DNA of 64,000 nucleotides, taken from the NCBI GenBank assembly GCA_027658995.1, contig JAQDQK010000003.1, forward strand, positions 144,663-208,662. Reading direction: 5' to 3'. The translations under genes were made by a program, and so were the position numbers. The notes beneath the pieces are model-generated. The model was given only the letters and a program-made list of their open reading frames with translations, searched no databases and had not been told where the DNA came from. The stretch's first letter is position 1, and each line of letters starts with the position of its first letter. Below, one piece after another: positions 1-64,000 of the stretch. The stretch is from Propionibacteriaceae bacterium AM104-82 (GTDB taxonomy: Bacteria; Actinomycetota; Actinomycetes; Propionibacteriales; Propionibacteriaceae).

Positions 1-320
1 GTCGCGGAGAGCGCGAAGAGTCCCTGGATCAGCGGGGAGATGGGGCGCAACGGCGCGAACATGATGACCAGGCCCAACAGCAGCAGCAGGGCGCCGGTGA
101 CGACGACCCCCAGCCGGGAGAACGCGAGCGACGCCCCCGCCGCGACGATCAGGACGGCACCGACCACGAGCAGCGCCCAGTCCGCGATCGACGGCACGTT
201 GTCGAACCTCGCGAGCTTCAGGTACAGGCGCGCCCCGCCCGTCCACGCCAGCAACAGCCCGGCGGTCGTGGCGCCGAGCGCCAGGAGGAGGCTCAGGACC
301 CTTCTCACGAAACTGGACAT
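1..320 (-). CDS. Small multi-pass membrane protein, 3' end cut by window edge
   Basis: The frame opens with ATG at 320 on the minus strand and runs off the left edge of the window without a stop, so only about 106 codons are visible. A GAGGAG ribosome binding site lies a few bases before the ATG. The product begins MSSFVRRVLSLLLALG and shows three hydrophobic stretches at about residues 8-26, 49-67 and 71-89, with basic residues (RR) at the cytoplasmic N-terminus. I recognise no family or catalytic motif. It may be a DUF-type actinobacterial membrane protein; function is unknown. Confidence 0.7.
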   Translation of the reverse strand, partial: MSSFVRRVLSLLLALGATTAGLLLAWTGGARLYLKLARFDNVPSIADWALLVVGAVLIVAAGASLAFSRLGVVVTGALLLLLGLVIMFAPLRPISPLIQGLFALSA

Positions 321-386
321 CGGTGCTCCTCACGAAGGTGTCCGGGAAGCGTATCCGCGCGCCCGGGTCACGCTCCTGAGTCGGCG

Positions 387-1055
387 TCACCCGCGGGCGG
401 CGGCGCCGAGCGTCGTGAGGCGCAGCTCCTGGGCGAGCGCCAGATACAGCTCGGCGCAGGCGAGGGCGTCGGTGAGCGCGTCGTGGCCCCGGTAGCTCGG
501 CAGACCCGCCCGTGCCCGCAGCCGCCACAGCCGCGCCGCGTCGCGCGGCAGGTCCTCCGCGTCGCCGAGGGCGCGCAGACCGAGCGCCATGGTGTCGACG
601 CTGGGGATCGTGACGTCGATCCCGTACAACCGGCGCACCGCGGCCCGCAGGAAGCCCTCCTCGACGGCGACGTGGTGCGCGAGCAGCACGCGGCCCGCCA
701 ACGCGCCGAAGACCCGGTCGAGCGCCTGCTCGATCGGGACACCCGTCGAGCGCACCTCGTCGTCTGTCAGTTGGTGGATCACGGCGGACTGGCCGACGTC
801 GACGCCCTGGTCGACCAGGTAGCTCTCCGCGGTGCCGAATGGGATGCGCGTCCCGTCGACGGCGAGGGTCCCGACCGAGAGGATGTGGTCGGTGCGGGCG
901 TCCAGGCCGGTGGTCTCGAGGTCGACGGCGAGCAGTCGCGCGTCCTCCAGCCTGGTGCCGGGCGGCGCGACCGGCGCCTCCAGGAAGCGGCGCAGGCCGC
1001 CCTCGGGGACGCTGGCGGCCAGCGCGGCATTGGAGCGGCGCCGGAAGAACCTCAT
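387..1055 (-). CDS. DnaQ-like DEDDh 3'-5' exonuclease
   Basis: The 222-residue product carries the exonuclease I motif VDLETTG (Asp45, Glu47) and a C-terminal HD...D segment (GHDALTDA, about residue 194), the pattern of the DEDDh branch to which the DNA polymerase III epsilon subunit belongs. These enzymes remove nucleotides from 3' ends of DNA or RNA with two metal ions. Its ATG overlaps the stop of the upstream cNMP/CBS/DUF294 gene by 4 bases, so the two are translationally coupled. That pairing (CBS-DUF294 protein plus small DnaQ-like exonuclease) is known in other bacteria near acetate-uptake genes, though no such transporter is visible here. A stand-alone repair or RNA-processing role fits better than a replicative proofreader, but the substrate is not shown by the sequence. 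Confidence 0.85.
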   Translation of the reverse strand: MRFFRRRSNAALAASVPEGGLRRFLEAPVAPPGTRLEDARLLAVDLETTGLDARTDHILSVGTLAVDGTRIPFGTAESYLVDQGVDVGQSAVIHQLTDDEVRSTGVPIEQALDRVFGALAGRVLLAHHVAVEEGFLRAAVRRLYGIDVTIPSVDTMALGLRALGDAEDLPRDAARLWRLRARAGLPSYRGHDALTDALACAELYLALAQELRLTTLGAAARG

Positions 1056-2875
1056 GACATGAACTGGGTCTGGAACGACACCGCCACGCCCTGCTGGGCG
1101 CGACGCACGATCGCGAACGCCTCGCGCAGGTGCCGCCGCTCGAAGTCGGACAGGTCGTCGGGGTCGATGAAGTTGTTGGGCTCCTCGCCCGCCGCGACGA
1201 GTCGACCCTGGTGCCGGAGCCGGGTGTAGCCAAGGAACTCGTGCGCGTCCAACAGGTTGGCGACCTCGGCGCCGTGCTCGGCCGCTGCGGCCAACCGCGC
1301 CCTGGTGCCGACCTGCGGAAGGCCCCAGCGCAGCGCGTACAGCCGGGCGACGTCGACGACCGGGGTGATGCCGCCCAGCTTGATGTCGAGCCGGTCGCGA
1401 TGCTCACCCTGCTTCTCGACCACGAAGCCGCGCAGGAAGCCGATGGGCACCTCAATGTCGTTGGCATGGCTGGCGAGGTGCCCCAGGAACCGGGTCGACC
1501 CGGGCGCCGCCGCCAGCACGCGGCGGTGCAGCGCCGTGAACAGCGTCTGGTCGCCGTGGATGGGGCGCATGTCGAAGAAGATCGACGAGTTCAGCACGGC
1601 CTCGGCGGTCGGCGAGGAGAGCCAGGCGCCGAACTCCTGTCCCCATCTCGTGACGCTCTGCCGCCACCTCGGGTTGGTCGCCATCGCGTCCCCGTCGCAG
1701 CGCGGGAAGCCGCACGCCTCCAGCGCGGCCGTGACCTCCTCCGCCAGGTCGGCGAAGTAGTCCTCGTGCTCGGGCAGCACCGCGTCGGAGATCAGGAAGG
1801 CGTGGTCCTGGTCGGAGCCGAGCGCCTGCTCCTGGCGGGCGAGTGACCCGAGCGCCACCCAGCAGTAGGGGACCGGTGGCGGGCCGAGACGCTCCTCGGC
1901 GAGCGTCGCGATCCGCTGCCAGAGCGCGCCGGTGGTGCGCGAGACGAGCTTGGTGATGTCCTCGGCGGTGGCGTCCTGGCGCAGCAGTCGGGTGACAAGG
2001 CTCGGCATCCTGCCCATCACCTCGGCCAGACCGGCGACGTCGTGCTGCCGGGCGAGGTCGCCCGCCAGGTACAGCGGGCTGGAGCGCTCCAGCCGCATCA
2101 GGTCGCCGGAGGTGATCATCCCCACGACCCGCTCTCCGTCGAGCACCGGCAGGTGGTGGATGGTGTTCTCGACGAGGCTGAGCAGCGCGTCCAGGGCAAG
2201 CGCGCCCGCGTCGATCGTGTGCGGTGCAGACGTCATCACCTCGGCGAGCGGCGTGTCGACTGGCTGGGCGCGCGCGACGACCCTGCGCAGGTCGCGGTCG
2301 GTGAGGATGCCCGCGAGCCGGTCGCCCGAGGTGACGATGATCGCCGAGATCTTCTCCCGGTCCATGGCCCGGGCGGCGTCCCCGACCGTCGCCGACGCGT
2401 CGATCGTGACGGGGTCGCGGGTCAGCATCTCCGCGACGGGCACCTGCAGCACGGGCCCGTCGTCGGGCATCGTCTTGACGGCGTCGGAGAGTCGCGACTG
2501 CGTGAAGAACCGCAGCACCTCGGGGACCTGCACCAGTTCGGCGACCACGTCGGCGTCGAAGGACCACAGCAGCGTGTCCTCGATGGCCGTGAAGGTGAAG
2601 CGCGAGGGTCGCTGCTCGATGATCGAGGCCTGCCCGAAGCAGGCACCCGCCTCCTCGTGCGTGATCAGTTCGCCGTCGGTGTCGAGGACCTCGACGGCGC
2701 CTGAGCGGATCACGTGCAGCCGCGAGGGCGACGACCCGGCGGCCAGGATCACGGTGCCGCGCCGCACGTAGCTGCCGGAGGCGCGCCGCGCGAAGGCGGC
2801 GAGCCGGCCGGGCGGCAACAGCGACCAGGGTTCGCGGCCGGCCAGAAACTGCGTCGTCTCTGCGAGCTCGGACAT
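1052..2875 (-). CDS. cNMP-binding / CBS-pair / DUF294 putative nucleotidyltransferase
   Basis: The 607-residue product has three parts: an N-terminal cyclic-nucleotide-binding-like fold (about residues 10-130, with the GTVILAAGSSPSRLHVIRSG pattern), a pair of CBS domains (about 145-265, each with the I(I/A)VxxxDRLxGILTDRDL-type motif) and a DUF294 nucleotidyltransferase domain (about 290-430) followed by its helical C-terminal DUF294_C region. The GS...R.E...SDQDHAF motif (GSLARQEQALGSDQD) is the metal and nucleotide site of this polymerase-beta-like superfamily, shared with GlnD. It probably senses an adenine nucleotide and modifies or regulates a partner protein; the partner is unknown. It is cotranscribed with the exonuclease downstream. 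Confidence 0.85.
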   Translation of the reverse strand: MSELAETTQFLAGREPWSLLPPGRLAAFARRASGSYVRRGTVILAAGSSPSRLHVIRSGAVEVLDTDGELITHEEAGACFGQASIIEQRPSRFTFTAIEDTLLWSFDADVVAELVQVPEVLRFFTQSRLSDAVKTMPDDGPVLQVPVAEMLTRDPVTIDASATVGDAARAMDREKISAIIVTSGDRLAGILTDRDLRRVVARAQPVDTPLAEVMTSAPHTIDAGALALDALLSLVENTIHHLPVLDGERVVGMITSGDLMRLERSSPLYLAGDLARQHDVAGLAEVMGRMPSLVTRLLRQDATAEDITKLVSRTTGALWQRIATLAEERLGPPPVPYCWVALGSLARQEQALGSDQDHAFLISDAVLPEHEDYFADLAEEVTAALEACGFPRCDGDAMATNPRWRQSVTRWGQEFGAWLSSPTAEAVLNSSIFFDMRPIHGDQTLFTALHRRVLAAAPGSTRFLGHLASHANDIEVPIGFLRGFVVEKQGEHRDRLDIKLGGITPVVDVARLYALRWGLPQVGTRARLAAAAEHGAEVANLLDAHEFLGYTRLRHQGRLVAAGEEPNNFIDPDDLSDFERRHLREAFAIVRRAQQGVAVSFQTQFMS

Positions 2876-2916
2876 GCCCGGAGCCTACCCGGCGCGCCCT
2901 GGGTAGCATCGGCGCC

Positions 2917-3432
2917 GTGACGGAACTCGGGCCGGAATGGACGGTGGGCGACGACGGCGTGCCCTGGCGGCGCGCCGCCCGCGTGCTGGTGCTCGCCCCC
3001 GGGCCGAGGGCCCTGCTCGCCACCTCCCACGACGTCGACGACCCGGGTCGCGCGTGGTGGTTCACCGTTGGCGGCGGCATCGAGCCGGGGGAGTCGGCCC
3101 GCGAGGCCGCCGTCCGCGAGGTGCGGGAGGAATCCGGCATCGAGCTTTCCCCCGAGGATCTCATCGGGCCGGTCGCGACCCGCAGCGCCGTGCTCGACTT
3201 CGCGTCGGGCGATGTGCGCCAGGAGGAGGAGTACTACCTCGCGCGGCTCGGCTGGGAGCCCCCTGTCGCGCACACGGGCTGGACGGAACTGGAGCGCGCC
3301 TCGATGGATCTGGTCTGCTGGGTCGACCCGGTGGTGCTGCGCTCGGGCGTCGAGGTGTTCCCGCCCGCTCTCGCGGACCTGATCGAGCGGTTGGCCTCGG
3401 GCTGGGACGGCTCCGTCGAGCCGCTCCACTGA
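2917..3432 (+). CDS. NUDIX hydrolase
   Basis: The 171-residue product contains a complete NUDIX box, GX5EX7REUXEEXGU, from GGGIEPGESAREAAVREVRE through EESGI (about residues 51-73), so it should hydrolyse a nucleoside diphosphate linked to another group. The substrate cannot be read from the sequence; house-cleaning pyrophosphohydrolase is the default. The start is GTG at 2917. There is no ribosome binding site, but TAGCAT lies at 2904-2909, exactly seven bases before the GTG, which fits a leaderless mRNA. The gene is divergent from the cNMP/CBS gene. Confidence 0.85.
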   Translation: MTELGPEWTVGDDGVPWRRAARVLVLAPGPRALLATSHDVDDPGRAWWFTVGGGIEPGESAREAAVREVREESGIELSPEDLIGPVATRSAVLDFASGDVRQEEEYYLARLGWEPPVAHTGWTELERASMDLVCWVDPVVLRSGVEVFPPALADLIERLASGWDGSVEPLH

Positions 3433-3471
3433 GAGTGGTTTAACGTATAGCCACATCCCGGGAACGCTCGG

Positions 3472-6498
<3,027 letters not shown>

Positions 6499-6598
6499 GC
6501 TCCCGGCGGTGAGCGCCGACGCCCCTCGACGCCGTCACACTGCGCATTTCGCGCAGGACCGGTGATCGGAGCGGCCTCGGCGCCCACCCCAGCGACCA

Positions 6599-6618
6599 TT
6601 GCCACAACCCTGTGGTAA
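6599..6618. promoter_or_regulatory. Candidate activator palindrome upstream of pflB
   Basis: TTGCCACA-ACCC-TGTGGTAA is a near-perfect inverted repeat (one mismatch) centred between 6608 and 6609. With TAGTAT at 6639-6644 as the -10 and a start near 6651, the centre falls at about -42.5, the usual place for a class II activator of the CRP/FNR family, and no good -35 is present. The sequence matches neither the classical FNR (TTGAT-N4-ATCAA) nor Rex consensus, so the protein that binds is unknown. Confidence 0.45.
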
Positions 6619-6623
6619 ATAAA

Positions 6624-6644
6624 GCCTCCTACGGGAGGTAGTAT
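6624..6644 (+). promoter_or_regulatory. pflB -10 region with small inverted repeat
   Basis: CCTCC-TACG-GGAGG forms a 5-bp inverted repeat directly before TAGTAT (6639-6644), the best -10 hexamer in this 248-base gap. The rest of the gap holds a weak hairpin after lacZ (CTGCGC-ATTTC-GCGCAG, 6540-6556) without a T-run. Confidence 0.35.
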
Positions 6645-6746
6645 TAGCGGCACAGCGCCGTACCGTCCCCCTCGGGTCCGATCCAACCGGGTTTCGGGTG
6701 GCGCTGCGGTGCGCTCTGAACCAAACACGTGTCTCACAGGAGCGAT

Positions 6747-9020
6747 ATGACGGCCTCGGCCCCCACCCGCGAAGAATCCCTCGTCCCCGAGAATGCCTGG
6801 GGAGGGTTCGTTCCCGGAGCGTGGCAGGACAGCATCGACGTGCGCGACTTCATCCTCGCCAACTTCACGCCCTACACCGGCGACGCCGCGTTCCTCTCCG
6901 GCCCGACCGACAAGACGCTCAACGTGTGGGACACGCTGCAGCGCGACTTCCTGAGCATCGAGCGCGCCAAGCGCGTCTACGACGTCGAGACCCACATCCC
7001 CGCCGACGTCGACGCGTTCCCGGCCGGCTACATCTGCGCTGACGACGACGTCATCGTCGGCCTGCAGACCGACACCCCGCTGAAGCGGCCCATGATGCCG
7101 GCGGGCGGCTGGCGGATGGTCGAGACCGCGACCCGAGAGGCCGGCCTCGAGCCGGACGAGCGGATCAAGGAGATCTTCACCCGCTACCGCAAGACGCACA
7201 ACGAGGCCGTCTTCGACATCTACACCCCGCGCATCCGCGCCGCCCGCAGTTCGCACCTGATCACCGGCCTGCCGGACGCCTACGGCCGCGGCCGCATCAT
7301 CGGCGACTACCGTCGCGTCGCGCTGTACGGCGTCGACCGGCTGATCCAGGCCAAGCAAGCCGACAAGGACTCCATCGCCGACGAGCCGTTCAGCGAGAAC
7401 TGGGCCCGCTACCGCGAGGAGCACTCCGAGCAGATCAAGGCGCTGAAGAAGCTCAAGAACCTCGGCGACAGCTACGGCTTCGACCTCTCCCGCCCCGCAG
7501 CCACCTTCCACGAGGCCGTGCAGTGGACCTACCTGGCCTACCTCGCCTCCGTGAAGAGCCAGGACGGCGCCGCCATGAGCATCGGCCGGCTCTCCGGCTT
7601 CTTCGACGTCTACGCCGAGCGCGACCTGGCCTCCGGCCTGATCACCGAGTCCGACGCGCAGGAGATCATCGACGCGCTCGTCACGAAGCTGCGCATCGTG
7701 CGCTTCCTGCGCACCATCGACTACGACCAGATCTTCTCCGGCGACCCCTACTGGGCGACCTGGTCCGACGGCGGCTTCGCAGACGACGGCCGCACGCTCG
7801 TCACCAAGACGTCGTTCCGGCTGCTCCAGACGCTGCGCAACCTCGGCCCCGCGCCCGAGCCGAACATCACCATCTACTGGGACGCCGCGCTGCCCGACGG
7901 CTACAAGGCCTTCTGCTCGCTGATCTCCATCGAGACCTCCGCGATCCAGTACGAGTCCGACGCCGAGATCCGCAGCCACTGGGGCGACGACACCGCCATC
8001 GCCTGCTGCGTCTCCCCGATGGCGATCGGCAAGCAGATGCAGTTCTTCGGCGCCCGCCTCAACACCGCCAAGGCGCTGCTCTACGCCATCAACGGCGGCC
8101 GCGACGAGATGACGGGCAAGCAGGTCGTGGCGGGCTACGACCCGCTCGCGGGCGACCAGCCCCTCGACTTCGACACCGTCTGGGCCAAGTACGACGCGAT
8201 GCTTGACTGGGCGGTGCAGACCTACGTCGAGGCGCTCAACATCATCCACTACTGCCACGACAAGTACGCCTACGAGGCCATGGAGATGGCGCTGCACGAC
8301 GACGAGATCGTGCGCACCATGGGCTGCGGAATGGCGGGCCTCTCGATCGTGGCCGACTCGCTCTCGGCCATCAAGTTCGCCACCGTCACCCCCGTGCGTG
8401 ACGAGTCCGGCCTGGTGGTCGACTACATCACCGAGGGCGACTTCCCCAAGTACGGCAACGACGACGACCGCGCCGACGACCTCGCCAAGCTCGTCGTCTC
8501 GACCGTGATGGAGAAGATCCGCGGCATCAAGCTCTACCGCGACGCCATCGCGACCCAGTCGGTCCTGACGATCACCTCCAACGTCGTCTACGGCAAGGCC
8601 ACCGGCGCCTTCCCGTCGGGCCACGCCGCGGGCACCCCCTTCGCGCCCGGCGCGAACCCCGCCAACGGTGCAGACACCCACGGCATGCTCGCCTCCATGA
8701 TGAGCGTCGGCAAGCTGTCCTACGACGACGCGCTCGACGGCATCTCGCTGACCAACACCATCACCCCGACCGCGCTCGGTCGCACCGAGCAGGAGCGGAT
8801 CGACAACCTGGTCGGCATCCTCGACGCAGGCATGGGGGAGGGGCTCTACCACGCCAACATCAACGTGCTGAACCGCGAGACGCTGCTCGACGCGATGGAG
8901 AACCCGGAGAACTACCCGCAGTTGACCATCCGCGTCTCCGGATACGCCGTCAACTTCGTGAAGCTGACCCGCGAGCAGCAGCTCGACGTGCTCTCACGCA
9001 CCTTCCACGAGGCGCTCTGA
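6747..9020 (+). CDS. pflB: Formate C-acetyltransferase (pyruvate formate-lyase)
   Basis: The 757-residue product converts pyruvate and CoA to acetyl-CoA and formate in anaerobic fermentation, using a glycyl radical. The adjacent catalytic cysteines are Cys420-Cys421 in [10 protein letters not shown], and the radical glycine is Gly732 in RVSGYAV near the C-terminus; both positions agree closely with the E. coli enzyme (Cys418/419, Gly734). ATG at 6747 is chosen over an in-frame GTG at 6729 because AGGAG at 6738-6742 precedes it and falls inside the longer reading. The activase gene follows after 2 bases. The upstream palindrome and -10 suggest control by an activator. Confidence 0.97.
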
Positions 9021-9022
9021 GC

Positions 9023-9880
9023 ATGAGCGAGGTCCTGCTGGACGCCCCGGGTTGCGGGGCGCCCAGCGCGCCCGCGCAACCGGCGATGGTGGGCGGCATC
9101 CCCGTCGCCAACGACCTGTCGCGCTCCGAACTGCTCCTCGCCCAACGGGTCGGGGAGGTCGGCTCGGTGCACTCCTGGGAGCTGGTCACCGCCGTCGACG
9201 GCCCCGGCACCAGGATGACGACCTTCCTGGCGGGCTGCCCGCTGCGCTGCCTCTACTGCCACAACCCCGACACCATGACCGCCAACCGCGGCATGCCGGT
9301 GCGGGCCGAGGACCTGCTCGCGCGCATCCGGCGCTACCGGGGCGTGTTCCGGGCGACCAGGGGCGGCATCACGCTCTCCGGCGGCGAGGTCCTGCAGCAG
9401 CCGGCCTTCGCGGGCCGGATCCTGCGCGGGGCCAAGGAGATGGGCATCCACACCGCCATCGACACGTCGGGCTTCCTGGGGGCCAACGCCTCCGACGAAC
9501 TGCTCGCCGACGTCGACCTGGTGCTGCTCGACGTCAAGTCCGGCGACGAGGCGACCTACCGTCGGGTGACGGGCCGCGACCTCGCCCCCACCCTCGACTT
9601 CGGCCGCCGACTCGACGCCCTCGGCATCGCGACCTGGATCCGCTTCGTGCTCGTGCCCGGGCTCACCGACGACCCCGACAACATCGCGCCGATCGCCGAC
9701 TACGCGGCGAGCCTCGGCAGCGTCGAACGGGTCGAGGTGCTGCCCTTCCACCAGATGGGCCGCGCCAAGTGGGAGGAGTTGGGGCTGCAGTACGAACTGG
9801 GGGAGACCCAGCCGCCCAGCGCCGACCAGGTCGCGGCCGCGAGGGCAGTGTTCGAGGCCAGGGGCCTGCTCACCTACTGA
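9023..9880 (+). CDS. pflA: Pyruvate formate-lyase activating enzyme (radical SAM)
   Basis: The 285-residue product has the radical-SAM cluster motif CX3CX2C as CPLRCLYC (Cys72, Cys76, Cys79), followed by the SAM-binding TLSGGEVLQQ segment. It installs the glycyl radical on Gly732 of PflB with a [4Fe-4S] cluster and S-adenosylmethionine. It carries about 35 extra N-terminal residues compared with E. coli PflA. It starts 2 bases after pflB, so the pair is one operon. No formate channel (focA) or formate dehydrogenase is nearby. Confidence 0.96.
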   Translation: MSEVLLDAPGCGAPSAPAQPAMVGGIPVANDLSRSELLLAQRVGEVGSVHSWELVTAVDGPGTRMTTFLAGCPLRCLYCHNPDTMTANRGMPVRAEDLLARIRRYRGVFRATRGGITLSGGEVLQQPAFAGRILRGAKEMGIHTAIDTSGFLGANASDELLADVDLVLLDVKSGDEATYRRVTGRDLAPTLDFGRRLDALGIATWIRFVLVPGLTDDPDNIAPIADYAASLGSVERVEVLPFHQMGRAKWEELGLQYELGETQPPSADQVAAARAVFEARGLLTY

Positions 9881-9935
9881 TCGGGACCCGGTTCCCACTA
9901 GCATGTCTGGGGCAGCGTCACGCAAGGAGGCCCCC

Positions 9936-10598
9936 ATGTCCTATCCGCAGAACCCAGGCGGCTACAACGCACCCGGCAACCAGGGCGGCGGCTACCCCCA
10001 GCAGGGCGGCCAGGGCTTCGGACAGCAGTACCCCGGCGGCTACCAGCAACAGAACCCCGGCGGCTACCAGCAACAGAACCCCGGCGGCTACCAGCAACAG
10101 GGCTTCGGGCAGCAGCAGTTCAACCAGGCCCCGCAGAAGAGCAACCTCGGGCTCTGGATCGGCGTCGGGGTGCTCGGCGTCGCGGTGCTCGCGGTGCTGC
10201 TGTGGCTCTTCCTCGGCACCGGCGGCCAGTACGTCGGCAAGAAGATGCCCTCGCTGCCGTCGAGTTTCGCCGGCTGGACCAAGGTCGAAGACACCGGCCT
10301 CGGCATCTCCTTCGGCGAGAACTACGAGAAGGGCGGCAAGCACGTGATGGCCCTTTCCGTCCCGATCGACGACGAGGACAAGCCCGACCCGACGGCCCCG
10401 CCGAGCGGGTTCGGCGACGTCGACGTGCCGGAGCCGCGCAAGATCGGCACCGGCATGTTCTGCTCCGACTACGACTCGATGGGCGTGAAGAACACCTCCT
10501 GCTACGGGGTGTGGGAGGACGGCGTGACCATGTTCATCTCCGAATCGGACTCCGCCGCCGAGGAAGCCCTCAAGGACTTCGTCAAGAGCGGGAAGTAG
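9936..10598 (+). CDS. Membrane-anchored protein with Gly/Gln/Tyr-rich repeat N-terminus
   Basis: The 220-residue product has a low-complexity N-terminus (residues about 1-65, rich in PGGYQQQ units), one transmembrane helix at about residues 70-92 ([24 protein letters not shown]) and an outside domain of about 125 residues with two cysteines (MFCSDY, TSCYG) that may form a disulfide. The topology is cytoplasmic Q/G/Y tail, helix, exported C-terminal domain, as in many actinobacterial DUF membrane proteins. ATG at 9936 is chosen because AAGGAGG lies at 9924-9930. Function is unknown; it is between pflA and the S10 operon. Confidence 0.8.
10031..10102 (+). repeat. Three tandem 24-bp coding repeats
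   Basis: Three near-identical 24-bp units (10031-10054, 10055-10078, 10079-10102) encode [12 protein letters not shown] octapeptides inside the membrane protein gene. The first two are identical and the third differs only at its end. The number of units may vary between strains through slippage. Confidence 0.9.
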
Positions 10599-10614
10599 GG
10601 GAGGACCCCCGATT

Positions 10615-10643
10615 TGGTCCATCCGGCGAGCCGTGCCAGAATG
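10615..10643 (+). promoter_or_regulatory. S10 operon promoter
   Basis: TTGGTC (10615-10620), a 17-base spacer and CAGAAT (10638-10643) form a good housekeeping sigma promoter. Transcription would begin near 10650 and give a leader of about 224 bases before rpsJ. Confidence 0.6.
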
Positions 10644-10649
10644 GACCGG

Positions 10650-10873
10650 TTGCTCCGCGAGGGGTGCCAGGTGTGGAAGCGCCAGGCGCTCTACGAGTGA
10701 GGTCTACAACGCCCAAGCGCGAGATGTGACCTTCGGAAGGCGAAAGCCGGAGGAAGGGGTGTCTTACCTTGCGGCAACGGGCGCGACACTCCCGACCTCG
10801 GGGGTCGGGGCGACAAGGGGTTTTACCCCGTAGGAACTTGAAATTTCCAAAGGGACGAGAAGAAGGAACGACT
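10650..10873 (+). promoter_or_regulatory. Structured 5' leader of the S10 operon
   Basis: The leader holds no gene but several inverted repeats. They include CCTT-CGG-AAGG (about 10732-10742), CCCGACC-TCGGG-GGTCGGG (10791-10809) and GGGG-TTTTA-CCCC (10817-10829), the last one ending about 45 bases before the rpsJ GTG. In E. coli the S10 leader is bound by L4 for autogenous control; whether this leader works that way is inference. Confidence 0.45.
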
Positions 10874-11185
10874 GTGGCTGGACAAAAGATCCGCATCAGG
10901 CTGCGGGCGTATGACCATGAGGTCATCGACAGCTCGGCGCGCAAGATCGTCGACACCGTGACTCGCACGGGTGCGAAGGTGGCCGGCCCTGTGCCGCTGC
11001 CGACGGAGAAGAACGTGTTCTGCGTTATCCGTTCGCCCCACAAGTACAAGGACAGCCGCGAGCACTTCGAAATGCGCACGCACAAGCGTCTGATCGACAT
11101 CCTCGATCCGACGCCGAAGACCGTCGATTCGCTCATGCGTCTCGACCTGCCTGCTGGCGTTGACATCGAGATCAAGCTCCCGTGA
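10874..11185 (+). CDS. rpsJ: 30S ribosomal protein S10 (uS10)
   Basis: The 103-residue product, beginning [19 protein letters not shown], is a typical S10, part of the 30S head and also the NusE partner in antitermination. The start is GTG at 10874, after a purine-rich GAAGAAGGAA stretch; upstream codons read in frame are leader. It is the first gene of the S10 operon. Confidence 0.98.
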
Positions 11186-11196
11186 GGTCTGCTGAA

Positions 11197-11853
11197 ATGA
11201 GTGAACGAATCGTGAAGGGCATCCTGGGCACCAAGCTCGGCATGACCCAGTTGTGGGACGAGAACAACAAGGTCGTCCCCGTGACTGTCATCCAGGCGGG
11301 ACCGTGCGTCGTGACGCAGGTCCGCACCCCCGAGACCGACGGCTACAACGCCGTGCAGCTCGGCTTCGGCGCCGTCAAGGCGAAGAAGGTCACCAAGCCT
11401 GAGGCCGGGCACTTCGCCAAGGCCGACGTCACCCCCCGCAAGCACCTGGTTGAGCTCCGCACCGCTGACGCGTCCGAGTTCGAACTGGGCCAGGAGCTGA
11501 CCGCCGAGGTCTTCGCCGACGGCGAGATCGTCGACGTGACCGGCACCTCCAAGGGCAAGGGCACCGCCGGTGTCATGAAGCGCCACGGCTTCAAGGGCCT
11601 GCGCGCCTCGCACGGTGTGCACCGCAAGCACCGCTCGCCCGGCTCCATCGGTGGCTGCGCCACCCCCGGCAGGGTCTTCAAGGGCCTTCGCATGGCGGGT
11701 CGCATGGGCAATGACAAGGTCACCGTCCAGAACCTGAAGATTCACGCCGTCGACGCTGAGCGTGGCCTGCTGCTTGTCCGCGGCGCCATCCCCGGAAACA
11801 ATGGCTCCCTCGTCGTCGTCCGCAGCGCAGCTAAGAAGGGTGACGCAGCATGA
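11197..11853 (+). CDS. rplC: 50S ribosomal protein L3 (uL3)
   Basis: The 218-residue product starts [20 protein letters not shown] and contains the conserved extended-loop region around the [15 protein letters not shown] motif that reaches toward the peptidyl transferase centre. ATG at 11197 is preferred to the in-frame GTG at 11182, which lies in the rpsJ stop region. It overlaps rplD by 4 bases. Confidence 0.97.
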
Positions 11854-12821
11854 GCGATCTGACCGTTGACGTGATCGACGCCAAGGGCAAGAAGGCTGGC
11901 AAGGCCGACCTTCCCGCCGCGCTGTTCGACACGCAGACCAACATCCCCCTGATCCACCAGGTCGTCGTGGCCCAGCTGGCCGCCGCCCGCCAGGGCACGC
12001 ACGACACCAAGACCCGCGCCGAGGTGCGCGGCGGTGGCATCAAGCCGTGGCGCCAGAAGGGCACCGGCCGTGCACGTCACGGTTCGCGTCGCTCGCCGAT
12101 CTGGACCGGCGGTGGCGTCGTCCACGGCCCGACCCCGCGTGACTACTCGCAGCGCACCCCCAAGAAGATGGTCGCCGCCGCTCTGCGTGGCGCCCTCTCT
12201 GACCGCGCTCGTGACGGCCAGGTGTTCGTGATCTCCGAGATCGTCTCGGGCGACAAGCCCTCGACGAAGGGTGCGATCGCGACGCTGACCAAGGTCGCAG
12301 GCGACATCTCCAAGGTGCTCGTCGTGCTCGACCGCTTCGAGGACATCGCCTGGCTGAGCCTGCGCAACGTCCCGACGGTGCACGCGCTCGCCGTCGACCA
12401 GCTCAACACCTACGACGTGCTGGTCAACGACAAGGTGGTCTTCACCTCCGCAGCGCTGGCCGCTTTCGTCGCGGGCCCCGCAACCGGCAAGTCGGTCAAG
12501 GCCGTCGCCACCGAGTCCGAGGCCGCAGCCGAGGCTCCCGTCGCCAAGGCCGCTCCGGCCAAGGCGGCTCCCGCCAAGGAAGCCCCCGCCAAGGAGGCCC
12601 CGGCCGACGAGGCTGAGGTCAACGACGGTGGCTACCGCGGCGACAACCCGCCCGCCGGGTTCGACATCAAGGGCAACGCCGATTCCGGCAAGTACCACAC
12701 GCCCGAGTCGCCCTGGTACGGCCGCACCAAGGCTGAGGTCTGGTTCGACAGTGCCGAGGCAGCAGAGGCCGCCGGGTTCGTCCCGGCAGTCGCCAACAAC
12801 AACGAGGAGAAGGACAAGTGA
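11850..12821 (+). CDS. rplD: 50S ribosomal protein L4 with C-terminal extra domain (sunset-type)
   Basis: Residues 1 to about 210 are a normal L4, including the tunnel-loop region ([18 protein letters not shown]) that lines the peptide exit tunnel. The usual length is 200-220 residues, but this product has 323. The extension has an Ala/Lys/Pro-rich linker (about 214-256, repeated [13 protein letters not shown] units) and a compact domain (about 257-310) with [18 protein letters not shown] followed by an Ala-rich helix ending in AAGF. The YH.P.SPWY.RT..E.WF pattern is the 'sunset' domain that annotation pipelines report at the end of some actinobacterial ribosomal proteins; its role is unknown. 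The extension is in frame, with codon use like the core. L4 may regulate its own operon. Confidence 0.95.
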
Positions 12822-13129
12822 TGACTGCGCTGAAGATCCGCGATCACCGCGACGTCATCCTGCGTCCCGTGGTGAGCGAGAAGAGCTACAACCTGCTCGA
12901 TGACGGCAAGTACACCTTCGTCGTCGCTCCCGATGCCAACAAGACCGAGATCAAGATCGCCATCGAGACGATCTTCGGTGTCAAGGTGGCCTCGGTGAAC
13001 ACCCTCAACCGCCAGGGCAAGCGCCGTCGCACCCGCTACGGGTACGGCAAGAAGGTCGACACCAAGCGTGCGATCATCACCCTCGCTGAGGGCGAGAGCA
13101 TCGACATCTTCGGGGGCCCGGTCGGCTGA
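12821..13129 (+). CDS. rplW: 50S ribosomal protein L23 (uL23)
   Basis: The 102-residue product begins [21 protein letters not shown] and is a normal L23, the docking site for trigger factor and SRP at the tunnel exit. ATG at 12821 shares its A with the rplD stop codon (TGATG), and a GAGGAGAAGGA binding site precedes it within rplD. An overlapping GTG at 12818 is not needed. Confidence 0.97.
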
Positions 13130-13164
13130 CCGGCGTGCCTCTTACAGAAGAAGGAATTTGACTC

Positions 13165-14001
13165 ATGGGTATCCGTAAGTACAAGCCGACTACGCCGGGC
13201 CGTCGCGGCTCGAGCGTGTCCGACTTCGTCGAGCTCACTCGCTCCACTCCGGAGAAGTCGCTGCTCGCGCCGAAGCCGAAGACCGGCGGTCGTAACAACA
13301 CCGGCCGCATCACCACGCGCCACATCGGCGGCGGCCACAAGCAGGCCTACCGCATCATCGATTTCAAGCGCTACGACAAGGACGGCGTGCCGGCGAAGGT
13401 CGCTCACATCGAGTACGACCCCAACCGCACCGCCCGCATCGCGCTGCTGCACTACGCGGACGGCGAGAAGCGCTACATCATCGCCCCCAACGGGCTGGCA
13501 CAGGGCACCGTCATCTCGGCGGGCGAGGGTTCGGACATCAAGCCGGGCAACAACCTCGAACTGCGCCAGATCCCCGTCGGCACCACGGTGCACGCCGTGG
13601 AACTGCGCCCCGGCGGTGGCGCGAAGCTCGGCCGTTCGGCCGGCTCCGCGATCCAGCTGGTCGCCCGCGAAGGCAAGTACGCCACGCTGCGTCTTCCCTC
13701 CGGCGAAATGCGCATGGTCGACGTCCGCTGCCGCGCCACGATCGGCACGGTCGGCAACGCCGAGCAGTCGAACATTAACTGGGGCAAGGCCGGCCGTAAC
13801 CGCTGGAAGGGCATCCGCCCGACCGTCCGCGGTGTCGTGATGAACCCCGTCGACCACCCGCACGGTGGTGGCGAGGGCCGCACGTCGGGTGGCCGTCACC
13901 CCGTGTCCCCGTGGGGCAAGCCTGAGGGCCGTACCCGCGACAAGAACAAGGCGAGCAACCGTCTTATCGTCCGTCGTCGCAAGACCGGCAAGAAGCGCTG
14001 A
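13165..14001 (+). CDS. rplB: 50S ribosomal protein L2 (uL2)
   Basis: The 278-residue product is a full-length L2 ([20 protein letters not shown]) with the conserved [13 protein letters not shown] segment near residue 230 that contains the histidine close to the peptidyl transferase centre. It starts 35 bases after rplW with an AGAAGGAA binding site. Confidence 0.98.
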
Positions 14002-14019
14002 TAGGGAGCCTGAGGAACA

Positions 14020-14301
14020 ATGCCACGCAGCCTTAAGAAGGGCCCCTTCGTCGACGACCACCTGCTCAAGAAGGTGGAAGTTCAGAACGAAAAGGGCACC
14101 AAGAACGTCATCCGCACCTGGTCGCGCCGCTCGATGATCATTCCCGACATGCTCGGGCACACCATCGCGGTGCACGACGGTCGCAAGCACGTCCCGGTGT
14201 TCGTCACCGAGTCCATGATCGGTCACAAGCTGGGCGAGTTCGCTCCGACGCGTACCTTCAAGGGTCACGTGAAGGACGACAAGAAGGCCCGCCGCCGCTG
14301 A
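14020..14301 (+). CDS. rpsS: 30S ribosomal protein S19 (uS19)
   Basis: The 93-residue product starts [20 protein letters not shown] and carries the [18 protein letters not shown] motif (here [14 protein letters not shown]) of S19 in the 30S head. It has normal length and normal operon position between rplB and rplV. Confidence 0.98.
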
Positions 14302-14328
14302 GGCGCGAGATAAGGAACTGATTCAACT

Positions 14329-14730
14329 ATGAGCAACGAGAACGGCAACAGCCGTCGTCGCGAGGCCCTGCTGGGCGATCGCGACGGCTCGTACGCCATC
14401 GCGCGTCACGTCCGCATGAGCCCCACCAAGGTTCGTCGCGTCATCGATCTGGTCCGCGGCATGGACGTCAAGGACGCCCTGGTCGCCCTCAAGTTCGCCC
14501 CGCAGGCCGCTTCCGAGCCGGTCTACAAGGTCGTCGCCTCGGCGGTCGCCAACGCGGAGACCGCGGAGGGCATGCGCGCCGATGACCTGTACATCTCCAA
14601 GGCGTTCGTCGACGAGGGTGTCACCCTCCGCCGCATCCGCCCGCGGGCCAAGGGGTCGGCCAGCCGCATCCTGAAGCGCGGCTCGCACATCACCGTGGTC
14701 GTCGAACCCCGCGAGACGAAGGGAGCCTGA
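14329..14730 (+). CDS. rplV: 50S ribosomal protein L22 (uL22)
   Basis: The 133-residue product has a short extra N-terminus ([15 protein letters not shown]) before the conserved [22 protein letters not shown] core. The beta-hairpin ([16 protein letters not shown]) lines the exit tunnel and is where macrolide-resistance changes occur in other species; no such change is evident. It is 2 bases before rpsC. Confidence 0.97.
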
Positions 14731-14732
14731 TA

Positions 14733-15542
14733 ATGGGCCAGAAGATCAACCCGAACGGCTTCCGCCTCGGCATCACCACCGACCACACCTCCCGTTGGTA
14801 CAGCGACAAGCAGTACTCGGAGTTCGTCGGTGAGGACGTCAAGATCCGTGAGTACCTGACCAAGACGCTCGAGCGCGCAGGCATCTCGTCCATCGAGATC
14901 GAGCGCCGCTCCGAGCGGGTGACCATCTTCCTGCACGCCGCCCGCCCGGGCATCGTCATCGGCCGTAACGGCGCCGAGGCGGAGCGCGTCCGCGCCGAGC
15001 TGGAGAAGCTCACCGGCAAGCAGGTCCAGCTGAACATCCTCGAGGTCAAGAACCCCGAGATCGACGCTCAGCTGGTCGCCCAGGGCATCGCCGAGCAGCT
15101 CGGCGCCCGTGTCGCCTTCCGTCGCGCCATGCGCAAGGCCCAGCAGACCGCCATGCGTGCGGGCGCCAAGGGTATCCGCATCAAGTGCTCCGGTCGTCTC
15201 GGCGGCGCCGAGATGTCGCGCTCCGAGGGTTACCGCGACGGCCAGGTGCCGCTGCACACCCTCCGCGCCGACATCGACTACGGCTTCTACGAGGCCCGCA
15301 CCACGTTCGGCCGCATCGGCGTCAAGGTGTGGATCTACAAGGGCGACGTCGCAGGCACCCGCGCCGAGCGCGCAGCCCAGAAGGCCGCCCGCAACAACGC
15401 GCCGTCCGGTCGTCAGCGTCCGGGCCGTCGTCCGGCCCGCGGTGACCGTGGAGATCGTCCCGAGCGTGGCGGTCGCCGCCGCGCCGACGCAGCTCAGGCT
15501 GACGCCCCCGCTGCGCCCGCAACTGAGAACGCAGGAGCATAA
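14733..15542 (+). CDS. rpsC: 30S ribosomal protein S3 (uS3)
   Basis: The 269-residue product has the N-terminal KH domain with GxxG loop ([13 protein letters not shown], about residue 75), the C-terminal S3 domain and a basic then Ala-rich tail after residue 215 (Arg/Pro/Gly-rich, ending in ATENAGA). Such tails are common in actinobacterial S3. It acts at the mRNA entry channel. Confidence 0.97.
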
Positions 15543-15544
15543 GC

Positions 15545-15964
15545 ATGCTGATTCCTCGTCGAGTTAAGTTCCGTAAGCAGCACCACCCCAAGCGGGACGG
15601 TGCGGCCAAGGGCGGCACCAAGCTCGCCTTCGGTGACTTCGGAATCCAGGCGCTCGAGTCGTCCTACCTGACCAACCGTCAGATCGAGGCCGCTCGTATC
15701 GCCATGACCCGTCACATCAAGCGTGGCGGTAAGGTCTGGATCAACGTGTACCCGGACCGCCCCCTGACCAAGAAGCCTGCCGAGACCCGCATGGGTTCCG
15801 GTAAGGGCTCGCCCGAGTGGTGGGTTGCCAACATCAAGCCCGGACGCGTGCTGTTCGAGCTCTCCGGTGTTCCGGAGGAGGTGGCCCGTGAGGCCATGCG
15901 TCTGGCCATCCACAAGCTGCCGTTCAAGGCACGCTTCATCAAGCGCGAAGCAGGTGACATCTGA
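15545..15964 (+). CDS. rplP: 50S ribosomal protein L16 (uL16)
   Basis: The 139-residue product starts [19 protein letters not shown] and is a standard L16, helping to position the A-site tRNA. It is 2 bases after rpsC, and its stop overlaps the rpmC start (TGATG). Confidence 0.98.
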
Positions 15965-16197
15965 TGAGCAAGAACCTCGCCGCACACGACCTGCGTGGTC
16001 TGTCGCGTGATCAGCTCAACGCCAAGGTTGTTGAGCTGAAGGAAGAAGCGTTCGGTCTTCGCTTCCAGGCGGCCACCGGCCAGCTGGAGTCGAGCAGCCG
16101 GCTGCGCAGCGTCCGCAAGGACATCGCCCGCATCTACACCGTGCTGCAGGAGCGCAACCTCGGCATCGTGGACGAGCCCGCTGTTGAGGAGAAGTGA
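15964..16197 (+). CDS. rpmC: 50S ribosomal protein L29 (uL29)
   Basis: The 77-residue product has the two-helix L29 fold with the [11 protein letters not shown] motif and a short tail. It lies near the tunnel exit next to L23. The start ATG overlaps the rplP stop by one base. Confidence 0.97.
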
Positions 16198-16199
16198 AC

Positions 16200-16475
16200 A
16201 TGAGCGAAGAGAGCACCACGGCTGAGCGCAGCCGCCGCAAGGTCCTTCAGGGCGTCGTCGTCTCGGACAAGATGGACAAGACCATCGTCGTCCTGGTCGA
16301 GGACCGTGTGAAGCACCCGCTGTACGGCAAGGTCATGACCAAGTCCGAGCGGCTCAAGGCCCACGACGAGAACAACGAAGCCGGCCTCGGCGACCGCGTC
16401 CGCGTCATGGAGACCCGCCCGCTGTCGGCGACGAAGCGCTGGCGCCTGGTCGAGATCATCGAGCGCGCCAAGTAA
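16200..16475 (+). CDS. rpsQ: 30S ribosomal protein S17 (uS17)
   Basis: The 91-residue product is a normal S17 with [20 protein letters not shown] in its OB fold. ATG at 16200 follows a GAGGAGAAG binding site inside the rpmC end; the in-frame GTG at 16194 is rejected as it sits on that site. It is the last gene of the S10 transcript. Confidence 0.97.
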
Positions 16476-16485
16476 GCACAAAGTG

Positions 16486-16520
16486 ACGGCCCGTCCCTCT
16501 TTGAGGGGCGGGCCGTTTCT
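16486..16520 (+). terminator. Intrinsic terminator of the S10 operon
   Basis: A GC-rich hairpin with arms 16487-16498 and 16504-16515 (CGGCCCGTCCCT and AGGGGCGGGCCG, one G-U pair) is followed by TTTCT. It separates S10 genes from the sugar cassette. It can also serve the convergent lacI gene, though the T-run is on the plus strand. Confidence 0.85.
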
Positions 16521-16541
16521 CATTGCCTAGGCTTTGATTGG

Positions 16542-17552
16542 CTAAGCCTTCGGGGGAGGGGCGACCGAGCCGCGCCTGGCCATCTCGACGCTGAGGCGCA
16601 CCTCCGCGCCGCGCTCCTGGCTCTCCATCAGGGCGAGCAGCGCCTCGACCGCGGCCTTCGCCTTCGCGGGGATGTCCTGGCGGACGGTGCTGAGGGCGGG
16701 GGAGACGTAGCGGGCCTCCGGCAGGTCGTCGAAGCCGATGATCGACGCCTCGTCGGGCACCGCGACCCCCGACTCGACAAGCCCCTTCAGCAGGCCGATC
16801 GCGATGATGTCTGCCGTGGCGAAGATCCCGGTGGGCCGTTCGGGCGAGGCGGCCAACTCCTGGCCGAGCGCCAGCGCATCGTCGAAGAACGGGGCGCTGT
16901 CGAGCAGCGTGACGGCCTCGCGGTCGAGGCCCGCCTCCGAGACGGCGGCCATGAAGCCGAGGAAGCGTTGGTGGATGACGCCTGGGCGGTCGACGCCCGG
17001 TGCGACCAGCGCGAGGCGACGGTGCCCCGCGGAGATCAGTTCGCGGCCAGCGAGCAGCCCGCCGTGGAAGTCGTCGAGGCCGACCCTGCTGATCCTGCTC
17101 GACGTGGAGTAGTTGTCCACGAACACCAGGGGGAGCCCCAGTTTGCTCTGCACCTCGTCGGCCTCGGAGGTGAAGGCGCCGAGGATGATGGCCCCGTCGA
17201 CGCGCCAACTGCGCAGTTCCTTGGCGGTGACCGCGACGTCGTCGGCGGAGCGGATCATCAGGTACCTGCCCGCCTTCGTCATGCCGCGCTCCACCTCGTC
17301 GAGGAAGATCGAGTCGTGGGGGCTGGGCTGCGGGCGCTCGCCGCTGGCGGCGTGCACAAGGGCCACGATGTTGGAGCGCTTGGTCGCCAGCGCCGTCGCT
17401 GGGCCGTTGGGGACGTAGCCGGTGCGCTCCATGATCTCGCGGATCCGCTCGGCGGTTGCGGCCGAGACCTTGTCGGTGCGGCCGTTGATCACATTGGACA
17501 CGGTCATCGCGCTGACCCCTGCCTCCGCGGCGATGTCTCTGACCGTGATCAC
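16542..17552 (-). CDS. LacI-family repressor of the alpha-glucoside cassette
   Basis: The product has an N-terminal helix-turn-helix (ITVRDIAAEAGVSAMTVSNV, residues 1-20) with the LacI hinge helix, and a periplasmic-binding-protein-like effector domain ending in the IIGFDDLPEARYVSPALSTV pattern. I start it at GTG 17552 because GAAGGGAG precedes that codon; an ATG at 17576 in the same frame has no binding site. It is divergent from the GH13 alpha-glucosidase, whose promoter carries two operator-like sites, so it most likely represses that operon until a maltose-type or other alpha-glucoside inducer binds. The inducer is inference. Confidence 0.9.
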   Translation of the reverse strand: MITVRDIAAEAGVSAMTVSNVINGRTDKVSAATAERIREIMERTGYVPNGPATALATKRSNIVALVHAASGERPQPSPHDSIFLDEVERGMTKAGRYLMIRSADDVAVTAKELRSWRVDGAIILGAFTSEADEVQSKLGLPLVFVDNYSTSSRISRVGLDDFHGGLLAGRELISAGHRRLALVAPGVDRPGVIHQRFLGFMAAVSEAGLDREAVTLLDSAPFFDDALALGQELAASPERPTGIFATADIIAIGLLKGLVESGVAVPDEASIIGFDDLPEARYVSPALSTVRQDIPAKAKAAVEALLALMESQERGAEVRLSVEMARRGSVAPPPKA

Positions 17553-17644
17553 GGGGCTCCCTTCGTTCCGGCGCATCGCTGGGGCGAGATCACATTCGGA
17601 TAACGCCGCTTGACCAGGGGTGCGGACCGAGTCTAGCATTCACG

Positions 17645-17672
17645 TTGACCGGTAAACGTGTACCGGTAAACT
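17645..17672 (+). promoter_or_regulatory. Promoter of the alpha-glucoside operon with two operators
   Basis: TTGACC (17645-17650), 16 bases and TAAACT (17667-17672) form a strong promoter. Two LacI-type sites lie on it: TTGACCGGTAAA (17645-17656) over the -35 and TGTACCGGTAAA (17659-17670) over the -10. The shared direct repeat ACCGGTAAAC has 14-base periodicity, and each copy is an imperfect palindrome around CCGG. Bound repressor would occlude RNA polymerase. Confidence 0.75.
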
Positions 17673-17691
17673 TTGTGGAGGTGAATGCGTC

Positions 17692-19338
17692 GTGACGGAT
17701 CGAGCCGCGGAGAGTGTCGACTGGTGGCGGACGGCGGTAATCTACGAGATCTACCCGCGAAGCTTCGTCGACGGCAACGGCGACGGCGTCGGTGACCTCG
17801 CGGGCGTCCGCTCCGCGCTGCCCTACCTGCACGACCTGGGCGTCGACGCGATCTGGTTCACCCCCTGGTACGCCTCGCCGCTGATCGACGGCGGCTACGA
17901 CGTCGCCGACTACCGGGCGATCCACCCCGAACTCGGCACGCTCGCCGACGCGGAGGCGCTGATCGCGGAGGCCGCCGAGCTTGGCATCCGCACCATCGTC
18001 GACGTGGTGCCCAACCACATCTCCTCCGAGCACCCGTGGTTCGTCGAGGCCCTCGCCTCCGAGCCCGGCTCCGCGGCCCGCGACCGGTTCTGGTTCCGCG
18101 ACGGCCGGGGCGAGGCGGGGGAGCAGCCCCCGACGCACTGGCCCTCCAACTTCCACGGCGCCACCTGGACGCGGGTGCCCGAGGCCGACGGCACGCCCGG
18201 CCAGTGGTACCTGCACCTGTTCACGCCCGAGCAGCCCGACCTCAACTGGGACAACCCGGACGTGATCGCCGAACACGAGGCGGTGCTGCGCTTCTGGTTC
18301 GACCGTGGCGTGGCCGGCATCCGCGTCGACTCCGCGGCCCTGCTCGTCAAGGACCGCGACCTGCCAGAGGTCGGCGACCACCACGAGCCGGGGCGGCACC
18401 CCACCACCGACCGCGACGACGTGCACGACGTCTACCGCGCCTGGCGCCGGGTGACGGACGAATACGAGGGCCGGGTCCTGGTCGGCGAGGTCTGGCTGCC
18501 GGACCCGGCACGGTTTGCCGCCTATCTCCGCCCCGATGAGATGCACACCGCGTTCAACTTCGACTTCATGGTCCGCCCGTGGGACGCGTGGCAGTTGCGC
18601 CAGTCGATCGATACGACGCTCGACGCGCACCGGCCCGTCGGCGCCCCCACCACCTGGGTGCTCTCCAACCACGACATCACCCGCCCCGTGACCCGCTACG
18701 GGCGCGAGGACTCGGGCTTCAACATGGCCGAGAAGCGCTTCGGCATCCCCAGCGACCTGGCGCTCGGCACCCGCCGCGCCCGCGCCGCCGCGCTGCTGAC
18801 CGCCGCGCTTCCCGGCGTCCTCTACATCTACCAGGGCGACGAACTTGGCCTGCCGGAGGTCGAGGACATCCCCGACGACGCGCGCCGCGACCCCATGTAC
18901 CTCTCCGGCGGGGGAGTCGACCCCGGCCGCGACGGCTGCCGGGTGCCACTGCCCTGGGACGCCGACGCCCCCAACCGCGGCTTCTCGCCGACGCCCGTGC
19001 CCACCTGGCTGCCACAGCCCGAGTGGTGGGGCGACTACGCGGCCGCGACCCAGGCCGCCGATCCGGACTCGATGCTGTCGCTGTACCGTGCAGCCATCGC
19101 GCTGCGCAGGAGTCACCCGGCCCTGAGCGGCACCGAGTTCGGCTGGATCGACGGATACGACGCCGACGTGCTCGCCTTCCGGCGCGGCGCCGACGCCCAA
19201 CTGACCTGCCTGGTCAACCTCGGCCGCGACGCCGTCGCGCTGCCCCCCAACGCCCACATCCTGCTGTCGAGCGCCCCACTGCCCGACGGCCGCCTCGAAC
19301 CCGATAACGCCGTCTGGCTCGAGAACAACCACCTCTAA
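17692..19338 (+). CDS. Alpha-glucosidase, GH13
   Basis: The 548-residue intracellular enzyme has all GH13 regions: DVVPNH (region I), GIRVDSAAL with nucleophile Asp213 (region II), VGEVW with acid/base Glu266 (region III) and SNHDITR with Asp328 (region IV). It should hydrolyse short alpha-1,4- or alpha-1,6-glucosides such as maltose, isomaltose or sucrose; the sequence style resembles actinobacterial GH13_30 enzymes, but the linkage is not certain. There is no signal peptide, in line with uptake by the transporter encoded downstream. The start is GTG 17692, with GGAGG at 17677-17681. Confidence 0.93.
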   Translation: MTDRAAESVDWWRTAVIYEIYPRSFVDGNGDGVGDLAGVRSALPYLHDLGVDAIWFTPWYASPLIDGGYDVADYRAIHPELGTLADAEALIAEAAELGIRTIVDVVPNHISSEHPWFVEALASEPGSAARDRFWFRDGRGEAGEQPPTHWPSNFHGATWTRVPEADGTPGQWYLHLFTPEQPDLNWDNPDVIAEHEAVLRFWFDRGVAGIRVDSAALLVKDRDLPEVGDHHEPGRHPTTDRDDVHDVYRAWRRVTDEYEGRVLVGEVWLPDPARFAAYLRPDEMHTAFNFDFMVRPWDAWQLRQSIDTTLDAHRPVGAPTTWVLSNHDITRPVTRYGREDSGFNMAEKRFGIPSDLALGTRRARAAALLTAALPGVLYIYQGDELGLPEVEDIPDDARRDPMYLSGGGVDPGRDGCRVPLPWDADAPNRGFSPTPVPTWLPQPEWWGDYAAATQAADPDSMLSLYRAAIALRRSHPALSGTEFGWIDGYDADVLAFRRGADAQLTCLVNLGRDAVALPPNAHILLSSAPLPDGRLEPDNAVWLENNHL

Positions 19339-19351
19339 GGAGTACGGAGAA

Positions 19352-20761
19352 ATGTCAACCAACCGTCGACCTCTCGCGGCCCTCGTGGCTGCCCTCGTTG
19401 GCGCCGGCGCCCTCGTCGGCTGCTCCGGTGGCACGCCCGCCGGATCCCCCTCGCCCCAGTCCACCGGCGGCGGCGAGGCTGCCGGCCCCGTCACGCTGCG
19501 CGTGGTGTCCCTGCTGCCCGGCTCGGAGCAGGCAGCCATCGACGCCTTCAACGCCCAGGTCAAGGAGTTCGAGGACGCCAACCCCGGCATCGACATCCAG
19601 CCTGAGGAATACGAATGGAAGGCGACCACGTTCGCCGCCCAGCTCGCGGGAGGCACGCTCCCGCAGGTCTTCGAGATCCCGTTCACCGATGCCAAGACCC
19701 TCATCGAGAACAAGCAGATCGCCGACCTCGACAAGCAGTTCCAGACGCTGCCCTACGCGTCCAAGTTCAACCCCGCCATCCTCGACGCGGGCAAGGGCCC
19801 CGACGGCAAGGTCTACGCCATCCCCGGCAAGAACGTCTACGGCGTCGGCCTGCACTACAACCGTGACCTGTTCACGTCCGCCGGTCTCGACCCCGACAAC
19901 CCGCCCAAGACGTGGGACGAGGTCCGTGAGGCCGCCAAGAAGATCGCCGAGAAGAACCCCGGCGTCGCGGGCTACGCGCAGATGACGCAGAACAACACCG
20001 GCGGCTGGCAGCTCGTGGCCAACACCTTCGCCCACGGCGGCCGCGTTCAGGAGGTCAACGCCGACGGCTCCGCCACCTCGACGCTGACCAACGACGGCAC
20101 GAAGGCCGCGCTGCAGATGCTGAAGGACATGCGCTGGGGCGACAACTCGATGGGCGCGAACTTCATGTTCGACTGGGGCTCCATCAACCAGGCCTTCGCC
20201 GCAGGCCAGGTCGCGATGTACACCTCGGGCGCCGACGTCTACACCTCCCTGATCCAGACCAACGGCGTCAAGCCCGAGAGCTACGGCCTGACCGCCATGC
20301 CGCTGCAGGGCGACGACGCGGGCGTGCTGACCGGTGGCACCATGGTCGCGATGCCCGCCTCGGCGACCGACGCCGAGAAGGACGCCGCCATCAAGTGGAT
20401 CGACTTCTTCTACCTCGCGAAGCTGGTCGACAAGGACCGCGCCGTGGCTGACGCCAAGACGCTCGCCGCCAACAACCAGCCCGTCGGCACCCCCGTGCTC
20501 CCGATGTTCAACCGGGCGCAGTGGGAGGAGAACCAGTCGTGGATCAAGGACTACATCAACGTCCCGCTCGATCAGATGAAGGGCTACACCGAGACGATGT
20601 TCGACCTGCCGCTGGTGGGTGAGCCGAGCCAGAAGACGCAGGAGATCTACGCCCTTCTCGACCCGGTCCTGCAGGCGGTCCTCACGGACAAGAACGCCGA
20701 CATCGACGCCCTCCTGAACGACGCGAACACCCAGGCCCAGGCCCTGCTGGACCAGAAGTGA
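19352..20761 (+). CDS. Sugar ABC transporter substrate-binding lipoprotein
   Basis: The 469-residue product has a lipoprotein signal peptide with lipobox LVGC (Cys24) and the family 1 extracellular solute-binding fold seen in MalE-like proteins. It starts 13 bases after the alpha-glucosidase and precedes two permease genes, so it likely delivers an alpha-glucoside oligosaccharide. It is anchored on the outer face of the membrane. Confidence 0.93.
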   Translation: MSTNRRPLAALVAALVGAGALVGCSGGTPAGSPSPQSTGGGEAAGPVTLRVVSLLPGSEQAAIDAFNAQVKEFEDANPGIDIQPEEYEWKATTFAAQLAGGTLPQVFEIPFTDAKTLIENKQIADLDKQFQTLPYASKFNPAILDAGKGPDGKVYAIPGKNVYGVGLHYNRDLFTSAGLDPDNPPKTWDEVREAAKKIAEKNPGVAGYAQMTQNNTGGWQLVANTFAHGGRVQEVNADGSATSTLTNDGTKAALQMLKDMRWGDNSMGANFMFDWGSINQAFAAGQVAMYTSGADVYTSLIQTNGVKPESYGLTAMPLQGDDAGVLTGGTMVAMPASATDAEKDAAIKWIDFFYLAKLVDKDRAVADAKTLAANNQPVGTPVLPMFNRAQWEENQSWIKDYINVPLDQMKGYTETMFDLPLVGEPSQKTQEIYALLDPVLQAVLTDKNADIDALLNDANTQAQALLDQK

Positions 20762-20826
20762 GACCGGCGGGCGCGCCGTGACCCCCCTGCGGCGCGCCCG
20801 CCCACAACCTTGAGGAGAATCACCAC

Positions 20827-21762
20827 GTGAGCAGCACCAACATCCCAGCCCGACGCCTCGGCATCGGGGCACGACTCAGGAACTGGGTCCGCGGCGGGGG
20901 AATCAGCACGCTGGTCTTCGCCCTGCCGCTGCTGCTCATCTTCGGGCTCTTCTCGTGGCTGCCGATCGTGAAGTCGGTGATCATGAGCTTCCAGAAGACG
21001 AACCTGGTGGCCCCGCCCGAGTTCGTCGCCCTGGACAACTTCGCGTTCGTGCTTTCGGACCCGCTGCTCGGCATCGCGGTGCGCAACACGCTGTACTTCG
21101 CGTTCCTCGCCCTGCTGATCGGCTTCCCGATCCCGCTGGTGGTCGCGGTGCTGATGAGCGAGGTCCGCAAGGCGAAGGGGCTGTACTCGGCGCTGGCCTA
21201 CCTGCCCGTCGTGGTGCCGCCCGTGGTGTCGGTGCTGCTGTGGAAGTTCTTCTACGACGCGAGCCCGACGGGCCTGTTCAACACGATCCTCGGCTGGGTC
21301 GGGCTCGGCCCGTTCCCGTGGCTGCAGGACTCGACGTGGGCGATGCCTTCCCTGGTGCTCGCCGCGACCTGGGCGGGCGCGGGCGGCACCATCATCATCT
21401 ACCTCGCCGCCCTGACCGGCGTGCCCCCCGAGTTGTACGAGGCCGCCGAGATGGACGGCGCGGGCATCTGGCGCAAGATCTGGCACGTCACGCTCCCGCA
21501 GTTGCGCGGCGTGATCTACATCACCTTGATCCTGCAGATCATCGCGACGGCGCAGGTCTTCCTCGAGCCCTACCTGTTCACGGGGGGCGGCCCCGCTCAC
21601 GCCACCATCACGGTGCTGCTGCTGATCTACAACTACGCCTTCGCCAACAGCCTCGGCGGCAACTACGGCGCAGCGACCGCGCTCTCGCTGATGCTGGCAG
21701 GCTTCCTCGCCGTGTTCTCGCTGATCTACTTCCGCCTCACCAGTTCCTGGAGCAAGTCGTGA
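20827..21762 (+). CDS. Sugar ABC transporter permease, MalF-like
   Basis: The 311-residue product has about six transmembrane helices and the EAA loop (EAAEMDGAGIWRKIWHVTLP, about residue 205) that docks the ATPase. The start is GTG 20827, after GAGGAGAATCACCAC. It overlaps the next permease by 4 bases. It follows the binding-protein gene after 65 bases. Confidence 0.93.
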   Translation: MSSTNIPARRLGIGARLRNWVRGGGISTLVFALPLLLIFGLFSWLPIVKSVIMSFQKTNLVAPPEFVALDNFAFVLSDPLLGIAVRNTLYFAFLALLIGFPIPLVVAVLMSEVRKAKGLYSALAYLPVVVPPVVSVLLWKFFYDASPTGLFNTILGWVGLGPFPWLQDSTWAMPSLVLAATWAGAGGTIIIYLAALTGVPPELYEAAEMDGAGIWRKIWHVTLPQLRGVIYITLILQIIATAQVFLEPYLFTGGGPAHATITVLLLIYNYAFANSLGGNYGAATALSLMLAGFLAVFSLIYFRLTSSWSKS

Positions 21763-22682
21763 CAGACACCGTGACCGTGCGCCGCAGGCGCGACAAGAAG
21801 GCCCAGGACCAGCGGGGCATCACCTCGCCCGCCGACTGGCGCAAGCCGTCGGTGCGGTTCTCGCTCGGCACCGTGCAGGTGCTGCTGCTGGTTGCGCTGT
21901 TCGTCGCGGGGCTCGGCCCGATGCTGCTGCTCGCGAAGTTCGCGGTCACCCCGACGCAGGACATCCTGCGCACCCCGATGGCGATCTTCCACAACGGCGT
22001 GAAACTGGAAAACCTCGACCAGGCCTGGAACCGCGTCCAGATCTCGCGCTACTTCATGAACACCGTGTGGCTCGCGCTCGGCTCCTGGGCGAGCCAACTG
22101 ATCGTCGCCACCACCGGAGGCTACGTGCTCTCGGTGCTGCGCCCCCGCTACGGCAAGGTGATCAACGCGCTGGTGCTGGCGACGCTTTTCGTGCCCGCCG
22201 TGGTGCTGCTGGTGCCGCTGTACCTGACCATCCTGAACCCGCCGCTGCTCGGCCAGTCGCTGATCAACTCGTTCTGGGCCGTGTGGCTGCCCGCTGGCGC
22301 AAGCGCGTTCAACGTGGTGCTCGTGGCGCGCTTCTTCGACAGCCTGCCGCGCGAGGTGTTCGAGGCGGCGAGGGTCGACGGGGCGGGCAACTTCCGGCTG
22401 TTCTGGTCGATCGTGCTTCCGATGTCGAAGCCGATCCTCGGCGTGGTCAGCGTGTTCGCGATCATCGCCAGTTGGAAGGACTTCCTCTGGCCGCTGCTCG
22501 TGCTGAAGGACCCCAAGATCCAGCCCCTCTCGGTGCGCCTGCCCGCCATCGCGGGGGCGACCGACCTCGGGGTGTTCCTCGCGGCGCTCGCGATCGCGAC
22601 GCTGATCCCCGTGGCGCTGTTCCTCGCGTTCCAGCGCCTGTTCCTCGGGGGAGCGGGCCTGGGAGGAGCCGTCAAGGGCTGA
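21759..22682 (+). CDS. Sugar ABC transporter permease, MalG-like
   Basis: The 307-residue product has six predicted transmembrane helices and an EAA loop (EAARVDGAGNFRLFWSIVLP). I start it at GTG 21759, which overlaps the MalF-like stop (GTGA); open codons upstream in this frame lie inside the other permease. No ATP-binding gene follows, so this importer probably uses a shared MsiK-like ATPase encoded outside the window. Confidence 0.92.
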   Translation: MTDTVTVRRRRDKKAQDQRGITSPADWRKPSVRFSLGTVQVLLLVALFVAGLGPMLLLAKFAVTPTQDILRTPMAIFHNGVKLENLDQAWNRVQISRYFMNTVWLALGSWASQLIVATTGGYVLSVLRPRYGKVINALVLATLFVPAVVLLVPLYLTILNPPLLGQSLINSFWAVWLPAGASAFNVVLVARFFDSLPREVFEAARVDGAGNFRLFWSIVLPMSKPILGVVSVFAIIASWKDFLWPLLVLKDPKIQPLSVRLPAIAGATDLGVFLAALAIATLIPVALFLAFQRLFLGGAGLGGAVKG

Positions 22683-22685
22683 GGC

Positions 22686-23078
22686 TCAGCGCTGCGAATC
22701 CTGCTTCTTCCCGGAGCCGAGCAGGCCACCGAGGATCGCGCCGACCACCGAGATGATGATCGAGCCGAACAGGGCCGCCCAGAAGCCGTCGACGTGGAAG
22801 CCGATCCCGAACTGGGTGCCGATCCACGACGTCAGCATCAGCATCAGGGCGTTGACGACAAGCATGAACAGCCCGAGCGTCAGCACGATCAGGCAGGTGC
22901 TCATCACGCTGACGATCGGCTTGATGACGGCGTTGACCACGCCGAAGATGAGCGCGACGATCAGCAGCGTGACGACCTTGTCCGTGGTGTCCGAGGCGGT
23001 CAGGCTGATGCCAGGGACCAGCCAGACGGCGGCCGCGGTGGCGAGGGCGGTGACGATGAGACGCATCAGGAACTGCAT
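22686..23078 (-). CDS. Phage-holin-4-superfamily small membrane protein
   Basis: The 130-residue product has four hydrophobic segments and the VNAVIKPIV motif typical of the PF04020 (Phage_holin_4_2) family of bacterial membrane proteins. Despite the name these are widespread housekeeping proteins without known lysis activity. The start is uncertain: ATG 23078 lies one base after GGAGG, too close, and ATG 23066 lies 13 bases after it, rather far. It converges on the MalG-like gene with 3 bases between stops. Confidence 0.8.
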   Translation of the reverse strand: MQFLMRLIVTALATAAAVWLVPGISLTASDTTDKVVTLLIVALIFGVVNAVIKPIVSVMSTCLIVLTLGLFMLVVNALMLMLTSWIGTQFGIGFHVDGFWAALFGSIIISVVGAILGGLLGSGKKQDSQR

Positions 23079-23154
23079 ACCTCCACAATGCCAGCCGACC
23101 GGCGCCGCGTCTGTGGGGGACCTCCCTGAGCGTTCCCCGGTGTTGGGCGCGACG

Positions 23155-23160
23155 TAGTAT
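23155..23160 (+). promoter_or_regulatory. Candidate -10 of the large ABC gene
   Basis: TAGTAT at 23155-23160 is a good -10 and would start a short leader before the GGAGGGAGGA binding site at 23185-23194. The -35 is weak. Confidence 0.4.
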
Positions 23161-23199
23161 TGCCGGAGTTTGGGCCGACGACCGGGGAGGGAGGAACCG

Positions 23200-26100
23200 A
23201 TGCTGCAACTCGATCAGGTGCGCAAGTCCTACACCACGGGCGACTTCACGCAGGTCGCGCTCGACGACGTCAGCATCGCGTTCCGCGACAACGAGTTCGT
23301 CGCGATCCTCGGCCCCTCCGGTTCCGGCAAGACGACCCTGCTCAACGTGGTCGGCGGGCTCGACCACTACGACTCGGGCAACCTGATCATCGACGGCGTC
23401 GCGACGTCGAAGTACAAGGACCGCGACTGGGACACCTACCGCAACAACCGGATCGGGTTCGTCTTCCAGAGCTACAACCTGATCCCGCACCAGAGCGTGC
23501 TCGCCAACGTCGAACTGGCCCTGACGCTCGCGGGGGTCTCGCCGGCCGAGCGGAGGCAGCGCGCCATCGCGGCCCTCGACGAGGTGGGCCTCGTCGACCA
23601 CATCCACAAGCGCCCCAACCAACTCTCCGGCGGCCAGATGCAGCGCGTCGCCATCGCGCGCGCCCTCATCAACGACCCCGAGATCCTGCTCGCCGACGAG
23701 CCGACCGGCGCCCTCGACTCGCACACCAGCGTCCAGATCATGGCCCTGCTGACCAGCATCGCCAAGGACCGCCTCGTCATCATGGTCACGCACAACCCGG
23801 AGTTGGCCGAGGAGTACGCCACCCGGATCGTGTCGCTGCGCGACGGCGTGATCTCCGAGGACTCCGACCCGTACACGCCGGACATGGGGGAGGTGAGCGG
23901 CCACTCGCGGGCCAAGCGCACCAGCATGTCCTTCCTGACGGCGATCGCGCTGTCCTTCAACAACCTGATGACCAAGAAGGGCCGCACGCTGATGACCGCC
24001 TTCGCGGGCAGCATCGGCATCATCGGCATCGCCGCGATCCTTGCGCTCGCCAACGGCGTCAACGCCTACATCAAGGGCGTCGAGGAGGACACCCTCTCGA
24101 TGTACCCGCTCTCCATCGAGCGGCAGGGCTTCGACATGGGCTCGATGCTTGCCGCCTCGGCCGGCCTGATGGACGAGATGAGCGGAGACAAGAAGGGCGA
24201 GGAGGGCACCGCGCACGAGGTGCACCTGCTCTCCAGCATGTTCGGCGGGATCGGCACCAACGACCTGCGCTCGCTGAAGTCCTACCTGGAGGGCGACGGC
24301 AGCGCCATCCGGGACTCGGTCAACTCCATCCAGTACTCCTACGACGTCACCCCGCAGATCTTCGCCTCCGACACCACCGACGGGCCACGCCAGGTCAACC
24401 CCGACTCGACCTTCAGCAAGCTGGGCTTCGGCACCGGCGGGGCCATGATGGGCTCGGCGGGCAGCACCAACGTCTTCTCCGAACTGGTCGACGACCTGTC
24501 CCTGGTCGACACGCAGTACGACGTGGTCGAGGGCCGCTGGCCGACGGCCTTCGACGAGACGGTGCTCGTGCTCAGCCCCAGCGGAGGGATCAGCGACCTT
24601 GCGCTCTACGCCATGGGCCTGCGCGACCCGGCGGAGCTCGACGCCATGGTGCGCCAGGTGATCGCCGAGGAGAAGGTCACCGTCCCCGAGGACTCGCTCA
24701 GCGTCAGCTACGACGAGTTGATGGACGTCACGTTCCGGCTGATCAACGCCACCGACAGGTACAAGTTCGACTCGGCCTACGACGTGTGGACCGACCGCGG
24801 CGGCGACGAGGCGTTCATGCGCCAGCTCGTCGACGGGGGAGAGACCCTCAAGATCGTCGGCATCGTCAAGGCCAACGGCGACAACTCGGTGCTGCGGCCA
24901 GGCATCTACTACACCTCCGCGCTGACCCGCCACGTCATCGAGGCCTCCGAGGACACCGCGATCGTGCAGAGCCAACTGGCCCACCGCGACGTCAACGTCT
25001 TCTCCGGGCGCAGCTTCGCCGACGACACCAGCCAGCCGGAGGGGCTCGACCTCGCCTCGCTGATCACCGTCGACGAGGACGCCATCGCCAAGGCCTTCAC
25101 CTTCGACCAGTCCAAGCTGCAACTCGACCTCGGCGGGCTGGAGGACCTGTCGATGCCCGACCTGCAACTCGACCCGGCCGCGCTGCCCGAACTCGACGTC
25201 GCGGCCCTGCTCGGCGACCTCGACCTGACGACCCTCGTCCGGCCGCCGGACGACCTCGACCAGGACATCGGCCAGACCACCGCCATGGTGCAGGGGCTCG
25301 CCGAGGGGTTCGTCGCCTACGCGGCCGCCAACGCGCTCGACCCGGCCGACCCCGCAAGCTTCCCGACGTTCCTGGCCTCCGACGAGGCGAAGGCGCTGCT
25401 CGCGGGCGAGCCTGGCGCGACCCCCGGCATGATCACCCAACTGGTCACCGGCTACCTGGGCTACGCCACCAGCCAGCAGGCCGACCTCGCCGACGTCGCC
25501 ACGACGCTTCCCGCGTTCCTCGCCACGCCGGAGGGCCAGGCCATCCAGGGCGAGGCCATGGGCCTGATCGACACGGCCGCGCTGCAGACCCAGTTGCAGG
25601 GCGCCATCGGCGGCTACCTGCAGGAGGTCATGTCGACCTACATGGCGGAGGCGTCGAGCCAGATCGGCGACGCGCTGCGCACCCAGATCACCTCCGCGAT
25701 GGAGGGGGCCATGGATCAGCTCGCCTCCCAGATGAGCGACGCCATGAGCATCGACCAGGACGCGTTCACCAAGGCGTTCAGCCTGAACAAGAACCAGGAG
25801 GAACTCACCCAACTCCTGATGTCGATGGCCACCACCGAGGTGAAGAGCTTCGAGTCGAACATGCGCACGCTCGGCTACGCCGACCTTGCCGACCCGTCGG
25901 GCATCGAGATCTTCCCCAAGGACTTCGAGTCCAAGGGGAAGGTCATCGAGACCCTCGACGCGTACAACGAACGCGCCCGCGCCGATGGCCACGAGGACCA
26001 GGTGATCACCTACACCGACCTGGTCGGCGCCCTGATGGGCTCGGTGACCGACATCGTCAACATGGTCAGCTACGTGCTCGTCGCGTTCGTGGCGATCTCG

Positions 26101-26466
26101 CTGATCGTCAGTTCCATCATGATCGGCGTGATCACCTACATCTCGGTGCTCGAGCGCAAGAAGGAGATCGGCATCCTCCGCTCGATCGGCGCCTCCAAGC
26201 GCGACATCCGCCGCGTCTTCAACGCCGAGACGCTGCTCGTCGGGTTCGTGGCCGGCGCCCTCGGCGTCGGCATCACGTTCCTGCTCACCATCCCGGCCAA
26301 CGCGATCGTCTACAACAACTTCGACGTCGCCAACGTCGCCCAGTTGCCGTGGCAGGCCGCCCTGATCCTGGTGGCCATCAGCATGGCCCTGACGGCGCTC
26401 GCGGGCCTCATCCCGGCCACCGCAGCCTCCCGCAAGGATCCGGTCGAGGCACTGCGCAGCGAGTAG
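23200..26466 (+). CDS. MacB/FtsX-type ABC transporter, fused ATPase and permease, very large outer domain
   Basis: The 1088-residue product fuses an ABC ATPase (residues 1-230; Walker A GPSGSGKT at 38-45, signature LSGGQ at about 142, Walker B LLADEP at about 163) to an FtsX-fold permease. TM1 is at about 265-287 and TM2-TM4 at about 952-975, 1010-1032 and 1052-1073, with the [20 protein letters not shown] motif after TM2. Between TM1 and TM2 lie about 660 exported residues, far more than the roughly 200 of typical MacB. Members of this superfamily do mechanotransmission or lipoprotein, peptide or drug extrusion rather than import. ATG 23200 has a clear binding site. It stands alone, between a holin-like gene and the spc operon. 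Confidence 0.9.
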
Positions 26467-26480
26467 GCCCGCGACCGATT

Positions 26481-26508
26481 TTTACGCTCAGGTCCGCTGC
26501 GATAGACT
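26481..26508 (+). promoter_or_regulatory. spc operon promoter
   Basis: TTTACG (26481-26486), 16 bases and TAGACT (26503-26508) form the likely promoter, which gives a leader of about 155 bases before rplN. TTTTTA at 26479-26484 with 18 bases is an alternative -35. Confidence 0.55.
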
Positions 26509-26514
26509 GTTCCA

Positions 26515-26671
26515 GTTGTCTTGGGTCTGTGCCCCTTCGGGGGGACCTTTCCCGGGCACACACCATGGCCCCCTCTCTCTCGAGCTGGGGGTTGCCTCCT
26601 GGCAAAATCCAGGGGGTCCATTTCTAGTTCCACAAGGCCTGATACCGGAACCGGTGGAGCAAGGAGCAGTA
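26515..26671 (+). promoter_or_regulatory. Structured 5' leader of rplN
   Basis: A 7-bp stem TGTGCCC/GGGCACA (26528-26534 with 26554-26560) encloses CCCC-TTCG-GGGG, a UUCG-tetraloop hairpin. A C-rich then G-rich segment follows (about 26568-26618). AAGGAG at 26661-26666 serves rplN. Such a leader suggests translational or attenuation control, but no known ribosomal-protein binding site was recognised. Confidence 0.4.
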
Positions 26672-27040
26672 ATGATCCAGCAGGAGTCGCGACTGAAGGT
26701 CGCCGACAACACTGGTGCGAAGGAAATCCTCTGCATCCGTGTTCTCGGTGGCTCGAAGCGCCGCTATGCCTACCTGGGCGACACCATTGTCGCCACCGTC
26801 AAGGATGCGATCCCTGGCGGCAACGTCAAGAAGGGTGACGTGGTCAAGGCCGTCGTCGTCCGCGCAAAGAAGGAGCGTCGCCGCGCCGACGGTTCCTACA
26901 TCAAGTTCGATGAGAACGCAGCCGTGATCCTGAAGAACGACGGGGAGCCCCGCGGCACCCGCATCTTCGGCCCCGTGGCCCGCGAACTCCGCGAGAAGAA
27001 GTTCATGCGCATCGTCTCGCTGGCACCGGAGGTGATCTGA
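26672..27040 (+). CDS. rplN: 50S ribosomal protein L14 (uL14)
   Basis: The 122-residue product starts [20 protein letters not shown], the canonical L14 N-terminus. ATG 26672 follows AAGGAG. It is the first gene of the spc transcript, here separated from rpsQ by 10 kb. Confidence 0.98.
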
Positions 27041-27042
27041 TC

Positions 27043-27414
27043 ATGGCGAAGCTCAACATCAAGAAGGGCGACCGCGTGATGGTCATCTCGGGCAAGGACA
27101 AGGGTGTGACCGCCGAGGTCATCGCCGTTGATCCCGCCACCGAGCGTGTCACCGTCCAGGGCGTGAACCTCGTCAAGAAGCACCGTCGTGAGTCGCAGAC
27201 CGCCAACGGTCGTCGCGTCGAGGGCGGCATCATCAACGTCGAGGCCCCGATCCACGTGAGCAACGTGCAGCTCGTGGTCAAGGTCGACGGCAAGGAAGTC
27301 CCCACGCGCGTCGGACACAAGCGCGTCGAGGTGACCAAGCGTCGTCCCGACGGTTCCGAGTACAAGGCCGAGCGCTCCGTGCGTATCGCCCGCAAGACCG
27401 GTGAGGAGATCTGA
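27043..27414 (+). CDS. rplX: 50S ribosomal protein L24 (uL24)
   Basis: The 123-residue product has the KOW motif ([20 protein letters not shown]) of L24, an assembly initiator of the large subunit. It starts 2 bases after rplN and overlaps rplE by one base. Confidence 0.97.
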
Positions 27415-28040
27415 TGAGCGAGACCTCGACCACCACGATGCCCCGTCTCAAGGCCAAGTACCGCGAGAGCATCGTTCCTGCGCTGCAGGAAGAGTTCAAC
27501 TTCGACAACGTCATGCAGATCCCCGGTCTCACCAAGATCGTGGTCAACATGGGCGTCGGCGAGGCCGCGCGCGACTCGAAGATCATCGACGGCGCCATCA
27601 AGGACCTCACCGCGATCACCGGCCAGAAGCCGTCCGTGACCAAGGCCCGCAAGTCGATCGCACAGTTCAAGCTGCGTGAGGGTCAGCCCATCGGCTGCCA
27701 CGTCACGCTGCGTGGCGACCGCATGTGGGAGTTCGCCGACCGTCTCCTGACGCTCGCGCTGCCCCGTATCCGCGACTTCCGTGGCCTCAACGGCCGCCAG
27801 TTCGACGGCAACGGCAACTACACGTTCGGTCTCAACGAGCAGGTCATGTTCCTCGAGATCGATCAGGACAAGATCGACCGCGTCCGCGGCATGGACATCA
27901 CGTTCGTGACCTCCGCTGACAACGACGAGGAAGGCCGCGCGCTGCTGAAGCACCTGGGCTTCCCCTTCAAGGCCGTCGACGACCCGAAGAAGCAGGAGGC
28001 CAAGCGCGGCCCCGCTTACTACGCCAAGAAGAAGAAGTGA
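27414..28040 (+). CDS. rplE: 50S ribosomal protein L5 (uL5)
   Basis: The 208-residue product is a full L5 with the conserved [14 protein letters not shown] and RDFRGLNG segments that contact 5S rRNA and the P-site tRNA. It has a short extra N-terminus and a Lys-rich end (KKKK). Confidence 0.97.
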
Positions 28041-28044
28041 ACTG

Positions 28045-28230
28045 ATGGCTAAGACAGCACTCAAGGTCAAGCAGGCGCGCAAGCCCAAGTTCGGCGTGCG
28101 TGCGTACACCCGTTGCCAGAAGTGCGGCCGGCCCCACTCGGTCTACCGCAAGTTCGGCCTGTGCCGCATCTGCCTGCGCGACATGGCGCACGCGGGGGAG
28201 CTCCCCGGCGTGACCAAGTCGTCCTGGTGA
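28045..28230 (+). CDS. rpsZ: 30S ribosomal protein S14, zinc type (uS14)
   Basis: The 61-residue product is the short, zinc-binding form of S14, with CX2C...CX2C (CQKCGRPH ... CRICLRD). Some actinobacteria keep a second, zinc-free rpsN under Zur control; none is in this window. It lies 4 bases after rplE. Confidence 0.97.
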
Positions 28231-28306
28231 CCCAGACCCACATTCCATTCAAACCACACCAGGTCCGGGTCGCCCGGAAACCGGTGTAGATAAGAGGCAA
28301 CTAGTC

Positions 28307-28711
28307 ATGACGATGACTGATCCGATCGCAGACATGCTGACGCGTCTGCGTAACGCCAACCAGGCGTACCAGGATTCCACGTCGATGCCGAGCTCGAAGA
28401 TCAAGGTGGGAATCGCCGAGATCCTCAAGAAGAACGGCTACATCGCCGACTACGAACTGACCGAGGTCGAGGGCCAGGTCGGCAAGGTTCTGAAGGTGAC
28501 GCTGAAGTACGGCGAGTCGCGCGAGCGCTCCATCGCTGGCCTGCGGCGCATCTCGAAGCCGGGTCTTCGCGTGTACGCGAAGTCCACCGAGCTCCCCAAG
28601 GTGCTCGGCGGTCTCGGCATCGCGATCATCTCGACGTCGCAGGGTCTGCTGACCGACCGCGACGCCAAGTCCAAGTCCGTGGGCGGCGAAGTACTCGCCT
28701 ACGTCTGGTGA
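28307..28711 (+). CDS. rpsH: 30S ribosomal protein S8 (uS8)
   Basis: The 134-residue product starts [21 protein letters not shown], the common actinobacterial form; a second ATG at 28313 is possible. S8 binds 16S rRNA and in E. coli represses the spc operon. The 76-base gap before it holds a small CCGGG-TCG-CCCGG hairpin. Confidence 0.97.
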
Positions 28712-28738
28712 TCCGGCGAAGGTAAGGAGAAAACACAA

Positions 28739-29281
28739 ATGTCACGAATTGGCAGGCTCCCCATCGCCATTCCGTCCGGTGTGGACGTCAAGCTCGACGG
28801 CCAGCAGGTCGACGTCAAGGGCCCGAAGGGCACCCTGACCCTGACCGTCGCCGAGCCGATCACCATCGCCAAGGGCGAAGACGGCCAGCTGCAGGTTTCC
28901 CGTCCCAACGATGCGCGCGAGTCGCGTTCGCTGCACGGCCTGACCCGCACCCTGGTCAACAACATGATGCTCGGCGTCACCGAGGGCTACGAAAAGAAGC
29001 TCGAGATCGTCGGCGTCGGCTACCGCGTGATCTCCAAGGGTCCGAAGCAGCTCGAGTTCGCGCTCGGCTTCTCGCACCCGGTGATCGTGGACGCGCCTGA
29101 GGGCATCGAGTTCATTGTCGAGACCCCCACCCGTTTCTCGGTCAAGGGCATCGACAAGCAGCTCGTCGGCGAGACCGCGGCCAACATCCGCAAGATTCGC
29201 AAGCCCGAGCCCTACAAGGGCAAGGGTGTCCGCTACGCGGGCGAGCACGTCCGCCGCAAGGCTGGAAAGGCTGGTAAGTAA
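28739..29281 (+). CDS. rplF: 50S ribosomal protein L6 (uL6)
   Basis: The 180-residue product has the two repeated L6 domains and the C-terminal [14 protein letters not shown] signature. An AAGGAGAAA binding site precedes ATG 28739. It overlaps rplR by one base. Confidence 0.97.
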
Positions 29282-29664
29282 TGGCCATCTCGATCAAGCA
29301 CAACAAGTCGCTTGCTCCGAAGAGCGCGTCTCGTGCGCGTCGTCAGCTGCGTGCCCGCAAGAAGATCAACGGCTCCGTCGACCGTCCCCGCATGGTCGTC
29401 ACCCGCTCGTCGCGCCACCTGTTCGTTCAGGTGATCGACGACACCGCTGGCAAGACGCTCGCGTCCGCCTCCACCATGGAGGCCGACCTTCGTTCGGTCG
29501 ACGGTGACAAGTCGGAGAAGGCCCGCAAGGTCGGCTCCCTGATCGCCGAGCGCGCCAAGGCCGCAGGCGTCGAGCAGGTCGTCTTCGACCGTGCAGGTAA
29601 CAAGTACCACGGACGGATCGCGGCCCTGGCCGACGCCGCCCGCGAGGCCGGGCTCGGCTTCTAA
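29281..29664 (+). CDS. rplR: 50S ribosomal protein L18 (uL18)
   Basis: The 127-residue product binds 5S rRNA. The N-terminal basic stretch ([12 protein letters not shown]) and the [13 protein letters not shown] core are typical for L18. Confidence 0.97.
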
Positions 29665-29684
29665 CACGACGAAAGGAATTCACG

Positions 29685-30284
29685 ATGAGTGAAACCCAGC
29701 AGCGCCGTTCCGGCGCGGGTGAGCGTCGTGGCCGTGACGATCGTCGTGGCCAGGCTCAGAAGGAAGAAAGCAAGTACCTCGAGCGCGTTGTCACCATCAA
29801 CCGCGTCGCCAAGGTCGTTCAGGGTGGTCGTCGCTTCAGCTTCACCGCACTGGTCGTCGTCGGCGACGGTGAGGGCATGGTCGGCGTCGGCTACGGCAAG
29901 GCGAAGGAGGTGCCGGCCGCGATCGCCAAGGGCGTTGAAGAGGCCAAGAAGCACTTCTTCCGCGTGCCGCTGATCCAGCGCACCATCCCGCACCCCGTCC
30001 AGGGTGAGAAGGCCGGCGGCGTCGTGCTGCTGCGCCCCGCCTCGCCCGGTACCGGTGTGATCGCCGGTGGCTCCGCCCGTGCGGTGCTCGAGTGCGCCGG
30101 TGTGCACGATGTGCTCTCCAAGTCGCTCGGCTCCTCCAACGCGATCAACGTCGTGCACGCGACCGTTGAGGCGCTCAAGCAGCTCGAGACCCCCGAGGCC
30201 GTGGCTCACCGCCGCGGGCTCCCGGTCGAGGACGTGGCCCCGGCCGCACTGCTTCGCGCCGCCAAGGAAGGGGCGTCGAAGTAA
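29685..30284 (+). CDS. rpsE: 30S ribosomal protein S5 (uS5)
   Basis: The 199-residue product has the double-stranded-RNA-binding-like S5 domain ([20 protein letters not shown]) and the C-terminal S5 domain with the [13 protein letters not shown] loop. A short charged N-terminal extension (RRGRDDRRG) is usual in actinobacteria. It overlaps rpmD by one base. Confidence 0.97.
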
Positions 30285-30466
30285 TGGCAGAGCTCAAGAT
30301 CACCCAGTCCAAGTCCGCGGTGGGCGGCAAGCAGTACCAGCGCGACACGCTTCGCACCCTGGGCCTCAAGCGGATCGGTGACACCGTGACGCGCGAGGAT
30401 CGCCCCGAGGTGCTCGGCATGCTCCGCACGGTCGCCCACCTGGTTACCGTAGAAGAGGTGAAGTGA
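30284..30466 (+). CDS. rpmD: 50S ribosomal protein L30 (uL30)
   Basis: The 60-residue product begins [20 protein letters not shown] and matches L30, with the [14 protein letters not shown] motif. It is a single ferredoxin-like fold of normal length. Confidence 0.97.
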
Positions 30467-30468
30467 CC

Positions 30469-30909
30469 ATGTCGCTCAAGCTGCATCATCTGCGTCCCGC
30501 CCCCGGCGCCAAGACCGAGAAGACTCGTGTCGGCCGTGGTGAGGGTTCGAAGGGTAAGACCGCAGGTCGTGGTACCAAGGGCACCGGCGCGCGCAAGAAC
30601 GTTCCTCAGAACTTCGAGGGCGGCCAGATGCCGATCCACATGCGTCTGCCGAAGCTCAAGGGCTTCAAGAACCCGTTCCGTGTCGAGTTCCAGGTCGTCA
30701 ACGTCGGCCGCATCGCCGAGCTGTTCCCGAAGGGTGGCGACGTCACCGTCGCCGACCTCGTGTCGGCCGGTGCTGTGCGCGACGGCGCCCTGGTGAAGGT
30801 GCTCGGCAACGGCGACGTCCCCGTGGCCCTGAAGGTGAGCGCCAACGCGTTCTCCGGCTCGGCCAAGGCGAAGCTGGAGGCCGCTGGCGGTTCCGCCACC
30901 GAGCTCTGA
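30469..30909 (+). CDS. rplO: 50S ribosomal protein L15 (uL15)
   Basis: The 146-residue product begins [20 protein letters not shown], with the [17 protein letters not shown] basic region of L15. ATG 30469 is preferred to GTG 30463 because the purine-rich site (AGAAGAGG) then has a normal spacing. It is the last gene before the terminator. Confidence 0.96.
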
Positions 30910-30929
30910 CGCACAGCTGAACCCAGATA

Positions 30930-30965
30930 GGGGTGGGTCCGGATCGCTTCCGGACCCACCCCTTT
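30930..30965 (+). terminator. Intrinsic terminator after rplO
   Basis: Arms 30930-30943 and 30949-30962 (GGGGTGGGTCCGGA and its exact complement) make a 14-bp stem with loop TCGCT, followed by TTT. It separates spc genes from secY. Confidence 0.9.
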
Positions 30966-31011
30966 CGCATCCCCCTGCAAGGGTTGGGCGAGGTTTGTGG
31001 GGGGCGGGAGT

Positions 31012-31040
31012 TTTGGTGGGCGGTCGCGCCTTGATAGGCT
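31012..31040 (+). promoter_or_regulatory. secY promoter
   Basis: TTTGGT (31012-31017), 17 bases and TAGGCT (31035-31040) would start transcription near 31047, giving secY-adk-map its own transcript after the rplO terminator. Confidence 0.5.
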
Positions 31041-31102
31041 GCCCTGGTTGCCGTGCTATCGGCGCGCGCTGAAATCTGTTTGTTCGTCGAAAGTAGATCT
31101 GG

Positions 31103-32412
<1,310 letters not shown>

Positions 32413-32416
<4 letters not shown>

Positions 32417-32988
32417 AGCTTCTGATCATGGGAGCGCCGGGTGCAGGCAAAGGCACCCAGGCGACGGCCTTGGCCGAGCGCTACGGCGTACCGGCGATCT
32501 CCACCGGCGACATCTTCCGGTACAACATCAAGAACCAGACGCCGCTCGGCGTGAAGGTCAAGGCGATCATCGACGCGGGGGAGTACGTCCCCGACGACGT
32601 GACCGAGGAGATCGTCGCCTCCCGGCTGGCCGAGCCCGACTGCGAGCCGGGCTTCCTGCTCGACGGCTTCCCCCGCACCATGCACCAGGTGCACTTCCTC
32701 GACCGCTACCTCGCGGAGCGCTCCGATCAGCTCGACGCCGTCGTGTCGCTGATGGTGCAGCCCGAGGCCCTCGTGCAGCGGCTGCTCGGCCGCGCCGAGC
32801 TTGAGGGAAGGGCCGACGACAACGAGGACACCATCCGCCGCCGGATGGAGGTCTACGCGGGCCAGACCGCCCCGCTGCTCTTCCACTACGAGAACAAGGG
32901 CCTGCTCGTCGACGTCGACGGCACCGGCACCGTCGACGAGGTCCGCCAGCGCATGTTCGACATGGTCGACGCGCACGTCGAGGCCTGA
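32413..32988 (+). CDS. adk: Adenylate kinase
   Basis: The 191-residue product interconverts ATP+AMP and 2 ADP. The P-loop [10 protein letters not shown] is at residues 7-16, the AMP-site segments STGDIFR and DGFPRT follow, and RRRMEVY is near the lid. It is the short form without the zinc lid, as usual in actinobacteria. The start is GTG 32413, overlapping the secY stop. Confidence 0.97.
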
Positions 32989-32990
32989 GC

Positions 32991-33812
32991 GTGAGCCACA
33001 TCGAGATCAAGTCCCTTGACGAACTGCGCCTGATGCGCAGGGCGGGCCTTGTGGTCTCCGAGGGGCTCCAGGCGATGTGCGGCGCGGCCGCCGTCGGCGT
33101 CACCACCGGCGAGCTCGACCAGATCGGCCGCGACGTGCTCGCCCGCAACGACGCCACCTCCTCGTTCCTCGGCTACGGCGCCGAGTACGGGGCGCCGTTC
33201 CCCGGGGTGGCATGCATCTCGGTCAACGACGAACTCGTGCACGGCATCCCTGGCGACCGCGCGCTGGTCGACGGCGACGTCGCGTCCATCGACTTCGGTG
33301 CCATCGTCGAGGGCTGGCACGGCGACGCGGCGCGCACCATCATCGTCGGCACCCCCGACCCCGCCGACGTGGCCCTGATCGAGGCGACCCGCGAGGCCTT
33401 CTGGGCAGGCGCGCTCGCCGTCCGCGACGGCAACCGCATCGGTGACGTCTCGAAGGCCATCGAGGGCTACGTGAAGCGCCTCCCGACCCGCTACGGGACG
33501 CTGCGCGAGTACACCGGTCACGGCATCGGCAGCGAGATGCACATGAGCCCGGACGTGCCCAACTGGTACCGCCCGCGCCCCACGCCGCGGCTGCGGGTCG
33601 GCATGGCCATCGCCATCGAGCCGATGCTGACCACCGGGACACACCAGACCCTCGAACTCGACGACGAATGGACCGTCGTCAGCAGGGACGGCTCCCGCGG
33701 CTCCCACTGGGAGAACACGGTCGCCGTCACCCCCGGCGGCGCCTGGGTGCTCACCGAGGAAGACGGCGGCGCGGCACGGCTCGGCGACGCGTTCGCCCCG
33801 CTCGCCGATTGA
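32991..33812 (+). CDS. map: Methionine aminopeptidase, type I
   Basis: The 273-residue product removes initiator methionine. The metal and substrate motifs of the pita-bread fold are present: VNDELVHGIPG, SIDFGAIVEGWHGDAART and GHGIGSEMHMSPDVPNW. The start is GTG 32991, 2 bases after adk. A terminal Glu-rich EPML and WENTVAVT match the late metal ligands. Confidence 0.97.
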   Translation: MSHIEIKSLDELRLMRRAGLVVSEGLQAMCGAAAVGVTTGELDQIGRDVLARNDATSSFLGYGAEYGAPFPGVACISVNDELVHGIPGDRALVDGDVASIDFGAIVEGWHGDAARTIIVGTPDPADVALIEATREAFWAGALAVRDGNRIGDVSKAIEGYVKRLPTRYGTLREYTGHGIGSEMHMSPDVPNWYRPRPTPRLRVGMAIAIEPMLTTGTHQTLELDDEWTVVSRDGSRGSHWENTVAVTPGGAWVLTEEDGGAARLGDAFAPLAD

Positions 33813-33834
33813 GGCCTGTCCTATGATGGGGGCC

Positions 33835-34197
33835 ATGGCGCTGCCCCCGAGTTCGAAGTACCTTCAGCGATCCGGCGACCCCGTTGACGACGTCGAACGC
33901 GAGTCCCTGACGCAACGCCTCAACGCCGCCTTCGCGGACGGACGGATCACCCACGACGAGTACGCCGAGGGGATGGACACCATTTACGCCGCGGGCAAGC
34001 TCGGCGACCTGGTGCCCGTGATCGAACGGCTGCCCGCAGCCGCGGACAACACCCCGGCGATCGTGCAGCAGGGCGGCGTGCCTGCAGGCAACGTCAGCCA
34101 GCCGCGCGACCTGGCCCCGTTCGCCGTGGCCGTCGGGGTCGTCGGCATCGCGCTGATCGCGGTCATCGCCGTACTCGTGGCCGTGCTGCTGTTCTGA
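33835..34197 (+). CDS. DUF1707 domain membrane protein
   Basis: The product of about 120 residues has a DUF1707 SHOCT-like helical domain (about residues 12-60, ESLTQRLNAAFADGRITHDEYAEGM), a short linker and one C-terminal transmembrane helix (about 96-119). It may regulate or tether a membrane complex; no function is established. I place the start at ATG 33835: TATGAT at 33822-33827 lies exactly seven bases before it, pointing to a leaderless mRNA. An in-frame ATG at 33823 lies inside that hexamer. Confidence 0.75.
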   Translation: MALPPSSKYLQRSGDPVDDVERESLTQRLNAAFADGRITHDEYAEGMDTIYAAGKLGDLVPVIERLPAAADNTPAIVQQGGVPAGNVSQPRDLAPFAVAVGVVGIALIAVIAVLVAVLLF

Positions 34198-34252
34198 GCC
34201 AGGCCCGTCGTAGGCTGGGCCCCGCCGCGAGGGGAGGAGGTGGGAACTAGCG

Positions 34253-35410
34253 ATGCAGAACTGGTCGCACGAGGCCGACGACGCCCCACCCCCCGCCGCA
34301 CCCGGTCCGGCCCTTGACCGACCCCCGCCGCCCCAGGCCCCGCCGCCCCGGCTCTCCCAGGACGCCTGGCGCCAGGTGCCGACCCAGCAGGCCCAGCAGC
34401 GGCCGCTCGCCTGGCAGGCGGCTCCGCCGGAGCCCGGCCCAGGGGCACTCACCCGGATCGGCATCGCCGCGACCTCCCTGCTCGTCGCGGGCGCCTTCGT
34501 GGTCGTGGGCATGTACCTCGCGGAGCGGCGCACCAGCACCACGGTCGACTCGCCGCCGCCGGTCGCCGCCCCCACGCCGACGCCCAGCCGCGTCGTCACC
34601 CCCTCGCCGACGAGCCCCAGCCCCACGCCGAGCCTCGCGCCGAGCCCCACCTCGACGCCGTCGGTCACGGTGAGCGCCGACCCCGGCGGCAGGTCCTGGA
34701 CGTTGCCGGAGCGGGCCTGGGAGCCGCTGCCTGCCGCCGACCCCGAATCGCCGTTGTACGCCCTGCAGGCCACGCCGCTCGACGACCTGCCGCCCGTCAC
34801 CCTGACCGGCTGCCCGGAGCCGGGACGCACCGGCAGCCAGGACGAGTGGAAGGAGGCCGTGCGCGGCCAGTGGTCGTGCGTGCACGCCGCCTGGATGCCC
34901 GTCTTCGAGCAGCTCGGCTGGTCAGTCGTCGAGCCCGAGGTGCAGTTCTACCCGGGCGCGGGCTCCAAGAGCGAGTGCGGCTACCTCTCGGCTCCCGCCT
35001 TCTACTGCTCCTCCGGCGACGGGACCGTCTACTTCGGCCAGGAGCACTTCGAGATGGCCGCCACCTGGGACCTGTCGGTCAACGAGATGGTCAACCACGA
35101 GTACGGCCACCACATCCAGAAGCTTGCGGGCATCACGGCGGCGAAGCTTGCGATGCCGCCGCGCAACGAGTTGGAGCGCCGCTCAGAACTGCAGGCCACC
35201 TGCTGGTCGGCCATGATGACCTATCACAACCGTTCGTTCGGGTTCAACGCCGATGACCTTGCCTCCTGGAACGAGCGGCTCGACACCATGCTGATCGACT
35301 CGGTGCACGGCACCCGCGAGTCGCTGACCTACTGGGGCACCCGGGGCCTCTACGCGGCGACTGTGGCAGACTGCAACACCTGGGTAGTGGACGCGGATCA
35401 GGTCACGTGA
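34253..35410 (+). CDS. Membrane-anchored neutral zinc metallopeptidase (PF04228), copy 1
   Basis: The 385-residue product has a Pro-rich cytoplasmic N-terminus, one transmembrane helix (about residues 66-86), a Pro/Thr/Ser-rich linker (about 95-140) and an exported YpfJ-like peptidase domain. The zinc site is HEYGHH (His282, Glu283, His286), with the RSELQATCW segment that supplies the third ligand, and conserved cysteines (CPEPG, CGYLS, CSS). The substrate is unknown. The binding site GGGGAGGAGG at 34231-34240 has a long spacing. It is followed after 10 bases by a paralogue. Confidence 0.85.
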   Translation: MQNWSHEADDAPPPAAPGPALDRPPPPQAPPPRLSQDAWRQVPTQQAQQRPLAWQAAPPEPGPGALTRIGIAATSLLVAGAFVVVGMYLAERRTSTTVDSPPPVAAPTPTPSRVVTPSPTSPSPTPSLAPSPTSTPSVTVSADPGGRSWTLPERAWEPLPAADPESPLYALQATPLDDLPPVTLTGCPEPGRTGSQDEWKEAVRGQWSCVHAAWMPVFEQLGWSVVEPEVQFYPGAGSKSECGYLSAPAFYCSSGDGTVYFGQEHFEMAATWDLSVNEMVNHEYGHHIQKLAGITAAKLAMPPRNELERRSELQATCWSAMMTYHNRSFGFNADDLASWNERLDTMLIDSVHGTRESLTYWGTRGLYAATVADCNTWVVDADQVT

Positions 35411-35420
35411 GGAGGCGCCG

Positions 35421-36512
35421 GTGACGCAGGGCAACTGGCCCCAACCCCCTGGACACCCCGGCTGGAACAGGCCAGGGTCGCTCCAATCGGGGTGGCAGCA
35501 GCCGCAGCAACCGCAGCGCGCGTTCCAGCAGCCCCAGTGGGGGCCGCCGCCGAACCAGTGGCAGGGCGGCTACCGTCCGCCCCCGCCGCCGCCGCCGCGC
35601 CGCTCCGGGGGGTTCGGCAAGACGATCTTCGTGCTCGTCGGGGTCGCGATCGTCCTGGTGCTCGCCGTCAACGTGTTCCGCGCCGTCGCGGATGTGCTGC
35701 AGCCTCTTGTGCCAGGCATCAGCCCCAGCCCCTCTGCCTCCGAGCCGCGTGAGCCGGAGCCGGTCGTCGAGCCAGCAGAGCCGGGGGAGACCAACCCTGG
35801 GCTGCCGCCGCGCACCTGGGAGGAACTGCCTGCTCCCGACTCGAGCGACCCGGACTGGATGACGCTGCAGCAGAGCGCGATCTACGCTCAGCCGGTGCCG
35901 CTGCTCGAGGGCTGCCCCGAGCCGGAACAGGCCTACGACATGGGCGACCTCGAGCGCATCGCGACCGGCCAGATGGAATGCATCCAGGCCGCGTTCAAGC
36001 CGATGCAGGCCGCGCTCGGCTACTCAACAGACGACATCCCCATCTACTTCTACGAGGGCCGCACCGTCGACACTCCGTGCGGCCAGGTCTCGGCGCCCGC
36101 GCTGTACTGCTCGACGCAGGGCGGCGCCATCTACTTCGGCGAGGACAGCCTCAACGGGGCCAGTTGGATGGACTTCGGGGTCAAGGACGTCACGGGCCAC
36201 GAGTACGGACACCACCTGCAGGCGCAGGCGGGCATGTTCCAGGCCGAGTACGCCGTCGGGCAGGGCAACGAGTCGGCCCGCCGGATCGAGTTGCAGGCCA
36301 CCTGCTGGGGCTACGCCATGATGGCCCACGACCCGACGCAGTCGGTCGGTGAGGCGTCCCTGGTGGAGTTCGAGCAGTACCTGCGCGCCACCATCGAGGA
36401 CGGCATCCACGGGTCGAAGGACTCGATGGCCTACTGGGGCATCCGCGGCCTGTACTCGGCCGACATGGGCAACTGCAACACCTGGACCGCCGCGTCGGAG
36501 GACGTCGACTAG
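35421..36512 (+). CDS. Membrane-anchored neutral zinc metallopeptidase (PF04228), copy 2
   Basis: The 363-residue product is a tandem paralogue of the preceding protein: Gln/Pro-rich N-terminus, Pro9-type stretch (about residue 55), one transmembrane helix (about 68-90) and a peptidase domain with HEYGHH (His260, Glu261, His264), RRIELQATCW and matching cysteines. The start is GTG 35421 after TGAGGAGG. Its TAG stop lies in the palindrome CTAG, which also makes the TAG stop of the convergent GH3 gene. Confidence 0.85.
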   Translation: MTQGNWPQPPGHPGWNRPGSLQSGWQQPQQPQRAFQQPQWGPPPNQWQGGYRPPPPPPPRRSGGFGKTIFVLVGVAIVLVLAVNVFRAVADVLQPLVPGISPSPSASEPREPEPVVEPAEPGETNPGLPPRTWEELPAPDSSDPDWMTLQQSAIYAQPVPLLEGCPEPEQAYDMGDLERIATGQMECIQAAFKPMQAALGYSTDDIPIYFYEGRTVDTPCGQVSAPALYCSTQGGAIYFGEDSLNGASWMDFGVKDVTGHEYGHHLQAQAGMFQAEYAVGQGNESARRIELQATCWGYAMMAHDPTQSVGEASLVEFEQYLRATIEDGIHGSKDSMAYWGIRGLYSADMGNCNTWTAASEDVD

Positions 36513-38326
36513 GCGCTGAAGCCCGCCGGGAACAGCGGATCGTCGAAGCCGACCTGATCCTCCGGATGCCTGCGCACCGAGGCCATCGAGCGGGGCAGGT
36601 CGAACGGAAGCCTTCCCACCGGCGCCACCTCGCCGAGCAGCGCGTCGACGAGGGCGTCCCCGCTGGTGCCGTAGTCGGCAACCAGAACAGAGGCCACGTC
36701 GAGCAGCGGCGTCAGCACGGCCGGCCGGTCGAGGAACACGTCGATCACGACGGGGCAGTGCCGGGCGATCCGCTCGAGTCGCACCCGCAGGCCGGGCTGG
36801 AAGTCGAGCGAGCCCTGATGGAACCAGCTCTCGAGGAAGAGGTCGTCGCGCGGCTCAAACGGGGCGGCGAGGCGCACGAGGGCGATGCTCGCCTCCTCCG
36901 GGCTGTCGACGACGGTGCCGAGCCGGGCGGCGGCCTCGCGGGAGATGCCCTCGGCGTAGACCCGCTGGTCCGCGGCGAGGGGAAGCAGGTCGCGGCCGGT
37001 CAGCACCGTCACGGAGGCCGACTGTGCCCGCCTCCCGTCGCGCACGAAGTCCTCGCGCCCGACGATGCCGGTCGCGGCCTCCTCGTCGACGTAGGGGTCG
37101 TCGAAGAGCCCCAACTGGAACTTCACGCGCAGCAGCCTGCGCGCCGACTCGTCGACGCGCGACTCCGGGATGCGTCCGGTCGCCACGAGGCCGGCGAGCA
37201 GGTCGACGCATTCCTCGCCTCCGAACTGGTCGCAGCCCGCGTTCAGCAGCGCCTCCATCCGGCCGGGCGGGTCGAGGTGCTCCACGCCCCACGCACGGGC
37301 GGGCAGCACCTGGTCGCCGACGTGGTTGTCGTTGATGAGTTCCCAGTCGGAGAGCACGACACCGTCGAAGCCGAGCACGCCGCGCAGCAGGTCGGTGACG
37401 ATGGCGCGGTTGTAGCCGAAGCCGACCTCGTCTGCCTCGATGCCGCGCAGCGTCAGGCCGATCGGCTTGGAGTAGTAGGGCATCACCGCGCTGACGCCCG
37501 CGTCGATCGCGGCGGGGAAGGGCTGCAGGTGCGACTCCTGCGAGCCGCTCGGGTAGACCTGGGCGGCGCCGTAGGGGAAGTGGGAGTCCTCGCCTCCCTT
37601 GACGGTGCCGCCGCCCGGGAAGTGCTTGGCGGTGCAGGCGACGCTTCCGGGGGCGAGGCGTTCGCCCTGCATCCCCGCGAGATAGGCCACGCCGAGCCGG
37701 GTGACGACGTCGGGGTCCTGGCCGTAGGTCTGTGCCTGGCGCGCCCAGCGGGGCTCGGTCGCCAGGTCGAGGGTCGGGTGCAGCGCCGCCCGGATCCCGA
37801 CGGCGGTGTACTCCTGCCGGGCGATGTCTGCGAAGTGGCGCACCAGCGACTCGTCGCGAAGCGCGGCGAGCCCGAGCATCTCGGGCCACTGCGAGAAGGC
37901 GCCCGCAGAGAAGGAGGCGCCCGCGTTCTCCGCGAACGAGTGGCGCGGGTCGCTCGAGATGGTGACGGGGATGCCGTGCGGGGTCTGCTCGGCGATCTCC
38001 TGCACCGCGTTGTGCCACCGGGCCGCGGCGGCCGCCTCGCCCAGGTGGTGCACGTTGAAGTGGTTGAGCAGTTTGCCCGTGACCACCTCGGCGGTGCCCG
38101 ACTTGCTGATGGCACCCGCCCCCTCCAGCACCGTCCCGTCCGGCCCCGCCTCGATGACGGTGTGGAACATCAGGCCGATCTTCTCGGCAAGCGTGAGCCT
38201 CCCGAGCAGGTCGTCGACGCGTTCCTCGACGTCGCGGCGGGGGTCCTCGTACGGGTCGAGGACGCCGTTGCGGTTCAGGTCGCGGTACCGCTGGCCTGAC
38301 GGGTCGGTGCTGAAGGTGGCGGGCAT
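36509..38326 (-). CDS. GH3 beta-glucosidase
   Basis: The 605-residue product has the GH3 N-terminal TIM barrel with the nucleophile motif VVLSDW (Asp327), the AKHFPGGG substrate motif and the C-terminal alpha/beta sandwich, but no fibronectin-like third domain. It has no signal peptide, so it acts in the cytoplasm. It probably takes glucose from sophorose-like or other short beta-glucosides. It is the last gene of the importer operon, 12 bases after the PF10091 glucanase gene, with a GAGGAGA binding site. Confidence 0.9.
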   Translation of the reverse strand: MPATFSTDPSGQRYRDLNRNGVLDPYEDPRRDVEERVDDLLGRLTLAEKIGLMFHTVIEAGPDGTVLEGAGAISKSGTAEVVTGKLLNHFNVHHLGEAAAAARWHNAVQEIAEQTPHGIPVTISSDPRHSFAENAGASFSAGAFSQWPEMLGLAALRDESLVRHFADIARQEYTAVGIRAALHPTLDLATEPRWARQAQTYGQDPDVVTRLGVAYLAGMQGERLAPGSVACTAKHFPGGGTVKGGEDSHFPYGAAQVYPSGSQESHLQPFPAAIDAGVSAVMPYYSKPIGLTLRGIEADEVGFGYNRAIVTDLLRGVLGFDGVVLSDWELINDNHVGDQVLPARAWGVEHLDPPGRMEALLNAGCDQFGGEECVDLLAGLVATGRIPESRVDESARRLLRVKFQLGLFDDPYVDEEAATGIVGREDFVRDGRRAQSASVTVLTGRDLLPLAADQRVYAEGISREAAARLGTVVDSPEEASIALVRLAAPFEPRDDLFLESWFHQGSLDFQPGLRVRLERIARHCPVVIDVFLDRPAVLTPLLDVASVLVADYGTSGDALVDALLGEVAPVGRLPFDLPRSMASVRRHPEDQVGFDDPLFPAGFSA

Positions 38327-38338
38327 GGTTCTATCTCC

Positions 38339-39880
38339 TCAGTCGAGCGGTGCGAAGACCTCTGGCGCGATCACTGGACGCAGCGTGCGGGCCACCTCAC
38401 CCTCGGTGAAGTAGCGGCGCAGCGCCCCGTCGGTGAGCACGTTGCCGAGCGCGCCCATGATCATGGCCTGGTCGAGAGACAGGTGGCGGCGCGCGACCTG
38501 CCCGGACTTCGTGGCGATGGCGTCGAAGAATCCGCCGGGGCCGTAGGAGTCGAAGTCGGCCTCGATCCGTGCCAGGTTCTCGTAGGCCTCGCGCGGCTCG
38601 TGCATCATCGCCAGGAACGCGGCGTGCGGGGTGACGACGCCGTCGCCGTAGGTGGGCTCCGGCTCGTCGCGCACATGGTCGGTGTGCTCGATGTCGGAGA
38701 AGTAGCCGTCGGGACGCATCCCGAGCGCCTCGACGCCCCACTCGCTGTACCCGCCCGCGGGGTGGCTTGCGGGGGAGAAGCCCCAGTAGCCGTAGTTGTC
38801 CATGCCGTGGATGCGCTGCACCGCGACGTGGCGGGGGTGGTTCTTGCCCCAGGAGTTCGGCGCCCAGGTCTCCTCGGGCACGAACACGTTGGGCATCAGT
38901 TCCTCGAACATCGAGCCGCCCCAGCCGGGCACCGTCTGGTGGCCCAGATAGTCGTAGGCGCCCTCATAGACGTCGACGCCCTCATAGGTGTGCCACTCTC
39001 CGACGGGGATGATCTCCTGCCAGTCCCAGTCCGGCGGGAAGGTCCGCCACGCCTGGTAGTAGGCCTGCGCGGGGACCTGCCCCTTCGCGATGCCCAGGTA
39101 GGTGGTGATCCTGGTCTCGGAGACGATCGTGTCGTAGTGGTGGTCGCGGGTGTACCAGACGCCGCGGCCCTCACCGATCAGGTCCCGCTCGATCGTGGGC
39201 GGAGGGGAGGGCAGCCTGGTCGGCTCGGACAGGTAGTAGCCGCCGTAGTTGAGGTAGGGCCGCGAGTTGGTCGGGTCGGCGAACACGTCGAAGCGCATCG
39301 CGTCGAACAGTTCTCCCGCCACCTTGCGGTTGCCCTTGTCGCCGTTGCGCACCACGAGCAGGGCGGCGCCGAGCCAGGCGGCGTCGATGCTCGAGACGAA
39401 CGGCTCGACGGCGTTGCCGTCCTCGGGCCAGTTGAGCACCACCGAGCCGTCGCGCGGGTCGTACCAGTTGAAGTACATGCCGGCCGCGTCGTGGTGGGTC
39501 ATCTTCTTCAGCGTGCGCAGCGTCTGGCGGATCCGGTTGTTCGCCTCGCCCGGCGTGATGATCCGCAGGTCGCGGGCGACGAGCGTGCTCCACAGGTAGC
39601 CGCCGATGTTGGTCGGCGAGGTGTAGTGCGCGTTGGTGGCGAGGTCTCCCGAGATGTTGTCGGAGATCAGCCCTGTCCTGCGGTCGGTCATAGCGACCAT
39701 CGAGGCCCACGTGTCGCGCGCCCAGCGCAGCAGCGTGTCCCGGTCGGTCCCCTCGGGGGTGGGTAGTGGTTTCCTCGCGTCGGCGAGTGCGACCGAGGGG
39801 AGGCTCGCAAGGGCCGCGGCCGTGAGGCCTCCTGCGAGCGCGGTGCGTCTGCTGATCGGGGTCGGGTCAGGTCGGTTCAT
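38339..39880 (-). CDS. Tat-exported PF10091 glucanase, GH144-like (candidate endo-beta-1,2-glucanase)
   Basis: The 513-residue product starts with a Tat signal (SRRTALAGG, about residues 9-17, then a hydrophobic stretch and VALADA cleavage site). The rest is the (alpha/alpha)6 'glycoamylase' domain PF10091, with GGSMFEELMPNVFVPEETW (about 320), GYWGFSPASHPAGGYSEWG (about 370) and YGPGGFFDA. Characterised PF10091 enzymes include the GH144 endo-beta-1,2-glucanases. It sits between ABC permease genes and GH3 in one operon, facing a GH94 phosphorylase, which supports beta-1,2-glucan as substrate. Start ATG has AAGGAG. The exact linkage is inference. Confidence 0.8.
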   Translation of the reverse strand: MNRPDPTPISRRTALAGGLTAAALASLPSVALADARKPLPTPEGTDRDTLLRWARDTWASMVAMTDRRTGLISDNISGDLATNAHYTSPTNIGGYLWSTLVARDLRIITPGEANNRIRQTLRTLKKMTHHDAAGMYFNWYDPRDGSVVLNWPEDGNAVEPFVSSIDAAWLGAALLVVRNGDKGNRKVAGELFDAMRFDVFADPTNSRPYLNYGGYYLSEPTRLPSPPPTIERDLIGEGRGVWYTRDHHYDTIVSETRITTYLGIAKGQVPAQAYYQAWRTFPPDWDWQEIIPVGEWHTYEGVDVYEGAYDYLGHQTVPGWGGSMFEELMPNVFVPEETWAPNSWGKNHPRHVAVQRIHGMDNYGYWGFSPASHPAGGYSEWGVEALGMRPDGYFSDIEHTDHVRDEPEPTYGDGVVTPHAAFLAMMHEPREAYENLARIEADFDSYGPGGFFDAIATKSGQVARRHLSLDQAMIMGALGNVLTDGALRRYFTEGEVARTLRPVIAPEVFAPLD

Positions 39881-39913
39881 GACTGCTCCTTCTTGTCCTT
39901 CTGGCAGGGGGTG

Positions 39914-40744
39914 TTACTTGATCCCAGTGGTGGCGATTCCCTGAATGAAATGCCGCTGGAAAATCAGGAAGACGACGAGCACGGGCAGCACGACGACGGT
40001 TGCGCCCGCCATCAGCAGGCCGTACTCGGTCTGGTTCTGGCCCGTGGAGTAGAGCGCGAGCGCGACGGGCAGCGTGTAGGAGTTGTTCGTCTGGGCCACC
40101 ACGAGCGGCCACAGGAAGTTGTTCCAGCTTCCGAGGAAGGTCAGGATGCCGAGCGTTGCCATCGCGGGGCCGAGCAACGGGAGGATGATCCTCAGGAAGA
40201 TCTTCATCTCGCCTGCCCCGTCGATGCGGGCCGCCTCGACCAGGTCCTTCGGGAGCCCCATGATGAACTGGCGCATCAGGAAGACGCCGAACGGGCCCAC
40301 CAGGAACGGCAGGATCAGCCCGGGAAGCGTGTTGACAAGCCCCATGTTGGCGACAAGCACGAACAGCGGGACGAACGTCACCACTCCGGGGATCATCAGG
40401 GTGCCGAGGATCAGCGCGAAGATGACCTTCTTGCCGCGGAAGTTCAGCATCGCGAGCGCGTAGCCGACCATCGAGCAGAACAGCAGGTTGCCGACGGTGA
40501 CCGCGACCGCGACAAGGGTCGAGTTCGCGAAGTAGGTGCCGAACGAGAGCCTGCTGAACAGCGAAGAGAAGTTGTCGAGCGTCGGGTTCTCCGGCAGCCA
40601 CGTCGGCGGGACCTGACGCAGTTCGGAACTGGTCTTGAACGAGCCGAGCACCATCCACACGAACGGCGTGACCACGACGAGCAGCGCAACGGTCAGCAGG
40701 AGGTAGAGCCACCAGCGACGGCGGAATCCGGTGTCCTGGGTCAT
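39914..40744 (-). CDS. Sugar ABC transporter permease, MalG-like (beta-glucan importer)
   Basis: The 276-residue product has six predicted helices and the EAA loop EAARIDGAGEMKIFLRIILP. The start is ATG 40744, with GGGAG eight bases upstream; open codons before it overlap the neighbour permease. It is 2 bases after the MalF-like gene. Confidence 0.93.
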   Translation of the reverse strand: MTQDTGFRRRWWLYLLLTVALLVVVTPFVWMVLGSFKTSSELRQVPPTWLPENPTLDNFSSLFSRLSFGTYFANSTLVAVAVTVGNLLFCSMVGYALAMLNFRGKKVIFALILGTLMIPGVVTFVPLFVLVANMGLVNTLPGLILPFLVGPFGVFLMRQFIMGLPKDLVEAARIDGAGEMKIFLRIILPLLGPAMATLGILTFLGSWNNFLWPLVVAQTNNSYTLPVALALYSTGQNQTEYGLLMAGATVVVLPVLVVFLIFQRHFIQGIATTGIK

Positions 40745-40746
40745 GC

Positions 40747-41691
40747 TCAGTCTCCCTTCTCGGACAGGAACTTGAACTGGACCGCCGTGATGATGGCGAT
40801 CACCACGAAGATCAGGTAGCTCAGCGCCGCGGCGAAGCCGTAGTTGCCGAAGCTGAACTGCTGGTAGGTGTACATCGAGGCCGAGATGGTGCTGTTGAGC
40901 GGGCCGCCCTTCGTCATCACGAACGGCTCCTCGAAGAACTGCAGGTAGCCGATGGTGGTGGTCACCATCACGAACAGCACGGTCGGGCGGATGATCGGCA
41001 GCACCACGTTGCGGAACCGCTGCCACGCGCCCGCCCCGTCGATGGAGGCGGCCTCGAGCAGTTGGGTGGGCACGGCCTGCAGGCCTGCCAGGAAGATGAT
41101 CATGCCGGTGCCGAAGTTGCGCCACACGGCCATCGCGATCAGCGAGGGCATCGCCCAGGTCGTCGACCCGAGCCAGTTGGGTCCGTCGATGCCGATCCAG
41201 CCGAGCACGGTGTTGACCAGGCCGCTGTCGGGGTGGAGCAGGAAGCGCCACACGACGGCGACCGCCACGATCGAGGTGATCACGGGGGTGTAGAAGCCAA
41301 GCCGGAAGAAGGCCCGGAACCTCGAGATGCCGTTGTTGAGCGCGATGGCGGCGGCCAGCGCGACGATGATGGTCAGCGGCACCCCGACCACCACGAAGTA
41401 GATGGTGTTGAACGCGGCCTGCTGGAAGACGGGGTCCGCGAACGCCTTCGCGTACTGCTCGAACCAGACGAAGTCCACCGCGAAGGGCGTGCGCAGGTCC
41501 TTGTTCCTGATGTCGGTGAACGAGAAGAACACCGACTGGATCACCGGCCACGCGGTGAACACCAGGAACAGCAGCAGGAACGGGAGGGTGAGCAGCCAGC
41601 CCGCCCGTTCCTCCAGCCGGGCGCCGCCGGATCTGGAGGAACGGGAGCGGGGGACTGCCTTCCGCGGCGTTGCCGCAGTCGGCGCGGACAT
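40747..41691 (-). CDS. Sugar ABC transporter permease, MalF-like (beta-glucan importer)
   Basis: The 314-residue product has six helices after a basic N-terminus (about 30 residues) and the EAA loop EAASIDGAGAWQRFRNVVLP. It starts 2 bases after the binding-protein stop. No ATPase is encoded, as in the alpha-glucoside cassette. Confidence 0.93.
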   Translation of the reverse strand: MSAPTAATPRKAVPRSRSSRSGGARLEERAGWLLTLPFLLLFLVFTAWPVIQSVFFSFTDIRNKDLRTPFAVDFVWFEQYAKAFADPVFQQAAFNTIYFVVVGVPLTIIVALAAAIALNNGISRFRAFFRLGFYTPVITSIVAVAVVWRFLLHPDSGLVNTVLGWIGIDGPNWLGSTTWAMPSLIAMAVWRNFGTGMIIFLAGLQAVPTQLLEAASIDGAGAWQRFRNVVLPIIRPTVLFVMVTTTIGYLQFFEEPFVMTKGGPLNSTISASMYTYQQFSFGNYGFAAALSYLIFVVIAIITAVQFKFLSEKGD

Positions 41692-41693
41692 GG

Positions 41694-42986
41694 TTACTCT
41701 CCGGTGCCGATCGAGTCGGCCTGCGCCTGCGCGGCCTTCATGGCGTCCGCGCCCGAGAGGCCCTGCTTGGCGACCTTCTCGATCTCGTTGTCGAAGGACT
41801 CGATGACCTGCTCGAAGCTGGGGAACGTCGGCGGCACCTTGGCCGTCTTGAGGGCCTCACCGAACTTGGCGAGCTTCTCGTCCTTGGCCAGGGTGTCGTC
41901 GTCCCAGGCGGACTGCAGCGAGGGCAGGTCGCTCGTCAGGCCGTACCACTTGATCTGGGTCTCCGGCTGGCTCAGCCACTCGACAAGCGTCCAGGCGGCG
42001 TCGCGGCTCTTGGTCGCCTTGAAGACGGCCAGGTTGGAGCCGCCGATGAACGAGGAGGACTGGCCGCCGTCGGCGGTCGGGATCGGGGCGACATCGTACT
42101 TGTCCGCGAACGCGTCGTCGCCGTCCTGCTTGGCGAGGTCCTCGACGAGGCTCATCATCCAGGGGCCGGAGATGAACATCGGCACGGCGCCGCTGACGAA
42201 GTCGGCCTCGGTCTGGCCCTCCGGCGGGTTCGGGTCGGAGATGCCGTCCTTGAAGTAGGAGCCGTAGTAGTCGACGGTGGAGACCATCTCCGGGGTATCG
42301 AAGGTGTAGCCCTTGTCGTCGGCGATCTCGGCGCCGCGCGACCAGGCGAGCGGGAGAACGGTCTGCCAGGATCCGGTGCGGCCCGGCTGGAGGCTGATGC
42401 CCCACTTCACGCCGTCCTGCTCCTTCATCTTGGCGGCCATCTGCTTGAACTCGTCCTGGCCGGTGGGCACCTCGGTGACGCCCGCCTTCTCGGCGATGTC
42501 GGTGCGGTAGTAGGCCATCCGCGTCTCGACGTACCACGGCACCGCATAGGAGGTGCCGCCCACCTTCGTGGTGTCGACGGCGCCAGGGAAGAAGCCGTTG
42601 AGGTCGATCGAGCTGGGGGTGGGATCGAGGGCGTCCATGCCGACGAACTCGCCCATCCACGTCGTGCCGACCATCGCGACGTCAGGGGTGGTGCCTGCCG
42701 TGATGGAGTTGACGAACTTGTCGTGCGCCGAGTCCCAGGGGACCGGCGTGACGTTGACCTTGATGTCGGGGTGGGCGTCGGTGAACTCCTTGACGAGCTC
42801 GGGCAGCTTCTCGCCCTCGGCGCCCATCGCCCACACCTCGAGGGTGCCGGACGCCTTTGAGGTGTCGACGGCCTGCGCGGTGGGGGTGTCACCGCCGCCC
42901 CCGTTGTTGCCCTCGTCGCGGCCGCAGCCGGTCAGTGCGAGGGCGGTTCCGGCCGCGAGTGCGACCACCTTGAGGCTCAGACGCAT
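41694..42986 (-). CDS. Sugar ABC transporter substrate-binding lipoprotein (beta-glucan importer)
   Basis: The 430-residue product has a lipoprotein signal with lipobox ALTGC (Cys21), a Gly/Asn/Asp linker and a family 1 solute-binding fold (WAMGAEGEKLPELVKEF start). In this locus it probably binds sophoro-oligosaccharides, as the binding protein of the Listeria 1,2-beta-oligoglucan locus does. It is the first gene of the operon SBP-permeases-glucanase-GH3, with AGGAGG before the ATG and the LacI operator about 105 bases upstream. Confidence 0.92.
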   Translation of the reverse strand: MRLSLKVVALAAGTALALTGCGRDEGNNGGGGDTPTAQAVDTSKASGTLEVWAMGAEGEKLPELVKEFTDAHPDIKVNVTPVPWDSAHDKFVNSITAGTTPDVAMVGTTWMGEFVGMDALDPTPSSIDLNGFFPGAVDTTKVGGTSYAVPWYVETRMAYYRTDIAEKAGVTEVPTGQDEFKQMAAKMKEQDGVKWGISLQPGRTGSWQTVLPLAWSRGAEIADDKGYTFDTPEMVSTVDYYGSYFKDGISDPNPPEGQTEADFVSGAVPMFISGPWMMSLVEDLAKQDGDDAFADKYDVAPIPTADGGQSSSFIGGSNLAVFKATKSRDAAWTLVEWLSQPETQIKWYGLTSDLPSLQSAWDDDTLAKDEKLAKFGEALKTAKVPPTFPSFEQVIESFDNEIEKVAKQGLSGADAMKAAQAQADSIGTGE

Positions 42987-43080
42987 GGTTCCTCCTGAAG
43001 TCTGATGGCCTGGGCCGGCGACTACCTCGGGCGACTGCCGTGTCTTGAGGGACGTCGTTGAGCCTCAGCCTGTCATGGAT

Positions 43081-43101
43081 GCGCTTACCGTAAGCGCTTA
43101 C
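43081..43101. promoter_or_regulatory. LacI operator of the beta-glucan importer operon
   Basis: GTAAGCGCTTAC (43090-43101) is a perfect 12-base palindrome with the CG centre typical of LacI-family sites. It overlaps a second palindrome, GCGCTTAC-C-GTAAGCGC (43081-43097), giving three half sites in 21 bases. The same 12 bases occur in front of the phosphorylase gene. Confidence 0.85.
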
Positions 43102-43158
43102 ATTGGACGCTACACCGTCTCGGGGTGAGTCGCAAGTGTTTGGCGGAAGATCCCCCGG

Positions 43159-44154
43159 TCAGGGGCAGCCGCAGGACTGGCGCAGCACCACCGTCGTCGG
43201 GAGTCGGCGCCCGGGTTCGGCGGCGGAGTGCCCCGCGAGAAGTTGTCCGATGCGGTCGGCGACCAGGCGTCCCAGTTCGCGTACGGGTTGGCGCACCGTC
43301 GTCAACCCTGGCGCGATGTAGCGGGCGGCCATCATGTCGTCCCAGCCGGTCACCGAGACCTGTCCCGGCACGTCGATGGGGCCGCCGCGCAGCGCCCGCA
43401 TGATGGCGAGTGCGAGTTCGTCGTTCGCGCAGACCAGCGCGTCCGCCTCGAGTTCGCCGACGAGCATCGCCCGGGCGACGCCCGCCCCCTCGGACTCGAC
43501 CGCGTGGCACGGCACCGGCGGGCGGGGGGTCAGGCCGCGTTCGAGGTGTGCCTCGACGAAGCCCCGGTGCCTGCCCTCGATGTCGGGGGCCAGCGCCGGG
43601 TTGCCGACGAACAGCAGCGAGGTCCTGCCGTGCACGTCGATCAGGTGGCCCGTCAGGTCGCGCGCGCTGGCCAGGTTCTCGGTCGAGAAGGAGTCCGCGG
43701 CGGCGTCGCCTGCGATCATCACGACGGGTATCTTGCGGCGGACCGCATCGAGGGTGACCTGCGCCACGTCGGCGCCTGCCTGGACCGCGAGGGCGTCGAC
43801 GCGGCCTGCCAGCCTGCGCACCGCCTGGTCGACGTGGGTGCGGTCCTTCGTCAGGGTGACCACGACGCTGGCCTCGCGTGCCGCGGCCGCCGCCTCGAAG
43901 CCGCTGAGCAGTTCGGCGTAGTACGGGCCGCGCAGTTCGTAGAGAACAAGGCCGAAGGCCTCGTTGGTGCGGGCCGCCAGCGAGCGGGCCGCTCCCGTGG
44001 GGACGTAGTTGAGCGCCTCGACCGCCGTCATGACGCGTTCGCGGGTGGCGGGGGAGACCACGTCGGGCTTGCTGAGCACGCGGGAGACGGTCGCGATCGA
44101 CACGCCTGCCGCCGCGGCGACCTCGTAGATCGTGTGCCTGCCCATCTCTGCCAT
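43159..44154 (-). CDS. LacI-family repressor of the beta-glucan locus
   Basis: The 331-residue product has the LacI helix-turn-helix (TIYEVAAAAGVSIATVSRVL, about residues 8-27) and effector domain. It lies between the importer operon and the divergent phosphorylase gene; both have GTAAGCGCTTAC, so it is the obvious regulator. The start could be ATG 44154 or ATG 44145; neither has a strong binding site. The inducer is likely a sophoro-oligosaccharide, by inference. Confidence 0.9.
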   Translation of the reverse strand: MAEMGRHTIYEVAAAAGVSIATVSRVLSKPDVVSPATRERVMTAVEALNYVPTGAARSLAARTNEAFGLVLYELRGPYYAELLSGFEAAAAAREASVVVTLTKDRTHVDQAVRRLAGRVDALAVQAGADVAQVTLDAVRRKIPVVMIAGDAAADSFSTENLASARDLTGHLIDVHGRTSLLFVGNPALAPDIEGRHRGFVEAHLERGLTPRPPVPCHAVESEGAGVARAMLVGELEADALVCANDELALAIMRALRGGPIDVPGQVSVTGWDDMMAARYIAPGLTTVRQPVRELGRLVADRIGQLLAGHSAAEPGRRLPTTVVLRQSCGCP

Positions 44155-44228
44155 GTCGCTCTCGTTTCACGCTCAAGGCCCCGTTCGGCGGGGCCGGTCA
44201 GAGCCTATTGCCTGATGACTACCGATCA

Positions 44229-44258
44229 TTGCACCACCGGGGCGTAAGCGCTTACAGT
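44229..44258 (+). promoter_or_regulatory. Promoter and LacI operator of the GH94 gene
   Basis: TTGCAC (44229-44234), 18 bases and TACAGT (44253-44258) form a promoter. The operator GTAAGCGCTTAC at 44244-44255 covers the spacer and the first bases of the -10. The ATG begins exactly seven bases after the -10, so the mRNA is probably leaderless. Confidence 0.8.
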
Positions 44259-44265
44259 TTGGGTC

Positions 44266-47200
44266 ATGAGCACTCCAACGGCGTTGTTGCATCCGGCCAC
44301 CCAGCTCGAGGACAAGGTCGCGGGCCTGTGGCTCCGCGAGCGCGCGGATGGCTCCTGGCTTCCCCATTCGCTGACCGGAGGGGGTGAGGGGCAGGCGGGG
44401 CCGCTGCACTGGCGCGCCACCCGCACCGCCCTCGAGGGGCGCGAAGGCTGGTCCCGGCAGGTCGAGGTCGTCAACACCGGCGACCGGGAGGTCCGGTTCG
44501 ACCTGGTCGCCGTGGAGGACCCCTCGCTCTCGCCTGCGGCGGTGCTGGACGCCAACCGGTTGTACCCCTCCCAGTACCTCGACCTCACCCCGGTCGACCT
44601 GGGCGAGCGCGGGACCGCCGTCGCGATCCGGCAGAACATGCCAGGCCCGCGCGCGCCGTGGGCCCTGATCGGCTCCTGGACCTCCGCGGTCGGCTGGGCC
44701 AGCGACGTCACGCAGTTGACGGGCCGCGGCCTCCCGGAGGGCGCCCCATGGCCGGGCCTCAACGCCGACCTGCCGAGCAGCAGGCTGCAACAGGAACACT
44801 CCGCCGTTGCGCTGCAGAGCGCGCCCGTCACGCTCGCGCCGGGGGAGCGCTGGGAGGGCGGCATCTTCGTGCTGCTCGTCGACGACCACCCCGCGGCGAC
44901 CTCGCCCGCCGACGCGGCCCGTGCCGAGGGTCTGCGGCCCGGCCGGGCGCTGCCCGAGGTGCGCGAGTCCGCCGCCTCGCTCGTCGGCCGCGACACCCCG
45001 GGCCTGTCGGCGGACGACCCGAGCCCCGAGGTGCTCGCCGCCCTCTCCCCAGGGGAGCGGCGACACGTCGAGGACCTCGACGGCCGCGAGGTCAGTTGGT
45101 TCACACCCGAGGGCGACCACGTCGTCACCGCCGCGAAGCAGCGCGCGGTGCCACGGCCCCACGGCCAGATCCTCCGGCCGCTGACGGGCCTGCTTCCCGA
45201 CCCGACCGACGTGACCTGCACCGTCTGGATGGACGGCGGCTTCTGCTCCCACCTGACGCTCGGTCACGCCGCGCTCGGCCGGATCCTCGCCGCCAAGGAG
45301 ACGCCGCTTCCGATCGGCAGGATCCACGGCGTCCGGATCGCCGTCAACGAGGGCGACGGGTGGCGACTGCTCGGCACGCCGTCGGCCTGGCGCTCCGGCC
45401 TCGACCACGCCACCTGGATCTACGCATCAGGCGAGCGCGTCATCCGCGTCGAGACCCGCGGCCCGGGCGCCGACGGCGCGGTCGCCGTCTCGGTGCACAC
45501 GAGCGGGGGAGAACCGCTCCCGGCGCTCGTCATCCTCGCGCTCAACTGGGTGGGCGCACCCGGCGCGACCGGCGGCGTCTCCGTGACGGGCGAGACCCTC
45601 ACCGTCGCCGCTCCCGAAGGCGCCCTGCTCGCCGACGCCTCCCTGACCGTCGACTTGCCCGCCGACGCGCAGGTCGGCGGGGATGAGGCGCTGTTCTCCG
45701 ACGGCGTCGGCCGCGGCGAGCCCGTCGTGACCGCCCGCGTCCCGGCGCTCGCCGACTGGTCGCTGCTGCTGCGCCCCGGGGTACCAGGCGGAACCGAGCG
45801 CGGGGGGTCCGAGGGCTGGGCCGACGTGCACGACCGGATCGCCATCTCCGCCGAGGGCGGGGCGGCGGCCACCGACGAGGTCGCGCGGATCGACCAGGCG
45901 TGCGGGTGGTTCGCCCATGACGCGCTGGTGCACTACCTGTCGCCGCGCGGCCTCGAGCAGCACACCGGCGGGGCGTGGGGCACCAGGGACGTCTCGCAGG
46001 GGCCTGTCGGGCTGCTGCGCGCCTGGGGCGAGCACGCCGCCTGGCGCGACCTGCTCCTGATCGTCTTCCGCGCCCAGCACGAGCGGGGCGACTGGCCGCA
46101 GGCCTTCGACTTCCTGCCCGACTACCGCCGCGACGAGGTCGCCGACTCACACGGCGACGTCGTCTACTGGCCCCTGCTCGCGCTCGGGCAGTATCTCGTC
46201 GCCACCGGCGACGCGGGCATCCTCGCCGAACCGGTCGCGTTCACCGGCGACGGCGCACCGGGCGGCGAGGCTACCCTCGCCGACCACCTCCGTCGCGCGC
46301 TCGACGCCGTCGAGGCGACCTTCGTGACGGGCACCGCGCTGCCCGCCTACGGCCACGGCGACTGGAACGACTCCCTGCAGCCCGCCAGCCCTGACCTGGC
46401 GCGCGCGATGGTCTCCACCTGGACCGTCGTGCTGCAGGCCGAGGCCCTCACCGTCCTCGCGCAGGGCGTCGGGGCGGCTGCCCCCGACATCGCCGAACGC
46501 GCCGCAGGCATCGCCGAGCGCGGCACCGCCGACCTGCGCCGCGAACTCCTCGTCGACGGGGTGCTCGCGGGCTACGGAGTGCGGGAGGACTCGGGGCTGC
46601 GCCCGCTGATCCACCCGCGCGACACCGGGACGGGGCTGACCTACTCGGTGCTCGCCATGATCCACGCCATCGCGGGCGATCTCCTGACGCCGGAGGAGGC
46701 CTCGCGCCACCTCGACCTGATCGCCGAACACCTGACAGGACCCGACGGTGTGCGACTGTTCGACCGCCCCGTCGCCTACCGCGGCGGGCCCATGGAGGTC
46801 TTCCAGCGGGCCGAGGCGAGCACCTTCTTCGGCCGCGAGATCGGCCTGATGTACATGCACGCGCACCTGCGCTACGCCGAGGCCCTCGCCCGCGTCGGCG
46901 ACGGCAGGGGACTGCTGCGCGCCCTCGCGCAGGCGGTCCCGATCGGGATCCGCGACCAGGTCGCCACCGCGACCCCGCGACAGGCCAACACCTACGCCTC
47001 CAGCTCGGACGCCGCCTTCGCCGACCGCTACGAGGCGGCCGCCGACTACCACCGCGTCGCGGCGGGGGAGGTCGCGCTCGACGGCGGGTGGCGCGTCTAC
47101 TCGTCCGGGCCCGGGCTGTTCCTGGAGGTGCTGACCCAGCGGATGCTCGGCGTCCGGCACGCGGGGGCCGAGGTGGAACTCGACCCGGTCATCGACCCCG

Positions 47201-47415
47201 ACCTGCGCGGCCTCGACGCAGCCCTTCCGCTGCTCGGCGGTGCCGTCCGGGTCGAGATCGTGGCGGGCCCGCTCGGGCACGGCGTCGCCTCGGTGCACGC
47301 CGACGGAAGGCCGCTCGCCACCCGGGCGCTCACCAACCCCTACCGCGCGCCCGGCGTCGCGGTCGCGGCCGAGGAACTGCGCGGCGCCGGGGTGCTGCGG
47401 ATCGTCACCGGCTGA
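44266..47415 (+). CDS. GH94 phosphorylase, likely 1,2-beta-oligoglucan phosphorylase
   Basis: The 1049-residue product has an N-terminal beta-sandwich region (1 to about 520), an (alpha/alpha)6 catalytic domain (about 540-960) with GDWND at residues 698-702 (general acid region) and a C-terminal jelly roll. GH94 cellobiose or chitobiose phosphorylases have about 800 residues; the longer form and the GDWNDSLQP version point to 1,2-beta-oligoglucan phosphorylase of the Listeria type. It would split sophoro-oligosaccharides with phosphate to glucose-1-phosphate. There is no signal peptide. Its stop converges on a YciI-like gene. The alternative is a laminaribiose or cellodextrin phosphorylase. 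Confidence 0.82.
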   Translation: MSTPTALLHPATQLEDKVAGLWLRERADGSWLPHSLTGGGEGQAGPLHWRATRTALEGREGWSRQVEVVNTGDREVRFDLVAVEDPSLSPAAVLDANRLYPSQYLDLTPVDLGERGTAVAIRQNMPGPRAPWALIGSWTSAVGWASDVTQLTGRGLPEGAPWPGLNADLPSSRLQQEHSAVALQSAPVTLAPGERWEGGIFVLLVDDHPAATSPADAARAEGLRPGRALPEVRESAASLVGRDTPGLSADDPSPEVLAALSPGERRHVEDLDGREVSWFTPEGDHVVTAAKQRAVPRPHGQILRPLTGLLPDPTDVTCTVWMDGGFCSHLTLGHAALGRILAAKETPLPIGRIHGVRIAVNEGDGWRLLGTPSAWRSGLDHATWIYASGERVIRVETRGPGADGAVAVSVHTSGGEPLPALVILALNWVGAPGATGGVSVTGETLTVAAPEGALLADASLTVDLPADAQVGGDEALFSDGVGRGEPVVTARVPALADWSLLLRPGVPGGTERGGSEGWADVHDRIAISAEGGAAATDEVARIDQACGWFAHDALVHYLSPRGLEQHTGGAWGTRDVSQGPVGLLRAWGEHAAWRDLLLIVFRAQHERGDWPQAFDFLPDYRRDEVADSHGDVVYWPLLALGQYLVATGDAGILAEPVAFTGDGAPGGEATLADHLRRALDAVEATFVTGTALPAYGHGDWNDSLQPASPDLARAMVSTWTVVLQAEALTVLAQGVGAAAPDIAERAAGIAERGTADLRRELLVDGVLAGYGVREDSGLRPLIHPRDTGTGLTYSVLAMIHAIAGDLLTPEEASRHLDLIAEHLTGPDGVRLFDRPVAYRGGPMEVFQRAEASTFFGREIGLMYMHAHLRYAEALARVGDGRGLLRALAQAVPIGIRDQVATATPRQANTYASSSDAAFADRYEAAADYHRVAAGEVALDGGWRVYSSGPGLFLEVLTQRMLGVRHAGAEVELDPVIDPDLRGLDAALPLLGGAVRVEIVAGPLGHGVASVHADGRPLATRALTNPYRAPGVAVAAEELRGAGVLRIVTG

Positions 47416-47425
47416 CGGGCCAGGC

Positions 47426-47707
47426 TCAGGCCAGAGAGCCGATCACCGGGTTCCAGGGCTGGATGCGGCGCTCTGCGATGAGGCCCTCCTGCCAGAACGG
47501 ATCCGCGTTGAGTTGGGAGTGGACCAGGTCCTCGCTGTCGGCGGAGAAGATCAGCAGCGCCCCCGGCGGGACAGAGCCGGGGTAGGGGCCGCTGGCCACC
47601 AGCGTGTCGCCGACCAGCGACGAGAGGTAGGCCCGGTGCCGCGGGCGGACCAGGTCGAGCGCATCGGAGTCCGTGACATAGGTGTAGTGCACCGCGAAGT
47701 AGCTCAT
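47426..47707 (-). CDS. YciI-like domain protein
   Basis: The 93-residue product belongs to the YCII family (ferredoxin-like dimeric fold): FAVHYTYVTDSDALDLVRPRHRAYL with the conserved His, and LLIFSADS plus DPFWQEGL later. The family includes small hydrolases and dehalogenase-like proteins; the role is unknown. It lies between the beta-glucan locus and infA. Confidence 0.85.
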   Translation of the reverse strand: MSYFAVHYTYVTDSDALDLVRPRHRAYLSSLVGDTLVASGPYPGSVPPGALLIFSADSEDLVHSQLNADPFWQEGLIAERRIQPWNPVIGSLA

Positions 47708-47736
47708 GGCGGTAAGGCTATCCCCGGGTCGGGTAT

Positions 47737-47765
47737 TTGTTTGCGGGCGCTCACGAGCGTAAACT
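47737..47765 (+). promoter_or_regulatory. infA promoter
   Basis: TTGTTT (47737-47742), 17 bases and TAAACT (47760-47765) make a near-consensus promoter. The leader is about 45 bases. Confidence 0.7.
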
Positions 47766-47816
47766 CACCTGTTGGAGTATCATCCGGCGCCGCCGGAGCG
47801 AGAAGAATGAGAGTAC

Positions 47817-48038
47817 ATGGCGAAGAAAGAAGGAGCCCTCGAACTCGAGGGCACCGTGGTCGAGGCCCTGCCCAACGCGATGTTCCGCGTCGAGCTGGCC
47901 AACGGTCACAAGGTTCTCACCACCATCAGCGGCAAGATGCGCCAGCACTACATCCGCATCCTGCCCGCCGACCGCGTCGTCGTCGAGCTGTCGCCCTACG
48001 ACCTGACGCGAGGCCGCATCGTCTACCGGCACAAGTGA
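47817..48038 (+). CDS. infA: Translation initiation factor IF-1
   Basis: The 73-residue product begins [20 protein letters not shown] and has the S1-like OB fold of IF-1, with the [16 protein letters not shown] motif. It blocks the A site during initiation. It is transcribed alone: promoter upstream, terminator downstream. Confidence 0.98.
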
Positions 48039-48061
48039 GCTGCGACGCAGCCTGTGTCACT

Positions 48062-48101
48062 GCGCGCCCACCCCGAACCAGGGGAGGGGCGCGCTTTTGT
48101 T
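48062..48101 (+). terminator. Intrinsic terminator after infA
   Basis: GCGCGCCC (48062-48069) pairs with GGGCGCGC (48087-48094), with an inner CCCC/GGGG pair, followed by TTTTGTTT. It separates infA from the rpmJ-rpsM transcript. Confidence 0.9.
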
Positions 48102-48110
48102 TGCCCGGAT

Positions 48111-48139
48111 TTGGGAAGTCGTTGCCGCTGGCGTAAGCT
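48111..48139 (+). promoter_or_regulatory. Promoter of the rpmJ-rplQ (alpha) operon
   Basis: TTGGGA (48111-48116), 17 bases and TAAGCT (48134-48139) lie just after the infA terminator. The leader of about 110 bases before rpmJ is G/C-rich and contains no gene. Confidence 0.7.
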
Positions 48140-48256
48140 GTCTCGTCGGTCGTCTATGCCCGGACACGCGCGCGTGCCCAGAGTCTAGGTGCCCGATTCA
48201 CCATCCGATTGGGGCGCACAACTGTGCTCCCAGTCGCCGATTGAAAGGTTGCTCGA

Positions 48257-48370
48257 ATGAAGGTTCAGCCGAGCGTCAAGACGATCTGCGACAAGTGCAA
48301 GGTCATCCGCCGGCACGGTCGTGTGATGGTGATCTGCGAGAACCCGCGGCACAAGCAGCGCCAGGGCTGA
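48257..48370 (+). CDS. rpmJ: 50S ribosomal protein L36, zinc type (bL36)
   Basis: The frame from ATG 48257 to TGA encodes 37 residues, [20 protein letters not shown] and on to a basic end HKQRQG. Cys11, Cys14, Cys27 and His32 form the zinc site of the C+ form. A GAAAGG site lies before the ATG. It is too short for a usual length cutoff and is easy to miss. Confidence 0.97.
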
Positions 48371-48621
48371 GCCCAGGCCTGCCACCCCACGGGGACGCAG
48401 ATCATTGCGGAAAGGGTCGATCGCCCGCCCCGCCGACACAACTGAAGCAACGTGATCGCAAGGCTCCCTCACGGGAGTTCCACCCTTGGACGAAGGCCAA
48501 GGCCCCGTCGGCACCCCAAGCGGTGCCACAGGCGGCGGGGACGCGTCACGCCACACACCTTCGCGGTCCGCGACCGGGTTCAGACGAACCAGGACCGAAA
48601 CAATGAGAAAGGTACCGCCTG
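48371..48621 (+). promoter_or_regulatory. Structured rpmJ-rpsM intergenic leader
   Basis: The 251 bases hold no convincing gene. They show a CTCCC-TCAC-GGGAG hairpin (about 48462-48475) and a larger structure: GGCACC (48510-48515) pairs with GGTGCC (48522-48527), enclosed by CCCCG (48503-48507) with CGGGG (48536-48540). No T-run follows, so a control or processing element is likelier than a terminator. Confidence 0.4.
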
Positions 48622-48996
48622 ATGGCACGCCTCGTTGGTGTTGACCTCCCGCGCGACAAGCGCCTTGAGGTTGCACTCACCTACATCTTCGGCATGGGCA
48701 AGACCCGCGCCGCCGAGACCCTCGCCGCCACTGGGATCAGTGGCGATCTGCGAGTCCACCAGCTCACCGACGACCAGCTCGTCGCGCTGCGCGACCACAT
48801 CGAAGGCAACTACGAGATCGAGGGCGACCTCCGCCGCTCGGTTGCCGCCGACATCCGCCGCAAGGTCGAGATCGGTAACTACCAGGGCCGCCGTCACCGC
48901 AGTGGTCTGCCGGTCCGTGGTCAGCGCACCCGGACGAACGCGCGCACCCGCAAGGGTAAGAAGAAGGCCGTCGCTGGCAAGAAGAAGGCACGCTGA
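48622..48996 (+). CDS. rpsM: 30S ribosomal protein S13 (uS13)
   Basis: The 124-residue product begins [20 protein letters not shown] and has the helix-two-turns-helix, coiled-coil and basic C-terminal tail ([20 protein letters not shown]) that contacts the P-site tRNA. A GAGAAAGG site precedes it. Confidence 0.98.
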
Positions 48997-49042
48997 CCCC
49001 CCGGGGTGAGCGCCTCTTACAGGACTCAAGGAGAAAGACTTA

Positions 49043-49450
49043 ATGGCTACTGCAAGCCGCAAGGCGGCCGCCAAGACCAAGGTGCGCCGCAAGGAGAAGA
49101 AGAATGTGCTCGCCGGCCAGGCGCACATCAAGAGCACCTTCAACAACACCATCATCTCGATCACCGATCCCACCGGTGCAGTGATCTCGTGGGCCTCTGC
49201 CGGCACCGTCGGTTTCAAGGGCTCCCGCAAGTCGACCCCGTTCGCCGCCCAGATGGCTGCGGAGGCCGCTGGCCGCCGCGCCATGGAGCACGGCATGAAG
49301 CGTGTCGACGTGTTCGTCAAGGGTCCCGGCTCCGGCCGTGAGACCGCGATCCGCTCGCTCGGCGCCGTCGGGCTCGAGGTCGGTGCCATCTCGGATGTCA
49401 CCCCCGTGCCCCACAACGGAACCCGCCCGCCCAAGCGTCGTCGCGTCTGA
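49043..49450 (+). CDS. rpsK: 30S ribosomal protein S11 (uS11)
   Basis: The 135-residue product has a basic N-terminus and the conserved [15 protein letters not shown] and [17 protein letters not shown] segments of S11, ending PPKRRRV. It follows rpsM after 46 bases with a GGAGAAAG site. Confidence 0.98.
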
Positions 49451-49482
49451 TCGCCCGAGACAAGGAAAGGACCTAAGAACCC

Positions 49483-50088
49483 ATGGCTCGTTACACCGGC
49501 CCAATGACCAAGAAGTCCCGTCGTCTCGGGACCGACCTCGTCGGCAACGACAAGGCATTCGAGCGTCGTCCGTACCCCCCGGGTGTGCACGGACGCGGTC
49601 GCACCAAGGACTCCGAGTACTCGCTGCAGCTCAAGGAGAAGCAGAAGGCTCGCTACTCGTACGGCGTGCTGGAGAAGCAGTTCCGCCGCTACTACGAAGA
49701 GGCCGACCGTTACCCCGGCAAGACCGGTGACCGTCTGCTGCAGATCCTCGAGTCCCGTCTCGACAACGTGGTCTACCGCGCAGGCTTCGCCTCGACGCGT
49801 CGTCAGGCCCGTCAGCTCGTCGTGCACGGCCACTTCCTCGTGAACGGTCAGCGCGTCAACATCCCGTCCTACCGGGTGCGTGCGCACGACATCATCGACG
49901 TCGCCGAGAAGTCGCTGAACCTGACCCCCTTCGTGATCGCCCGTGAGACCCACGGCGAGCGCTCGGTTCCGGCGTGGCTCGAGGCCCGTCCGAACCGGAT
50001 GCGGATCCTCGTTCACCAACTCCCCGTCCGCGAGCAGATCGTGATTGACGTCCAGGAGCAGATGATCGTCGAGCTCTACTCGAAGTAG
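49483..50088 (+). CDS. rpsD: 30S ribosomal protein S4 (uS4)
   Basis: The 201-residue product lacks the N-terminal zinc cysteines of the C+ form (MARYTGPMTKKSRRLGTDLV), and carries the S4 RNA-binding domain (LESRLDNVVYRAGFASTRRQ). It is a primary 16S binder and in E. coli represses the alpha operon. Confidence 0.97.
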   Translation: MARYTGPMTKKSRRLGTDLVGNDKAFERRPYPPGVHGRGRTKDSEYSLQLKEKQKARYSYGVLEKQFRRYYEEADRYPGKTGDRLLQILESRLDNVVYRAGFASTRRQARQLVVHGHFLVNGQRVNIPSYRVRAHDIIDVAEKSLNLTPFVIARETHGERSVPAWLEARPNRMRILVHQLPVREQIVIDVQEQMIVELYSK

Positions 50089-50101
50089 TCGCCCCACCGG
50101 T

Positions 50102-50125
50102 TGCGGTGGCCACCCGGCCACCGCA
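50102..50125 (+). other. Strong hairpin between rpsD and rpoA
   Basis: TGCGGTGGCC (50102-50111) and its exact complement (50116-50125) flank ACCC, giving a 10-bp stem in the 113-base gap. No T-run follows. It may attenuate rpoA or protect the upstream mRNA 3' end. Confidence 0.6.
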
Positions 50126-50201
50126 CCACCTGTGGTCGCAGTCAGCGGCCACGCCTCATGTCGCGTCATCAAATAGTGGTTGACGCGGGAAGGAACAGTT
50201 C

Positions 50202-51221
50202 ATGCTCATCGCACAGCGCCCCACCCTCTCCGAAGAGGTCGTCTCCGACTTCCGTTCGCGGTTCATCATCGAGCCGCTGGAGCCGGGCTTCGGCTACACG
50301 CTTGGCAACTCGCTGCGTCGCACCCTGCTGTCGTCCATTCCGGGCGCGGCCGTGACCAGCATCAAGATCGAGGGCAACCAGCACGAGTTCTCCACCCTGG
50401 AGGGCGTCGTCGAGGACGTCACCGAGATCATCCTCAACCTCAAGGGCCTCGTGCTCTCGTCCGAGGAGGACGAGCCCGTGGTCATGTACCTGCGTAAGGC
50501 CGGCGCCGGCGCCGTCACCGCTGGCGACATTCAGCCCCCGGCCGGTGTGGAGATCCACAACCCGGAGCTGCACATCGCCACGCTCAACGACAACGGCAAG
50601 CTGGAGATGGAACTGGTGGTCGAGCGCGGCCGCGGTTACGTGTCGAGCGTTCAGAACAAGAACCCCGACGCCGAGATCGGCCGGATCCCGGTCGACTCGA
50701 TCTACTCGCCCGTGCTGAAGGTCACCTACAAGGTTGAGGCCACCCGTGTCGCCCAGCGCACCGACTTCGATCGTCTGATCATCGACGTCGAGACCAAGCC
50801 GTCGATCGCGCCGCGCGACGCCGTCGCCTCGGCAGGCCGCACGCTCGTTGAGCTCTTCGGCCTCGCCCGTGAGCTGAACGTCGACGCCGAGGGCATCGAG
50901 ATCGGCCCGTCCCCCGTGGACGAGCAGATCGCCGAGTCGCTGAACCTTCCCGTTGAGGACCTCGAGCTGTCGGTCCGCTCCTACAACTGCCTCAAGCGCG
51001 AGGGCATCCACACCGTTGGTGAGCTCGTCGCCCGCAGCGAAGAGGATCTGCTCGACATCCGCAACTTCGGCTCCAAGTCGATCGACGAGGTCAAGGAGAC
51101 CCTCGCGGGCCTCGGCCTCGCGCTGCGCGACTCGCACCCGGGCTTCGACCCGATGCAGGCGATCGAGCGCTACGACGAGGACGCCGACGACGCGGACTTC
51201 GCCGAGACCGAGCAGTACTGA
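50202..51221 (+). CDS. rpoA: RNA polymerase alpha subunit
   Basis: The 339-residue product has the N-terminal assembly domain ([25 protein letters not shown] region, 1 to about 230) and the C-terminal DNA- and activator-binding domain (about 250-310, [18 protein letters not shown]). An acidic tail ([15 protein letters not shown]) ends it. A GAAGGAA site precedes ATG 50202. Confidence 0.98.
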
Positions 51222-51260
51222 CCGCCCACCGCCTAAAAACACTCACGGAGATCTAAACCA

Positions 51261-51842
51261 ATGCCCAAGCCAACCAAGGGCGCCCGTCTGGGCGGCAGCC
51301 CCACGCACGAGCGCATGATCCTGCGCAACATGACCAGCCAGCTCATCGAGCACGGCCGGATCACCACCACGGAGACGAAGGCCCGCCGCGTGCAGCCCTT
51401 CGCCGAGAAGATCCTCACCAAGGCCAAGCGCGGAGACCTGCACTCCCGCCGCCAGGTGCTCGCCACCCTGTTCGAGAAGAAGCAGGTCATGGGCGAGCCC
51501 GTCAAGGCCAAGGACAAGCTCGTCAAGAAGCTCTTCGACGAGGTCGCCCCGACGCTCGAGGGTCGCGAGGGTGGCTACACCCGCATCACGAAGATCGGCC
51601 CCCGCAAGGGCGACAACGCGCCGATGGCCGTGATCGAGATCATCACCGAGGCTGTTGCTCCCAAGGCCAAGCCGGCCAAGGCCAAGGCCGCCAAGGCCGA
51701 GGCCCCCAAGGCTGAGGCCAAGGAAGAGGAGACCAAGGTCGAGGAAGAGACCGTCGAGGCCGAGGTCGAGGAGAACGCCGTTCCCGCCGACGAGGCCGCG
51801 ATCGAGGAGACCGAGGAGGCCGCGGCCTCCGAGGAGAAGTAA
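51261..51842 (+). CDS. rplQ: 50S ribosomal protein L17 with acidic C-terminal tail (bL17)
   Basis: Residues 1 to about 125 are a normal L17 ([20 protein letters not shown]). The rest, about 65 residues, is low complexity: an Ala/Lys/Pro part ([19 protein letters not shown]) then a Glu/Val/Ala-rich acidic part. Tails like this are frequent in actinobacterial L17; here no folded domain follows, unlike L4. A terminator lies just after. Confidence 0.96.
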
Positions 51843-51860
51843 GCCTCACGAGTTCGTGAC

Positions 51861-51890
51861 AAGAGGGGTCCCTTGTGGGGCCCCTCTTGT
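51861..51890 (+). terminator. Intrinsic terminator of the alpha operon
   Basis: A 13-bp stem (51861-51873 with 51878-51890, one G-U pair, loop TTGT) follows rplQ. The downstream T-content is weak (TTGCATAT). Confidence 0.8.
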
Positions 51891-51963
51891 TGCATATCGG
51901 CATGGCCCGTCCAAAGGGGTGTTCTACCCGTGGACGCGGGCCGCCCCGGAGGCGGGAAGAATC

Positions 51964-51969
51964 TAGGCT
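51964..51969 (+). promoter_or_regulatory. Candidate -10 of the ABC_sub_bind importer
   Basis: TAGGCT at 51964-51969 lies 22 bases before the AAGGAG site of the binding-protein gene. A clear -35 is absent. Confidence 0.35.
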
Positions 51970-52001
51970 GTCACCCGCCAAACCTGTTCCAAGGAGACCC
52001 C

Positions 52002-52991
52002 ATGAAGCTCAAGGCCGCCGCCCTCGGCATCCTGGCCGCCACGCTGCTTTCCGCATGCGGTGGTACCACCCCGACCTCGACGCCCTCGGCCGACGCACCC
52101 GCCTCGGAGGGCGCCAAGAAGGCCGTGAAGATCGGCATCGCCCAGATCGTCACGCACCCCGCCCTCGACGCCGTCGCCGCCGGGTTCAAGGAGGCGCTGA
52201 ACGAGGCAGGCTACGAGGTCACCTACGCCGAGGAGAACGCGCAGGGCGACCAGGCGACGCTGAGCAGCATCGCCTCGACCTTCGCGTCCTCCGACAACGA
52301 CGGCTACCTGGCCATCGCCACCCCGACGGCGCAGGCGCTCGCCAACGCCATCACCGACAAGCCGATCGTCTTCGCGGCCGTCACCGACCCGGTCGCCGCA
52401 GGCCTCATGAAGGACTGGGACAAGCCGGACGCGAACCTGACGGGCGTCTCCGACCTGAACCCGATGAAGGAGCAGTTGGAGCTGATCAAGGAGGCGCTGC
52501 CCGAGGCGAAGACCGTCGGCATCGTGTACTCCTCCGGCGAGGTGAACTCCGAGGTGCAGGTCGCCGAGGCCGAGAAGGCCGCGGGTGACCTCGGTCTCGA
52601 GATCAAGAAGGCCACCGTCACCAACTCCTCCGAGGTGCAGCAGGCCGCCGACTCGCTCGACGTCGACGCGTTCCTGGTCCCGACAGACAACACGGTCGTC
52701 TCGGCCGCCGAGTCCGTCATCCAGATCGGCGAGCAGAAGCAGATCCCCGTCTTCGCCTCCGACGAGTCCACCGTCGAGCGCGGCGCCGCCGCAGGGCTCT
52801 CGGTGAACTACACCCAGCAGGGCAAGGACGCCGCGGCGATCATGATCAAGCTCCTCGACGGCACGGCCGCCTCGGAGATCCCCGTCGAGACCCAGAAGGA
52901 GTTCGACCTGTTCGTCAACGCCGAGATGGGCAAGAAGCAGGGCCTCGAACTGCCCGAGGCCATCGTCTCGCGCGCCACGAAGCAGTTCTGA
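52002..52991 (+). CDS. ABC transporter substrate-binding lipoprotein, ABC_sub_bind family (TrpX-like)
   Basis: The 329-residue product has a lipoprotein signal with lipobox LSAC (Cys19), a Ser/Thr/Ala linker and the PF04392 fold (VKIGIAQIVTHPALDAVAAGF), as in TrpX-type binding proteins for tryptophan or tyrosine in Firmicutes. The ligand in actinobacteria is not known; an amino acid or a nucleoside-like compound is possible. It starts at ATG 52002 after AAGGAG. Confidence 0.88.
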   Translation: MKLKAAALGILAATLLSACGGTTPTSTPSADAPASEGAKKAVKIGIAQIVTHPALDAVAAGFKEALNEAGYEVTYAEENAQGDQATLSSIASTFASSDNDGYLAIATPTAQALANAITDKPIVFAAVTDPVAAGLMKDWDKPDANLTGVSDLNPMKEQLELIKEALPEAKTVGIVYSSGEVNSEVQVAEAEKAAGDLGLEIKKATVTNSSEVQQAADSLDVDAFLVPTDNTVVSAAESVIQIGEQKQIPVFASDESTVERGAAAGLSVNYTQQGKDAAAIMIKLLDGTAASEIPVETQKEFDLFVNAEMGKKQGLELPEAIVSRATKQF

Positions 52992-52998
52992 GCCTGAG

Positions 52999-53904
52999 AT
53001 GTACATCGCCCTGGAACTCGGCTTCCTGTACGCCGTCATGGCGTTGGGGGTCTACCTCACGTATCGGGTGCTCGACTTTCCCGACCTGACGGTGGATGGC
53101 TCGTTCACGACCGGCGCGGCCACCTGCGCCATGATGATCGTGGGCGGGCTGCCGGTTCCGGTGGCGATGGCGGGCGGCGTCGTGGCGGGCATGCTCGCCG
53201 GCGCCATCACAGGTGCGCTGCACGTCTGGGGCAGGATCAACCCGCTGCTCGCGGGCATCCTGACCCAGATCGCGCTGTACTCCATCAACCTGCGCATCAT
53301 GGGCAACAAGGCCAACGTCCCGCTGCTGCGCGAGACCACGGCCTTCACGTGGCTCAAGGACCACTCGCTGATGCGCTCCTGGGTGTCGGTGGCCATTCTC
53401 GCGGGCGTCGCGCTGATCGTCGCCGCGCTGCTCTACTGGTTCCTCGGCACCAGTTACGGCGTCGCGCTGCGCGCCACCGGAGACAACGAACTGATGGCCC
53501 GATCCCAGGGCATCAACACCGGCGCGTCAAAGATCGTCGGCCTGATGATCTCCAACGGCATCGTCGGGCTCTGCGGCACGCTCGTGGTCCAGCACCAGGG
53601 CTTCGCCGACATCTCGATGGGCATCGGCATCATCGTCGCTGGCCTCGCCTCCGTGATCGTCGGGCAGGCCATCTTCGGCATGACGGCGGTCTGGCAGGCG
53701 ATCCTTGCGGTCGTGGCAGGCTCGGTCATCTACCGCGTGGTGATCCAGTTGGCGCTCGGCGCCGAATGGTTCACCGCCAACGACATGAAGCTGATCTCCG
53801 CGGTGCTCGTGGTGCTCGCGCTGGTGCTGCCCCAGTGGGGCCCGCTGAAGCGGCTGAGGATTAAGCGCAGGCGCGACAAGGCCGTCGCGGAAGGGGCGAG
53901 CTGA
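52999..53904 (+). CDS. ABC transporter permease of the TrpY-like family
   Basis: The 301-residue product has about eight to nine hydrophobic segments and starts MYIALELGFLYAVMALGVYL, with the FPDLTVDGSFTTGAA motif of this permease family (BPD_transp_2 related). It follows the binding protein after 7 bases and overlaps the ATPase gene by one base. Confidence 0.88.
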   Translation: MYIALELGFLYAVMALGVYLTYRVLDFPDLTVDGSFTTGAATCAMMIVGGLPVPVAMAGGVVAGMLAGAITGALHVWGRINPLLAGILTQIALYSINLRIMGNKANVPLLRETTAFTWLKDHSLMRSWVSVAILAGVALIVAALLYWFLGTSYGVALRATGDNELMARSQGINTGASKIVGLMISNGIVGLCGTLVVQHQGFADISMGIGIIVAGLASVIVGQAIFGMTAVWQAILAVVAGSVIYRVVIQLALGAEWFTANDMKLISAVLVVLALVLPQWGPLKRLRIKRRRDKAVAEGAS

Positions 53905-54695
53905 TGCTGAAACTCGACAACGTCACCAAGCGCTTCTTCCCCGGCACCGTCAACGAGCGGGTCGCCCTCGACGGGCTCAGCCTGACGCTGAACGAGGGCG
54001 ACTTCGTCACCGTGATCGGCTCCAACGGCGCGGGCAAGTCGACCATGCTCAACGTCATCTCCGGGCGCTACCCCGTCGACGGGGGCAAGGTGCTGATCGG
54101 CGACCGCGACGTCACCAAGCTTGGCGAGCACAAGCGGGCGACCTGGGTCGCCCGGGTGTTCCAGGACCCGATGGCGGGCACCGCGCCGCACCTGACCATC
54201 GAGGAGAACCTCGCCATCGCCTTCGAGCGCGGCCGCACCCGCGGCCTCGGGATGGCGGTCACCGCGGCCAAGCGGGCCGAGTACCGGGTCGCGCTCGCAA
54301 CGCTCGAACTCGGCCTGGAGGACCGGCTGCAGATGCGCGTCGGGATGCTGTCGGGCGGACAGCGGCAGGCCCTCAGCCTGCTGATGGCGACCTACGTGCA
54401 CCCCGACATCCTGTTGCTCGACGAGCACACCGCCGCGCTGGACCCGTCGCGTGCCGAGCTGATCACCCGCCTGACCGGGGAGGCCGTCGAGCGCAACAAC
54501 CTGACGGCCCTGATGGTCACGCACAACATGGACCAGGCCATCACGCTCGGCAACCGGCTGATCATGATGCACGAGGGCCGCGTGGTGCTTGAGGTAGACG
54601 AGGAGGCCAAGCGGACCATCACCGCCGACGCGCTGCTCGCGGAGTTCTCCAAGATCAAGGGCGCCGCCCTTTCGGACCGCATGCTGCTCGACTGA
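53904..54695 (+). CDS. ABC transporter ATP-binding protein (TrpZ-like)
   Basis: The 263-residue product has Walker A GSNGAGKST, signature MLSGGQRQ and Walker B ILLLDEH with the unusual histidine seen in this subfamily. It completes a binding protein-permease-ATPase importer. A LacI gene follows after 45 bases. Confidence 0.9.
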   Translation: MLKLDNVTKRFFPGTVNERVALDGLSLTLNEGDFVTVIGSNGAGKSTMLNVISGRYPVDGGKVLIGDRDVTKLGEHKRATWVARVFQDPMAGTAPHLTIEENLAIAFERGRTRGLGMAVTAAKRAEYRVALATLELGLEDRLQMRVGMLSGGQRQALSLLMATYVHPDILLLDEHTAALDPSRAELITRLTGEAVERNNLTALMVTHNMDQAITLGNRLIMMHEGRVVLEVDEEAKRTITADALLAEFSKIKGAALSDRMLLD

Positions 54696-54740
54696 GCCTC
54701 CCCGCGGCCAGCGCTATGCTTCGCGTGGAGGTAGGCGAAG

Positions 54741-55763
54741 GTGACTGACAACCCGACACCCGCCCGCCCGAACATTCGCCATGTTGCGTCGGCGGCCGGG
54801 GTATCGCACATGACGGTCTCGCGCGTCCTCAACAACCACCCGAGCATCCGGCCAGGCACCAGGCAGCGGGTGCTCGACGCCATCGAGGAACTCAACTTCC
54901 GGCCCAACAGCGCCGCGCGGGCGCTCGCGACGCAACGCAACCGACGGATCGGGGTGCTGGTCGACGCGTCAAGCGCCTACGGGCCCAGCAGCACGCTGCG
55001 CGGCATCGAACTGGCCGCGGGCGAGGACGACTACTCGGTCACCTCCGTCAGCGTGCCCTCCGAGGAGCAGGGCGGCATGCAGTCCGCCGTCGACCAGTTG
55101 ACCGCCCAGGGCGTCGACGCGCTGTGCGTGATCGCGCCGCGCTCCTCGTCGCTCGCCACGCTCCGCCAACTCGACATCGGGCTGCCGGTGCTCGCCATCA
55201 AGGCCGAGGGCGACCCGAACTTCCTCACCACCGCCGTCGACCAGCAGCAGGGGGCGATCCTGGTGGTCGACCACCTCGCCGAGCTGGGGCACCGCGACAT
55301 CCTGCACCTGGCGGGCCCGCTCGACTGGTTCGACGCCCGCGCCCGCGAGCGCGCCTTCCACGCCCGGATCCGGGAATGGAAGCTCCGGGAACGCCCCATC
55401 GTGGTGGGGGACTGGTCGGCCGACTTCGCCTACGACTACGCGGCCTCCCTGAAGCGCCGCCCCGAGTACACCGCCATCTTCGCCGCCAACGACGAGATGG
55501 CGCTCGGCCTGATCCACGGCTTCGCGGAGCGCGGCATCGCCGTGCCCGAGGAACTCAGCATCGTCGGCTTCGACGACCTGCCCCTGACGGCGCACTTCCT
55601 GCCTCCGCTGACCACCGTCCGACAGGACTTCCACCTGCTCGGCTCCAAGGTGGTCGCGGCGCTGATCTCCGCCGCTGAGGGACGCGAGGTGCCGCGCCGC
55701 ACCAAGCTCCCCGTCGAGCTCAAGGTGCGCGAGTCGAGCGCACCTCCGCGGGCAGCGTCGTGA
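54741..55763 (+). CDS. LacI-family transcriptional regulator
   Basis: The 340-residue product has the helix-turn-helix (IRHVASAAGVSHMTVSRVLN, about residues 10-29) and a PBP-like effector domain with SIVGFDDLPLTAHFLPPLTT. The start is GTG 54741 with GGAGG at 54727-54731; TATGCT at 54715-54720 may be its own -10. It overlaps the RbsA-like ATPase gene by 4 bases. No CG-centred palindrome was found in the short gap before it, so its operator is probably elsewhere. Confidence 0.9.
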   Translation: MTDNPTPARPNIRHVASAAGVSHMTVSRVLNNHPSIRPGTRQRVLDAIEELNFRPNSAARALATQRNRRIGVLVDASSAYGPSSTLRGIELAAGEDDYSVTSVSVPSEEQGGMQSAVDQLTAQGVDALCVIAPRSSSLATLRQLDIGLPVLAIKAEGDPNFLTTAVDQQQGAILVVDHLAELGHRDILHLAGPLDWFDARARERAFHARIREWKLRERPIVVGDWSADFAYDYAASLKRRPEYTAIFAANDEMALGLIHGFAERGIAVPEELSIVGFDDLPLTAHFLPPLTTVRQDFHLLGSKVVAALISAAEGREVPRRTKLPVELKVRESSAPPRAAS

Positions 55764-57289
55764 CGGCGCTCGTCGAATTGCGCGACGTCACGGTCGCCTT
55801 CCCCGGGGTGACCGCGCTCGACCGCGTCAGCCTGTCGCTGTACCCGGGAGAGGTGCACGCGCTGATGGGGGAGAACGGGGCGGGCAAGTCGACCGTCGTG
55901 AAGGCCCTCAACGGCGTCTGCCCCATCGACGGGGGAGAGATCCTGCTCGACGGCCAGCCCGTCTCGCTGACCGGCCCCGCCGACGCGCACGCCGCGGGCA
56001 TCGCCACCGTCTTCCAGGACATCCACCTCGGCCCGAAGCTCAACGTCGTCGAGAACGTGATGCTCGGCCACGAGGTGCGCGGCCGGTTTGGGATCAACTG
56101 GTCGGCGACACGGGCCCGCGCCGCGGAGGTGCTGGCCGACCTCGGCCTCGACGATCTCGACGTGAACCGCGGCCTCGACACGCTCCCGCCGTCGGTGCAG
56201 CAACTGGTGGCGATCGCGCGGGCGATGGTCGACCGGCCAAGGGTGCTGCTGCTCGACGAGCCCACCTCCAGCCTCGAGGCCCCCGACGTGCAGCGGCTGT
56301 TCCGGATCATCAGGGCGCTGCGCGACCGCGGCGTCGCCATCGTGTTCGTGTCCCACTTCCTTGAGCAGGTCTATGCGATCAGCGACAGGATGACCGTGCT
56401 GCGCGACGGCCGCGTCCAGGGCGAGTTCATGACCCGCGAGATCGACCGCGTCGAGCTGATCTCCAGGATGCTCGGCCGCGACATCGAGGCGCTGCGCCAG
56501 ATCGGCTCGCAGCGCCGCGCGCACCACCAGGAGCCAGAGGGCACCCCCGTCATCGAGGCGCGGGGCATCACGCAGCGCGAGGAGGTCGAGCCAACCGACC
56601 TGGAGGTGCACCGCGGCGAGATCGTCGGCCTCGCGGGCCTGCGCGGCTCGGGTCGCACGGAACTGGCCGCGCTGCTGACCGGCATCACCCGCCCAGACGG
56701 GGGAACGCTGCTCGTGGAGGGGAGCGAGGTCCGGTTCCGCAACCCGGGCGACGCGCTGGCCAGGCACATCGTCGCCTCCGTCGAGCGGCGCGCCGACCTC
56801 GGCATCATCGGGGAACTGTCGGTGGCCGACAACATCCTGATCGGGCTGCAGGCGCTGCGCGGATGGCGCCACAAGGTCTCCAAGCGGGAGCGCGCGGAGG
56901 TGCTCGCCTGGTCCGTCGACAACTTCGGCCTCGAGTCGGTGCCGATGGACAGGCAGGCCAAGTTCCTGTCCGGGGGTGAGCAGCAGCGCGTGCTGCTTGC
57001 CCGGCTGTTCGCCACCCGTCCGATCGTGATGGTGCTCGATGAGCCGACGCGGGGCATCGACATCGCGGCGAAGGTCGAACTGCAGTCGCGGATCGCAACG
57101 CTGGTCGACAAGGGCATGGGCATCGTGTTCATCTCCTCGGAGTTCAGCGAGGTGGTCCGGATGAGCGACCGCATCGTGGTGCTGAAGGACAGGGGAAAGA
57201 TCGGCGAGCTCAGCAACGGCCCCGGCGTGACCGTCGACACCATCGTCGAGATGATCGCGGCCGATGGCGCAGACGACGACGGGGACTGA
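55760..57289 (+). CDS. RbsA/MglA-type double ABC ATPase, no permease nearby
   Basis: The 509-residue product has two ABC domains. The first has Walker A GENGAGKST and a degenerate signature (LPPSVQQL); the second has the altered Walker A GLRGSGRT typical of the family and LSGGEQQRV. Such proteins power ribose- or galactose-type importers, but no RbsC-like permease or RbsB-like binding protein is encoded next to it. It may serve transporters elsewhere, or the TrpXYZ-like importer upstream. The start GTG 55760 overlaps the LacI stop (GTGA). Confidence 0.9.
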   Translation: MTALVELRDVTVAFPGVTALDRVSLSLYPGEVHALMGENGAGKSTVVKALNGVCPIDGGEILLDGQPVSLTGPADAHAAGIATVFQDIHLGPKLNVVENVMLGHEVRGRFGINWSATRARAAEVLADLGLDDLDVNRGLDTLPPSVQQLVAIARAMVDRPRVLLLDEPTSSLEAPDVQRLFRIIRALRDRGVAIVFVSHFLEQVYAISDRMTVLRDGRVQGEFMTREIDRVELISRMLGRDIEALRQIGSQRRAHHQEPEGTPVIEARGITQREEVEPTDLEVHRGEIVGLAGLRGSGRTELAALLTGITRPDGGTLLVEGSEVRFRNPGDALARHIVASVERRADLGIIGELSVADNILIGLQALRGWRHKVSKRERAEVLAWSVDNFGLESVPMDRQAKFLSGGEQQRVLLARLFATRPIVMVLDEPTRGIDIAAKVELQSRIATLVDKGMGIVFISSEFSEVVRMSDRIVVLKDRGKIGELSNGPGVTVDTIVEMIAADGADDDGD

Positions 57290-57318
57290 GCCCGCGGCGC
57301 TTCTGGTTCAATAGGGCA

Positions 57319-58461
57319 ATGCGCATCGCCCAGTTGGCCAACTTCGTGGGCCCAACCTCGGGCGGCATGAAGGTCGTCATCGAGACCCTCGGGCAGGGCT
57401 ATGTCGACGCGGGCCACACCCGCATCTTCGTCTCCCCGGGGGCGCGCGACGAGGTCGTCGAGACCGAGGCGGGCATCCTGGTATCGGTGCGGGCGCCGAA
57501 GGTCTCGGAGCAGTACCGGATGATCTTCCAGCCGTGGCGCGTGCTCGATGTCCTCGACCGGTTCCGGCCCACCAACATCGAGGTCTCCGACAAGTGGACG
57601 CTGTCGCCCGCCGCGCGGTGGGCCGCGAAGCGCAGCGTCGGCTCGGTGCTGTTCAGCCACGAGCGGCTCTCCGACATGCTTGCGATGTGGGCGCGCCGCT
57701 CCTTCGGGGTCGAGACGACCGTCGGCGCGCTCAACCGGCGGCTGTCGAAGGTCTTCGACTCGGTGGTGGTGACAAGCCAGTTCGCCGCAGACGAGTTCGA
57801 CAACACCGGAGCGAGCCTCAGCCTGATCCCGCTCGGCGTCGACCTCGAGACGTTCACCCCGGACGCGGGATCGCCTGCCGACGACGGCGTCGCCAAGTTC
57901 TGCTACGTTGGCCGACTCTCGCACGAGAAGAGCCCCCAGTTGGCCGTCGAGACCGTCGTCGAACTGCACCGACGCGGCCACAAGGTCCGCCTCGACCTAT
58001 ACGGCACCGGCCCCGACAAGGCCGAACTGCAGCGCGTCGCAGGCGATGCGCCGGTCTTCTTCCAGGGCTTCGTCGCTGGCCGCGACCAGGTCGCGGCCAG
58101 GATCGCGGCCGCGGACATCTCGCTCTCGGTGTGCCCTGCGGAGACCTTCGGGCTCGCGGTGCTCGAGGCGCTCGCCTGCGGCACCCCGGTCGTCACCTCC
58201 AACCGTGGGGGAGCGCACGAACTGGTCGACGCGACCTCCGGCGCCGCGGGCGACCCCAACGGCCCGTCGCTCGCCGACGCCGTCGAGTCGCTGCTGCCAC
58301 GGCTCGGGCCCGACCTGCGCCGCGCGGCACGCGCCCGCGCCGAGCGCTACCCCTGGCAGGCCACCATCGACGCCATGCTCGCGCTGCACGCCGAGCTGGC
58401 CGACGAGGTGCCCTACCGCTCCCTGAAGGGATTCGCCCGCCGCAGGAAGGACGACAGATGA
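57319..58461 (+). CDS. Glycosyltransferase family 4
   Basis: The 380-residue product has a GT-B fold: SGGMKVVIETLGQGY near the N-terminus, FCYVGRLSHEKSPQLAVET in the middle, and PAETFGLAVLEALACGTPVV at the nucleotide-sugar site. It transfers a sugar, probably mannose or glucose, to a lipid or polysaccharide acceptor that is unknown. There is no strong binding site before ATG 57319. It overlaps the next gene by 4 bases. Confidence 0.9.
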   Translation: MRIAQLANFVGPTSGGMKVVIETLGQGYVDAGHTRIFVSPGARDEVVETEAGILVSVRAPKVSEQYRMIFQPWRVLDVLDRFRPTNIEVSDKWTLSPAARWAAKRSVGSVLFSHERLSDMLAMWARRSFGVETTVGALNRRLSKVFDSVVVTSQFAADEFDNTGASLSLIPLGVDLETFTPDAGSPADDGVAKFCYVGRLSHEKSPQLAVETVVELHRRGHKVRLDLYGTGPDKAELQRVAGDAPVFFQGFVAGRDQVAARIAAADISLSVCPAETFGLAVLEALACGTPVVTSNRGGAHELVDATSGAAGDPNGPSLADAVESLLPRLGPDLRRAARARAERYPWQATIDAMLALHAELADEVPYRSLKGFARRRKDDR

Positions 58462-59072
58462 AGCTGCGCTGGGGCCTGCCCGTGCTACTCGCGGCCGCGC
58501 TGATCCCCGTGTGGGTGATGGCGCCGCCCGCCGTGAAGACCGACGCGCCTGACACCGTCGACGGCCTGATCGCCCGTGCCAAGGCGAGCGGGGCGACCGG
58601 CCGTGCCCTGGCCGACGAGGCCATCCGGCTCGTCGCGGAGGCCTTCCCCGCGCACTCGCTGTGGCACCTGACCGAGTCGCCCGCGCGGGCGCTGCGCGCG
58701 CACCGCGGCTGGTCGCACCAGTACAACACCGTGCTGTTCGAGGTGCTGCGCGGCCTCGGCTTCCAGACCAGCCTGGTGCACGCCGCGCGGGTCCGCGGCT
58801 TCGGCTACCCCTGGTGGCTGAGCGGCCACAGTTGGGTCAAGGTGATGGTCGAGGACCGCGCCCTCGACGCCTGCGCCTCCGACCCGTCCTCGACGGTCGG
58901 CAACCCGCCCTTCGTGCCGGTGACCGCCGAACTGCCGCTGCGGATCGTGACCCGCTGGGCGGTCGGCGCCGCGCTGGTGCCGTTCGTGGTCGCCGAGGTG
59001 TGGCGCGCCTGGCTCACCGGGCGCCCGGTCGCGCCGTGGGTCTACGGCGACAAGGACTGCTCCCGCCCCTAG
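58458..59072 (+). CDS. Transglutaminase-like exported protein without catalytic cysteine
   Basis: The 204-residue product has an N-terminal hydrophobic signal or anchor (residues 6-22, LPVLLAAALIPVWVMAP). The central part resembles a transglutaminase/NlpC-like core: WSHQYNTVLFEVLRGLGFQT where the Cys helix is expected, then GHSWVKVMVEDRALDACASD with a His and an Asp in the right places. The residue expected to be Cys is Tyr or Asn, so catalysis of the usual type is doubtful. ATG 58458 overlaps the glycosyltransferase stop. The family assignment is inference from pattern. Confidence 0.6.
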   Translation: MKLRWGLPVLLAAALIPVWVMAPPAVKTDAPDTVDGLIARAKASGATGRALADEAIRLVAEAFPAHSLWHLTESPARALRAHRGWSHQYNTVLFEVLRGLGFQTSLVHAARVRGFGYPWWLSGHSWVKVMVEDRALDACASDPSSTVGNPPFVPVTAELPLRIVTRWAVGAALVPFVVAEVWRAWLTGRPVAPWVYGDKDCSRP

Positions 59073-59112
59073 CCATTGGGCCTGAACCCACGAAAGGCGT
59101 AGGGTCGAGCGG

Positions 59113-61020
59113 GTGACTTCTCCGGCCTCGACGTATGTTCCCAGCCTCGACGGGCTGCGCACCATCGCCGTGGGGCTGGTGATCGCCTTCCATCTGAGCG
59201 TCCCAGGGCTCGCGCCCGGCTTCGCGGGCGTCGACGTGTTCTTCGTGCTGTCGGGCTACCTGATCACCGCGGGTCTGCTCGCCGACACCACCGAGCACGG
59301 CAGGCCACGGTTCGCGCGGTTCTGGCAGCGCCGCTTCCTGCGACTGCTCCCCGCCGCCACCCTCGTCCTGATCGCGGTGCTGACCTACGCCACGTTCCTG
59401 ATGCCCATCTACCGGCGGACGGCTGCCGCGGAGGACGTCGGCTGGACCGCCGTCTACGTGGCCAACTGGCACTTCATGGAGGCCAACTCCTATTTCTCCT
59501 CCGACGGGTCGGCGGCGCTGCTGCTGCACATGTGGTCCCTTGCCGTGGAGGAGCAGTTCTACTTCCTGTGGCCCATCGCGATCGGGCTGATCGCCTGGCT
59601 GGCGGGCAAGGCCCGGCTCCGCACCGCCCTGATCGCCGTCACGGCCGTCCTCACCCTCGCCTCGATCGCGCGGCTGACCCACCTGTACCTGACGGCGTCG
59701 GTGGACAGGGCCTACATGGGCACCGACTCGAAGGCGTTCGAGCCGCTGCTCGGCGCGCTGCTCGCGATCCTCGTCTCCGACGACCGGGTGCGGGCCGCGC
59801 TCGGCAGGCACCACAAGGCCCTCACCGCGGTCGGCCTCGTGACGATCGCGGCGGTGCTTCCCTTCCTGGGCGGGCCGAGCCCGTTCTACTTCTTCGGGGG
59901 AGCGCTGCTGCTGAGCCTTGGCGTCGTCGCACTGATGGCGGCGCTCGTCTGCGGCCCAGGAACCCCCGTCGAACGCCTGCTCGCGTGGGGCCCGATGGCC
60001 TACCTGGGCCGGATCTCCTACGGGCTGTACCTGTGGCACTGGCCGTGGGCGGTGTGGATGGGGATCGCGCACGTCGAGGAGTTCCAGCCGGCCCGTGCCG
60101 CCGTCGCGCTCGCCGGGACGGTCGTGACGTCTGTCGCCTCCTACCACCTCGTCGAGCAGCCGATCCGGCGCGGTAGGCTGACGGCCTGGTTCACGCCGCG
60201 CAGGCTGGCCGCCACGGTCGCCGTCGTGATGGCCGTGATCCTCGGCTGGTCCGCGACCCTGCGCGCCACGCTCGGGGTCGTGCCCGCCAAGCAGTGGATC
60301 GTCGTGACGGGCGACTCGGTGCCGTTGAAGCTGATGGGCTCCCTCGACGCCGCGGCAACCGAGCGAGGCTGGGCGGTCGACAGCGCCGCGCGTGGAGGCT
60401 GCACGCCGCTCGCCGTGGAACTGCAGGAGTACAATCAGCCGCCCCACGAGGGTCCGGGCGACTGCCGGGTGCTCGCGCAACTCCAGGACTCGCTGATCGA
60501 CAGGCACCATCCCGACATCGTGTTCTGGTGGTCGCGCTACGAGACTCACCAGCGCTGGTACGAAGACCGCCTGATCCGCCCCGAGGACCCCGAGTTCTGG
60601 GAGGTGCTCGAGGAGGAGACCCGCACCACGATCGACCGGCTGACCCGCGACGGCGCGACGCTCGTGATCGCGCAGCCAGAGCGCCCCGGCCCGGGCCTGC
60701 TGAAGAAGTGCCCCGTCGGCGACACCGACTGCTTCCCGCTGGACGACTACGCGCTGAACCACGACGAGTACCGGATGCGCTGGAACGAGATCGTGCAACG
60801 GATCGCCGCGCAGGACCCTCGGGTCCGCACCTTCCAGATGGATCCGCTGTTCTGCAACGACCCCGAGCCGAGCCGCGCGCAGTCCCCGTCCGCATGCGAC
60901 GACACCCAGCCCGACGGCGGCTCGCTGCGCGACGACGGCATCCACGTCACGATCCCGGCGTACGGGAAGCAGACGGCGGGGCGGGTCCTCGACGCGGTCC
61001 TGGAGGCCGCCGCCTCCTGA
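59113..61020 (+). CDS. Acyltransferase-3 with C-terminal SGNH domain (OafA-like)
   Basis: The 635-residue product has about ten transmembrane helices with the acyltransferase-3 motifs SLDGLRTIAVGLVIAFHL, FVLSGYLI and SLAVEEQFYFLWP, then one more helix and an outer SGNH domain with GDSV (Ser402) and DGIH (Asp608, His611). Such proteins O-acetylate cell-wall or surface glycans. TAGGGT at 59100-59105 lies exactly seven bases before GTG 59113, so the mRNA may be leaderless. It could modify the product of the glycosyltransferase upstream. Confidence 0.92.
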   Translation: MTSPASTYVPSLDGLRTIAVGLVIAFHLSVPGLAPGFAGVDVFFVLSGYLITAGLLADTTEHGRPRFARFWQRRFLRLLPAATLVLIAVLTYATFLMPIYRRTAAAEDVGWTAVYVANWHFMEANSYFSSDGSAALLLHMWSLAVEEQFYFLWPIAIGLIAWLAGKARLRTALIAVTAVLTLASIARLTHLYLTASVDRAYMGTDSKAFEPLLGALLAILVSDDRVRAALGRHHKALTAVGLVTIAAVLPFLGGPSPFYFFGGALLLSLGVVALMAALVCGPGTPVERLLAWGPMAYLGRISYGLYLWHWPWAVWMGIAHVEEFQPARAAVALAGTVVTSVASYHLVEQPIRRGRLTAWFTPRRLAATVAVVMAVILGWSATLRATLGVVPAKQWIVVTGDSVPLKLMGSLDAAATERGWAVDSAARGGCTPLAVELQEYNQPPHEGPGDCRVLAQLQDSLIDRHHPDIVFWWSRYETHQRWYEDRLIRPEDPEFWEVLEEETRTTIDRLTRDGATLVIAQPERPGPGLLKKCPVGDTDCFPLDDYALNHDEYRMRWNEIVQRIAAQDPRVRTFQMDPLFCNDPEPSRAQSPSACDDTQPDGGSLRDDGIHVTIPAYGKQTAGRVLDAVLEAAAS

Positions 61021-61028
61021 GACGGGGA

Positions 61029-61064
61029 ACGGGCCCCGAGGATCATCCTCGGGGCCCGTCCTTT
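61029..61064. terminator. Bidirectional terminator between the acyltransferase and sodA
   Basis: A perfect 15-bp inverted repeat (61029-61043 with 61045-61059) is followed by CCTTTTC on the plus strand. It lies between convergent genes and can serve both. Confidence 0.85.
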
Positions 61065-61072
61065 TCGGTCAA

Positions 61073-61684
61073 TCAGTAGCTGACGCCTGCTGCCTTCGCG
61101 GCGGCGAGGCGCTGCGCCACGTCGTCCCAGTTGACGACGTCCCACCAGGCGTTGACGTAGTCGCCCTTCACGTTCTTGTACTGCAGGTAGAAGGCGTGCT
61201 CCCACATGTCGAGCTGCAGGATCGGGAGCTGGCCGACGGGCAGGTTGCCCTGCTGGTCGAACAGCTGGTTGATGTTGAGGCGCTGGCCGAGGGTGTCCCA
61301 GACGAGCATCGACCAGCCGGAGCCCTGGATGCCGTTGGCGACCGCGTTGAACTGCTTCTTGAAGCCGTCGAACGAGCCGAAGAACTCGCCGATCGCCTCG
61401 GCGACGTCACCGGTGGGCTCGCCGCCGCCGTCGGGCGACATGTTCTTCCAGAACACCGAGTGGTTGATGTGGCCGCCCAGGTGGAAGGCCAGGTCCTTCT
61501 CCAGCTTGTTCACCGCGCCCAGGTCGCCGGCCTCGCGGGCCGCCTGAAGCTGCTCGAGGGCGTCGTTGGCGCCCTTCACGTAGGCCGCATGGTGCTTGTC
61601 GTGGTGCAGCTCCATGATCTCGGGGGCGATGGACGGGGCGAGCGCGTTGTAGTCGTAGGGGAGATCGGGGAGGGTGTAGGTCAT
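61073..61684 (-). CDS. sodA: Superoxide dismutase, Fe/Mn family
   Basis: The 203-residue product begins [20 protein letters not shown] and has the metal ligands of the family: His27 in ELHHDKHH, His in [10 protein letters not shown] and Asp/His in [10 protein letters not shown]. Propionibacterial enzymes of this type can use Fe or Mn; the metal is not settled here. ATG 61684 follows AAGGAG at 61691-61696; an in-frame GTG at 61699 is upstream of that site and rejected. Confidence 0.97.
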
Positions 61685-61764
61685 TGCTGACTCCTTCACA
61701 TGAGTTCCGCGCCGTCAGGGCGCGCTGGCACACCCCATCCTATGCCCGGAAAGTAGTCACCGCT

Positions 61765-62370
61765 TCAACTTTCCACGGGTGCGCGGCGGCAGGCGCGCAG
61801 CACCCGGAAGCCCTTCGCCGAGGCGAGCCGCTCGGTCGGGTAGCCCTTGTCGATCAGCCAGCGCTGCAGCGAGTCGCCGCCCAGGTTCCTGCCGACCACC
61901 AGGTACGCCGCGCCGCCCTCGCGCAGCCGGGCGAGCCAGGTGAGCAGCAGGTCGTGCAGCGCCTCCTTGCCGATCCGGATCGGCGGGTTCGACCAGATCT
62001 CGTCGTAGCGGGTCTCGGGGGAGACCTCCGACGGCGTCATGGCGCGCACCCGGTCGGCGACCTTGTGCCGCCCGGCGTTCAGCCTTGTCAGCTCGACGGC
62101 CCGCTCGTTGACGTCGACCGCGTCGACGGTGACCTCGGGCGAGGCGAGCGCAAGGCCGACGGCGATGGTGCCGACGCCGCAGCCGAGGTCGAGCACGTGT
62201 CCTGCCACCGGCGGGTCGACCTCGCGCAGCAGCACCGAGGTGCCGAGGTCGAGGCGGGAACCGGAGAAGACCCCCGGCGCCGACGCGAACGTCAACTCCC
62301 TGCCGAAGATGGTTGCCGTGAAGTCGTGCGCGACGAACGGCTCCTCCGGAGTCTCGAAATAGTGGCTCAC
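61765..62370 (-). CDS. RsmC-like class I methyltransferase
   Basis: The 201-residue product has the SAM-binding motif VLDLGCGVGTIAVGL and the catalytic NPPIR motif of guanine-N2 methyltransferases, matching the MTS domain of RsmC without its N-terminal half. It likely methylates 16S rRNA or a related RNA. The start is GTG 62370 with GGAGGAA; it overlaps the truA stop by 4 bases. Confidence 0.85.
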   Translation of the reverse strand: MSHYFETPEEPFVAHDFTATIFGRELTFASAPGVFSGSRLDLGTSVLLREVDPPVAGHVLDLGCGVGTIAVGLALASPEVTVDAVDVNERAVELTRLNAGRHKVADRVRAMTPSEVSPETRYDEIWSNPPIRIGKEALHDLLLTWLARLREGGAAYLVVGRNLGGDSLQRWLIDKGYPTERLASAKGFRVLRACRRAPVES

Positions 62371-63176
62371 GCTTCCTCCAAGGTGCGAACTGTTCTCGCC
62401 TGTTCGGCGCGCAGCGCCAGGTCTTCGTCGGCCGGGTAGCCGACCCCCTCGAGCGTCAGGCCGTTCGCTGGCATCACCGGCACCTCGGAGTGCCTGCGCG
62501 GGCTGGCCGCGACCTCTTCCAGCCAGGCGAGCGTGCGGCGACCCCCGCCGACCGCGGTCAGGGCGCCGACCAGCGAGCGGACCATGGAGTGGCAGAACGC
62601 GTCGGCCTGCAGCCAGATCTCCACGACGCCGTCCTCGCGGCGCAGCGCGCTGACCTCGCGCAGTTCGCGGATCGTGGTCGCGCCCTCGCGGGGCTTGCAG
62701 AAGGCGGCGAAGTCGCGCAGGCCGAGCACCGTCGCGGCGGCGGAGTTCAGGGCGCCGACGTCGAGCGGGAACGGGAGCCGCGCGACGTGGCCGCGCAGCA
62801 GAGGGTCGTGGAAGGTGCCCTCGTCGCTGACCCGGTAGCAGTAGCGCCGCCAGGTGGCGGAGAAGCGCGCGTCGAAGCCGTCGGGCGCGGGGCCGACGGA
62901 CCTGACGGCGATGTCATGGGGGAGCACCCGCTGCAGGCGGCGCAGCAGGTCGGCGGAGGGGTCGGCCTCGACGTCAAGGTCGACGTGGCAGACCTGCGCC
63001 CGGGCGTGCACCCCGGCGTCGGTGCGACCCGCGACCACGAGCGTCGGTTGGGACGGAAGCCGCAGCACCTGCGCGATCCACGGCTCGAGCACGCCCTGCA
63101 CGGTGCGCTGCCCGGGTTGGGCCGCCCAGCCGTGGAAGTCGGTGCCGTCGTAGCCGAGGTCAAGCCTGAGCCGCAT
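62367..63176 (-). CDS. truA: tRNA pseudouridine synthase A
   Basis: The 269-residue product makes pseudouridine 38-40 in tRNA. The catalytic Asp53 is in AGRTDAGVHARAQ, and YDGTDFHGWAAQ is at the start. GGAGG precedes ATG 63176. In many actinobacteria truA follows rplQ; here it lies 11 kb away on the other strand. Its start lies 17 bases inside the upstream trmB. Confidence 0.96.
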   Translation of the reverse strand: MRLRLDLGYDGTDFHGWAAQPGQRTVQGVLEPWIAQVLRLPSQPTLVVAGRTDAGVHARAQVCHVDLDVEADPSADLLRRLQRVLPHDIAVRSVGPAPDGFDARFSATWRRYCYRVSDEGTFHDPLLRGHVARLPFPLDVGALNSAAATVLGLRDFAAFCKPREGATTIRELREVSALRREDGVVEIWLQADAFCHSMVRSLVGALTAVGGGRRTLAWLEEVAASPRRHSEVPVMPANGLTLEGVGYPADEDLALRAEQARTVRTLEEA

Positions 63177-63891
63177 CGCGCCTCCGATACGTCAGGTCGT
63201 AGACGGTGCGGCCCGCCTCGAGGCCCTTGCGTTCGTACTTGGTGACGGGGCGCTCCTCAAGCCGCGGGGCCCAGCCGTCGTGCACGTTGACGAACAGTGG
63301 GTGCGCGTCGAGGTGCTCGCGCATCCACAGCGCGTAGTCCTCCCAGTCGGTGGCGAGCCGCCACACGCCGCCGGGGACCAGTTTCGCGGCGACCACGTCG
63401 GCGAAGTCGGTGCCGACCAGGCGGCGCTTGTGGTGGCGCTTCTTGTGCCACGGGTCGGCGAAGAACGTCCACAGTTCGCTCACGGACGCGTCGTCGAACA
63501 GCACGGCGAGGCCCTGCGCGCCGTCCGCGACGACCATCCGGACATTGTCGACCTCCTCGCGCGCGATCCGGCTGAGCGTCGACGCGACCGCGGGCTCGAA
63601 CACCTCGAAGGCGACCACGTTCGACTCGGGCCTGCCCTTGGCCATCGGGACCAGCGAGTCGCCGCCCCCGGAGCCGATCTCGACGATCAACGGGGCCTCG
63701 CGCCCGAACTGCTCCGCCCAGTCGACCCTGGCCTCAGGTGCGACCGAGGTCGACAGGTCGCCGTGCAGGACGGCCACCACGTATTGCTGCTTGTAGCGGA
63801 ACCAGGCCCGCTCCTGCGACTCGTTCATGCGGGTGCTGCGGCGCACGAAACTGACGACGTCGCGGTGCAGTCGGGGAGGCAGCGGATCCAT
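63160..63891 (-). CDS. trmB: tRNA (guanine-N7-)-methyltransferase
   Basis: The product of about 243 residues has the SAM motif VEIGSGGGDSLVPMA, the FADPWHKKRHHKRRL segment and the C-terminal TKYERKG motif of TrmB, which makes m7G46 in tRNA. I start it at ATG 63891; TACCCT ends six bases before it, fitting a leaderless mRNA. In-frame codons extend to 63939 but look non-coding. It overlaps truA by 17 bases. Confidence 0.9.
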   Translation of the reverse strand: MDPLPPRLHRDVVSFVRRSTRMNESQERAWFRYKQQYVVAVLHGDLSTSVAPEARVDWAEQFGREAPLIVEIGSGGGDSLVPMAKGRPESNVVAFEVFEPAVASTLSRIAREEVDNVRMVVADGAQGLAVLFDDASVSELWTFFADPWHKKRHHKRRLVGTDFADVVAAKLVPGGVWRLATDWEDYALWMREHLDAHPLFVNVHDGWAPRLEERPVTKYERKGLEAGRTVYDLTYRRRDAAQA

Positions 63892-64000
63892 CCCCTCAGG
63901 GTAGTGGTGGGGGACAGACCCGGACCAACCCGGACCCAACGGGGGGGTGTCCCTATGTTGCGTGTCAAGCCGCGAGGGACTGTTTCGAGGGTTCGGAGGC

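Follow-up and report, generated by a model that had tools for sequence, protein, structure and literature searches.

Beta-1,2-glucans are mainly products of Gram-negative bacteria, in which they serve as periplasmic, symbiosis or virulence sugars, and to our knowledge descriptions of a complete route for consuming them are few. Among the closest described systems is the lin1839-lin1841 locus of Listeria innocua, comprising a 1,2-beta-oligoglucan phosphorylase (SOGP), the GH3 enzyme Lin1840 and the sophoro-oligosaccharide binder Lin1841; Lin1840 also cleaves laminaribiose, according to the available part of PMC4757417. For the related LpSOGP, the accessible portion of PMC5309861 describes a reversible reaction that requires at least three units, gives no activity on sophorose and phosphorolyses neither cellobiose nor laminaribiose. 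The polymer itself can be attacked by glucanases such as SkSGL of Sanguibacter keddieii, the assayed founder of GH193, which acts on beta-1,2-glucan and on no other polysaccharide examined, laminarin, lichenan, CM-cellulose and barley glucan included (PMC12102758, Table 1). It is an endo-enzyme on the polymer, with Sop4-8 as products (PMC12102758).

Comparison with these systems suggests that the window, meaning the whole stretch of 64,000 nucleotides analysed here, holds a single-locus, LacI-controlled beta-1,2-glucan utilisation system with partial energy recovery (probability about 0.86).

Gene order and the paired palindrome

Seven ORFs were confirmed at 36509-47415, at the places and on the strands given by the initial annotation, and Pfam agrees for each. 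Together with two proposed operators, they are arranged as follows.

36509..38326, minus strand: GH3 beta-glucosidase, 605 aa (PF00933/PF01915), proposed cytoplasmic sophorose hydrolase
38339..39880, minus strand: PF10091 protein, predicted GH193 endo-beta-1,2-glucanase with a twin-arginine-like signal
39914..40744, minus strand: ABC sugar permease of MalG/UgpE type, 276 aa (PF00528), ATG at 40744
40747..41691, minus strand: ABC sugar permease of MalF/UgpA type (PF00528)
41694..42986, minus strand: solute-binding lipoprotein, proposed sophoro-oligosaccharide binder, with an LTGC lipobox seen by eye and a match to Lin1841
43090..43101, no strand: proposed LacI operator GTAAGCGCTTAC, a perfect palindrome before the transport, GH193 and GH3 genes
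43159..44154, minus strand: LacI-family regulator (PF00356 and PF13377), proposed local repressor
44244..44255, no strand: proposed LacI operator, again GTAAGCGCTTAC, which lies 10 bp ahead of the start codon of GH94
44266..47415, plus strand: GH94 phosphorylase, predicted SOGP type, with SOGP_N, SOGP_2nd and GH94 domains

The gene order is conserved far beyond chance, since the same seven genes stand in the same order in relatives G001, G021 and G017 and in Ornithinimicrobium tianjinense (L022). The locus lies in a ribosomal-protein region, a position common to five relatives. The two permease genes do not overlap. Some locus genes of G001 and G017 are in pieces, that is, with frame breaks.

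The palindrome GTAAGCGCTTAC precedes both transcription units. Searching the window with one mismatch allowed returned two sites, both exact, where 0.0015 exact sites would be expected from base composition. The two palindromes are conserved: the near-complete relatives G001, G013, G017 and G021 each carry two exact copies, both in the locus, and a spacing of 9-10 bp to the GH94 start is kept in L112, L113, L114 and L115. Because exact copies occur solely at the two locus sites in these four genomes, they point to a single-locus LacI regulon with two operators.

Identity of the enzymes and of the importer

The PF10091 protein had been described as GH144-like. By comparison with SkSGL, whose sequence was taken from genome G746 with the E246 numbering reproduced exactly, it is instead a GH193 member, the two sequences being 52% identical across 507 aligned columns, at a score of 491 bits. 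Its E255 aligns with the proposed general acid E246 of SkSGL and is invariant in alignments of 27 and of 9 sequences. In sequence and fold the protein is nearer GH189 than GH144. The GH144 label was rejected on the SkSGL match and on the 27-sequence profile, which scored CpSGL chains at 29 bits vs 105-117 bits for GH189, and the four PDB matches of a single-sequence search include no GH144 chain. Foldseek fails to tell GH193/GH189 and GH144 apart, since CpSGL (5GZK), a GH144 enzyme, outranks 8WY1; such a ranking alone is insufficient to reject the label. At family level, GH189 is marked by a long helix and extra helices that are absent from GH193; compared over the whole span, the aligned stretch is 473 residues in the model vs 569 in TiCGS. 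The enzyme is probably exported via Tat. The twin-arginine pair is invariant in the 27-row alignment but varies in the 9-row alignment, which includes Actinotalea and SkSGL records.

The initial annotation had also read the long GH94 protein as a phosphorylase of the 1,2-beta-oligoglucan type, and here the comparison agrees. Both the SOGP_N and the SOGP second domain score above cut-off (PF21958, 96 bits; PF21250, 67 bits), and the nearest solved enzyme is LpSOGP at 425 bits, whereas other GH94 types reach at most 44 bits; other GH94 specificities were rejected on this difference. In the alignment, 16 of the 17 named substrate and phosphate residues of LpSOGP are conserved, the sole difference being G623, which is T567 in the window enzyme, and D702 is the predicted catalytic acid. 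On this evidence the protein belongs to the SOGP group.

The GH3 enzyme is of another kind than Lin1840. Its best PDB match is 9UL7 at 807 bits, vs 93 bits to Lin1840, and a Lin1840-type assignment was rejected. The available BLAST table of PMC13021860 gives Clavibacter michiganensis as the source organism of 9UL7; a literature search, mostly of papers outside subscription, returned no paper on the activity of 9UL7 itself or on a Clavibacter GH3 acting on sophorose. The GH3 tree was not used because row L078 formed a very long branch. No signal peptide was seen by eye. Because the enzyme falls outside the Lin1840 type, sophorose is proposed as its substrate from its conserved neighbours and context.

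The binding lipoprotein is proposed to bind sophoro-oligosaccharides, Lin1841 being the top of 501 matched PDB sequences at 229 bits, with 3UOR close behind at 197 bits. The seven locus genes include no ATPase; in each of three relatives, one UgpC/MsiK-type ATPase scores above the family cut-off outside the locus.

The proposed pathway and its alternatives

The exported GH193 enzyme would cut beta-1,2-glucan outside the cell into short sophoro-oligosaccharides, which the Lin1841-like lipoprotein, the two permeases and an unlinked ATPase would import. SOGP would then phosphorolyse chains of at least three units to glucose-1-phosphate, ending at sophorose, and the cytoplasmic GH3 would split the leftover sophorose to glucose. 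We infer that both units are silenced by LacI protein bound at the two GTAAGCGCTTAC sites, until an imported sugar, acting as inducer, releases it. GH193 and SOGP membership, the palindromes and the gene order come from sequence comparison; the activities, export and direction of flux, and most of all the GH3 substrate, are predictions.

On another reading, what the organism actually consumes would be molecules that contain sophorose, namely short sophorosides or sophorolipids, and GH193 would have a minor role. Such a diet of (alkylated) sophoro-oligosaccharides is a speculation of the Streptomyces griseus authors in the available text of PMC12369401, and the locus of T. caeni (G013/L021) is without GH193, its genome giving no PF10091 match. 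However, the inactivity of LpSOGP on sophorose, the endo-action of SkSGL on the polymer and the presence of GH193 in 10 of the 11 SOGP-bearing genomes of the genus argue for the polymer, and we consider sophorosides an unlikely main food. That the locus serves another beta-glucan (laminarin, cellodextrins or mixed-linkage glucan) is very unlikely: GH193 and SOGP each indicate the beta-1,2 linkage independently, and SkSGL is inactive on the other glucans listed above, although among NCBIfam models the GH3 scores best with one for an exo-1,3/1,6-glucosidase, far under its cut-off (157 vs 1330 bits), and Lin1840 takes laminaribiose as well.

The reversibility of the SOGP reaction, and the large-scale production method for beta-1,2-glucan that followed the discovery of Lin1839 (available part of PMC12369401), could also suggest that GH94 runs in the synthetic direction and that the locus makes the glucan. 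Against synthesis, the locus also contains a LacI regulator, an importer and a glucanase that looks secreted, and by Pfam none of the seven genes encodes a glycosyltransferase or exporter; we regard this direction as extremely improbable. Catabolism of beta-1,2-glucan, as initially read, is well supported by GH193 and SOGP membership, the Lin1841-like binder and the co-occurrence of the two enzymes.

Distribution and comparison with known systems

Among 36 same-genus genomes, GH193 was found in 11, SOGP in 11 and both in 10 (Fisher p 4.6e-7, kinship ignored). A match in G032 at E 2e-5, which falls within a frame of 2840 aa, was left out of the GH193 count, and G009, a genome 60% complete, has GH193 and no SOGP match. 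The SOGP of the window (A-type) and that of T. antarcticus (L091, L099; B-type) share 39-41% identity, differ in gene order and form separate supported clades in a 29-row tree, the fork joining them being open; SOGP may have been recruited twice independently within the genus. Outside it, SOGP stood beside GH193 in 0 of 41 neighbourhoods examined (46 genomes minus G001, G305, G092, G363 and G335; seven were short at contig ends). The scan gave at least 80 SOGP loci, and 34 of these 80 were covered by the follow-up. SOGP adjoining a transport-plus-GH193 module is uncommon.

That module recurs in Actinomycetes with varying finishing enzymes (GH39, GH1 or GH3). We lean slightly towards a shared chassis of LacI, Lin1841-like importer and exported GH193 with interchangeable finishers (GH1, one of which is demonstrated in S. 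griseus, GH39 or 9UL7-type GH3); the pairing of GH3 with SOGP in the window, run by its own two-operator regulon, would be the energy-saving version. If so, GH39 would be an unreported beta-1,2-glucosidase and the 9UL7-type GH3 another; the prediction is that this GH3 subgroup and the GH39 group of other Actinomycetes, an example of which lies beside GH193 at L175:7557-9380, should cleave sophorose.

A literature search, mostly of papers outside subscription and including the available parts of PMC6627896 and PMC8565777, found little on the exact gene combination. The enzyme families are known; what appears new, by sequence, is their combination in one locus and the palindrome pair. With a GH193 bearing an export signal, an importer, SOGP and GH3 under one regulator, the whole route becomes testable in one cluster. 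Like the Listeria innocua locus, the window combines SOGP with a Lin1841-like ABC-importer binder and a GH3. The initial annotation's Listeria-like picture holds for the first two and fails for the GH3, which is of another subgroup; overall its interpretation is partly supported. The window also differs from the Listeria locus in having a GH193 with an export signal. Streptomyces griseus SGR_2422-2427 shares GH193 and a Lin1841-like ABC importer with the window, but its finisher is the GH1 SGR_2426, with no SOGP mentioned in the available part of PMC12369401, whereas the window has SOGP and GH3. SkSGL differs from the window GH193 in a C-terminal Ig-like extension; within 19 kb around its gene the other six window genes have no match at E 1e-10, and a LacI-like ORF is seen there by eye. 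LpSOGP (PDB 5H3Z, Lachnoclostridium phytofermentans) has the same domain plan as the window phosphorylase, and the Clavibacter beta-glucosidase 9UL7 is the closest solved relative of the window GH3.

Gene order and genomic site

All seven open reading frames placed by the initial annotation are present, and Pfam returned the expected domains for them. The nearest genome compared has 26% of the window's sampled 31-letter words, and a Tessaracoccus or one of its close relatives is the most likely host. On the minus strand, in order of transcription, lie the genes for LacI, a solute-binding lipoprotein, two permeases (the first ends at 40747 and the ATG start of the second is at 40744), the PF10091 enzyme (GH193) and GH3; the GH94 gene, encoding 1049 aa, is divergent from LacI. 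The locus is flanked by secY-adk-map, then two zinc-peptidase-like genes, and by infA-rpsM-rpsK-rpsD-rpoA-rplQ (Pfam), with rpmJ read by eye between infA and rpsM.

33812-47817: interval from map to infA among the ribosomal-protein genes, occupied by the sugar locus plus two zinc-peptidase-like genes
34253-36512: tandem pair of PF04228-like zinc-peptidase genes, of which the second scores under the family cut-off

The same flanks, within each stretch's reach, are found in five relatives (L112, L113, L114, L115/L021, L118), so this lineage has inherited the cluster at the map-infA site. Matches to the PF04228-like genes also adjoin the locus in relatives. In T. antarcticus-type relatives the genes are colinear, in the order LacI-SBP-permease-permease-GH193-GH3-SOGP, where SBP is the binding protein.

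Predicted route for beta-1,2-glucan

Judged from its sequence, the GH94 enzyme is a 1,2-beta-oligoglucan phosphorylase (SOGP). Pfam detects SOGP_N and SOGP_2nd domains, and the top PDB match is LpSOGP at 425 bits, with cellobiose phosphorylase chains at 44 bits or less. Seventeen LpSOGP residues are named for substrate, phosphate or catalysis in the part of the source consulted (PMC5309861), and 16 of them are identical here, the sole difference being T567 in place of G623. Both characterised SOGPs are described there as requiring at least three sugar units and leaving sophorose (PMC5309861), so a sophorose-cleaving partner is expected. GH3 would fill this role and is the weakest link in the reading of the locus: it scores 807 bits to 9UL7, a solved beta-glucosidase given as Clavibacter michiganensis in PMC13021860, and 93 bits to the Listeria enzyme Lin1840. 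Therefore, the Lin1840 pocket of Arg572/Tyr583/Trp271, as described in PMC4757417, is not to be presumed in this GH3. The binding protein matches Listeria Lin1841 best among PDB sequences (229 bits), which is good but not exclusive evidence, because 3UOR, a sugar-binding protein of solved structure, follows at 197 bits.

It is proposed that the exported GH193, from its predicted activity, degrades beta-1,2-glucan into short chains; the products of SkSGL, the assayed GH193 founder, are Sop4-8 (PMC12102758). The lipoprotein and permeases would take up these chains, with energy from an unlinked UgpC/MsiK-type ATPase, like that which three relatives each encode with a score above the family cut-off. 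SOGP would then strip glucose-1-phosphate units until sophorose remains, sparing ATP, GH3 would split the sophorose, and LacI would repress both units. As a whole, this route is the most likely reading; the families, palindromes and linkage are read from sequence, and the activities, imported sugar, inducer and direction are inferred.

Candidate LacI operators

The palindrome GTAAGCGCTTAC occurs at 43090, upstream of the binding-protein gene, and at 44244, 10 bp upstream of the SOGP start codon, with no third site within one mismatch in the 64-kb window. Base composition predicts 0.0015 exact copies. Counting every sequence, the window contains 41 perfect palindromes of 12 bp, so the weight rests on the repeat and its conservation. 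Both sites are kept in L112, L113, L114 and L115, the one before SOGP being 9-10 bp from its start, and the exact 12-mer has two copies per whole genome in G001, G013, G017 and G021, both within the locus (reversed control pattern: 0, 1, 0 and 0 copies). In equivalent places O. tianjinense (L022) shows two sites, one of them exact and the other with a single mismatch; in G009 the single exact copy is outside the locus, and the locus sites are all single-mismatch. From exact 12-mer searches of genomes, the putative LacI regulator looks local, with no exact-match targets beyond these. Colinear B-type loci (L116, L117, L119, L091, L099) have a different palindrome, GCAAGCGCTTGC, directly before LacI.

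Distribution and known loci

Among 36 same-genus genomes, GH193 and SOGP each occur in 11 and co-occur in 10 (Fisher p 4.6e-7, not corrected for kinship); in G036 they are on separate contigs of a fragmented assembly. G009 has GH193 without SOGP. T. caeni (G013; L021/L115) has 6 of the 7 genes, SOGP among them, GH193 being missing with no PF10091 match anywhere in the genome; it is possibly a cross-feeder on oligosaccharides released by others. The GH193 count leaves out G032, where the match is weak and lies in a 2840-aa open frame (L120, G032:C1:2996000-3008000) of cyclic beta-1,2-glucan synthase-like length; tblastn at 1e-10 gave no match in that fetched stretch.

Across the class, SOGP is rare (6/394 genomes, two of them weak matches) and GH193 is found in 46/394; G282 and G365 have both, far apart. 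In G365, a GH193-importer-GH3 locus without SOGP (L160) and an SOGP beside another GH3 with 31% identity to the window's (L161) lie ~350 kb apart on one contig. The 46 GH193 genomes gave 41 neighbourhoods outside the genus, in which matches scoring >100 bits, no more than 7 kb from GH193, were to a Lin1841-like binding protein (19), GH39 (12), GH1 (5), window-type GH3 (2) and SOGP (0); 21 had none of these. Pfam confirmed GH39 in three example proteins and GH1 in two.

On the SOGP side, among the best 80 of at least 589 loci (genome_contigs), flanks of 9 hold a GH193-like match, and the full window-type set is present at 4 loci: O. tianjinense L022, T. antarcticus L091 and two MAGs, one of Ornithinibacter (L094) and one of Propionibacteriaceae (L099). 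All seven queries match in Actinotalea L078, but its GH3 is just 33% identical.

A GH39-family gene adjoins GH193 and a Lin1841-like importer in 12 of the 41 sampled actinomycete neighbourhoods (L172, L173, L174, L175, L176, L179, L183, L191, L206, L207, L209, L210), with 608-616 aa in the three Pfam-checked examples. The L175 copy has beta-xylosidases as its closest solved relatives; given this and the position, this GH39 is a candidate for a new beta-1,2-glucosidase. The GH3 and GH39 predictions are those that specialists would most wish to see tested.

No description of GH193 and SOGP in one locus was found in the literature searched, mostly outside subscription journals. Every part has a known relative, and the two closest described loci are that of Listeria (SOGP, Lin1840, Lin1841) and that of S. 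griseus (GH193, importer, GH1; PMC12369401). The window unites these two designs.
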